From: Vicinamibacteria bacterium
GTDB taxonomy: Bacteria; Acidobacteriota; Vicinamibacteria; Vicinamibacterales; UBA8438
DNA length: 34,220 bases
Reading direction: 5' to 3'
NCBI GenBank assembly: GCA_022820675.1
Contig: JAJEFC010000032.1
Coordinates: 1-34,220, forward strand
Shown here: piece by piece, positions 1 to 34,220 of the stretch
How the letters are laid out: every line of letters begins with the position of its first letter
How positions within the stretch are numbered: the stretch's first letter is position 1
Made by a program: the position numbers and the translations under genes
The notes under the pieces: generated by a model
Told to the model about the DNA's origin: nothing
Database searches by the model: none
The model's input: only the letters and a program-made list of their open reading frames with translations

Positions 1-87
1 CGGCTCGCCTGGCCTCTCGGCCCGCGGGCGCGCGGCGGCGGAGAGCCCCGTCTGGCGGCGCGACCGGGCCGGACGCCGTCGGGCCTG

Positions 88-93
88 TAGAAT
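88..93 (+). promoter_or_regulatory. candidate -10 box for the HIT gene
   Basis: TAGAAT lies about 60 bases before the HIT start codon in otherwise very GC-rich DNA. No convincing -35 box is visible 16-18 bases upstream, so this is a weak call made on AT content and position. Bases 1-87 hold no recognisable gene. Confidence 0.3.
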
Positions 94-155
94 GACGGCG
101 TGCCCTTGCCGGACAGGGCCGCCGGGCCCGACCGGCATCACCGGGAGCCGACGAC

Positions 156-503
156 ATGGCCGACGACTGTCTGTTCTGCAAGATCGCGCGCGGGGAGATT
201 CCCGCCAAGGTCCTCTACCGGGACGACGAGGTGGTGGCGTTCGAGGACATCAACCCCCAGGCGCCGTTCCACGTGCTGGTCATCCCCTGCCGGCACATCT
301 CGACCCTGAACGACGCGGAGGACGGCGACGAGGGCCTGCTCGGCCGCCTCGTCCTCTGCGCGGCGCGCCTCGCCCGCGAGCACGGGCACGCCGCCGACGG
401 CTACCGCACGGTGTTCAACTGCAACCGCGGGGCCGGCCAGACCGTGTTCCACATCCACCTGCACCTGCTCGGGGGCCGCAGCATGGACTGGCCGCCGGGG
501 TAG
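156..503 (+). CDS. HIT family (HinT-like) nucleotide hydrolase
   Basis: A complete 115-residue histidine-triad protein. The N-terminal CLFCKIARGEIPAK stretch and the C-terminal HIHLHLLGG triad near residues 100-108 are diagnostic. The middle one of the clustered histidines is the nucleophile that attacks the alpha phosphate of purine nucleoside phosphoramidates or adenylates in this family. The length is normal for a HinT dimer subunit of the cytoplasm. GGGAG sits 8 bases before the ATG and supports this start. The gene appears monocistronic, followed by a repeat-bearing gap and a minus-strand gene. The physiological substrate in bacteria is generally unsettled. The family call is sure, the exact substrate is not. 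Confidence 0.93.
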   Translation: MADDCLFCKIARGEIPAKVLYRDDEVVAFEDINPQAPFHVLVIPCRHISTLNDAEDGDEGLLGRLVLCAARLAREHGHAADGYRTVFNCNRGAGQTVFHIHLHLLGGRSMDWPPG

Positions 504-510
504 GAGCCCC

Positions 511-555
511 GCGCCGTGGACGCGGTGCAGACTCCCGGCAGGGTCGGTCGGGCGT
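511..555. repeat. palindromic extragenic repeat, half copy
   Basis: Just after the HIT stop codon, the sequence GCAGACTCCCGGC followed by AGGGTCGGTCGGGCG matches the right arm and tail of the intergenic element seen complete at 33424-33513. Only this half is present. The rest of the 504-810 gap shows no structure I can name apart from the small reading frame listed next. Confidence 0.5.
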
Positions 556-656
556 CAATCGGAACCGCGGGGCTGACGGTCCTTGCGCTCGTGGATCTCG
601 TCGCGATCGATCTTCACGCCGCCCAGCGAGACCCCTTCATCCAGCCGGGCCATCAT
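555..656 (-). CDS. very short open frame, possible gene remnant
   Basis: A 33-residue minus-strand frame starting with two Met codons and containing VSLGGVKIDRDEIHERKD. Its amino acid composition looks more protein-like than the surrounding shadow frames. The same frame is open further upstream but becomes low-complexity Ser/Arg/Pro there. No ribosome-binding site is visible. It could be the 3' remnant of a small antitoxin-like or coiled-coil gene, or chance. I do not recognise a family. Confidence 0.18.
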   Translation of the reverse strand: MMARLDEGVSLGGVKIDRDEIHERKDRQPRGSD

Positions 657-810
657 TCGATGGTAGACGGCTACGCGCCCGGACGCCTTCGTCCGGTCGG
701 CGACGGGCGGCGTGAACTCGGCGACAGGCCGGCCCGGATCGGAGGCTACCCGGGCGGAGCTGCATCTTGCGCTACCGTTACCGGCAGCACCGGCGTGGTC
801 CGACACAACG

Positions 811-1083
811 CTACTCCTGTTCGTCCTGGTCGGCGGGATCGGCGGCCGGCAGCATGATGCGTTCGAGGGTCTCGAGCCGTTGCTCGACCTTGCCGAGGGC
901 AATATCGAGCGCTCGCACGCGGTCGTCGAGGCGGCGGAAATCCGTGCGAAGCTCCGCGATTTCGGCGCGAATGGCGGCATTCTGTGCGCCCAGGCCGGCA
1001 TTCTGGGCAAGGAGCAGGCCGCCAATCACGACCAGCAGTCCCCCCAGGGTACCGATGATCCACTTCGCATCGTTGCTGGGCAC
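811..1083 (-). CDS. small membrane-anchored coiled-coil protein
   Basis: About 90 residues if translation begins at the GTG at 1083. An N-terminal membrane segment (WIIGTLGGLLVVIGGLLLA) is followed by a heptad-rich coiled coil (IRAEIAELRTDFRRLDDRVRAL and onward) and an acidic tail. I do not recognise a named family. The plan is shared with two other small genes in this window (10786-11037 and 25745-26065, the last in reverse order). The open frame extends upstream to 1320, but that part is low complexity and contains the ileS promoter, so the internal GTG is preferred. No clear ribosome-binding site fixes the start. Function unknown; oligomeric membrane scaffolds and phage-derived proteins of this shape exist. 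Confidence 0.55.
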   Translation of the reverse strand: MPSNDAKWIIGTLGGLLVVIGGLLLAQNAGLGAQNAAIRAEIAELRTDFRRLDDRVRALDIALGKVEQRLETLERIMLPAADPADQDEQE

Positions 1084-1299
1084 CTTCGAATCATGGCATG
1101 CACCAGGCGCAAGCGCAAGCGGCGCCGCACCGCCTCGGGCCGGCTCGAGGCCACATTGTCCCCCGCCTGTCCCCCGCGCCAGCAGCAGCGGTTCGGCCCG
1201 CACCACGGTACCGATGACCTGCCGCTCGTCCTCGGTCAGCACCTCGGCGGCGGGCGTGTCGGGGCGCCCGTCCCCGCCGATGAACCCCGCCGCATGCAC

Positions 1300-1305
1300 T
1301 ACAAT
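1300..1305 (+). promoter_or_regulatory. candidate -10 box of ileS, near-leaderless
   Basis: TACAAT ends 14 bases before the ileS ATG, so transcription would start roughly 8 bases before the codon. No Shine-Dalgarno sequence lies in that space and no -35 box is clear. Otherwise the 1084-1319 stretch shows only the low-complexity extension of the minus-strand frame. Confidence 0.4.
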
Positions 1306-1319
1306 GGCGGGATTACCCA

Positions 1320-4300
1320 ATGGCTGACTGGAAACACACCCTGAACCTGCCTCGGACCGACTTTCCGATGCGCGCCAACCTCCAGAAGACGGAGCCGGCG
1401 GTGATCGCGCGCTGGAACGAGATGGGTCTGTACGAGCGCATCCGCGAGCGCCGGGCGGGGGCGCCGCGGTTCGTGCTGCACGACGGCCCCCCCTACGCGA
1501 ACGGGAAGATCCACATCGGGCACGTGCTGAACAAGGTGCTGAAGGACGTCGTCGTGCGGTCGCGGACCATGGCCGGGTTCGACGCGCCGTACGTGCCGGG
1601 CTGGGACTGCCACGGGCTGCCCATCGAGCTGAAGGTGGACCAGGAGCTGGGCGGGAAGAAGCGGCAGATGAGCGTGGCCGACTTCCGCCGCGCCTGCCGC
1701 CGCTACGCCCAGAAGTTCGTCGAGCGGCAGTCGGCCGACTTCCAGCGCCTCGGGGTGTCGGGCGACTGGCCGCGGCCGTACCGGACGATGACCCCCGACT
1801 ACCAGGCGGCCATCGTGCGCGCCCTCGGCCGGTTCGTCGAGCAGGGGGTGGTGTACAAGGGCAAGAAGCCGGTGCACTGGTGCCTGCACTGCCGCACCGC
1901 GCTGGCCGAGGCGGAGGTGGAGTACGAGCCCCACCGGTCGCCGTCGATCTACGTCGAGTTCCCGATGCGGGCGGCGTCGGCGGCGGCGCTCTCGGAGAAG
2001 GTCCCGGCCCTGGCCGGCCGGCCGGTATCCGTGCTCATCTGGACCACCACGCCGTGGACCATCCCGTCGAACCTCGCGGTCGCGTTCCACCCCGGCCTCG
2101 ATTACGGGGTCTATGCGGTCGGCGACGGCGACCCCGGGGCCGACGACGGAGCCGCAGCCGGGGACGACGGCAGAGCCGCAGCCGGGGACGATGACGGAGC
2201 CGCAGCCCGGGACGACGGCGGAGCCGCAGCCGGGGACGACGGCGGAGCCGCAGCCGGGGACGACGGCGGAGCCGCAGCCGGGGCCGACGACGGAGCCGCA
2301 GCCGGAGACGACGGCGGAGCCGCAGCCGGAGACGGCGCCGTGGTGATCATCGCCGAGGAGCTCCGGGACGCCACCGCCGCCGCCATCGGCCGCGACTTCG
2401 GCCCCCCCCTGGCCACCCTGAAGGGGCGCGACCTCGAGGGCGCGGTCTTCGGCCACCCCCTCTACGACCGCGACTCGGCCGGGGTGCTCGCCGACTACGT
2501 GACCCTGGAGCAGGGCACCGGCGCCGTGCACACCGCACCGGGGCACGGCGCCGACGACTACGCCACCGGGGTCCGCTACGGGCTCGACATCTACGCCCCG
2601 ATCGGGCCGTCGGGCCGGTTCGACGACGACGTCGGGGTGGTGGGGGGCGAGAAGGTCTTCGACGCCAACCCGAAGGTCGAGGCGGCGCTCGAGGAGGCCG
2701 GCCGGCTGTGGCACCGCGACACCGTGGACCACACCTACCCGCACTGCTGGCGCTGCCACCACCCGGTGATCTTCCTCGCCACCTGGCAGTGGTTCATCGC
2801 CATGGACACCGACGGGCTGCGGGAACGGGCCCTCTCCGCCATCCGGGAGGTCGAGTGGTTCCCGGGATGGGGCGAGGAGCGCATCCGCGGCATGCTCGCG
2901 AACCGGCCCGACTGGTGCATCTCCCGCCAGCGGTCGTGGGGAGTGCCGATTCCCGCCGTCTACTGCACCGCGTGCCGCGAGGCGGTGCTGACGACGGCCC
3001 TGACGGACCGGGCCGCCGCGGTGTTCGCCGAGCACGGGGCCGACGCGTGGTACGAGCGGGACGTCGGCGAGTTCGTCCCCCCCGACCTGCGGTGCCCCGA
3101 GTGCGGGGGGGCCGAGTTCGAGCGCGAGCGCGACATCCTCGACGTGTGGTTCGACTCGGGGTCGAGCCACCTGGGGGTGCTCTGCGACCATCCCGAGCTG
3201 GGGTGGCCGTACACGGTCTACCTGGAAGGCAGCGACCAGTACCGGGGCTGGTTCCACAGCTCGCTGCTGGTGGCCCTCGGCACGCGCGGCGCCGCCCCCT
3301 ATCGGCAGGTCATCACCCACGGCTTCGTCGTCGACGAGGCCGGCCGCAAGATGTCGAAGTCGATCGGCAACACCGTCGAGCCCCAGACGATCATCCGCCA
3401 GAGCGGGGCGGAGATACTGCGGCTGTGGGTGGCGATGGTCGACTACCGCGAGGAGGTGCGGATAGGCCCCCACATCCTCGACCGCATCGTCGAGGCGTAT
3501 CGCAAGATCCGCAACACGCTGCGGATTCTCGCCGGCAACCTCCACGACTTCGACCCGGCGGCGGACGCGGTGCCGCGGAGCGAGCTGCTCGACGTGGACC
3601 GCTACGCGCTGGCCCGCTACGGAGAGGTGGCGTCGCGGGTGCTCGCCGCCTACGAGCGCTACGAGCTGCAGGCGGTGGTGCACACCGTCAACCACTACCT
3701 CACGGTGGACATCAGCGCGTTCTACGTGGACATCTCGAAGGACCGCCTCTACACGCTGGGCCCGAGGTCGCGCGGCCGACGCTCGGCCCAGACCGTGATG
3801 CACGCGATCGCCGGGGGGGTCACCCGACTGCTCGCGCCCATTCTGCCGGTGACCTGCGACGAGCTGTGGCGCCACCTGCCGGGAACCGACGCCGAGAGCG
3901 TGCACCTCGCCGACTTCCCCGCCGACCCCGCATCGCTCGTCGACCGCGACCTCATCGCGCGGTGGGACCGGCTGCTCCGCCTGCGCGACGCGGTGAACGG
4001 CGAGCTGGAGAGGCTGCGGCAGGACAAGGTGGTGGGGACGTCGCTCGAGGCGGCGGTGACCCTGACCGCGGACGGCGGCCTGGCCGACCTGCTCGAGGCG
4101 CACCGCGACGACCTCGCGACGCTGTTCATCACCTCGGGCGTGACGCTGCGCAGCGGCGCCGCCGCCGGCGGTGAGGACGGGGCGGCGGTGCACCGCGACG
4201 GGGACGGCGGCGCCCGCATCGAGGTGGACCGGGCCGACGGCGCCAAGTGCCCGCGGTGCTGGCGCTGGGTGATGCCTCCCGGCGCCGCCCCGGACCCGTC

Positions 4301-4364
4301 CGACACGGCGGTCTGCGACCGGTGCACGAACGCGCTGGCGGACATGGCCGCGACGGTGGCGTAG
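1320..4364 (+). CDS. ileS: isoleucyl-tRNA synthetase
   Basis: Class Ia cytoplasmic aminoacyl-tRNA synthetase of 1014 residues. The HIGH box occurs in [14 protein letters not shown] near residue 60, and the KMSKS box in [10 protein letters not shown] near residue 678. The CP1 editing domain is recognisable from [12 protein letters not shown] and [12 protein letters not shown]. The C-terminal zinc module is CPRCW...CDRC. The enzyme charges tRNA-Ile and hydrolyses Val-tRNA-Ile. The oddity is a 64-residue insertion of eight 8-residue repeats (consensus GDDGGAAA) at residues 273-336 in an editing-domain hairpin loop, which adds length over the usual 930-950 residues. The frame is intact, so the protein is probably functional. 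The next gene begins only 14 bases after the stop, so read-through into the following module is likely. Confidence 0.97.
2136..2327. repeat. 24-bp in-frame tandem repeat inside ileS
   Basis: Eight contiguous units of 24 bp, nearly identical in the middle of the array and more diverged at both ends, as expected for slippage or unequal exchange. Each unit encodes eight residues of the form GDDGGAAA. The unit core GCGGAGCCGCAG also occurs in the intergenic palindromic repeats of this window, for example on the minus strand near 23330-23345. Confidence 0.93.
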
Positions 4365-4378
4365 CTTGGGACCGGACG

Positions 4379-6769
4379 ATGCCCACGATCGAAGCGAGCC
4401 TGACGGAGATCCAGTCCCGCCTCGACGGTGGAGAAGCAGCATGGCCGGAACAGGCCCTGACCGCGCTCATCGAGCAGATGGGTCCGGCTGAGCTCTCCGA
4501 CTGGCGCGCCGACCTCGAGATGCTGGTGCACAGGTTCCACAAGAAGCGCCGCAAGCACCTGGAGCGCATCTTCAGGGAGAGGATCGGCGCGAATGGAAAA
4601 GCCCCGCCCGGGATCCTGGACCCGGCCTACACGGCCATCGGACCGGAATCCCCGCTCTGGCGCGAATTCGAACACACGCTCGATGAACTCCGTGAGCGCC
4701 ACATTTTCCAGTGGTCCACGTTCTACCGGGACGGACTGGCAAAGCACTTCGAGAAGTTCCTGACCGCGCTTCGAAGCGCAGCCCCTGACGATCTCGCCGA
4801 CGCCCTCACCGGGCCTCTCGCCCACCATGCGCGGCAGGCCTTCTCTGACGGATACCTCCGCGCCCGGGACAAGGGTCTCAGTCACGACCTCGCGGTTGGC
4901 AGGGCCGCCAACGGCCTCGCCCGCTTTCTCGCCCTGCCCCTTGAGTTCTACGCCGCACGTGCATCCGCGGCGGCCGATCCGCGATCCGCTTGCGCGCTGC
5001 GTCTGCTCCTGTCCGCAGCCGTCACCGGCATCCTCACGGGTTGGTCGTCAACATCGTTCGGCAAGGTGACAGGTGGAGAGCTCCTGCCCCGGTTCCGTCG
5101 TTCCTGGATGCACTGCTCCGCCTTCCTCCTTCCGCGCCACGCCGAACGGATCATCGCCGGTATCGAGACCGGAGACCTGAGCGAGGGCCTCAAGACATCG
5201 CTGCTACCCGCACTCGAGGCCCTTCAGAAGCTCTTCGATAACCCCGGCGACGACTATTCTCCCCTCCCGGTCACCGGTCAGTATTCGTGGCACCGCCGCC
5301 GTCTGGACATCGCCGTGCGGCCGCCGGGCGACGCGCAGCGCCTCATGGAAGTCAGCGTGTTCCTGGAGGAGGGATTCGTCTCGATCACGGAACTCGAGGA
5401 CGCCATCGCTCGGCAGGCGACGCTCGTCATTGCGCCGATGAGGCCGGACGTTCAGAAGATCGTGAACGATCGCGCGGCCCTGAGCGACATAGTCGTCCCC
5501 GTCGAGCCGGACCGGTCACGCACCGCAAAGAACGCGCACCGCGTCTGGAACGAGGCCATTGACAAGCTGCGGAGCCGACTGCAACGGAACGCGCCGATCA
5601 CCTACAACTTCGCGGAGGAGTTCCCGCTGGAGAAGCCGGACAAGGCTCCGTTCTTCCACGTCTCGAGGACGAGCGTCCGCGATCTGCTCCGCACGTTCGA
5701 GCGTCGCAACGGCGTGCGGCTCTGGTGCAGCGTGCGCAGAAGCGGCAAGACGACGGCCTGCCTGGACCTTGGCTCCACGTCCGGCGATTCCACGGTCGTC
5801 TCGCAGACGTGTGGACAATCCGACCGGGAGGAAGCCCAGAGATTCCACGAGAACGTCCGTCAGGCGCTGGCCGCCGGCCGGATGCTGTCGGAGACGTTCG
5901 TGAAGGACGCGGTCGCCGATTGCGCGCCCGTCGATGTCGAGAACCGGAGAGTGGTCTTCGTGCTCGACGAGTACGAGACGCTCTTCGACCACCTCGACGC
6001 GGCGGCGGAGGGATCCCGCCTGACTCGATACAACGTCGTCCAGCCGATCCTGAATCAGTTGGCCTCGTTCTCGCACGAGAACCTGCTCGTGTTCCTGGGG
6101 CAGAAGCCGGGTGCGCACTTCATCCTCATGGATCAGAACCAGCTCGCGCCCTACGTCACGCAGGAGCCCTTCCCGCTGTTCGAGCACTCTTCGGGCAAGA
6201 CGAAGGGCGAGTTTCCCGAACTGGTGGACAAGATACTGGGCGGACGCGTGGAGTGCACCGCGGACTTCCTCGACGCCTTGTTCGCCGAGACGGCCGGCCA
6301 TCCATTCCTGACCGCCAACGTGCTCGTCGAGTTCGTCGACTGGCTGATAGACACGAAGCGCCCACAGTCGGCCCTGCGCGTTGACGCCAGCGATTTCGAG
6401 CACTTCGCGGCCGGCCGGTTGCAGGTGGACCGGATCTTGTCCGGCCGGGCGTACCGCTTCTTCCGGAAAGCGGCGGCGGAGGCGATGTCGGAGCGGGGGT
6501 TCCGAAACAACCGGTGGTTGTTCGCCGCGTACTGGCTGATCCGCGGGCTGTCGGGCGACGGGGCGGACCGCTTCGCCACGCCCTTGGCCAGGCTGGACGA
6601 GCTGACGAGGAAGATCCCGGTTCCAGCCGGGGAACGCCTGCCGGATCCGGAGGAGTTGCTGAGCTCGGCGTCCCTCGCCAACTTCCTGGAACGCGGACGT
6701 GACGCAATAGCCGTGAAGATCCGGACGCTGGGGCGGATCGCGGCGGCGGTCCGACCCGCCCTGGCCTGA
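4379..6769 (+). CDS. large P-loop ATPase of unknown function, STAND/archaeal-ATPase-like
   Basis: A 796-residue protein. Residues 1-330 are largely helical with no domain I recognise. Residues about 330-430 look alpha/beta (LMEVSVFLEEGFVSITE, TLVIAPMRPDV). The ATPase core follows: Walker A SVRRSGKTT with Lys457 (the usual first Gly is Ser), Walker B VVFVLDEYE with Asp530-Glu531, a sensor-like NLLVFLGQKPG, and TAGHPF at 638-643, which resembles the T-x-GHP motif after the core in archaeal-type and STAND NTPases. The ATG is preferred over an upstream in-frame start inside ileS. It lies 14 bases after ileS and 16 before the next gene. Codon use and GC look lower than in the flanking genes, suggesting transfer. 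Defence, signalling or chromosome-related roles are all possible; none is shown. Confidence 0.8.
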   Translation: MPTIEASLTEIQSRLDGGEAAWPEQALTALIEQMGPAELSDWRADLEMLVHRFHKKRRKHLERIFRERIGANGKAPPGILDPAYTAIGPESPLWREFEHTLDELRERHIFQWSTFYRDGLAKHFEKFLTALRSAAPDDLADALTGPLAHHARQAFSDGYLRARDKGLSHDLAVGRAANGLARFLALPLEFYAARASAAADPRSACALRLLLSAAVTGILTGWSSTSFGKVTGGELLPRFRRSWMHCSAFLLPRHAERIIAGIETGDLSEGLKTSLLPALEALQKLFDNPGDDYSPLPVTGQYSWHRRRLDIAVRPPGDAQRLMEVSVFLEEGFVSITELEDAIARQATLVIAPMRPDVQKIVNDRAALSDIVVPVEPDRSRTAKNAHRVWNEAIDKLRSRLQRNAPITYNFAEEFPLEKPDKAPFFHVSRTSVRDLLRTFERRNGVRLWCSVRRSGKTTACLDLGSTSGDSTVVSQTCGQSDREEAQRFHENVRQALAAGRMLSETFVKDAVADCAPVDVENRRVVFVLDEYETLFDHLDAAAEGSRLTRYNVVQPILNQLASFSHENLLVFLGQKPGAHFILMDQNQLAPYVTQEPFPLFEHSSGKTKGEFPELVDKILGGRVECTADFLDALFAETAGHPFLTANVLVEFVDWLIDTKRPQSALRVDASDFEHFAAGRLQVDRILSGRAYRFFRKAAAEAMSERGFRNNRWLFAAYWLIRGLSGDGADRFATPLARLDELTRKIPVPAGERLPDPEELLSSASLANFLERGRDAIAVKIRTLGRIAAAVRPALA

Positions 6770-6785
6770 GACCACGCCACCAACG

Positions 6786-7784
6786 ATGCTGGATGCGACG
6801 ACGGTGGTGGAGAGCGTTCGTTCGCGGCCGCGAGAAAAGTTGCGAGTATTCTGGGTGAGGGTGCCGCGCGACCGCGACGGCTTCAGGCGGAAGATCGCGC
6901 AACTGCGGGCTCGGTCTCCGATCGTGCCATGGGTGTTGCGCAAGGCGGCCTTGCGGCACGCGGATTCGGTGATGAGCGACATTCTCGACATTCTGAACGA
7001 TGCGCGGGCGGAGATTCTGGCGGTCGAGGGCGCAGCCAGGGAGGCGGGCGGCGTGGATCTGGTAATGCTCGGAAAGGCGGATCTGGAGCTGGCCGACACG
7101 TCGTCACCGATCCTGCTCCCGGATTGGTTCCCCGTGGCGCCGGGTCAGACCCCCGAGGTCCACATCGAGGATCTCACGTGGTCGGCCCGCGTCTTGTTGT
7201 CGGATCCCAAATTGGCGCTCGACGACCTGAGACGGTTGCTCCATGAACTCGATGAGACGCTGACGCGAAGCCTGCTGGCGTCTCGGGCGGCCGATCATCG
7301 ACTCACGAACTCGCTCTGGGACCAGATTGGTCCGAAGAACTCTGGAATCGAGGACACGTTGCGAGAGGCGCAAGGCAGGCTGGACGCGGTCACCCCGACT
7401 GCCTACAGACCGAGTACGAGGCATGGAAAGCCCACGGTGGTCGGCCTGCTGTGGCGGCATGCCAACGGCACTCCGCCCGATGCCGTGAGCAGGACGGCCA
7501 AGGCGCTCGTCGAGGTGTTGCGCATCAAGGACACGGAGATCGGACGCGACGCATCACTGGCGGCGGTGCTGAACCGCCCGTCCAGTCCGTTGGTCGGGCG
7601 CGTACAATGGGCGTTTTCTCTGATAGTGACCGTGCGTTGTGCGTGCCAACTGGTGACGGCGGCGGCGCACGCCGACGAGTATCCACGTTTCGGTGCCGAG
7701 CTGCTGCAGGCAACCTCGCACGACCTGCGGTCGTTCCTCGATGATGCGGTGGCAAGACTGCGAATCGCGGAAGGCGCTCCATGA
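6786..7784 (+). CDS. unknown protein, partner of the upstream ATPase
   Basis: A 332-residue protein that I do not recognise. The N-terminal 115 residues are basic and helical. A central segment SSPILLPDWFPVAPGQTPEV plus IEDLTWSARVLL looks like a conserved strand-rich core around residues 113-140. The rest is mainly helical, with one hydrophobic stretch (WAFSLIVTVRCACQLVTAAA, about residues 277-296) that could be a buried helix or a weak membrane segment. The start lies 16 bases after the ATPase stop, and the TGA overlaps the lspA ATG as ATGA, so all three are probably translated from one message. Base composition matches the ATPase gene and not the flanks. A cooperating pair with the ATPase is inferred from adjacency only. 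Confidence 0.72.
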   Translation: MLDATTVVESVRSRPREKLRVFWVRVPRDRDGFRRKIAQLRARSPIVPWVLRKAALRHADSVMSDILDILNDARAEILAVEGAAREAGGVDLVMLGKADLELADTSSPILLPDWFPVAPGQTPEVHIEDLTWSARVLLSDPKLALDDLRRLLHELDETLTRSLLASRAADHRLTNSLWDQIGPKNSGIEDTLREAQGRLDAVTPTAYRPSTRHGKPTVVGLLWRHANGTPPDAVSRTAKALVEVLRIKDTEIGRDASLAAVLNRPSSPLVGRVQWAFSLIVTVRCACQLVTAAAHADEYPRFGAELLQATSHDLRSFLDDAVARLRIAEGAP

Positions 7785-8329
7785 CCACCGACAAGCCGCC
7801 GGCAGCGGCGACCGCCGCCGACCACGGGGCCCCCGGTTTCCCGAGCCGCAACATCCTGGCCGCGGCCAGCGTGGTGATCGTGGTCCTCGACCAGGTCACC
7901 AAGCAGATGGTGCGGACGGGCATCGCGCTGTACGACTCGGTCGAGGTGATACCGGGCCTGCTGAACCTGGTGCACGTGCGCAACACCGGGGCCGCGTTCG
8001 GGTTCCTGAACCTCGCCGACCTCCCCTACAAGCGGGTGCTGATGACGGGCATGGCCCTGGTCGCCTTGGCCGCCGTCGGCTGGTTCGCGTCGCAGGTGGG
8101 CCCGCGGGCGGTGCTGGCGCGGTCCGGCCTCGCCCTGATCGTCGGCGGGGCCGTCGGCAACCTCATCGACCGGGCGCTGGTCGGCCACGTCGTCGACTTC
8201 GTCGACGTCTACTGGGGAAGCGTGCACTTCTGGGCATTCAACGTGGCCGACTCCGCGATCACGGTCGGGGCCGGCCTGCTGATCCTCGACCTGATCCGGA
8301 GCCCGGACGATGTATCCACTGCTGTTTGA
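7781..8329 (+). CDS. lspA: lipoprotein signal peptidase (signal peptidase II)
   Basis: Inner-membrane aspartyl protease of 182 residues that removes the signal peptide from diacylglyceryl-modified prolipoproteins. Four hydrophobic segments are visible. The catalytic dyad is in GNLIDR (Asp130) and FNVADSAI (Asp157), and the family motif VRNTGAAFGFL is present. A non-conserved N-terminal tail of about 22 residues rich in Ala and Pro precedes the first membrane helix. It overlaps the preceding unknown gene by 4 bases and lgt by 20 bases, so it belongs to a tightly coupled run. ileS-lspA adjacency is common in bacteria; here the pair is separated by the ATPase module. Confidence 0.95.
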   Translation: MTTDKPPAAATAADHGAPGFPSRNILAAASVVIVVLDQVTKQMVRTGIALYDSVEVIPGLLNLVHVRNTGAAFGFLNLADLPYKRVLMTGMALVALAAVGWFASQVGPRAVLARSGLALIVGGAVGNLIDRALVGHVVDFVDVYWGSVHFWAFNVADSAITVGAGLLILDLIRSPDDVSTAV

Positions 8330-9125
8330 GCTCGGCCCCCTCGACATCTACAGCTACGGCGTGATCCTGGGCGGGTCGTACTTCCTGGCCCTGTGGTACG
8401 CCCTGCAGCGGGCCCGCCGCGCGGGGCTGGACGGCCAGCGCATCGTGGACCTGGGGATCGTGGGGATCATCAGCGCCGCCGTCGGGGCCAAGGCGATGCT
8501 GGTGGTGGTGGACTTCGAGCGGTACGCCGCCGACCCCGCGCAGTTGACGGCGCTGCTGATGGCGGGCGGGGTGTTCTACGGCGGGCTGCTGCTGGCGGTG
8601 CCGACGTGCTGGTGGTACATCCGCCGCAACGGGCTGCCCCTCTGGACCACCTGCGACCTGTTCGCGCCGGGCATCGCGCTGGCCCAGGGGGTGGGCCGGA
8701 TGGGCTGCCTCCTCGCGGGGTGCTGCTTCGGGCGGCCGACGGACGCGCCGTGGGGCATCACCTTCTCGAGCACGCTGGCCGCCGCCAACAGCGGCACGCC
8801 CCTCGGCGTGGCCCTGCACCCGAGCCAGATCTACGAGTCGATCGCGGTCCTCCTGATACTGGGGGTGCTGCTCGTCGGTGAGCGCCGGTGGCGGGCGTTC
8901 CCGGGCCGGACGTTCTGGACCTACGTGCTGCTCTACGCCGTGGCCCGGATCGTGCTCGAGCTCTTCCGCGGCGACCCGCGGGGCATGGTGTTCGACGCCC
9001 TGCCGACCTCGCAGTTCGTCTCGGCCCTGCTCGTGCCCGCGAGCATCGTCATGCTCGTCCGCCTCGGGCGGCGCGGGGCGGCGGCGGAGGCCCCGGCGCC
9101 GCGGGCGAAGGGGCGCGGGCGGTAG
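8310..9125 (+). CDS. lgt: prolipoprotein diacylglyceryl transferase
   Basis: Polytopic inner-membrane enzyme of 271 residues that transfers diacylglycerol from phosphatidylglycerol to the lipobox cysteine, the step before LspA. The signature region reads GRMGCLLAGCCFGRPTD. The Arg is kept, while the Asn and Glu of the E. coli-type motif (GRxGNFxNGE) are replaced by Cys residues, a variant seen in Lgt proteins of several non-proteobacterial phyla. YGG stands where the conserved His-Gly-Gly region is expected. At least six hydrophobic helices are visible, and the tail is Arg/Ala-rich. The gene overlaps lspA by 20 bases, consistent with coupled expression of the lipoprotein maturation pair. Confidence 0.92.
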   Translation: MYPLLFELGPLDIYSYGVILGGSYFLALWYALQRARRAGLDGQRIVDLGIVGIISAAVGAKAMLVVVDFERYAADPAQLTALLMAGGVFYGGLLLAVPTCWWYIRRNGLPLWTTCDLFAPGIALAQGVGRMGCLLAGCCFGRPTDAPWGITFSSTLAAANSGTPLGVALHPSQIYESIAVLLILGVLLVGERRWRAFPGRTFWTYVLLYAVARIVLELFRGDPRGMVFDALPTSQFVSALLVPASIVMLVRLGRRGAAAEAPAPRAKGRGR

Positions 9126-9216
9126 CATGATTCCATCGTCGCGCGTGGTCGGGCTCGGACGACCCTCCGCCCGCCGGCGCCCTCGGCTCTCCGCCGGCGC
9201 CCGCCGGCCGGGGTGC

Positions 9217-9237
9217 CACGCGGGGCTCCGCCGCGTG
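9217..9237 (+). terminator. hairpin after lgt, possible terminator
   Basis: CACGCGG and CCGCGTG form a 7-bp stem around a 7-base loop, about 90 bases after the lgt stop. There is no T-tract, so intrinsic termination is doubtful. Confidence 0.25.
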
Positions 9238-9260
9238 CCGCCAGCGCTGCGCCATGGCTG

Positions 9261-9440
9261 GACGTTCGGGTGTGCGCCGCGGTGATTCGGTCGACGATTG
9301 CGCGCTGAGAAACCATGTCGGTGTCCGAAGATCGGGACGTGACGCCGTCATGACTGAACGTTCGGGTGCGTGGGCTGTGATTCGTCAACGATTTGCGGGC
9401 TCTGGACCCAGGTCCGTATCCGAAGATTGGGACGTGACGT
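9261..9440. repeat. two diverged direct repeats of about 85 bp
   Basis: The copies span about 9261-9345 and 9356-9440, offset by 95-96 bases. Both begin GAACGTTCGGGTG or GGACGTTCGGGTG, share GTGATTCG and CAACGATT/CGACGATT internally, and end in CCGAAGATYGGGACGTGACG. The middle is diverged. Origin unknown; possibly an old duplication linked to the neighbouring mobile element. Confidence 0.6.
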
Positions 9441-9448
9441 ACCGCTAG

Positions 9449-9614
9449 TAGTGTGCAGTCCCCGAAATGCGTATCACAAATGGATGTCACCCGTGCCGAT
9501 GCCGACGCCGGACCGAGACACGGAGTTTCCCGGACGACGCGCGTAGACGACGGGAACCGCACTGAGCTTGTGTGAGCGCAGAATCATGTTGCGAATTTGC
9601 GAGACGCCACACTA
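9449..9614. mobile_element. MITE-like element with TA-flanked inverted ends
   Basis: The left end TAGTGTGCAGTC and the reverse complement of the right end TAGTGTGGCGTC match in 10 of 12 positions, with weaker similarity continuing about 20 bases inward. Both ends sit at a TA dinucleotide, as in IS630/Tc1-mariner insertions that duplicate TA. The 160-bp interior carries no transposase frame, so it would be non-autonomous. It ends 15 bases before the ATG of the pseudouridine synthase gene. Confidence 0.5.
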
Positions 9615-9629
9615 GCCCCTCCGCCGCCG

Positions 9630-10607
9630 ATGCCCCCCGCGGAAACGGAGCGCCTCGAGGTCACCGGCGACCATCACGGCGCGCGCCTCGACCACTTCGT
9701 CACTGCCGTCGTGCCGGAGTTGTCGCGGGCGCGGATCCAGCGGCTGATCCGGGAGGGGCATGTCGTCCTGAACGGGAGGACGGTCCGGGCGAGCCACGCC
9801 GTGCACGCGGGGGACCGGGTCGATCTGGAGGTCCCCCCGGCGGCCCCGGCGGCCCCGGCGGCGGAGGCCCTGCCCCTGGCCGTGCTGCACGACGACCCAG
9901 ACCTGGTGGTGGTCGACAAGCCGGCCGGCATGGTCGTCCACCCCGCGGCGGGGCACGACCGGGGCACCCTGGTGAACGCCCTCCTGCACCACGTCGCCGG
10001 GCTCAGCGGCATCGGCGGCGAAGAGCGCCCCGGCATCGTGCACCGCCTCGACCGCGGCACCTCGGGGGTGATGGTGGTCGCCAAGCACGACGCCGCCCAC
10101 GCCGAGCTGTCGCGGCAGTTCGCGGACCGCGAGGTGGAGAAGGAGTACATGGGGCTGGCGTGGGGCCTGCTGAACGCGGGCCGCCGCATCGACGCCCCGC
10201 TGGGCCGCGACCCCGTCGACCGGAAGAAGATCTCGACCCGGGCCCGCCGCGCCCGCACCGCCGTCACCCGCATCACGGGGGCGGAGCGGCTGCGGGGCCT
10301 GACCCTGGCCACCATCGCCATCGCCACCGGCCGCACCCACCAGATCAGGGTCCATCTCGCGAGCATCGGCCACCCGATAGCGGGCGACGCCCTCTACGGC
10401 GGGGTCCGCCGCCACCTCGCGGCCGACCACCGGGCCCTCGCCTCGCTCGAGCGGCCGTTCCTGCACGCCCGGCGCCTCGCGTTCACGCACCCTCGCGACG
10501 GGCGGCGGGTCGAGTTCGAGACGCCGCTGCCGGCGGATCTGGAGGCGGTCGTCGACGATCTGCGGCGGCGGGGGACGCGCGGCAACGGCCAGGAATCTGC
10601 GCCGTAG
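9630..10607 (+). CDS. rluD: RluD-type 23S rRNA pseudouridine synthase
   Basis: A 325-residue cytoplasmic enzyme. An N-terminal S4 RNA-binding domain (RLDHFVTAVV...RARIQRLIREGHVVLNG, roughly residues 18-55) precedes the RluA-family catalytic domain. HRLDRGTSG contains the catalytic Asp141. GRTHQIRVHLASIGHPIAGD is the other family hallmark. Closest in plan to RluD, which modifies helix 69 of 23S rRNA; other RluA-family specificities cannot be excluded. A TTG start 33 bases earlier is possible, but it lies inside the MITE-like element. The ATG here has no clear Shine-Dalgarno sequence either. The preceding and following genes are unrelated in function. Confidence 0.9.
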   Translation: MPPAETERLEVTGDHHGARLDHFVTAVVPELSRARIQRLIREGHVVLNGRTVRASHAVHAGDRVDLEVPPAAPAAPAAEALPLAVLHDDPDLVVVDKPAGMVVHPAAGHDRGTLVNALLHHVAGLSGIGGEERPGIVHRLDRGTSGVMVVAKHDAAHAELSRQFADREVEKEYMGLAWGLLNAGRRIDAPLGRDPVDRKKISTRARRARTAVTRITGAERLRGLTLATIAIATGRTHQIRVHLASIGHPIAGDALYGGVRRHLAADHRALASLERPFLHARRLAFTHPRDGRRVEFETPLPADLEAVVDDLRRRGTRGNGQESAP

Positions 10608-10623
10608 GACGGGCGCGGACTAC

Positions 10624-10676
10624 CGCAGGGTTGGGCGGGGGCCGAGCGGACCGCAAGGCGACGATTGGCGGGCCGG
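10624..10676. repeat. palindromic extragenic repeat, tail-type copy
   Basis: CAGGGTTGGGCGG, then GAGCGGACCGCAAGGCGACG and ATTGGCGGGCCGG, align with the tail of the element at 33463-33513. The remaining 10677-10785 stretch has no gene. Confidence 0.5.
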
Positions 10677-10785
10677 CGGAGGTTCGAGTCGGGACCGGCA
10701 GGCTGGCGGATTGCAGACCGGAAGGGCAGACCCCGCGGCGGCTGGGAGCAGGCGTTTCGCGCCGGCGAGACTGCCAACGCGACCG

Positions 10786-11037
10786 TCAGGCGGCATCGCG
10801 GTCACGGCGGCCGGCCAGGAATCCCTCCAACGCGCCTTCCAGCCTGGCCATGCGTTCGCGCAGGTCGGCGATCTGGCGGGTCAACCCCTCGAAACGCTCG
10901 TTGACGCCGTCGAACCGCTTCTCGATGCCGTCGAACCGCTTCTCGAGCTTGTCCGTCCGGCTGATGAGCTCGGAGCGGAGCCACGCGAAGAGCGCGATCA
11001 CCAGGGCGGGCGTGAGCCAGGGCGTGAAGGCCTCCAC
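10786..11037 (-). CDS. small coiled-coil membrane protein
   Basis: 83 residues from a GTG start. A short N-terminal hydrophobic helix (WLTPALVIALFAWL) is followed by a long charged coiled coil with an internal 7-residue repeat (EKRFDGI, EKRFDGV, NERFEGL), reflected in a 21-bp DNA repeat near 10903-10945. It resembles the coiled-coil gene at 811-1083 in size and order but not in detailed sequence. A TGCTAGGCT extended -10 sequence lies directly upstream, which would give a leaderless message. It is downstream of lon on the same strand, 30 bases after its stop, but probably has its own promoter inside that gap. Function unknown. Confidence 0.6.
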   Translation of the reverse strand: MEAFTPWLTPALVIALFAWLRSELISRTDKLEKRFDGIEKRFDGVNERFEGLTRQIADLRERMARLEGALEGFLAGRRDRDAA

Positions 11038-11044
11038 TACGGCA

Positions 11045-11050
11045 AGCCTA
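11045..11050 (-). promoter_or_regulatory. candidate extended -10 for the 83-residue coiled-coil gene
   Basis: TAGGCT preceded by TGC ends 7 bases before the GTG start, so transcription could begin at the start codon itself. The -35 region is poor. Confidence 0.35.
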
Positions 11051-11067
11051 GCATGTTTCAGGGGCCG

Positions 11068-13500
<2,433 letters not shown>

Positions 13501-13569
13501 CGTGTGGTTTCTCCCGGTTCCCGCCGGAGCCTCGGCCGGCGGGGCGCCCTCTCCCTCGGACCCCGGGAG

Positions 13570-13575
13570 AGTGTA
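13570..13575 (-). promoter_or_regulatory. candidate -10 box of lon
   Basis: TACACT on the minus strand lies 70 bases before the lon ATG. Its expected -35 position falls inside the inverted repeat 13580-13613, and no good -35 hexamer is present. Confidence 0.3.
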
Positions 13576-13579
13576 GCAG

Positions 13580-13613
13580 CCCTCGTGCGAACCGCCGCGG
13601 GCCCGCACGAGGG
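13580..13613. promoter_or_regulatory. 10-bp inverted repeat upstream of lon
   Basis: Arms CCCTCGTGCG (13580-13589) and CGCACGAGGG (13604-13613) are perfect complements separated by 14 bases. The position next to the candidate lon -10 would suit an operator. A terminator hairpin for dksA is the alternative; there is no T-tract. Confidence 0.4.
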
Positions 13614-13619
13614 CCGCCG

Positions 13620-13645
13620 CCGGCGCCCGCGGCCGCGGGCGCCGG
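13620..13645 (-). terminator. 26-base perfect palindrome after dksA
   Basis: CCGGCGCCCGCGG is followed directly by its exact reverse complement, 15 bases after the dksA stop. A strong hairpin could end or attenuate dksA transcription, although no T-tract follows. Confidence 0.4.
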
Positions 13646-13660
13646 ATCCAGGCACGTGGA

Positions 13661-14107
13661 TCAGCTCGACGGCGGACCGAAGAGCGACACCGCCTTGCCG
13701 CGCATCTCGATCATCCGCTCGCGGTCCAGCTCGACCTCGTGCATCTCCTCGCAGTCGCGGCAACGCGCCGCGAACGGCAGCGCCCGCAGCCGCTGGCCGG
13801 CGATCTCCTCGCCGCACTCGTAGCAGTAGCCGTAGGTGCCTTCCTCCAGCCGCTCGAGGGCCGCGTTGATCTTGGTCAGCGTCTCGGTCTTCATCTGGAG
13901 CAGGGCGAACTCGATGTCCTCGTGGATGTCCGCTTCCGGCATTCCGTTCACGTCGGTCAGGCGGTGCCCCCCCGACCGCGTCGCGTCGGCGCGCACGTCG
14001 CGAATCTTGTCCTTCACCGCGCCCGCGAGCTCGTCGCGGCGCTCTTCGAGCATGCGGCGCAGCTCGTCGAACCGCGCTTCCGTCATGCCGCGTGCATGGG
14101 TGTTCAT
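13661..14107 (-). CDS. dksA: DksA/TraR-type zinc-finger transcription factor
   Basis: 148 residues. An N-terminal coiled coil (about residues 9-40), an acidic middle (DIHEDIEFALLQMK) and a C-terminal C4 zinc finger CYECGEE...CRDC with Cys95, Cys98, Cys116 and Cys119. Proteins of this family enter the RNA polymerase secondary channel and, with ppGpp, adjust rRNA and amino acid promoters. A Rel/SpoT homologue lies 2.4 kb away. The start at 14107 is supported by GGAGGGG placed about 8 bases upstream, while a longer frame upstream is low complexity. The finger is the canonical C4 type. DksA itself versus a DksA-like paralogue cannot be decided from one genome window. Confidence 0.87.
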   Translation of the reverse strand: MNTHARGMTEARFDELRRMLEERRDELAGAVKDKIRDVRADATRSGGHRLTDVNGMPEADIHEDIEFALLQMKTETLTKINAALERLEEGTYGYCYECGEEIAGQRLRALPFAARCRDCEEMHEVELDRERMIEMRGKAVSLFGPPSS

Positions 14108-14680
14108 TCTGTGGCCCCTCCCAAGCCTCGCTGGAGTTGCACGAGTCGTCTCGGCTTCGACGCCTCCAGAGCGGCCCGCGCCGTCGTTCGACCGCGAGCC
14201 CGTGGAGTATCTGAAGCAAATTAGATGCCAAGTCCTCGCAACCGGTACACGAGCCGCCTCACCCGTTGAAACGAAGTGGCTCGAGCTGGATCCGAACCGC
14301 GAAAGGAGCAGGTCGCCGCTCCGTCGAGCTGCGCTCACCGATGCCAGCGCGCTGCCGGCGCCATGAAACCTCGCTCGTAAATGCTTAGACGACGATTTGC
14401 CCCGTACGGTTTCAACGCAACGAACACGCTGTCATCGGGAGAGGACGGGGCGGCCGCCGCCGGAGCCGCGCGGCGACGACGGGAGGCGGGACAGGCGGCC
14501 GCGCCCGGGCCGCCGGCGTGCGCCGGGGGTGGCGGGGATAGTAGAATGCGCCGGACGGGCGCCCCCCGGCACCGGGGGGACCGCGGCGGAAACGGGGAAC
14601 GGGGGCGCCCAGCGCGCAACGCCGGTTTCCGATCGGCGCGGAGGAGCTCCCGGCGGCCCGGCCGCGCGCCCGACCCACGC
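14108..14680. other. 573-bp divergent intergenic region
   Basis: It lies between dksA (minus) and the Cys-rich gene (plus). It holds the dksA ribosome-binding site, an AT-richer patch near 14205-14240 that may include the dksA promoter, and the TAGAAT box at 14542. No gene or repeat family member is recognised in the rest. Confidence 0.5.
14542..14547 (+). promoter_or_regulatory. candidate -10 box for the Cys-rich gene
   Basis: TAGAAT in a GC-rich context, about 130 bases before the ATG. No -35 box is evident. The surrounding sequence resembles the box before the HIT gene (TAGAATG in both). Confidence 0.28.
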
Positions 14681-15343
14681 ATGAGCGCACCTGTCTGCCC
14701 CCTGTGTCGTCGGCGCCGGGCGCGGCGAACCTGCCCCGCCCTCGCGCGGGAGATCTGCACCGTCTGCTGCGCCACGAAGCGCTTGACGGAGATAAGCTGC
14801 CCCGCCGACTGCCGCTATCTCGCGTCGGCGCAGAGCCACCCCCCCGCGGTGGTGCAGCGCCGGCAGGAGCGCGACGCCCGCTTTCTCCTGCCCATCGTGG
14901 CCGGCCTCGAGCCGCGGCAGTACGAGCTGTTCTTCTTCGTGCAGCAGGTGCTGCACGGCATCGACCGCGTGGGCCGGCTGCCCGTCGACGACCGCACCGT
15001 CCGCGAGAGCGCCGAGGCCCTGGCGAAGACCTACGAGACCGCGAGCAAGGGCATCATCTACGAGCATCAAGCGTCGTCGCCGCCGGCGGAACGCCTGTCG
15101 CAGGAGCTAAAGCCCCTGCTCGACGACCCCCCGGCCGCGGGCGGCCCCAAGGCCGGCGAGCGCGACGTGGCGTCGGTGCTGCGGTGCGTCGAGCGGGCCG
15201 CGGCGGGGGCCGAGGCGGCCCTCGAGGGCGGCGGCCGCGCCTATCTCGAGCTGGCGGGCCGGCTGGCGAAGCCGGCGGCCGGCGTGCCGGAGTCGGACCG
15301 CCGAGACGAGGCCGGCGACGAGCCCCGCATCATCGTTCCCTGA
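14681..15343 (+). CDS. Cys-cluster (putative zinc-binding) protein of unknown function
   Basis: A 220-residue protein with eight cysteines in its first 44 residues: Cys6, 9, 18, 26, 29, 30, 40 and 44, in the pattern CPLC...C...ICTVCC...CPADCRYL. This treble-clef-like cluster is followed by a helical region (about residues 60-200) with an ELFFFVQQVLHGIDR helix. I have the impression of a recurrent, uncharacterised family of GC-rich bacteria including Acidobacteriota, but cannot confirm it here. The start was chosen because the frame upstream is low complexity. No Shine-Dalgarno sequence is visible. It stands alone, with a MITE copy downstream. Metal binding is inferred from cysteine spacing only. 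Confidence 0.72.
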   Translation: MSAPVCPLCRRRRARRTCPALAREICTVCCATKRLTEISCPADCRYLASAQSHPPAVVQRRQERDARFLLPIVAGLEPRQYELFFFVQQVLHGIDRVGRLPVDDRTVRESAEALAKTYETASKGIIYEHQASSPPAERLSQELKPLLDDPPAAGGPKAGERDVASVLRCVERAAAGAEAALEGGGRAYLELAGRLAKPAAGVPESDRRDEAGDEPRIIVP

Positions 15344-15470
15344 CGGCGCCCTTGCGCTCCCCTCAGGCACCGGTCGACACGAGGTTGCCGACCACACCCG
15401 GATACGGCCCGCACTTCGGCGGCTCTTGCGCTGGGCACGTGGGCAAGGTAGCTTCCGCCACCGTCCTTGC

Positions 15471-15619
15471 GCACGTCAAGAAAGTGGGACGCGGCCCGCA
15501 AACCGTACCGCTGAGGCCGGGACGGCGTGTTCCAGAGGGTTTCGCAGCAGAGAACACCGAGAATCGGGAGCTCGACGGCCCAGGGCGGCAGCCATCCCAC
15601 AAATCCGACGTGCACCCCC
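15471..15619. mobile_element. diverged copy C of the GCACGTCAG inverted-end element
   Basis: Lies within the 354-bp gap 15344-15697 and runs in the opposite orientation to copies A (18756) and B (27292). Its left end GCACGTCAAGAAAGT matches the right end of copy B (reverse complement GCACGTCAGGAAAGT) in 14 of 15 bases. Its right end CCCACAAATCCGACGTGCACC matches their left ends. The interior keeps GGCC, GGCGTG and GGCGGCAG landmarks but is otherwise diverged. No coding frame. The rest of the gap has several CTTGCGC repeats and the rpmB promoter. Confidence 0.6.
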
Positions 15620-15656
15620 ACCGGCCTTGCGCTCCATCGAGAGCCAGGGCCTCTGA

Positions 15657-15662
15657 TATACT
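15657..15662 (+). promoter_or_regulatory. candidate -10 box of rpmB
   Basis: TATACT lies 38 bases beyond the end of the inverted-end element and 35 bases before the rpmB ATG. The -35 region (CCATCG at the expected spacing) is poor. Confidence 0.45.
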
Positions 15663-15697
15663 CTCGGGTTCGGATTGGTGAAATCGGAATCGACATC

Positions 15698-15889
15698 ATG
15701 GCAAAGCGTTGCGACATCTGCGGGAAGGGCCCGGCCGTCGGGCGGAACGTCAGTCACGCGCACAACGTCACGCGGCGGCGGTTCGAGGCCAACATCCAGC
15801 GCGTGAAGGCGGTGGTCAACGGCGGCGTCAAGCGCATCCGCGTCTGCACCCGCTGCATCCGCTCGAACCGGATCGTCAAGGCGGCGTAG
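15698..15889 (+). CDS. rpmB: 50S ribosomal protein L28
   Basis: 63 residues, the usual size. [21 protein letters not shown] is the canonical L28 N-terminus, and Cys5, Cys8, Cys50 and Cys53 make this the zinc-binding (C+) form. It binds 23S rRNA in the large subunit. The frame extends upstream but the conserved start is clear. Only a weak purine-rich stretch (GGTGAAA) precedes it. ridA follows 11 bases after the stop and is probably cotranscribed from the TATACT promoter. Confidence 0.96.
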
Positions 15890-15900
15890 CCGGCAGCCCC

Positions 15901-16305
15901 ATGCCGCGCCAGGCCATCGAGACGGACGGCGCCCCGGCCGCCATCGGCCCCTACTCGCAGGCGGTGCGGGCGGGGTCGCTGCTGTTCGTCTCGGGGCAGA
16001 TTCCCCTCGACCCGGCCACCGGCGAGGTCATCGAAGGCGACGTCGCCGCCCAGACCCACCGGGTCATGCAGAGCCTCGGGGCCGTTCTCGAGGCGGCCGG
16101 GGCGGGCTTCGACGACGTCGTCCGCACCACCATCTACCTGACGGACCTGGGCTCGTTCTCCCGGGTCAACGAGGCGTACGGCAGCTACTTCGACGCCCCC
16201 GCGCCGGCCCGGGCGACGGTCGAGGTGGCGGCGCTGCCGAAGGGCGTCGAGGTCGAGATAGACGCCGTCGCGGATCTCGGGCAGCCGCCGACCCGCTACG
16301 CCTGA
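15901..16305 (+). CDS. ridA: RidA family 2-iminobutanoate/2-iminopropanoate deaminase
   Basis: 134 residues covering the whole YjgF/YER057c/UK114 fold: AIGPYSQAVRAGSLLFVSGQ near the N-terminus, then VVRTTIYLTDL and NEAYGSYF. The substrate-binding Arg is in PARATVEVAALPKG. Members hydrolyse reactive enamine/imine products of PLP enzymes such as threonine dehydratase, protecting other PLP enzymes. All key motifs are conserved, so activity is likely. It lies 11 bases after rpmB with no own promoter and no clear Shine-Dalgarno sequence, so it should depend on the rpmB message. Confidence 0.92.
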   Translation: MPRQAIETDGAPAAIGPYSQAVRAGSLLFVSGQIPLDPATGEVIEGDVAAQTHRVMQSLGAVLEAAGAGFDDVVRTTIYLTDLGSFSRVNEAYGSYFDAPAPARATVEVAALPKGVEVEIDAVADLGQPPTRYA

Positions 16306-16321
16306 TACTGCGCGCGCCATC

Positions 16322-16468
16322 CGGCGGCGCAGACTCCCGGCCCGCCCGTCGTCGCCGGGCGACCGTGCGGTCGCCCCGGAAGCTCCGCTGACGCCAACCT
16401 CTGCGCCGCGAGGATGGGCCTCCCGACCAACCTCCGGGCGTCCGCGCCGTTCCAGGGCGCAGACTCCC
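16322..16468. repeat. palindromic extragenic repeats overlapping the Rel stop
   Basis: A convergent gap between ridA and the Rel gene. GGCGCAGACTCCCGGCC near 16326 is one arm of the element. At 16436-16448 and 16456-16468 GGGCGTCCGCGCC and GGCGCAGACTCCC form a 13-bp stem with two mismatches around a 7-base loop, ending on the Rel stop codon. It could serve as a bidirectional terminator. Confidence 0.6.
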
Positions 16469-18624
16469 TACCCCGCGCTCATCACGCGCTCGACCTCGAG
16501 CACCCCCGCGACGGCGCGGACCACCTTGACGATGCGCTGGAGGTGCTTCAGGTCGGCGATCTCGATGGTGACGTTGATGCGTCCGTGGTGGTCGCTGCTC
16601 GTCGCCTCGATCTTGAGGACGTTGGTCCTGAGGCCGGCGATCTTCGACGTGACGTCGGCGAGCATCCCCTGCCGGTCCTCGACCTGAATGCCGAGCTGGA
16701 CCACGAAGCCTTCCTCGTCGGCCTGCTTGTCCCACACCACGTCGATACGGCGCTCGGGGTCGTAGAGGAGGTTGAGCACGTTTCGGCACCGGGCCGCGTG
16801 CACCGAGACGCCCTTGCCCCGGGTGACGTAGCCGACGATCTTCTCTCCCCGTATCGGGCTGCAGCAGCGGGCGCGGAAGACCATCAGGTCGTCGAACCCG
16901 CGCACCTTGACCTTGTCCTCGCTCGGACGCAGCACCCGGCGCACCACGGTGCCGATGGAGCGGCCCCCGGCCTGCTCGTCGAGGTCGCTGGGGACCAGCT
17001 TGTCGAGCACCGACCGCGCCTGCACCTTGCCGTAGCCGATGGCCGCGAACAGGTCGTCGCCGCGCGCCACCTTGAACTCCTCGGCCACCCGCCCGACCGC
17101 CTCCGGCACGAGCACGGACCTGGCGCTGAGGTTGAACCGCCGCAGCTCCTTGTCGAAGAGCTTCCGCCCCAGCTCGACCGCGCGCAGCTTCTCCTCGGCG
17201 TGGATGAAGTGCTTGATCCTGTTGCGGGCGCGGGACGTCACGACGAAGTTGAGCCAGTCGCGGCTCGGCGTGTGGCCGGGGGCGGTGACCACCTCGACGA
17301 TGTCGCCGCTCGCGAGCCGCGTGCGCACCGGCACCATGCGCCCGTTCACCCGCGCCCCCACGCACTGGTGCCCGACGTCGGTGTGGACGCTGTAGGCGAA
17401 GTCGATGGGAGTGGCGCCGCGGGGCAGGGCCTTGACCTCGCCCCGGGGGGTGAACGTGTAGACCTCGTCGGGGTAGAGGTTCACCTTGAGGTCGTGGATG
17501 AACTCGCCGGGGTCGCGCAGCTCCTGCTGGAACTCGAGGAGCTGCCGCAGCCAGGCGAAGTGCTCCTCGTCGGGGTCGACGCCGACCCGTCCCTCCTTGT
17601 ACTTCCAGTGGGCGGCGATGCCGTTCTCGGCCACCTCGTGCATCTCCTCGGTCCGGATCTGCACCTCGAACGGCACCCCGCCGTCGCTGACCACCGAGGT
17701 GTGCAGCGACTGGTACCGGTTGGCCTGGGGCATCGCGATGAAGTCCTTGAACCGGCCCGGCACCGGCGACCACGTCTGGTGGATGACCCCGAGCGCGGCG
17801 TAGCAATCGTGGACCGACGTGGTGATGACCCGGAGCGCGACGAGGTCGTAGACCTGCTCGAGGGGGATGCGCTGCCGCTTGATCTTCCGGTGGATGCCGT
17901 AGAGCCGCTTGATGCGCGACTCGATGCGGGCGAACGGGACGCCGGCCTCGGCCAGCGTCCGCTCGAGGGTCTCGCGCAGCCCCTGGACCGCCTTGCGGGT
18001 GGCCTTGCGGCGCCGCTCGACCCAGGCCCGCGTCGTCTCGTAGCTCTTGGGGTCGAGGTGCTTGAAGGCGAGGTCCTCGAGCTCGTCCTTGACCTTGCGC
18101 ATGCCGAGCCGGTGCGCGATGGGGGCGTAGATGTCGAGGGTCTCCTGGGCGATGATGAGGCGCCGCGCCTCGGCCAGGTGGTCGAGCGTGCGCATGTTGT
18201 GCAGCCGGTCGGCGAGCTTCACGAGGATGACGCGGATGTCGTCGACCATCGCGAGCAGCATCTTGCGGAAGTTCTCCGCCTGCCGCTCCTCGCTCGTCGA
18301 GAACGAGATGGAGCTGATCTTGGTGACGCCCTCCACGACGTGGGCGACGTCCGGGCCGAACAGGTCGCGCACGCGCTCGATGGTGGTCAGGGTGTCCTCG
18401 ACGACGTCGTGCAGCAGCCCCGCCGCGATGGCCACGTCGTCGAGCCGCATGTCGGCGACGAGGGAGGCGACCTCGAGGGGATGGACGAGGTAGGGCTCGC
18501 CCGAGCGCCGCTTCTGGCCGGCGTGCTCGGCCGCGGAGAAGTCGTAGGCGCGGCGGAGGAGGTCGGTGTCGGCGTGCGGGTTCGAGGCCCGGGCCTTGTC
18601 GATCAGGGTGTCGAGGCTGCTCAT
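16468..18624 (-). CDS. bifunctional (p)ppGpp synthetase/hydrolase, Rel/SpoT type
   Basis: 718 residues. The N-terminal HD hydrolase domain has His48 in YLVHPLEV and His72-Asp73 in LLHDVVEDT, plus KLADRLHNMRTL, so hydrolysis should be active. The synthetase domain includes YGIHRKIK and RFKDFIAMPQANRYQSLHT (about 291-309). A TGS domain (VYTFTPRGEVKALPRGATPIDFA) follows, then linker/zinc-finger-like cysteines (RARCCSPIRGEKIVGYVT) and a C-terminal ACT domain. This is the full long-RSH plan with both catalytic centres intact. The start at 18624 gives the normal N-terminus; a longer upstream frame would translate a mobile element. A TATCCT box 14 bases before the ATG suggests a short leader. It presumably partners the DksA-like factor in the stringent response. 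Confidence 0.95.
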   Translation of the reverse strand: MSSLDTLIDKARASNPHADTDLLRRAYDFSAAEHAGQKRRSGEPYLVHPLEVASLVADMRLDDVAIAAGLLHDVVEDTLTTIERVRDLFGPDVAHVVEGVTKISSISFSTSEERQAENFRKMLLAMVDDIRVILVKLADRLHNMRTLDHLAEARRLIIAQETLDIYAPIAHRLGMRKVKDELEDLAFKHLDPKSYETTRAWVERRRKATRKAVQGLRETLERTLAEAGVPFARIESRIKRLYGIHRKIKRQRIPLEQVYDLVALRVITTSVHDCYAALGVIHQTWSPVPGRFKDFIAMPQANRYQSLHTSVVSDGGVPFEVQIRTEEMHEVAENGIAAHWKYKEGRVGVDPDEEHFAWLRQLLEFQQELRDPGEFIHDLKVNLYPDEVYTFTPRGEVKALPRGATPIDFAYSVHTDVGHQCVGARVNGRMVPVRTRLASGDIVEVVTAPGHTPSRDWLNFVVTSRARNRIKHFIHAEEKLRAVELGRKLFDKELRRFNLSARSVLVPEAVGRVAEEFKVARGDDLFAAIGYGKVQARSVLDKLVPSDLDEQAGGRSIGTVVRRVLRPSEDKVKVRGFDDLMVFRARCCSPIRGEKIVGYVTRGKGVSVHAARCRNVLNLLYDPERRIDVVWDKQADEEGFVVQLGIQVEDRQGMLADVTSKIAGLRTNVLKIEATSSDHHGRINVTIEIADLKHLQRIVKVVRAVAGVLEVERVMSAG

Positions 18625-18710
18625 CGGTGCGCCGAGCAGGATACCGCGGCTCGCCGGGTCCGGGGAAGGGCGCCCGCGGGCGCCCGCCCCGACGGGCAGG
18701 GACGCATCCC

Positions 18711-18752
18711 CCGCCCCGCCTGCGGCTCCGTTCACCGCCCGACCAACCCTCA
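18711..18752. repeat. palindromic extragenic repeat, tail-type copy
   Basis: On the minus strand CTGAGGGTTGGTCGGGCGG, then ACGGAGCCGCAGGCGGGG, matches the tail of the 33424-33513 element. It directly abuts copy A of the inverted-end element. The gap 18625-19134 otherwise holds the features listed next. Confidence 0.55.
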
Positions 18753-18755
18753 GGA

Positions 18756-18886
18756 GGGTGCACGTCAGATTTGTGGAACCCGCCTCTGCCGCCGCGAGCA
18801 CCTCGCCGAAAGCCACCCGTTCGCACGCCAAACCTGGCCCCGAAATGCTCGCAACCGCGAATCTGCAACTTTCCTGACCTGCACCC
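18756..18886. mobile_element. copy A of the GCACGTCAG inverted-end element (131 bp)
   Basis: Ends GGGTGCACGTCAG and (reverse complement) GGGTGCAGGTCAG match in 12 of 13 positions. The whole element aligns with copy B at 27292-27420 with only about half a dozen differences and one or two single-base indels. No transposase frame. It sits between the Rel start and the promoter of the TPR gene, 16 bases before the -35 box. A non-autonomous transposable element is the likeliest explanation. Confidence 0.75.
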
Positions 18887-18902
18887 CCCTCAGGAAGTCT
18901 CC

Positions 18903-18931
18903 TTGACTTGACCTTTTGGCTCAACTATACT
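18903..18931 (+). promoter_or_regulatory. strong sigma-70 promoter of the TPR lipoprotein gene
   Basis: TTGACT (18903-18908), exactly 17 bases, then TATACT (18926-18931). Both hexamers are one mismatch from consensus. It would make a leader of nearly 200 bases before the TPR start. Confidence 0.75.
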
Positions 18932-18998
18932 GATCTGCCTTTCGTTGGCCGCCGCCGGTACGGGCACGGTTCTCCGGTAGCGTGTGTACCGTCCACAA

Positions 18999-19015
18999 CG
19001 GGCGGGAGCCGCCCG
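18999..19015 (+). promoter_or_regulatory. hairpin in the TPR leader
   Basis: CGGGCGG and CCGCCCG form a perfect 7-bp stem with a GAG loop, immediately before a ribosome-binding site (AGGAG at 19018-19022) of a short frame. It could modulate translation of the leader frame. Confidence 0.4.
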
Positions 19016-19027
19016 AGAGGAGAGATC

Positions 19028-19120
19028 GTGCCGGAAGCGGCCGAAACGCAACCGGCGGTGTCCAAGACATCGACGGCAGCATCCGGTTGCCGCAGGGGAG
19101 AAGTCCACGACCGACGGTGA
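19028..19120 (+). CDS. possible 30-residue leader peptide
   Basis: GTG start with AGGAG five bases upstream, a frame MPEAAETQPAVSKTSTAASG continuing to CRRGEVHDRR, and a TGA that overlaps an in-frame TPR-gene ATG as TGATG (19118-19122). The ribosome-binding site and the stop/start overlap are the only evidence. No homology is recognised. If real, translation would be coupled to the TPR gene. Confidence 0.3.
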   Translation: MPEAAETQPAVSKTSTAASGCRRGEVHDRR

Positions 19121-19134
19121 TGAAGGGGACCGTT

Positions 19135-20082
19135 ATGCAAATCCGATCGCTCGCCATCAGACTCGTTCTCGTAGCCCTCGTGGCCCTGTCGACGTCATCC
19201 TGCTACATGCTCGACCAGCTCCGGGCGTTGCGCGTCATCAAGGACGCGCACACCCAGTACCAGCGCAGCGACTACGTGCTGGCGGCGGAGCTGTACGAGG
19301 AGGTCCTGGAGAACGATCCCGACCTCGTCGAGGCCTACTTCTACTTGGCCAACAGCTACGACCAGCAGTTCCGGCCGGCCCTGCGGGGCGAGCCGGAGAA
19401 CGACGAGATGCTCGACAGGGCCATCGAGAACTACATCACGTCGGCCGAGCGCCAGACCTACCTGGAGCTGCAGACCCTGTCGCTGCAGTGGCTGGTGGAG
19501 GCCTACGGCCCCGACAAGGCGAACGACCCGGCCTCTTCCGAGATCGTGCTGCAGACGATGATCGACACCGATCCCGAGAACCCGGACAACTACTACCGCC
19601 TCGCCCGGCTCTACGAGGACTCGGGACTCTACGACCAGGCCGAGTCGGTGCTGCTCGACATCACGACGTCGCGGCCCGACGACCCTGCCGCTCAGCTCCA
19701 GCTCGCGGGGTACTACAACCGCAACGAGCAGTTCGACGAGACGATCGCGGCCCTTCGCCGTCGCGCCGAGCTCGAGCCGGACAATCCGGAGGCCTACTAC
19801 ACCATCTCGACCTACTACTGGGAGAAGGCGTTCCGCGACTTCACCCTGGACGAGGACCAGGAGATGGAGTACGTCATGCTCGGCCTCGCCGAGACCGACA
19901 AGGCCCTCGAGCTGAACGCCGACTACGTCGAGGCCCTCACCTACAAGAACATCCTGCTGCGGATGCAGGCCAACCTGACCGACAACGTCCGCGAGCGGGA
20001 GGACCTGATCGCCGAGGCGGACGAGCTGCGTGACCGCGCCGAAGAGCTGCAGCAACTGCGGAGCGGCGCCGCCGGCGGCTAG
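19135..20082 (+). CDS. TPR-repeat lipoprotein
   Basis: 315 residues. The N-terminus is a lipoprotein signal peptide: Arg-containing start, hydrophobic core LVLVALVALS, lipobox with Cys23 in STSSC. The mature protein is a series of tetratricopeptide repeats, seen in AELYEEVLENDPDLVEAYFYLANSY, DPENPDNYYRLARLYEDSGL and EPDNPEAYYTISTYYWEKAF, ending in a charged coil. A periplasm-facing or outer-membrane-anchored scaffold for protein interactions is expected; the partner is unknown. AGGGG eight bases before the ATG at 19135 favours this start over the ATG at 19120. It has its own strong promoter and long leader and stands alone. Its processing would use the Lgt and LspA encoded in this window. Confidence 0.85.
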   Translation: MQIRSLAIRLVLVALVALSTSSCYMLDQLRALRVIKDAHTQYQRSDYVLAAELYEEVLENDPDLVEAYFYLANSYDQQFRPALRGEPENDEMLDRAIENYITSAERQTYLELQTLSLQWLVEAYGPDKANDPASSEIVLQTMIDTDPENPDNYYRLARLYEDSGLYDQAESVLLDITTSRPDDPAAQLQLAGYYNRNEQFDETIAALRRRAELEPDNPEAYYTISTYYWEKAFRDFTLDEDQEMEYVMLGLAETDKALELNADYVEALTYKNILLRMQANLTDNVREREDLIAEADELRDRAEELQQLRSGAAGG

Positions 20083-20136
20083 CCCCGCTACTGCCGGGCC
20101 GTACGCCGCCCGGCCGGCCGTCGCGACACCCCTTCG

Positions 20137-20173
20137 GGCCGGGTGCCTGTTCCCTTGGGGACCGCACCCGGCC
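20137..20173 (+). terminator. hairpin after the TPR gene
   Basis: GGCCGGGTGC (20137-20146) and GCACCCGGCC (20164-20173) form a perfect 10-bp stem with a 17-base loop that itself can pair (CCC-TT-GGG). TCTTCG follows, a poor T-tract. The position, 55 bases after the stop, suits termination. Confidence 0.5.
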
Positions 20174-20452
20174 TCTTCGCGTACGACGGAGGTTGCCGCC
20201 GCCGGAACAGGCCCCCTCCTGGAACCCACCGACGGTCGACCCTCGTGAAGGGCTTGGGCTGTCTGGCAACCCGGCAGCCAATGGACCGCGCAAGCGGCAT
20301 GGACGCACCCGCGCACTGCGGCAATGGGTCGCCGTCGAGGAACCGCGCTTCCACCCGCTCTGGACCGCGCAAGCGGCGCCCACGCGGCCCCCACTGGCAT
20401 CACCGTTGTCGATCTCGATCCACGATGAGCGGAACCGGTAAAAGTGGTTGTC

Positions 20453-20489
20453 GGTTCAAAGCGGCAAGAGTAGTTGACGCTGAACAACC
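20453..20489. repeat. imperfect inverted repeat in an AT-richer patch
   Basis: The GGTTGTCGGTTCA segment pairs with TGAACAACC apart from a bulge; the patch 20438-20510 is clearly lower in GC than its surroundings. It also has two diverged copies of an AAGAGTRGTTG-like motif. It may be the worn end of an insertion sequence; no transposase remnant is recognised in the 20083-20576 gap. Confidence 0.3.
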
Positions 20490-20507
20490 GTTGCGAGAAA
20501 CACGAAA

Positions 20508-20542
20508 AAGGCGCGGCATGCCTCCATGGCATGCCGCGCCTT
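20508..20542 (-). terminator. intrinsic terminator of the tonB-exb operon
   Basis: Fifteen bases (20508-20522) pair perfectly with 20528-20542 around a 5-base loop. On the minus strand the stem is followed by CCTTTTTCG, a T-tract. It lies 35 bases after the stop of the last exbD gene. The outer bases (CACGAA...TTCGTG) allow some extension of the stem. Confidence 0.85.
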
Positions 20543-20576
20543 CGTGTTCCGAACGACGGGCCGTGGTGATGGGGTG

Positions 20577-21038
20577 CTACAGCGCGTCGGCCCCGCCGGC
20601 CCGGCGCATCGCCTCGGTGACGATGCCCACCTTGGTGACCCCGGCGCCCTTGGCGGCGTCGATCACCTCGATGATCTCGCCGTAGCGCAGGCTGCCGGCG
20701 CCGGCCACGAACATCGTCTTCTCGCGACGCTGCTCGAAGATGCCGCGCAGCTCGGACTCGAGCCGCTGAATCGGCACCGGCTGCTGGTTCACGGTGATCA
20801 CGCGGTCAGCCGTGTACTGCAGCACGATCTGGCTGGAGTCGACCGCGGACTGCGTCGAGCCGCGCGTCTCGAGCGGCAGGTTGATGTCGAGTCCCCGCTG
20901 AGACAGGGGGAGGGCGGCGAGGAAGATGACGATCAGCACCAGCAGCACGTCGATGAACGGCGTGATGTTGATGTCCGCGGTCGACTGCGGTCTCTCGGCG
21001 GAGACGACGGTGTCCGCCCCGTGGTGCTTCTTGGCCAT
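20577..21038 (-). CDS. exbD: ExbD/TolR family biopolymer transporter (second copy)
   Basis: 153 residues. A short cytoplasmic N-terminus is followed by one membrane helix (FIDVLLVLIVIFLAALPL) bearing the conserved Asp of the ITPFIDVLLVL motif, which carries protons in ExbD/TolR/MotB-type motors, then a periplasmic domain (about residues 50-150) ending in GVTKVGIVTEAMR. Works with ExbB to energise TonB. The ATG has GGAGGAG upstream and lies 3 bases after the first exbD stop, so the two are translationally linked. Two ExbD proteins in one operon suggest a hetero-oligomeric or specialised TonB system. Confidence 0.93.
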   Translation of the reverse strand: MAKKHHGADTVVSAERPQSTADINITPFIDVLLVLIVIFLAALPLSQRGLDINLPLETRGSTQSAVDSSQIVLQYTADRVITVNQQPVPIQRLESELRGIFEQRREKTMFVAGAGSLRYGEIIEVIDAAKGAGVTKVGIVTEAMRRAGGADAL

Positions 21039-21041
21039 CGA

Positions 21042-21485
21042 CTACTCTCCTCCGGCGGAAATCCCGCCGCTGCCGACCTTGCGCTCGGTGATGAGGCCGA
21101 TGTCCTCGATGCCCGCGCGCTGCAGGCGGTCGAGCACGGCCATGACGTCGGCGTACTGCGCGTCCTGGTCGGCCTTGATCAGCACGATCTTCTCGAACTT
21201 CCGCTCGAGCGTGGTCTGCACCGTCGTCAGCATCTCCTGCTCGGTGGTCTGCGTGCTGTCGACGTAGAAGCGACCGTCCGCGGTGACCGCGAGGACGGTC
21301 TGCGTGTCGTTCTCGGGCTTGTCCGTGGTGTTCGAGGCTTCGGGCAGGGTCACGTCGACGCCCTTCTGCAACAGGGGCGCGATCAGCATGACGATGATCA
21401 GGAGAACCAGCATCACGTCGGCCAGCGGCGTGATGTTGATCTCCGAGTTCATCGACCCTGATTTCTCGCCTACTTGCATACCCAT
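21042..21485 (-). CDS. exbD: ExbD/TolR family biopolymer transporter (first copy)
   Basis: 147 residues with the same layout as the adjacent copy: cytoplasmic tail, a membrane helix in INITPLADVMLVLLIIVMLI with the motor Asp in LADVMLVL, and a periplasmic domain with KIVLIKADQDAQYADVMAVLD. Sequence identity to the neighbour is low apart from the motif, so this is an old duplication or a separate recruitment. GAGGAG about 8 bases upstream supports the ATG at 21485. The exbB gene ends 106 bases upstream. Confidence 0.93.
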   Translation of the reverse strand: MGMQVGEKSGSMNSEINITPLADVMLVLLIIVMLIAPLLQKGVDVTLPEASNTTDKPENDTQTVLAVTADGRFYVDSTQTTEQEMLTTVQTTLERKFEKIVLIKADQDAQYADVMAVLDRLQRAGIEDIGLITERKVGSGGISAGGE

Positions 21486-21591
21486 GGGTGTGTCTCCTCG
21501 GTCCGCGCCGGATCATTCAGAGGGAGCCGCGGCTCCGACAGCGCGGTGCGCGGTCGGGGCCCGGCTCCCGGCAAGCGTGGCCGCCTCTTCC

Positions 21592-22263
21592 CTAGTCGGC
21601 CTTCTTGATGAAGTAGTCGACGAGCTCGGACGACGAGTTGTCCATCTCGACGTTGAAGAACTCGATGCGCGTGGTCAGGCCATTGTAGAACCACACGGCG
21701 GGAATCGCCACGAACAGCCCGATGGCGGTCCCGACGAGCGCTTCCGCGATACCGGCCGACACCGCGCCGAGGCCGCCCGACCCCGTGGCCGCGATGCCCT
21801 GGAACGCGTTGATGACGCCCAGGGTGGTGGCGAGGAGGCCGACGAACACGGCGGTGGCCCCGATGGTGGCCAGCGACCCCATGCCCTTCTTGAGGTCGGC
21901 CGCGGTGAGGGCGGAGGCGCGCTGGATGGCCCGGCGCACGCTGTCGATCACGTCGTCGCGGCTCAGCTCGACCCCGGCGTCCTTCTGGAACTGATACTCC
22001 TGCAGCCCGGCCAGGACGACCTTTCCGAGGTGGCTGTACTTGTAGTTCTTCGACTGCGAGACGGCGATGGCGTCCTTCAGGTGACCGTCCTTCAGGTGCT
22101 TGGCGACCTGGGGCGCGAAGGCCTTCGACTGCTTTCCGGCCTGCGTGAAGGTGAAGAGCCGCTCGAAGAAGACGCCCATCGACCACATCGACATCAGCCC
22201 CAACAAGATCATGAGGGCCTTGACGGGAATGCCCATCTGTTCCCAGAGTTCCAGAAGATCCAT
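21592..22263 (-). CDS. exbB: ExbB/TolQ/MotA family proton channel subunit
   Basis: 223 residues with three membrane helices: one near the N-terminus (ALMILLGLMSMWSMGVFF) and two in the C-terminal half (SLATIGATAVFVGLLATTLG and EALVGTAIGLFVAIPAVWFY). Between them lies the cytoplasmic helical region. The conserved pore Thr and small residues of the family are present in GTAIGLFVAIPA. Forms the stator-like pentamer that, with ExbD, couples the proton gradient to TonB. The start is well supported by GGAGG before the ATG. It is the second gene of the tonB operon. Confidence 0.94.
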   Translation of the reverse strand: MDLLELWEQMGIPVKALMILLGLMSMWSMGVFFERLFTFTQAGKQSKAFAPQVAKHLKDGHLKDAIAVSQSKNYKYSHLGKVVLAGLQEYQFQKDAGVELSRDDVIDSVRRAIQRASALTAADLKKGMGSLATIGATAVFVGLLATTLGVINAFQGIAATGSGGLGAVSAGIAEALVGTAIGLFVAIPAVWFYNGLTTRIEFFNVEMDNSSSELVDYFIKKAD

Positions 22264-22360
22264 TGTGCCTCCTACCTGCGATTCACATCATCGGGCGGGC
22301 GGGGCGCCGGACGACCGGCGCCCCGCCGCCCACAACACGGTTCCTCGTTTCGTGCGCCGG

Positions 22361-23071
22361 CTACCGCAACTGGAAGTTCACCGTCACCGTCATGATCACG
22401 GGAACCGCGACGCCGTTCAGCAGCGTCGGCGTATACGTCCACTGCCGCACCGCCTCGATGGCAGCCTCGTCGAGCAGCGGCACCGAGCGCAGCACCTTCA
22501 CGTCGGTGACCCGGCCGTCGGGGCCGATGACCGCCTCGAGAATCACGACGCCCTGGACCCGCGCCGCCTGGGCGACGGGAGGATAACGCGGCTGTACGTC
22601 GGTCACCTTGGTCGGGGCCTGGATGTTGCCGCCGACGCGGACCGGCTCGGGTGGGGGCGGGGGCGGGGGCGGGGCCTCGAGCAGCCCGCCGACGATGCCG
22701 CCCACGACGCCGCCGGCGATGCCGCCCTCGACGCCGGAGACGCTCGACAGGTCGAAGCCCGTCTCCGGCGCAATCTGGGCCGGGGCCTCGATGGGGGCGG
22801 CGTTGGGGTTGATGTCGACGACCGGCGCCTCGACCGCCTGCGCGGCCGGGGGCGGCGGAGGCGGCGGAGGCGGCGGAGGCGGCGGAGGCGCGGCCACGAA
22901 CGCCATCATCGACGGCACCTGCGGCAGCGCCTCGGCCGCGAGCAGCGGCACGATGAGGACGGCGGCGATCGCCACCACGTGCGCCAGCATGGAAACCGGC
23001 ACCGTGTACCACTTCTGCGCGCCGATCTTGATCGACGGATTCGCGATTTCACCGAACATCTGACCTGCCAC
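22361..23071 (-). CDS. tonB: TonB family energy transducer with long polyproline linker
   Basis: 236 residues. The N-terminal membrane helix starts around residue 24 and carries Ser27 and His31 in the SxxxH spacing needed for contact with ExbB/ExbD. The periplasmic linker has a run of 14 prolines (residues 62-75), a Gly/Val-rich segment, and a second run of eight prolines. The C-terminal TonB domain is GVVILEAVIGPDGRVTDVKV...AIEAVRQWTYTP. It spans the periplasm and drives outer-membrane receptors. The GTG at 23071 is chosen because AGGAGG lies exactly 6 bases upstream; an ATG four codons later is less well placed. First gene of the operon, behind a perfect promoter. Confidence 0.93.
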   Translation of the reverse strand: MAGQMFGEIANPSIKIGAQKWYTVPVSMLAHVVAIAAVLIVPLLAAEALPQVPSMMAFVAAPPPPPPPPPPPPPPAAQAVEAPVVDINPNAAPIEAPAQIAPETGFDLSSVSGVEGGIAGGVVGGIVGGLLEAPPPPPPPPEPVRVGGNIQAPTKVTDVQPRYPPVAQAARVQGVVILEAVIGPDGRVTDVKVLRSVPLLDEAAIEAVRQWTYTPTLLNGVAVPVIMTVTVNFQLR

Positions 23072-23126
23072 AGGCAACCTCCTGCGCCCCGTTAGGGGAT
23101 GAATCGCTTCACGATGAGAGGGACGA

Positions 23127-23155
23127 ATTATATGCAGACACCAAACCACTGTCAA
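23127..23155 (-). promoter_or_regulatory. perfect-consensus sigma-70 promoter of tonB-exbB-exbD-exbD
   Basis: On the minus strand TTGACA (23155-23150), exactly 17 bases, TATAAT (23132-23127). Both hexamers equal the consensus. The start of transcription would be near 23120, giving a leader of about 50 bases ahead of the AGGAGG-supported GTG. I see no Fur-box-like palindrome over it. Confidence 0.88.
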
Positions 23156-23261
23156 CGCAAGTCCGAACGCAAAATCGTCGCCCGCCGCCTTCGCGTCCCG
23201 TCCGGGCTTCCCGGCGACGCCGCCGGTCCGCCAATCGCCGCCCGCGGCCCCGGCGGTCGCC

Positions 23262-23396
23262 CCGGCCCAGCCCTCCGGGAGTCCGCGCGCCGTTCCGCAC
23301 CGCAGCCCCCCGGCTGGCCCGGAGAGCGTCGCCTGCGGCTCCGCTCTCCCGACCAACCCCGCCAGGCGTCTGCACCGCGCTACGGCGCAGACGCCT
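23262..23396. repeat. palindromic extragenic repeat cluster overlapping the hppA stop
   Basis: In the gap between tonB and hppA. GGAGAGC (23321-23327) pairs with GCTCTCC (23343-23349) around a CCTGCGGCTCC-containing loop. AGGCGTCTGC (23364-23373) pairs perfectly with GCAGACGCCT (23387-23396) around 13 bases and covers the hppA TAG. Near 23275 there is a decayed copy of the GGGAGTCTGCGCCG arm. The stop-overlapping hairpin may terminate hppA transcription. Confidence 0.65.
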
Positions 23397-25503
23397 AGCG
23401 CATCCAGGCCACGACCAGCGGCACGAAGATGACCGCGACGATGGTCATCAGCTTGATGAGGATGTTGAGGCTCGGCCCCGCCGTGTCCTTGAACGGATCG
23501 CCGACGGTGTCGCCGATGACCGCCGCCTTGTGTGGCTCCGAGCCCTTGCCGCCGTGGTGGCCTTCCTCGATCAGCTTCTTGGCGTTGTCCCAGACCCCGC
23601 CCGCGTTGGCCATCATCAGGGCCATGAGGACGCCGGTCACGAGCGCGCCCCCGAGCAGCCCCCCGAGGCCGGCCACCCCCAGCACGAAGCCGGTCAGCAC
23701 CGGCGCGACCACCGCGAGGAGGCCGGGCAGGATCATCTCCTTGATGGCGGACTGCGTGGAGATGGCCACGCACCGCGCCGAGTCGGGCTCGGCCGTCCCC
23801 TCGAGGAGCCCGGGGATGCTGCGGAACTGCCGGCGGACCTCCTCGATCATCTGGTTGGCGGACCGGCCCACCGCGTTCATGGTCAGGGCCGAGAAGATGA
23901 ACGGCAGCATGCCCCCGATGAACATGCCGATCAGCACGTTGGGGTTCGTCAGCTCGAGGCTCAGTTGCCGCGGGTCGAACGCGCCGGCGCCGCCGGCCTG
24001 GGCCACGTTGTCGGCGGCGGTCGCCTGGAACGTCGAGAACAGGGCGAGGGCGGTGAGGGCGGCCGAGCCGATGGCGAAGCCCTTGCCCATCGCCGCGGTG
24101 GTGTTGCCGACCGCGTCGAGGGCGTCGGTGCGGTCGCGCACGAACGGCTCGCACTTGCTCATCTCGGCGATGCCCCCGGCGTTGTCGGCGACCGGCCCGT
24201 AGGCGTCGACGCCGAGGCTGATGCCGAGCGTGGAGAGCATGCCGACGGCGGCGATGGCGATGCCGTAGAGCTCGCCCAACTGGTAGCTGAAGAAGATGGC
24301 GAAGCAGACCACGAGCACCGGGTAGCCGCACGACATCATGCCGACCCCGAGGCCCGCGATGATGTTGGTGGCGGGGCCGGTCTCCGACTGCTCGGCGATG
24401 TGGCTGGCCGGCGGCATGTCCTTGCCCGTGTAGTACTCGGTGAGCTTGCCGATGACGACCCCCGCCACCACCCCGAACACCACGCAGCCCATGACCGGCC
24501 AGGGGACCGAGGTGACCGAGATGAGGGCGGCGGCGCCGCCGACGACGATGACCGACGCCACGATGAGCCCCCGCAGCAGCGCCCCCTGCACCTTGCTCTC
24601 GTCGTCGGTGCGCACCGTGAAGGTCCCCAGAATGGAGGCGACGATGCCGAAGCCGGCGAGCAGCACCGGGAACACCGCGAGATCGGCCTGGAGGGCGAGG
24701 AAGCCGCTCTCGCCCACGCCCCACAGGTCGGCGGCGGTGGCCGCGGTGAGGGCCCACGCGAGGGCCACCGACGAGATGATGCTGCCCACGTAGGACTCGA
24801 AGAGGTCGGCCCCCATGCCCGCCACGTCCCCGACGTTGTCGCCGACGCTGTCGGCGATGGTCGCGGGGTTGCGGGGATCGTCCTCGGGAATGCCCGCCTC
24901 GACCTTGCCCGACAGGTCGCCGGCGACGTCCGCGGCCTTGGTGAAGATGCCGCCCCCGACCCGCGCGAACAGGGCGATGGACGACGCCCCGAGGGAGAGG
25001 CCGAGCAGCGACCCGACGGCGGACGGGCCGCGGCCGTCGAGGCCGCCGTAGAGCCAGTAGAGAAGCGCGATGCCCAGGGTGCCGAGGGCGACCACCGTCA
25101 GGCCCATGACCGCGCCGCTGGAGAACGCCACCCGCAGGGCCCCGGCGAGGCTGGTCTGCGCCGCCGCGGTGGTCCGGACGGCGGCGCCGGTGGCGGTGCG
25201 CATGCCCACCCAGCCCGCGGTGGCGGAGAGAAGCGCGCCGACGAGGAAGCTGACGCCGACGAGCAGCGAGTCGCCCGGCAGGAACAGCACGAGGACGCCG
25301 AACATGACGACGACGAACACCGCCAGGACGCTGTACTCGGTCTGCAGGAAGGCCATCGCGCCGCGGCGGATGAGGGCCGCGATCTGCTGCATGCGCTCGG
25401 TGCCGGCGTCGTGGGCGTTGATGGCGCGGATCAGGGAGAGCGCGAAGAGGGCGGCGGCGATGGGCGCGCCGACCCCGAGGAGCACGTAGAGTGAGTTGTC
25501 CAT
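23395..25503 (-). CDS. hppA: membrane-bound ion-pumping pyrophosphatase, K+-dependent type
   Basis: 702 residues, about 16 hydrophobic helices. The substrate-site motifs DDPRNPATIADSVGDNVGD and AGMGADLFESYVG are intact, as is the C-terminal DNAKKLIEEGHHGGKGSE plus AVIGDTVGDPFKDTAGPSLN. It couples PPi hydrolysis to pumping of H+ or Na+ across the membrane. The GNTTAAMGKGFAIGSA stretch has Ala and Gly at the two positions that distinguish K+-dependent from K+-independent (Lys/Thr) enzymes, so K+ stimulation is expected; whether Na+ or H+ is pumped is not settled. Expressed from a clear promoter 140-165 bases upstream. Confidence 0.95.
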   Translation of the reverse strand: MDNSLYVLLGVGAPIAAALFALSLIRAINAHDAGTERMQQIAALIRRGAMAFLQTEYSVLAVFVVVMFGVLVLFLPGDSLLVGVSFLVGALLSATAGWVGMRTATGAAVRTTAAAQTSLAGALRVAFSSGAVMGLTVVALGTLGIALLYWLYGGLDGRGPSAVGSLLGLSLGASSIALFARVGGGIFTKAADVAGDLSGKVEAGIPEDDPRNPATIADSVGDNVGDVAGMGADLFESYVGSIISSVALAWALTAATAADLWGVGESGFLALQADLAVFPVLLAGFGIVASILGTFTVRTDDESKVQGALLRGLIVASVIVVGGAAALISVTSVPWPVMGCVVFGVVAGVVIGKLTEYYTGKDMPPASHIAEQSETGPATNIIAGLGVGMMSCGYPVLVVCFAIFFSYQLGELYGIAIAAVGMLSTLGISLGVDAYGPVADNAGGIAEMSKCEPFVRDRTDALDAVGNTTAAMGKGFAIGSAALTALALFSTFQATAADNVAQAGGAGAFDPRQLSLELTNPNVLIGMFIGGMLPFIFSALTMNAVGRSANQMIEEVRRQFRSIPGLLEGTAEPDSARCVAISTQSAIKEMILPGLLAVVAPVLTGFVLGVAGLGGLLGGALVTGVLMALMMANAGGVWDNAKKLIEEGHHGGKGSEPHKAAVIGDTVGDPFKDTAGPSLNILIKLMTIVAVIFVPLVVAWMR

Positions 25504-25640
25504 TCTCCGACCTTGAGCTTTCGTGACCGTACGGCTCGCCGGCTGATCCGGCGCGGCGCGCACCCCGCCCGCCGTCGCGGGGAGGATGCGCCCGAGACGT
25601 CCGCTGTCGCGCCGCCGGAGCGGCCGTACAAGGACGCGCA

Positions 25641-25669
25641 AACCTAGCAGCCGTCCGTGCGGCTGTCAA
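25641..25669 (-). promoter_or_regulatory. hppA promoter with a palindrome in its spacer
   Basis: On the minus strand TTGACA (25669-25664), 17 bases, TAGGTT (25646-25641). The spacer and last -35 bases contain the inverted repeat CAGCCG (25648-25653) and CGGCTG (25660-25665), separated by 6 bases. This placement would suit a repressor or activator site. The leader to the ATG would be about 130 bases. Confidence 0.7.
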
Positions 25670-25706
25670 GCGCGCCGACGTCCGGGCTGGCGTCTCAGCT
25701 CGATCC

Positions 25707-25738
25707 GTGATGGCGTGAGATCTGTGATGGCGTGAGAT
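25707..25738. repeat. 17-bp tandem duplication
   Basis: GTGATGGCGTGAGAT occurs twice, at 25707-25721 and 25724-25738, just after the small coiled-coil gene stop. No function visible. Confidence 0.6.
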
Positions 25739-25744
25739 GACGCC

Positions 25745-26065
25745 CTACTGGAGGACGGCCACAACCGCCGCGACTGCTGCGATGGCGGCAATCAGGGTCG
25801 CGATGAACCACTTGAGCATGGTGGATTGAAGCTCGTTGAGATCGGCTTTCGTGGCCGTGCTTTCCAGGCGGGTGTCGATCTTCGCGACATCGGCTTCCGT
25901 AGCGGTGCTTTCCAGGCGGGTGTCGATCTTCGCGACGGTGGTTTCGACGCGATGAATGTGCGCCAGGAGGCGGTCGTAACGACTCCCGTTTCCCCCGCCG
26001 TCACCAGCCAGCGTACGCCGGCTCGTCTCTTCCTTGTCGCCAGGGAACGGAAGCGGGTCGGTCAT
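25745..26065 (-). CDS. coiled-coil protein with C-terminal membrane anchor
   Basis: 106 residues. A disordered N-terminus (MTDPLPFPGDKEETS) is followed by a coiled coil with a nearly exact 16-residue duplication beginning KIDTRLESTAT, matched by a 48-bp DNA repeat near 25840-25935. A C-terminal membrane helix (WFIATLIAAIAAVAAVVAVL) closes it. The layout resembles DUF1640-like coiled-coil proteins; this is an impression, not a match. Its ATG overlaps the stop of the upstream gene as ATGA, so the two are coupled. Like the coiled-coil genes at 811 and 10786 it is small and of unknown function, but here the anchor is C-terminal. Confidence 0.65.
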   Translation of the reverse strand: MTDPLPFPGDKEETSRRTLAGDGGGNGSRYDRLLAHIHRVETTVAKIDTRLESTATEADVAKIDTRLESTATKADLNELQSTMLKWFIATLIAAIAAVAAVVAVLQ

Positions 26066-26316
26066 GAGGCGTACCGCTTGAGCCACTCCCACACGTCGGA
26101 GCGGTGGTATCCGTGGTACGCCCCATTCAGGCCGAGAACGATCCCGCCCCGTTCGGCGTCCTCGCCACCGATGCCGGCCTTCGCCGCGATGGCCGCAGAC
26201 ATCTCGTCGGTCTTCAGCAACCATGCTCCCGGACCGACCTCGATCGGGCTGTACTCGGTCAGGGCCGTCGGAATGGCCGACAGCGGTTCGTCGAAGACGA
26301 CGATGAACAGAGACAT
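26062..26316 (-). CDS. small alpha/beta protein of unknown function
   Basis: 84 residues starting MSLFIVVFDEPLSAIPTALT, with PGAWLLKTDEMSAAIAAKAG in the middle and HRSDVWEWLKRYAS at the end. The strand-helix-strand start and the AWLL segment recall small Cas2/SinR-like ferredoxin-fold proteins, but I cannot support that firmly. No cas genes or arrays are present. It is first in a two-gene unit with the coiled-coil membrane gene (4-base overlap). Its promoter is well defined and ends 10 bases before the ATG, implying a leaderless message, and no Shine-Dalgarno sequence is present. Confidence 0.62.
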   Translation of the reverse strand: MSLFIVVFDEPLSAIPTALTEYSPIEVGPGAWLLKTDEMSAAIAAKAGIGGEDAERGGIVLGLNGAYHGYHRSDVWEWLKRYAS

Positions 26317-26326
26317 GGGGACGCCA

Positions 26327-26355
26327 ATTCTATTGGACGTGATCCAGACCGGCAA
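26327..26355 (-). promoter_or_regulatory. promoter of the small two-gene module, near-leaderless
   Basis: On the minus strand TTGCCG (26355-26350), exactly 17 bases, TAGAAT (26332-26327). The expected transcription start is within about 4-5 bases of the ATG at 26316. Confidence 0.65.
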
Positions 26356-26452
26356 GGTTTGCGGTTGTGGGGTCGAGGACAGGTCGATCAGCCCTGTGCG
26401 GCCCGGCGGTGCTCCACGGATCCTTCGGAACCGAGCCGAGACACTGCCGGCG

Positions 26453-27259
26453 TCAGAGTCCCAGCGCCAATCCGACCGCCAGCGCCGCCGCCACCGCGAG
26501 CCGGTACCAGGCGAAGGCGGCGAGCGAGTGCCGGGAGAGATAGCGGAGCAGCCCCGCCACCGCGAGATAGCCGACGACGCCCGAGGTGACGAGCCCCGCG
26601 AGCAGGGCCGGCGCGTTCGCGGCCAGGCCGTCACCCCCGAGCATGCGCGCCGCCTGCAGCCCCCCGGCGGCGCTGGCGGGAATACCGAGGAGAAAGGCGA
26701 ACCGGGCCGCCTCGGGCCGCGACAGCCCCAGGAGCAGGGCCACCGTGATGATCGCGCCCGACCGCGAGACGCCCGGCACGAGGGCCGCCGCCTGCGCGCA
26801 GCCGAGCACGAGGGCGTCTCCGGCCGAGAGCGACGACGCGCGCCGCGAGGACGCCTCGCCCCGATCCGCCCAGAGCATCGCGGCGGCGCCGAGGGCCAGC
26901 GTCGCCGCGACCACCGCGGGACCGCGCAGGCGGTCGACGTGTCCGGAGAGGAGCAGGCCCAGGGGGACCAGGGGAGCGGTCGCGAGCAGAATCAGCCGGC
27001 CCGTGCGGGCGTCGTCGCCTCCGCCGCCCGTGAGGGCCCGGGGGGCGGCGGCGGCCAGCGCGAGGACGTCGCGCCGGAAGTAGGCGAGCACCGCCGTCAG
27101 GGTGCCGAGGTGGCAGGCCACGTCGAACGGGATCTCCACCGCCCCCGCGTCCCAGCCGAACAGCTCGCGAACGAGGATGAGATGGGCGGAGCTGGAGATG
27201 GGCAGGAACTCGGTCAGCCCCTGCACGATGCCGAGCCACACGGCCTGGACGGTGGTCAT
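26453..27259 (-). CDS. uppP: undecaprenyl-diphosphatase (BacA/UppP type)
   Basis: 268 residues with about eight hydrophobic helices. The N-terminal active-site motif QGLTEFLPISSSAHL includes Gln13, Glu17 and His26. The second motif, PGVSRSGAIITVALLLGLSR, supplies the catalytic Arg/Ser cluster. It dephosphorylates undecaprenyl pyrophosphate to recycle the lipid carrier for peptidoglycan and other glycans, and overexpression is known to give bacitracin resistance. No Shine-Dalgarno sequence is visible before the ATG. It stands between the tgt-sec cluster and the small two-gene module, probably as a separate unit, and fits functionally with ddl nearby. Confidence 0.95.
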   Translation of the reverse strand: MTTVQAVWLGIVQGLTEFLPISSSAHLILVRELFGWDAGAVEIPFDVACHLGTLTAVLAYFRRDVLALAAAAPRALTGGGGDDARTGRLILLATAPLVPLGLLLSGHVDRLRGPAVVAATLALGAAAMLWADRGEASSRRASSLSAGDALVLGCAQAAALVPGVSRSGAIITVALLLGLSRPEAARFAFLLGIPASAAGGLQAARMLGGDGLAANAPALLAGLVTSGVVGYLAVAGLLRYLSRHSLAAFAWYRLAVAAALAVGLALGL

Positions 27260-27291
27260 GCGGCGTCAGGGTCGGGCGGCGGCCCGGGGAC

Positions 27292-27420
27292 GGGTGCACG
27301 TCAGATTCGTGGGACCCGCCTCTGCCGCCGCGAGCACTTCGCCGAAAGCCACCCGTTCGCACGCCAACCTGGCCCCGAAATGCTCGCAACCGCGAATCTG
27401 CAACTTTCCTGACGTGCCCC
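27292..27420. mobile_element. copy B of the GCACGTCAG inverted-end element (129 bp)
   Basis: Ends GGGTGCACGTCAG and (reverse complement) GGGGCACGTCAG. Nearly identical to copy A at 18756-18886, including the interior CCCGCCTCTGCCGCCGCGAG and CGAAATGCTCGCAACCGCGA. No coding frame. It fills most of the uppP-secF gap (27260-27516); the remainder is GC-rich with no other recognisable feature. Confidence 0.75.
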
Positions 27421-27516
27421 CCCCGGGGACCCGTGGCGCGGCCCCGCGTCGCCGGCGGCGCGGACCCGCGCTCGCCGGTCCCGGTGCGACGCGAGGTCTC
27501 GCCGCCGGCCCCGTCA

Positions 27517-28524
27517 TCAGGCGCGGGCGCGGGCCCTCGGTGACTTCCCCCGGCGCCGCTTGGGCTTCGAGCCCGTGGACGACGACGCCGCGGCCGCCGG
27601 CGCCGCCTGCAGCCGCCGGGCGGCCCGGCGCTCGCTGATGACGATGGCGGCCGCGGCGGCGATGAAGATCGTGGAGTAGGTGCCGCTGAGCACCCCGACG
27701 AGCATCGTGAAGGCGAAGCCCCGCAGCACCTCGCCGCCGAAGAGGAACAGCGCGAGGACGGCGAAGGCGGTGGTGCCCGAGGTGATGATGGTGCGGCTCA
27801 GGGTCTGGTTGATGCTGGCGTTGACGAGCTTGTCGAACGCGTCGCGCCGCATGCGCCGGAGGTTCTCGCGCACCCGGTCGAACACGACGATGGAGTCGTT
27901 CACGGAGTAGCCGGTGATGGTCAGCATGGCCGCGACGACGGCCAGCGACAGGTCGAAGCCGAAGAAGGTCAACATCGACAGGGTCACGAGGATGTCGTGA
28001 ACGACCGCGATGATCGCCCCCACCGCGAAGCTGAACCGGAAGCGGAAGGCGACGTAGACGAGGATGCCGAGCATCGCGAACACGAAGGCGTTGACCCCGC
28101 GGCGCTGCAGCTCCTCGCCGATGACCGGCCCCACGAGCTCCTGCCCGATGACCGTGAAGCCGCCGATGGGGCTCTCCTCGAGGGCCGCGACGACCGCGTT
28201 CGCGCCCTCCTCGAGGCTCGTGCCCTCCTCGGGGTCGTCGCTCTGCGGCAGCCGGATCATGATCTCGTTGGAGTCGGCGTCGCCGTACTGCTGGACGACG
28301 CTCTCGCCGGCCGCGTCCCCCACGGCGCCGCGCACCTGGTCCTCGGTGACGGGCTCGTCGAACTGCACGATGACGATGGTGCCGCCCGAGAAGTCGATAC
28401 CGAGGGCCAGCCCCCCCTGCAGCGCCGTCATCGCGGCCCCGGCGGCGATGATGAGGCACGAGAGGCCGACGGCCGGCCAGCGCCACTTGAGGAAGTCGAA
28501 GTTCGGGTTCTTGAAGATGGGCAT
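27517..28524 (-). CDS. secF: protein translocase subunit SecF
   Basis: 335 residues. First membrane helix near residues 15-35, then the periplasmic P1-like region opening with LALGIDFSGGTIVIVQF, the hallmark shared by SecD and SecF. A five-helix RND-type core follows, with GIL...VVHDILVTLSML and SVNDSIVVFDRVREN. The tail is basic. With SecD and YajC it uses the proton gradient to pull secreted proteins out of SecYEG on the periplasmic side. The ATG is 87 bases after the secD stop. An extra acidic insert (QSDDPEEGTSLEEGANAV) sits in the periplasmic part. The last gene of the cluster. Confidence 0.95.
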   Translation of the reverse strand: MPIFKNPNFDFLKWRWPAVGLSCLIIAAGAAMTALQGGLALGIDFSGGTIVIVQFDEPVTEDQVRGAVGDAAGESVVQQYGDADSNEIMIRLPQSDDPEEGTSLEEGANAVVAALEESPIGGFTVIGQELVGPVIGEELQRRGVNAFVFAMLGILVYVAFRFRFSFAVGAIIAVVHDILVTLSMLTFFGFDLSLAVVAAMLTITGYSVNDSIVVFDRVRENLRRMRRDAFDKLVNASINQTLSRTIITSGTTAFAVLALFLFGGEVLRGFAFTMLVGVLSGTYSTIFIAAAAAIVISERRAARRLQAAPAAAASSSTGSKPKRRRGKSPRARARA

Positions 28525-28611
28525 ACGCGCGTCGGTGTCCCGGATGGTCAGGCCGCGGCCGCGCCGGCCGGCGGCGGTGCAATCGGATCAGGCAGAGCGG
28601 GCTCCGGCGGC

Positions 28612-30177
28612 TCAGATGCTCAACGAGGCTTCCCGGCGGCGCGTGAGCACCGTCTCGAAGATGGTGCGCGACACGAAGACCGCGGTGAACACGTTCGACA
28701 CGAGGCCGAAGAACAGCGTGGTCGCGAAGCCCTTGATGGGCCCCGAGCCGAACTGGAACAGGAAGGCGGCGGCGATGAGCGACGCGATGTGGGTGTCGAG
28801 AATGGTCAGGAAGACGCGGTCGAACCCGGCCGCGACGGCCGCCCGGACCCCCTTGGCGGAGCCCAGCTCCTCCTTGATGCGTTCGAATATCAGCACGTTG
28901 GAATCGACCCCCATGCCGATGGTGAGGATGAACCCGGCGATGCCCGGCAGGGTGAGCACGGCCCCGACGTAGGCCATGCACCCGAGGAGGATGAGCAGGT
29001 TCATCCCCACCGCGACGACCGCGTTGATGCCCGACAGCCGGTAGTAGAGAAGCATGAACAGGGCGACGGCGATGAGCCCCGAGGCCGACGCGGTGACCCC
29101 GGCGCGGATGGAGTCGGCCCCCAGGCTCGGCCCCACCGTCCGCTCCTCGAGATAGGTGAGGGACGCGGGCAGGGCGCCCGACCGCAGGATCAGCGCGAGA
29201 TCGGTCGCCTCCCCCGTCGTGAAGGTGCCGGTGATGCGCCCCTCGTCGGCGATGCGCTCCTGGATGACGGGGGCCGAGTAGACCCGGTTGTCGAGGATGA
29301 TGGCGAGGTTGCGCCCGACGTTGCTGCCCGTGAAGTTGCCGAACTTGCGGGCCCCCTCGCGGTTGAACGAGAAGCTGATGGCGGGCTGGTTGAACTCGTC
29401 GATGGTCGGCCGGGCGTTGCGCAGGTCGCGCCCCGTCACCGGGGCGACCCGCCGCACGAGGTAGTAGACGGTCGAGCCGGGGGCGGCGCCGAGGGACTCG
29501 TCGGCCCCCGACACGACCTCCATGTCCGCGGGCACGATGCCGTTCCTCGCCTGCAGCAGCAGCTCGCGCGAGAGGGCGGGGCCGTCCTCGACCAGCTTCA
29601 GCTCGAGGAGGCCGGTCGAGCGGATGATCTCCTTCGCCCCCTGCACGTCCTCGACGCCGGGCAACTGGACGAGGATCTGGTCGCCGGCGACGCCGTGGGG
29701 GGCGACGATGGGCTCGGCGACGCCGAGCTCGTTGACCCGGCGCTCGATGGTCTGGAGGGCCTGGCGCACCGACTCCTCGCGAAGCTGCCGCTCGATGCCC
29801 GGCAGCATGCCGAAGGTGTAGGCGCCGGGGCCGTCGGCCCGCCGGTCGTAGCTCACCTGCAACAGATCGTCGGCGATGCCGCGGAACTCCTGGTCGCGGT
29901 CGCCGGGGACGCCCTCGACCCGGATCTCCGTCGGGGCGGCGGCGCCGGCCGAGAGCAGCTCGATGCCGACGAGGCTCGCCTGCTCCCTCAACTGCTCGGC
30001 GTTGGTCTCGGTCTCGACCCGCAGCGCGTCGTCGGTCTGCACCCGGAGCACGAGATGGACGCCGCCCCGGAGGTCGAGGCCGAGCCGCACCTGGTCCTCG
30101 GGCGGATAGATGGCGAACGCGGCCGCGGCCGCCACCGCGACGATGGTCAACAGCTTCCAGCGCAGGTTCTTCTTCAT
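28612..30177 (-). CDS. secD: protein translocase subunit SecD
   Basis: 521 residues. An N-terminal helix is followed by VRLGLDLRGGVHLVLRV, the first periplasmic domain with VNELGVAEPIV and QILVQLPGV, and the RND-like membrane core with GADSIRAGVTAS and GMGVDSNVLIFERIKEE near the C-terminus. Slightly shorter than E. coli SecD (615) but normal for many phyla. It works with SecF in the inner membrane. The gene is 60 bases downstream of yajC. The SecD/SecF junction is unfused, as in most Gram-negatives. Confidence 0.95.
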   Translation of the reverse strand: MKKNLRWKLLTIVAVAAAAAFAIYPPEDQVRLGLDLRGGVHLVLRVQTDDALRVETETNAEQLREQASLVGIELLSAGAAAPTEIRVEGVPGDRDQEFRGIADDLLQVSYDRRADGPGAYTFGMLPGIERQLREESVRQALQTIERRVNELGVAEPIVAPHGVAGDQILVQLPGVEDVQGAKEIIRSTGLLELKLVEDGPALSRELLLQARNGIVPADMEVVSGADESLGAAPGSTVYYLVRRVAPVTGRDLRNARPTIDEFNQPAISFSFNREGARKFGNFTGSNVGRNLAIILDNRVYSAPVIQERIADEGRITGTFTTGEATDLALILRSGALPASLTYLEERTVGPSLGADSIRAGVTASASGLIAVALFMLLYYRLSGINAVVAVGMNLLILLGCMAYVGAVLTLPGIAGFILTIGMGVDSNVLIFERIKEELGSAKGVRAAVAAGFDRVFLTILDTHIASLIAAAFLFQFGSGPIKGFATTLFFGLVSNVFTAVFVSRTIFETVLTRRREASLSI

Positions 30178-30237
30178 AGCTCTGTCCGTCCCGGCGTCCG
30201 CCGCCGCCCGGCGTCCGCCGGCAGCGGCCCCGGCCGG

Positions 30238-30579
30238 CTACATCGACGCGGAGTCCTGGGCCACCGGCTCCTGCCCCTGATACCCCCCGACCGCCGACCG
30301 CGACACCTCGATGCGCACCTTGTCGGCCACCTGGAGCTGGACCGACCGATCGTTCAGCTTCGTGATGGACCCGTAGATGCCGCTCGTCGTGATCACCCGG
30401 TCGCCCACCTTGAGGGCGTCGCGGAACTCCTGCACCTTCTTCTGCCGCCGCCGCATCGGCAGCAGGATGATGAAGTAGAAGATGGCGAGGATCAGCGCGA
30501 ACGGCAGGAACTGCGCCCACAGCGGGGGGCTGCCCTGCGAGGCCTGGGCGAAGAGCGTCGGGAGGCCGGAGTCAGGCAT
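30238..30579 (-). CDS. yajC: Sec translocase accessory subunit YajC
   Basis: 113 residues: a short periplasmic N-terminus, one membrane helix (FLPFALILAIFYFIILLPM), the diagnostic basic stretch RRRQKKVQEFRDALKVGDRV, and a small cytoplasmic beta domain (TTSGIYGSITKLND). A component of the SecDF-YajC complex. It sits between tgt and secD as in many bacteria. About 97 bases, including a 21-bp tandem array, separate it from the tgt stop. Confidence 0.94.
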   Translation of the reverse strand: MPDSGLPTLFAQASQGSPPLWAQFLPFALILAIFYFIILLPMRRRQKKVQEFRDALKVGDRVITTSGIYGSITKLNDRSVQLQVADKVRIEVSRSAVGGYQGQEPVAQDSASM

Positions 30580-30606
30580 CGGTGGTTCTTCAATCGCCGG
30601 CCCGTC

Positions 30607-30690
30607 GGCGGCGTCAGGGGCGCCCGCGGCGGCGTCAGGGGCGCCCGCGGCGGCGTCAGGGGCGCCCGCGGCGACGTCAGGAACGCGGCC
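30607..30690. repeat. 21-bp tandem repeat covering the tgt stop codon
   Basis: Four units (30607-30627, 30628-30648, 30649-30669, 30670-30690), the first three identical, the fourth diverged. Each unit carries TCA on the plus strand (TGA on the minus strand) at the same phase, the first of which is the tgt stop. Because 21 is a multiple of three, the array supplies four successive in-frame stops. Confidence 0.88.
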
Positions 30691-31849
30691 GGCGGGAGAA
30701 CGTCTCGTGAAAGCGCTGCCGGAACGATTCGAACGTGCCGAACAAGATAGCCTCCCTCATGCGGCGCATCGTGTCAAGGTAGAAGTGCAGGTTGTGCAGC
30801 GTGTTGAGGGTCCTCCCGGTCATCTCGCCGGCCACGTGCAGATACCGCAGGTAGGCCCGGGAGTAGCGCCGGCACGTGTAGCACCGGCACCCGGGATCGG
30901 GGGGGCGCGCATCGTCGGCGAACTCCGCCCGCTTGATGGACAGCGGCCCGCCGCGGGTCAGGAGCTGGCCGTTGCGGGCGTTGCGGGTCGGCAGCACGCA
31001 GTCGAACAGGTCGATGCCGGCGGCCACGCTCTCGACGAGGTCGTCGGGCATCCCGGTCCCCATGAGGTACCGCACGCGGTCGTCGGGCAGCAGGCGCGCG
31101 GTGCCCGCCACCACCCGGTACATCACGTCCACCGGCTCGCCCACGCTGAGGCCGCCGATGGCGTAGCCCTCGAACCCCAGGGCCGTCGTCGCCCGCGCGC
31201 TCGCCGCCCGCAGGCCCTCGTAGACGCTGCCCTGCACGATGCCGAACTGCGCCTGGCCGGGGTTGGTGACCTCGCCGCGCAGACGACCGGGGTCGTCGCG
31301 GAGGGCCAGGAACCGCGCGCGGGACCGCCGCGCCCATCGCAGCGTCCGGCGCATCGAGGCCTCGGCCTCGGCCCCGGACGCCGGAAAGCTGGTGCACTCG
31401 TCGAACGCCATGGCGACGTCCGAGCCGAGCCGGGCCTGGATGTCGGTCGCGCTCTCGGGCGTCAGCCGCTGCCGGCTGCCGTCGAGGTGCGACCGGAACG
31501 AGACGCCGTCCTCGTCGATCGTGCGGCGGTCGCCGAGGCTGAACACCTGGTAGCCGCCGCTGTCGGTGAGGATCGGCCGGTCCCAGCCGATGAAGCGGTG
31601 GAGGCCGCCGGCCCGCGCCACGAGGCGGGCGCCCGGCCGAAGCTCCAGGTGGTAGGTGTTGGCGAGCACGATCTCGGCGCCGAGGCCGACGACGTCGCGG
31701 TGCGTCAACCCCTTGACGGCCCCCCGCGTGCCCACCGGCGCGAACGCCGGGGTGCGGACGACGCCGTGCGGGGTGATCATCTCCCCCGCCCGCGCCTCCC
31801 CGTCGCGGTGGATCACCCGGAACGAAAGACCGGAATCGGACTGCGGCAT
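30677..31849 (-). CDS. tgt: queuine/preQ1 tRNA-ribosyltransferase
   Basis: 390 residues, the usual bacterial TGT. It swaps guanine 34 for preQ1 in tRNAs with GUN anticodons. The catalytic Asp96 is in LTDSGGYQVFSL, the nucleophile Asp283 in GIDLFDCVLPTRNARNG, and the zinc ligands are CRCYTC...LHNLHF. The start at 31849 (MPQSDSGLSFRV) is preferred over upstream low-complexity sequence. A TAGTAT box 20 bases upstream suggests a short leader. First gene of the classical tgt-yajC-secD-secF order. The C-terminus ends within the 21-bp repeat. Confidence 0.95.
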   Translation of the reverse strand: MPQSDSGLSFRVIHRDGEARAGEMITPHGVVRTPAFAPVGTRGAVKGLTHRDVVGLGAEIVLANTYHLELRPGARLVARAGGLHRFIGWDRPILTDSGGYQVFSLGDRRTIDEDGVSFRSHLDGSRQRLTPESATDIQARLGSDVAMAFDECTSFPASGAEAEASMRRTLRWARRSRARFLALRDDPGRLRGEVTNPGQAQFGIVQGSVYEGLRAASARATTALGFEGYAIGGLSVGEPVDVMYRVVAGTARLLPDDRVRYLMGTGMPDDLVESVAAGIDLFDCVLPTRNARNGQLLTRGGPLSIKRAEFADDARPPDPGCRCYTCRRYSRAYLRYLHVAGEMTGRTLNTLHNLHFYLDTMRRMREAILFGTFESFRQRFHETFSRRPRS

Positions 31850-31868
31850 CAGCCGACGGCTCCCGGCG

Positions 31869-31875
31869 TATACTA
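31869..31875. promoter_or_regulatory. shared -10 region between tgt and ddl
   Basis: TATACTA on the plus strand reads TATACT toward ddl, and TAGTAT on the minus strand toward tgt. Neither direction has a clear -35 box. The box is 20 bases from the tgt start and about 200 from the ddl start. Confidence 0.4.
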
Positions 31876-31925
31876 CGCGGGTTCGCAGGGCCCGTGCGGG
31901 GCCGGAAGTCGGCGCCGCGGGCGAC

Positions 31926-32060
31926 GGCGCCGACTCCGGGGGTCGGTGGGGCGCCAGGCGGAGCCGAAGGCGGCAATTCGGCGGGCCGGGAGTCGGCGCG
32001 GCGGGCGGCGGCAGCCTCGGTCGGTCGCCCCGCAGGAGCCGCCAAGGCGACGCTGCCGCG
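31926..32060. repeat. palindromic extragenic repeats in the ddl leader
   Basis: Two tail-type copies: GGGTCGGTGGGGCG followed by CAGGCGGAGCCGAAGGCGGC and GGCGGGCCGGGAGTCGGCGC (31936-31995), then TCGGTCGGTCGCCCCGCAGG and AGCCGCCAAGGCGACG (32017-32053). They fill most of the 226-bp gap between tgt and ddl. Confidence 0.55.
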
Positions 32061-32075
32061 GGCGAGGACAGCGCA

Positions 32076-33239
32076 GTGAGACGGCTTCGCATCGGTGTCA
32101 TATACGGCGGCCGCTCGGGCGAGCACGAGGTGTCGCTGGCGTCGGCCGCCGCCATCTTCGCCAACCTCGACCGCGAGCGCTACGACCCCGTCCCCATCCG
32201 CATCTCGCGCGACGGCCGCTGGTCGGTGGCCGACCGCCCCCCCGCCGACGAGTCCGCGGCGAAGACGATCGGGCGGGCGCGGAAGGCGCGGCGGGCGGTG
32301 CGCGACGGCCGCGAGGTGCACCCCATCGCCCGCCCCGGCGACGAGACCCTGATGGTCCTCGGCCGCACCGCGGGCCCGCCCGCCTCCGTGAGGGACGAAG
32401 GCCAGGCGCTGGCCGGCACCATGAACCTGGACGTCATCTTCCCGATCGTGCACGGACCCTGCGGCGAGGACGGCACGCTGCAGGGCCTGCTGGAGCTGGC
32501 GGACATCCCCTACGTGGGGGCGGGGGTCGTCGGGGCCGCGACGGGAATGGACAAGGCGGTGATGAAGGCGCTGTTCGCGGCGGCGGGCCTGCCCATCGTC
32601 AAGCACGAGACGGTGCTGCGCCGCGCCTGGCGGAGGGGCCGCGAGGAGATCCTCGCGGACGTGAGCGCGCGCCTCCGCTATCCCCTGTTCGTCAAGCCCG
32701 CCAACCTCGGCTCGAGCCTGGGCATCTCGCGCGCGGCCGACGAGGCTTCGCTGTCGTCCGGCATCGACCACGCGGCGGAGTTCGACCGGAAGATCATCGT
32801 CGAGGAAGGGGTGGTCCCCTGCCGCGAGATCGAATGCGCGGTGCTCGGCAACGACGAGCCCGAGGCGTCGGTGCCGGGAGAGATCGTCCCCGCCGGCGAT
32901 TTCTACGACTACGAGGCCAAGTACCTGGACGACCGGTCGCGGACCATCATCCCCGCGGACCTCGCTCCCCGCGAGGCGGAGCGCATCCGCGCCGCCGCCG
33001 TCGCGGCGTTCAGGGCCATCGACTGCGCGGGCATGGCCAGGGTCGACTTCCTCCTCGACCGCCACCGCCGCGTCTTCGTCAACGAGATCAACACCCACCC
33101 CGGGTTCACGACCATCAGCATGTTCGCCAAGCTCTGGGAGGCCGGCGGCGTCGGCTACCCGGCGCTGCTCGACCGGCTGATCGGGCTCGCCATGGAGCGG
33201 CACGCGGAACGGCGGGAGTCCCGCATCGGCGGCCCCTGA
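32076..33239 (+). CDS. ddl: D-alanine--D-alanine ligase
   Basis: 387-residue ATP-grasp enzyme that makes the D-Ala-D-Ala dipeptide of peptidoglycan. The N-terminus IGVIYGGRSGEHEVSLASA is the family signature. FPIVHGPCGEDGTLQGLLE, the ATP-grasp segment LFVKPANLGSSLGIS, and the metal-binding NEINTHPGFTTISMF are present. It is somewhat longer than E. coli DdlB (306) because of the VanA/DdlA-like insert around residues 50-100. The GTG at 32076 has GAGG about 9 bases upstream; the frame upstream is low complexity. Divergent from tgt. Specificity for D-lactate or D-serine is not suggested by anything here, but was not tested. Confidence 0.95.
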   Translation: MRRLRIGVIYGGRSGEHEVSLASAAAIFANLDRERYDPVPIRISRDGRWSVADRPPADESAAKTIGRARKARRAVRDGREVHPIARPGDETLMVLGRTAGPPASVRDEGQALAGTMNLDVIFPIVHGPCGEDGTLQGLLELADIPYVGAGVVGAATGMDKAVMKALFAAAGLPIVKHETVLRRAWRRGREEILADVSARLRYPLFVKPANLGSSLGISRAADEASLSSGIDHAAEFDRKIIVEEGVVPCREIECAVLGNDEPEASVPGEIVPAGDFYDYEAKYLDDRSRTIIPADLAPREAERIRAAAVAAFRAIDCAGMARVDFLLDRHRRVFVNEINTHPGFTTISMFAKLWEAGGVGYPALLDRLIGLAMERHAERRESRIGGP

Positions 33240-33337
33240 GGACGGGAGCTTCGCGGCGGGCGACCCCCGCGAGAGGATCCGGGCGCGGGCGTCTCGCGCC
33301 GGGAGACGCCCGACGCGGCCCGGGAACCGCGCGGATC

Positions 33338-33513
33338 CCTGGAGGGTCGGTCGGGCGCCCGGCGGGAGCCGCACGTGGAGCTGCAGGCGACGACGGGCGG
33401 GTCAGGGTCTGCGACGATGGCGGGCCGGGAGTCTGCGCCGTGGAACGGTGCAGACTCCCGGCAGGGTTGGTCGGCCGCCAAGCGGAGCCGAAGGCGACGA
33501 TGGGCGGGCCGGG
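33338..33513. repeat. palindromic extragenic repeat, complete copy
   Basis: The gap between ddl and the cyclophilin gene. The core hairpin pairs GCCGGGAGTCTGC (33424-33436) with GCAGACTCCCGGC (33450-33462), 13 perfect bp around 13 bases that can pair further (CCG-TGGAA-CGG). The tail GGGTTGGTCGG, GCGGAGCCGAAGGCGACG and GGGCGGGCCGGG follows to 33513. A second, diverged tail starts near 33343. This is the reference copy for the family in the window. Confidence 0.75.
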
Positions 33514-33521
33514 CCGCGCGG

Positions 33522-34220
33522 CTACTCGAACGGGGTGCGCCCGTCCCACACGCGGACCGAACGGATGACGTCGCCGCGCTGCAGGCGGTCGACGACGTCC
33601 ATGCCCCCGATCACGGTGCCGAGCACCGGGTACCGGCCGTCGAGCCGGGGCCGGGGGGACGCGGCGATGAAGAACCCGCTGCTGCCCGTGTCGGGGCCGT
33701 CGAGGGCGAGGCCGACCGTCCCCCGCAGCCAGGGCCGCGGGCCGAGCTCGTCGCGAACGCGGTAGCCGGGCCCGCCGTCGGCGCGGGCGCGGGGGTCGCC
33801 GGCGCGCACCAGCCCGTCCGCCTCCACCTCGTCCACGAGCATCCCGTCGTAGTAGCCGGACCGGGCGAGGCGCATGAAGTGGCCGCTCGACAGCGGCGTC
33901 TCGTTGACGGCCAGCTCGATCCGAATGGTGCCGCGGTCGGTGTCGACGTACACGTGCGGAGAGACCGAGGGCCGCACGAGCTCGGGCGACTCGTACGTCC
34001 CGAGGGGCTGCGGCAGGGGGGACGACCGGATCTCGCGGGCGGGATCGTCCGGCCCGCCGGGACCGGCGAGACGCGCCGCGGCCGCTACCCGGACCGCCCA
34101 GTCGGGGTCGTCGAGGGCGTCCCGCAACGCCTCGAGGGCGGGGCCGCCGCCGATGCGGGCCAGCGCTTCGACGGCCGCCGCCCGCGCCGCCGGCGACGCC
34201 GCGTTCACCTCGCCGCGGTA
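33522..34220 (-). CDS. HEAT-repeat/cyclophilin-type fusion protein, 5' end outside the window
   Basis: The frame is open to the right edge, so only the C-terminal 232 residues are seen. The visible N-terminal part is a HEAT repeat (ARAAAVEALARIGGGPALEALRDALDD...). The rest is a cyclophilin fold (HVYVDTDRGTIRIELAVNET through GTVIGGMDVVDRLQRGD). However, the usual FHRV active-site segment reads VDEV, so the catalytic Arg is Glu; the hydrophobic Phe is Gly, the following Gln is Arg, and QFFI is GFFI. Peptidyl-prolyl isomerase activity is therefore doubtful, while the fold appears intact. A binding role is likely. A secreted or lipoprotein N-terminus may lie outside the window. Confidence 0.85.
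   Translation of the reverse strand, partial: YRGEVNAASPAARAAAVEALARIGGGPALEALRDALDDPDWAVRVAAAARLAGPGGPDDPAREIRSSPLPQPLGTYESPELVRPSVSPHVYVDTDRGTIRIELAVNETPLSSGHFMRLARSGYYDGMLVDEVEADGLVRAGDPRARADGGPGYRVRDELGPRPWLRGTVGLALDGPDTGSSGFFIAASPRPRLDGRYPVLGTVIGGMDVVDRLQRGDVIRSVRVWDGRTPFE

Follow-up and report, generated by a model that had tools for sequence, protein, structure and literature searches.

Two genes of a Vicinamibacteria bacterium, inserted between ileS and lspA, raise the question of how an NTPase and its small neighbor came to lie there and what they do. The window, i.e., the whole stretch of DNA analyzed, comprises 34,220 nucleotides of contig JAJEFC010000032.1, and the locus is laid out as follows.

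1320..4364, + strand: ileS, the upstream flank; an ORF that aligns with ileS from family genomes, in which ileS is next to lspA
4379..6769, + strand: gene 1, NTPase, 796 aa; an ORF with four full-length homologues (27-40% identity), ATPase_2-like by profile
6786..7784, + strand: gene 2, partner protein, 332 aa; an ORF with four homologues, each directly downstream of gene 1
7781..8329, + strand: lspA, the downstream flank; an ORF supported by alignment with family genomes

Genes 1 and 2 are intact, complete ORFs of 796 and 332 codons, confirming the closely spaced frames described in the first-pass annotation. The ileS stop is followed by 14 bp, gene 1, 16 bp and gene 2, and the ATG of lspA overlaps the gene 2 stop (ATGA). 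Since no sigma-70-like promoter was found in 4200-8000, the pair may be co-read with ileS; other promoter types are possible. Judged against the genes of the window (ileS, lspA, lgt and the TPR gene), the codon use of both genes is foreign: GC3 is 0.84 in gene 1 and 0.77 in gene 2 vs 0.91-0.98 in these four, and codon distances of 0.16 and 0.28, respectively, compare with 0.04-0.11 in the flanking genes. Relative to the flanks, GC content and codon use had seemed lower on first reading, an impression that these values bear out. No target-site duplication was recognized around the window copy of the pair. The neighboring ileS has a peculiarity of its own, a 24-bp in-frame tandem repeat (window 2134-2334; 8.4 copies, 91% matches) that lengthens the protein by some 60 residues (GDDGGAAA...) around positions 268-337; the alignment of ileS from the congener G002 spans 955 codons vs 1014.

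Genes that sit exactly between ileS and lspA and overlap the lspA start could be a vertically inherited housekeeping pair of the ileS-lspA operon, yet the relatives leave this explanation with practically no chance. Of 28 family genomes, 27 yielded lspA, and in all of the informative family genomes outside the genus (23/23), ileS and lspA are adjacent with no room for the pair. In the nearest relative, G001 (ileS 94-96% and lspA 94% identical), ~227 bp of repeat-rich DNA, dissimilar to the pair, lies between the stop of ileS and the start of lspA; this spacer (L050, 2060-2286) consists of short GC-rich repeated segments. In G002 (lspA ~80% identical), codons 1-38 of gene 1 are joined to codons 177-331 of gene 2, the rest being deleted. 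The junctions that lack the pair and the deletion relic refute the housekeeping explanation and, together with homologues at other loci, uphold the first-pass view that the genes were transferred rather than vertically conserved; neither gene matches a characterized housekeeping family. Clean absence in G001, a relic in G002 and adjacency elsewhere in the family point to a history that probably comprised one gain before these three genomes (the window genome, G001 and G002) split and at least two losses, with relatedness judged by lspA and ileS identity alone, without a tree. The gene 2 remnant of G002 (L016, 6343-6819) is open over 155 codons and ends at lspA; with dN of 0.25 and dS of 0.57 (dN/dS ~0.44), the remnant may persist because it couples translation to lspA, or it may just be of recent origin.

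Five independent copies of the two-gene pair were found, including that of the window. In Klebsiella pneumoniae, a tblastn search of plasmids revealed a gene 1 homologue on two conjugative plasmids (99% of the length, 27% identity), immediately followed by a gene 2 homologue (28% identity, E 7e-38). Two degenerate peptide patterns, run against 84,980 genomes, picked up one pair, in Acinetobacter baumannii; such a scan is narrow, and there must be more pairs than this. Among 297 genomes of the host phylum, a profile search recovered full pairs in G231 and G371, with gene 1 identities of 37-40%. Order and strand are the same at all five loci, and the two genes overlap or are separated by up to 16 bp. 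The gene 2 profile finds exactly those phylum genomes that carry gene 1 (3/396), and never a genome without it. Copies are rare: the 193 genomes of the host class contribute the window copy and one relic, with one of 149 genomes in the class of G231, and one full copy in 162 genomes in the class of G371. Two further matches, an FHA-like protein in G307 and an 81-residue stretch with two stops in G446, were treated as chance. Viral contigs, phages and E. coli genomes yielded no relative at the sensitivity used (the phage collection was queried with the Klebsiella homologue only). At least two phyla share the pair as a conserved unit, which occurs in few genomes and at unrelated loci; gene 1 and gene 2 are one horizontally mobile module with an obligate partner.

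Searches of Pfam, NCBIfam and PADLOC (PADLOC-DB 2.0.0, of 2023) gave no credible match for either protein, in keeping with the earlier statement that gene 2 matches no known family and extending it to gene 1. The best PADLOC match among the members, PDC-S57, has an E of 0.009 in one member and is not credible; matches to Phi6 P8, XLF, PXA, GET4 and similar weak Pfam matches, each confined to a single member, were put down to chance. Single-sequence and profile searches of the PDB gave nothing credible for either protein. No paper was found for the accessions, and general literature searches gave no description of the pair; defence catalogues later than PADLOC 2023 may hold it.

A role in defence, offered as one hypothesis in the first-pass annotation, is inferred from the genomic context of the pair. 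In A. baumannii (L007), the genes for GajB, GajA, a tyrosine integrase and an IS transposase precede gene 1 and gene 2. After the pair come 133-145 bp repeating the 3' end of the integrase, a class II pAgo and its helical REase partner; the far end is occupied by a nSTAND3-like protein, which narrowly misses the Pfam cut-off, then a HEAT-like protein and finally another integrase. The scores are E 7e-269 for GajA, E 1e-204 for GajB and E 2e-284 for the class II pAgo. Flanked by integrase ends, the pair together with the IS makes up a separate unit inside this defence island. Toward the far end (L007 17277-21262), the nSTAND3-like protein of 766 aa shows a weak LmuA-like N-terminal match and the HEAT-like protein of 576 aa has no PADLOC match; their genes are possibly another undescribed two-gene module. 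The pair on the Klebsiella plasmid pKP1601-1 is preceded, at a distance of 1.3 kb, by a defence gene for a dGTPase (E 1.7e-106) and followed by an IS110. The two Klebsiella plasmids agree without mismatch over 8.9 kb, starting ~510 bp before gene 1, while the DNA upstream differs. On the other plasmid, pKPN0421-1, an AriA/AriB-like (PARIS-like) pair is found ~24 kb from gene 1 and gene 2; there (L008 19318-21654), a DUF4435 protein resembles AriB and an AAA ATPase resembles AriA, with modest scores.

The chromosomal neighbors in G231 and G371 are kinases, signaling and housekeeping genes; PD-T4-6 matches of two G231 neighbors were set aside as generic Ser/Thr kinases. A specific defence gene thus lies within ten genes at two of the five loci (Gabija and pAgo in Acinetobacter, the dGTPase in Klebsiella), and none was seen beside the pair in the window, G231 or G371. 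In a published survey of E. coli, the rate is 17% among known defence genes and 2% among genes overall (PMC13092281). At 2%, the probability of at least two of five loci is 0.004, a guide only, as the rate comes from another host and mobile elements are defence-enriched. The first-pass annotation had proposed looking for the two genes together in varied contexts, near defence genes or integrases: their co-occurrence is clear, with pairs carried by plasmids, by a defence island and by chromosomes at other sites, and specific defence genes lie nearby at the Acinetobacter and Klebsiella loci (integrases at the former), with none seen at the other three.

Pairing, rarity, the relic or absence in congeners, foreign codon use, the NTPase motifs and the Acinetobacter and Klebsiella contexts all speak for defence. 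Counted against it are the three contexts of five without a specific defence gene, the absence of the family from phage records and viral contigs, and the many other cargoes that islands and plasmids carry. On balance, these features favor, by a modest degree of confidence, an immune system directed against phages or other mobile elements.

The same contexts admit a mobile cargo with no immune role, e.g., in stress response, regulation, or plasmid or island maintenance, such as an addiction module controlled by the NTPase. The pair does travel on conjugative plasmids and on segments bounded by IS or integrases, which bear mixed cargo, and the missing defence neighbors at three of five loci fit this explanation. 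Yet the pair persists at chromosomal loci without visible mobile elements, its repeated loss in the host genus speaks against addiction, and in the one integrase-bounded chromosomal island examined (n=1), all recognizable non-mobile genes to either side belong to known defence systems. We therefore regard a non-immune cargo as a minority prospect next to immunity.

The gene 1 protein can be divided, with approximate boundaries, into a helical region (~1-290), an alpha/beta region (~300-405), a P-loop NTPase (~405-690) and a C-terminal part (690-796). Its conserved signatures are these.

4700..4714, + strand: HIFQW, N-terminal signature; HIF[QE]W in 5/5 members
5723..5758, + strand: Walker A, WCSVRRSGKTTA, in which Ser replaces the first Gly; invariant in 5/5 members
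5747-5749, + strand: codon of K457 in Walker A
5957..5986, + strand: Walker B, FVLDEYETLF; LDEYET invariant in 5/5 members
6287..6313, + strand: ETAGHPFLT, at the place of the STAND GxP motif; ET.GHP.LT invariant in 5/5 members

The P-loop reads S451-VRRSGKTT and contains K457, and TAGHPF corresponds to residues 638-643. QNQL, FPLF and a C-terminal region are also kept in the five-member alignment. The Walker A with Ser for Gly, the DE Walker B and the TAGHPF motif were all correctly recognized in the first-pass annotation, and the invariance of the motif cores across five members indicates that they are not due to chance. The order of Walker A, Walker B and G-x-P is that of STAND-type NTPases, in which the GxP motif is located on the last helix of the helical domain (PMC6468293); in gene 1, ET.GHP.LT lies ~105 residues past Walker B, a placement read from the sequence only.

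Profile comparison places gene 1 near ATPase_2 (PF01637). When the five-member profile was aligned by hhalign with seven ATPase_2 proteins from relatives, a single profile pair, the match covered columns 437-677, a span that opens shortly ahead of Walker A and runs beyond the GHP motif, with a probability of 82 (E 1e-5); the controls, eight column-shuffled profiles and reversed ones, stayed at or below 0.1. The PF01637 model itself matches none of the five members, which do not score even weakly with any other NTPase model of Pfam. ATPase_2 proteins and gene 1 share an R-R-x-GKT/S Walker A, a DE Walker B and a GxP-like motif in similar order; gene 1 differs in the Ser at the first Walker A Gly, the 400-residue N-terminal extension and the obligate second gene. 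Gene 1 is thus a putative STAND-like (ATPase_2-type) NTPase with moderate profile support: the earlier assignment to STAND/archaeal-like NTPases stands as far as the motifs and the ATPase_2 profile match go, while PF01637 does not match. In STAND proteins a winged-helix domain, a defining element, directly follows the helical domain; in gene 1 the last ~100 residues are conserved and, in a low-confidence prediction, mostly helical. Region 300-405 lacks a D...ExK conserved across the five members, which makes an active nuclease of the PD-(D/E)XK class unlikely.

Transcription regulators occur among bacterial STAND proteins (PMC6468293) and the gene 1 motifs stand in STAND order, so that a STAND-like transcriptional or signaling regulator with a dedicated partner, comparable to MalT-type proteins, has to be weighed. 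A regulator of this kind is improbable: no DNA-binding domain was recognized, and neighboring target genes are not conserved across the five loci.

Two invariant motifs mark the gene 2 protein.

7116..7133, + strand: LPDWFP; LP.WFP invariant in 5/5 members
7659..7685, + strand: AAAHADEYP; AH..EYP invariant in 5/5 members

A low-confidence model of gene 2 has an alpha/beta N-terminal half and a helical C-terminal half; AlphaFold models of both proteins, built from two-sequence alignments for each, have a mean pLDDT of 43-44 and are too poor to use. The AH..EYP site recalls the GN..AH of DUF4145 HEPN proteins, suggesting a HEPN-type RNase effector, and the best local alignment with DUF4145 members pairs exactly QLVTAAAHADE with RKVGNIGAHME. 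This alignment is not significant, however (hhalign probability 0.2, E 0.24), and the HEPN arginine is replaced by an invariant Gln, giving Q288-x6-H295 instead of R-x4-6-H. Lacking both the R-x4-6-H motif and a significant profile match, the HEPN assignment of the site is not supported, and a HEPN RNase is an unlikely identity for gene 2.

How might an immune pair of this composition work? Resting STAND NTPases are ADP-bound, and a signal triggers nucleotide exchange and multimerization (PMC6468293); the mechanism considered here is modeled on STAND proteins in general (PMC6468293). The gene 1 NTPase would be a switch, inactive until its N-terminal part, or the partner, meets a signal from the invader; once activated, it would swap ADP for ATP and oligomerize. 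The gene 2 protein would be the output, engaged by the active NTPase to keep the invader from replicating or the infected cell from growing. With no repeat domain C-terminal to the NTPase, sensing would most likely fall to the long N-terminal part of gene 1. The partner appears the likeliest executor, and reversed roles, with the partner sensing and gene 1 executing, are possible. Such a division of labor, in which the NTPase senses and the partner executes, can be proposed only tentatively. Slightly better placed, and still short of probable, is the full architecture: an undescribed two-gene immunity that combines a STAND/ATPase_2 NTPase, its NTPase domain near the C-terminus, with a new helical N-terminal sensor and a partner of new fold or activity. 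Our confidence falls from immunity to the NTPase as a switch and then to the partner as the output.

Among known defences, Avs proteins carry the NTPase in mid-protein and a long C-terminal repeat sensor. Likeness to Avs and other STAND-NTPase defence lies in the large NTPase expected to act as an ATP switch and in the association with mobile elements and defence islands; gene 1 differs from AVAST (Avs) proteins in having its NTPase near the C-terminus, no sensor repeats after it and a separate partner gene, and PADLOC Avs models match neither gene 1 nor gene 2. Gabija (GajAB), a close neighbor in the Acinetobacter island, has the same two-gene layout of ATPase plus partner in defence. By contrast with the pair, GajA is an OLD-type ATPase-nuclease and GajB a UvrD-like helicase, and PADLOC Gabija models match neither gene. 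From motifs and genomic neighborhoods, the pair is probably an undescribed anti-phage or anti-plasmid system: NTPase-plus-partner defence is a known kind, of which it would probably be an undescribed example.

Because both genes fall outside the searched libraries, annotation and defence-finding pipelines built on them would miss the pair. If it protects cells, it would add to bacterial immunity an NTPase-partner arrangement and a partner without a recognized family. Its presence in Klebsiella and Acinetobacter, besides a little-studied high-GC host, makes it testable now in laboratory strains and phages.

AAA_35 (PF14516) NTPases are a more distant point of comparison. Their stretch from Walker B to GxPWL aligns with gene 1, weakly at the profile level (probability 3.5-7), whereas their Walker A, PRQTGKTS, differs. 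AAA_35-like NTPases with this Walker A are multi-copy in the host genus, most of them near or below the Pfam cut-off; the window genome itself (G000) has three such matches (L056, L067 and L072), and others occur in its congeners.

What the first reader, a model, noticed from the sequence alone, without database searches (positions are those of the whole stretch)
25745..26355. Compact two-gene module: small alpha/beta protein plus coiled-coil membrane protein
A clear promoter (TTGCCG-17-TAGAAT), two small genes with a 4-base ATGA overlap, and location between unrelated housekeeping genes make a self-contained unit. The coiled coil contains a near-exact 48-bp duplication. Layout and size recall toxin-antitoxin or membrane-effector pairs, but neither protein is recognised.
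Basis: partly seen in the sequence, partly recalled or inferred. Interest (0 to 1): 0.5.

Follow-up and report, generated by a model that had tools for sequence, protein, structure and literature searches.

The report
Mobile Cas2-fold plus membrane-stalk gene pair
Two tiny overlapping bacterial genes, one for a small soluble protein with a Cas2-like shape and one for a coiled-coil protein anchored in the membrane, form a rare gene pair that recurs in distantly related bacteria and in phages, so they very probably work as one unit whose task (perhaps guarding the cell) is still untested.

Summary
In detail: 84- and 106-residue ORFs, a 4-base overlap, a promoter-like site and a 48-bp duplication, between uppP and hppA. 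The pair is a real two-gene module that I found described nowhere. Gene 1 (Y.G......WEW invariant in 19 aligned members) has no Pfam or NCBIfam match. [quoted passage not shown] its profile matches SinR-like phage/plasmid proteins (hhalign 97%). Gene 2 is a disordered tail, a coiled coil and a C-terminal membrane helix. Of 30 gene 1 loci (several phyla, four phage contigs), 26 have this partner directly downstream, against 0 of 9 SinR-like relatives and 3 of 232 background ORFs; the overlap is 4 bp in 14 of 24 pairs; one locus is a fusion; dN/dS is below 1 for both genes. The module is rare, patchy, up to four copies per genome (three here), and absent from this site in two congeners. The closest gene 2 seen (57%) sits beside another gene 1 type. 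I propose a membrane-tethered sensor/effector (toxin-antitoxin- or exclusion-like) unit: pairing shown, fold predicted, function inferred.

The parts
26062..26316 (-). gene 1: 84-aa SinR-like/Cas2-fold protein with C-terminal Y.G......WEW helix
25745..26065 (-). gene 2: 106-aa protein; disordered N-tail, Gly/Asn linker, coiled coil (model helix 28-67), membrane helix about 87-105
   Evidence: only the last helix is modelled with confidence
26062..26065 (-). ATGA stop/start overlap (translational coupling inferred)
   Evidence: 4-bp overlap in 14 of 24 pairs
26327..26355 (-). promoter-like TTGCCG-17-TAGAAT, -10 ends 10 nt before the gene 1 ATG
   Evidence: 1 found, 0.1 expected
25838..25933 (.). 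48-bp tandem duplication, 92% identical, adds 16 residues to the coiled-coil stalk
   Evidence: single unit in L095
25761..25993 (-). gene 2 linker + coiled coil + membrane helix block, 75-80% DNA identity to L095, whose gene 1 is of another type
25672..26435 (.). segment without counterpart in congener G001 (approximate borders read from one alignment), between the uppP stop and a conserved stretch upstream of hppA

Best explanation
A mobile two-gene module. Shown by sequence: a small soluble protein of the SinR-like superfamily (Cas2-like fold predicted) is encoded with, and mostly overlaps, a small coiled-coil protein with a membrane helix, usually at its C-terminus. Inferred: gene 2 sits in the inner membrane by its tail, N-terminus in the cytoplasm, and oligomerises through the coiled coil. 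Gene 1, which lacks a conserved nuclease residue, binds the cytoplasmic N-terminal tail of gene 2 through its conserved C-terminal face and holds the membrane protein inactive. A trigger (phage or other stress) changes gene 1 or removes it, the membrane helices assemble and depolarise or leak the membrane, stopping growth. So it would work like a toxin-antitoxin, abortive-infection or superinfection-exclusion pair with a membrane effector, with the soluble protein as restraint/sensor.
For: Pairing in 26 of 30 gene 1 loci, against 0 of 9 SinR-like relatives (8, L067) and 3 of 232 ORF ends in 17 loci fetched for other reasons plus the window without gene 1. 4-bp overlap in 14 of 24 pairs. In-frame fusion in L018. 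dN/dS 0.07-0.48 for both genes. Model and fold search: mean pLDDT 84.8; Foldseek's first eight rows are Cas2 or Cas1-Cas2 entries and BPSL1038; VIA-align best BPSL1038, Z 6.4. hhalign to SinR-like proteins 97.3%, E 2.4e-11. Phage copies: downstream of a tail-fibre J-like ORF and a DNA methyltransferase in L036, behind a 2603-aa ORF in L039, with neighbouring ORFs read on the other strand in L037 and L038. Patchy, up to four copies per genome; absent from this site in G001 and G002 by gap length. Partner change: gene 2 57% identical, gene 1 20%, DNA homology beginning at the gene 2 linker, which suggests that the gene 2 N-tail goes with gene 1.
Against: No toxicity, neutralisation or anti-phage data. 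No match to a known toxin, antitoxin or defence family. Chromosomal neighbours look mostly like housekeeping genes. Foldseek E-values are weak (best 0.06); Z 6.4 may only reflect a common fold, and Cas2 rows (Z 5.3 or less) tie with copper chaperones. The gene 2 model is poor outside the last helix (mean pLDDT 65). The WEW motif is not universal: 23 of the 30 loci have it; seven, two of them in this genome, have WDW, WGW or a KL..WE-type tail. Co-divergence of the genes is only modest (Mantel r 0.36, p 0.001, n=24; 0.285, p 0.012, n=21; chromosomal only 0.285, p 0.039, n=19). Three of 18 gene 2-like matches stand without gene 1. The single 'partner swap' could also be unequal rates. A fusion (L018) sits badly with a releasable inhibitor.
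Confidence: 0.38

Rival explanations
1. Membrane tether: gene 2 is only an anchor with an adjustable coiled-coil stalk that puts the SinR-like protein, as a nucleic-acid or protein binder, at the inner membrane. No toxin is involved; the unit is regulatory or positions another complex.
For: Stalk length varies: 48-bp duplication in the window, one unit in L095, long repetitive stalk in phage L023. Fusion of the two parts in L018, which suits an anchor better than a releasable inhibitor. Neighbourhoods that look like housekeeping.
Against: Mobile, multi-copy, phage-borne distribution is unusual for a plain regulator; no conserved surface for nucleic acid is known.
Confidence: 0.27
2. Phage superinfection exclusion or lysogenic-conversion cargo: expressed from (pro)phages or captured chromosomally, the membrane protein blocks entry or injection of other phages.
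For: Four of four distinct viral contigs found carry the whole pair, downstream of large late-type ORFs or with neighbouring ORFs on the other strand.
Against: Most copies found are on chromosomal contigs, and I saw no phage genes beside those I read (no family search of the neighbours was made); no receptor or host data.
Confidence: 0.15
3. Lysis accessory of the XhlA/holin kind: gene 2 helps membrane disruption at phage lysis, gene 1 times it.
For: Gene 2 of the window gives XhlA (E 4e-4, 20.9 bits) and PHROG 1193 'hemolysin' (E 7e-6).
Against: Score is below Pfam's cut-off of 34.7; the two phage gene 2 proteins scanned gave no holin or hemolysin family at E 0.001; no endolysin seen beside the window's pair.
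Confidence: 0.1
4. Chance ORFs or selfish sequence without a common function.
For: Rare and patchy; some copies broken (L013, L028, remnant L086).
Against: 26 of 30 pairing against 3 of 232, dN/dS below 1 for both genes, conserved motif.
Confidence: 0.02

Closest known systems
SinR-like small proteins of temperate phages and plasmids (for example Enterococcus phage phiFL1A gp05, note 'sinR-like'; not shown to be related to the Bacillus regulator SinR)
   Same: Homologous to gene 1 by profile (97.3%, E 2.4e-11); similar length; W[DE]W in the C-terminus of 5 of 7 aligned.
   Different: None of 9 examined has the coiled-coil membrane partner downstream (L061 has a membrane-type gene upstream instead); 6 of 7 keep YDL in strand 1, which gene 1 lacks.
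BPSL1038 of Burkholderia pseudomallei (PDB 7VXR), Cas2/VapD-like nuclease sub-family (PMC10491678)
   Same: Best structural match (Z 6.4); same order of elements including the extra C-terminal helix.
   Different: D11(X20)SST active site not conserved in gene 1; the words membrane and operon do not occur in that paper's main text.
Cas2
   Same: Ferredoxin-like fold; top Foldseek rows.
   Different: No CRISPR_Cas2 Pfam match for gene 1; catalytic Asp not conserved; I saw no cas1 among the ORFs of window 23500-29000.
XhlA (PF10779) and DUF1640/CCDC90-like coiled-coil membrane proteins
   Same: Coiled coil followed by a C-terminal membrane helix.
   Different: All below curated cut-offs; gene 2 has a disordered N-tail and a Gly/Asn linker, and gene 1 in front.
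RexAB and type II toxin-antitoxin pairs (recalled, not compared)
   Same: Two-gene layout, soluble protein plus membrane or toxic partner, carried by phages.
   Different: No sequence comparison made; RexB is multi-pass (recalled).

Membership tests
[quoted passage not shown]
   Predicted model E2-8 H17-22 E25-28 E31-36 H40-47 E58-62 H72-83, mean pLDDT 84.8; VIA best 7vxr_A Z 6.4, rmsd 3.2, 63 aligned; Foldseek E 0.06-0.12. A common fold, so weak as proof of kinship
Cas2 / BPSL1038-VapD-like nucleases | catalytic Asp after strand 1 and, for BPSL1038, D11(X20)SST | tested here: not met
   Window has D9 but the column is not conserved in the 19-sequence alignment and no SST is seen; motif definition from PMC10491678
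Cas2 / BPSL1038-VapD-like nucleases | match to the CRISPR_Cas2 Pfam model | tested here: not met
   0 of 8 gene 1 proteins; 1 of 7 SinR-like relatives at E 0.0038
SinR-like superfamily | sequence-profile homology | tested here: met
   hhalign A8 vs A12 probability 97.3, E 2.4e-11, 83 columns; the A8 search also found the SinR-like L058, L061, L101. L058 and L061 are in A12
XhlA | Pfam PF10779 above its curated score | tested here: not met
   20.9 bits against 34.7
Type II toxin-antitoxin | two small overlapping co-directional genes kept together | tested here: met
Type II toxin-antitoxin | known toxin or antitoxin domain | tested here: not met
   no such family above cut-off in Pfam or NCBIfam
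Type II toxin-antitoxin | toxicity of one protein, neutralised by the other | not testable with these tools
   needs expression tests

The most novel reading that the evidence does not exclude
An undescribed class of membrane-effector immune or toxin-antitoxin unit: a catalytically dead Cas2-fold protein acts as exchangeable sensor or restraint for a membrane-anchored coiled-coil effector; the effector block (linker, stalk, membrane helix) is kept while the sensor and the effector's N-tail are exchanged, and the unit is traded between phages and distantly related symbionts.
Probability: 0.3. Interest if true: 0.78.

Novelty: new variant of a known kind. Interest (0 to 1): 0.52.

Why it matters
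Cas2-fold proteins are known as nucleases, CRISPR adaptors and VapD-type toxins. A lineage that seems to have lost the catalytic residues and become tied to a membrane-anchored coiled-coil partner would be a new use of the fold. It also gives a small, testable two-gene unit in uncultured bacteria and phages, where most mobile small genes are unexplained. No title or abstract start in the listings of my seven searches of the held PubMed Central library (one search listed 10 of 44 papers) described such a pair; the papers themselves were not read, except parts of PMC10491678 and passages of PMC4158269.

Tried and rejected
Rejected: chance ORFs; CRISPR component (no Cas2 model match, no catalytic Asp conservation); XhlA membership (below cut-off); known defence family (PADLOC, window proteins only: JetB at E 0.025). 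L015 and L019 were dropped as chance matches before any pairing count (L015 lies in what I read as an ScpB frame). Left out of the 30-locus test: L035 as a near-copy of L034, L018 because it is fused, L086 as a remnant, and loci that repeat the same place. The four misses in the 30 (L013, L028, L054, L055) each have a coiled-coil ORF in place: L013 frameshifted, L028 and L054 short and without a membrane helix, L055 with a helix below the hydropathy limit. The 30 were fixed after the partner had been seen in most of them; they came from searches on gene 1 alone except L095, which came from a gene 2 search. The nine SinR-like controls are L058, L061, L101 and six of seven plasmid or phage regions fetched; L065 could not be tested because its record ends there. 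Those seven were picked from 59 plasmid and 54 phage records with a match. Overlap counts depend on the start codons I chose. Led nowhere: tblastn of three gene 1 proteins in plasmids and of two in phages (none; L020 gave one weak phage record); PDB sequence searches (no meaningful match); fold search among viral proteins (none at E 0.001); two more viral-contig scans (no relative); a promoter search upstream of 24 copies (mixed: 12 of 24 have none by the criterion). Genome surveys are lower bounds, since in many genomes only 13-17 first-look candidates were scored.

Full report
What is there. On the minus strand of the window, between uppP (stop at 26453) and hppA (start at 25503), lie two ORFs: gene 1, 26062-26316, 84 aa, and gene 2, 25745-26065, 106 aa, overlapping by ATGA. 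A promoter-like site TTGCCG-17-TAGAAT at 26355-26327 was the only one found in 25500-26500, with 0.1 expected. The 48-bp duplication is 92% identical. G+C is 0.65-0.66 in the 500-base windows over the pair and 0.70-0.77 in the next three on either side, but values of 0.64-0.68 occur elsewhere in 22000-30000, so this is no strong sign of foreign origin.

No known family fits. Gene 1 matches nothing in Pfam, NCBIfam or PHROGs and only a stray PADLOC model. Gene 2 gives sub-threshold XhlA (20.9 bits against 34.7) and PHROG 1193 'hemolysin' (E 7e-6).

Relatives. Gene 1 alone in 100 related genomes: 6 with a match at E 0.01, counting the window's own genome and one (G092, locus L015) that I dropped as chance. 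In 396 genomes of the phylum it found 2, the own genome and a chance match, L019. A genome-collection scan with four sequences returned 11 loci, titled Vicinamibacterales/Vicinamibacteria, Pseudomonadales, Nitrospira, Nitrospirales, Candidatus Spongiihabitans and an unnamed bacterium. Three viral-contig scans gave four distinct contigs; two more gave none. A 19-member alignment has the invariant pattern Y.G......WEW. It is not universal: in the 30 loci used below, 23 have WEW, the others WDW (L052, L053, L060), WGW (L100) or a KL..WE-type tail (L062, L063, L095).

Rarity and copy number. With the 19-member profile, sampled surveys found a match at E 0.001 in 3 of 396 genomes of the window's phylum, 3 of 293 of the order of G460, 3 of 398 of the phylum of G464, 2 of 198 of the phylum of G461 and 1 of 149 of the phylum of G463. 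Each count includes its centre genome. Beyond the centres that is seven genomes: four with a pair (L057, L060, L100, L102) and three with SinR-like genes lacking the downstream partner (L058, L061, L101). Where the family occurs it is often multi-copy: three gene 1 copies in G460, four in G462, two in G463, three in G002, three in the window's genome, two of these with the KL..WE tail, plus a remnant, L086, in which the start of a gene 1 runs into a gene 2 coiled coil after a deletion.

The partner. In 30 gene 1 loci, 26 have a 70-200 residue ORF with a hydrophobic helix in its second half that starts between 20 nt before and 9 nt after the last base of gene 1. Of 9 SinR-like relatives none does (8, L067). 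Background: 1 of 147 ORF ends in 17 loci fetched for uppP or by chance matches, and 2 of 85 in the window without gene 1. An earlier background of 66 in 1190 had included the gene 1 loci and their duplicates. The four misses still have a coiled-coil ORF in place. With the start codons I chose, the overlap is 4 bp in 14 of 24 pairs, 8 in 2, 11 in 4, 17 in 2, and there is a 2- or 4-nt gap in one each. In L018 the two genes form one ORF; a sequencing indel is not excluded. dN/dS was 0.07-0.48 in nine comparisons of gene 1 or gene 2 between relatives, and 0.45 for the window's gene 2 against L095; dS is near saturation in several, and no significance was computed. The converse search (gene 2 profile in seven genomes) gave 18 matches, of which 14 adjoin a full gene 1, one is the remnant, and three (L096, L098, L099) have none; L098 and L099 look like DUF1640/CCDC90-type proteins (my reading).

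Fold and ancestry. AlphaFold2 with 15 sequences gives mean pLDDT 84.8, pTM 0.70, elements E-H-E-E-H-E-H. Foldseek's first rows are E. coli Cas2 chains (best E 0.06) and BPSL1038 (E 0.12), none significant alone. VIA-align's best is BPSL1038, Z 6.4, rmsd 3.2 over 63 residues; the others are 5.3 or less, where Cas2 ties with copper chaperones. [quoted passage not shown] Stronger evidence is by sequence: the gene 1 profile matches a profile of seven SinR-like proteins at 97.3%, E 2.4e-11; one of these, phiFL1A gp05, is noted 'sinR-like' in its record. SinR-like relatives are found in 59 plasmid records (query L061) and 54 phage records (query L058). Neither the Asp nor the SST is conserved in gene 1, so I read it as a non-catalytic branch. 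A fold search among viral proteins gave no match at E 0.001.

Gene 2. The model is a helix 28-67 and a helix 72-105, confident only in the latter; hydropathy puts the centre of the membrane helix at 63-91% of the length in the 24 partners listed. In L100, judged by eye, the helix comes before the coiled coil.

Mobility and exchange. I searched uppP in 12 chosen relatives; 11 have it, and hppA lies beside it in all 11. The gap is 385 bp in G001 and 431 bp in G002 against about 950 in the window, and the window's extra stretch lies between the uppP stop and a stretch upstream of hppA that is conserved in all three. The closest gene 2 seen (L095, in G001, at another place) is 57% identical over 89 residues, with DNA homology at window 25993-25761 only, starting at the Gly/Asn linker. 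Its gene 1 is 20% identical to the window's and closer to those of L062 and L063 (34% and 33%). The window's gene 1 is nearest, among the eight compared, to L011's (45%), whose gene 2 is only 28% identical. I infer exchange of gene 1 together with the gene 2 N-tail; unequal rates are not excluded. Co-divergence over all pairs is modest, which fits.

Phage settings. L036 has the pair downstream of a tail-fibre J-like ORF and a DNA methyltransferase; L039 has it behind a 2603-aa ORF matching large phage families of unknown function; in L037 and L038 neighbouring ORFs read on the other strand, and L037 also holds Rha- and Arc-like regulators. These are places where phages may carry cargo genes (general knowledge).

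Mechanism. See best explanation. Shown by sequence: pairing, overlap, kinship to SinR-like proteins, patchy distribution. Predicted: fold and membrane helix. Inferred: coupling, topology, binding, restraint and membrane leak.

Noticed in passing
G000:C229 (L086, reverse strand, ORF 1534-1845): Remnant in the window's own genome: first residues of a gene 1 joined by deletion to a gene 2 coiled coil; relatives L017 (intact) and L018 (fused) seem to lie at the same kind of place, judged by neighbouring frames.
   Followed up: partly
window 25702-25738: 17-bp direct repeat, 2.2 copies (GATCCGTGATGGCGTGA), just past the gene 2 stop, near the edge of the stretch missing in G001; meaning unknown.
   Followed up: no
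L071 1295-1318 and 1376-1399: In congener G001 the same intergenic gap holds two copies of a palindromic repeat, REP-like; the exact pattern is in none of the other 101 loci held.
   Followed up: partly
L061 reverse strand 1151-1504: A SinR-like gene has an upstream two-helix membrane-type gene overlapping it by 4 bp: perhaps an independent membrane partnership of this superfamily.
   Followed up: no
L068 2498-5246; L064 2498-4518: SinR-like genes without the partner lie beside a nucleotidyltransferase/SAVED (CBASS-like) set on a Cereibacter plasmid and near a RES/Xre toxin-antitoxin pair on a Fuscovulum plasmid.
   Followed up: no
loci: Several carriers may be marine sponge symbionts (Spongiihabitans by its title; bin names SB0677, APA_bin, jk18x and p16x by recall only; one search showed one listing that names Spongiihabitans in a sponge study).
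   Followed up: partly
L032 2373-2801 and 3779-4060: The pair in Ca. Spongiihabitans is flanked on both sides by ORFs with a DUF1640-like start (MNSL.FDTHKAVKALTQAG), by my reading.
   Followed up: no
L023 6291-6884: Phage gene 2 with a coiled coil lengthened by several repeats of an EKAEEKHAAAL-like unit: stalk length changes by duplication, as in the window.
   Followed up: partly
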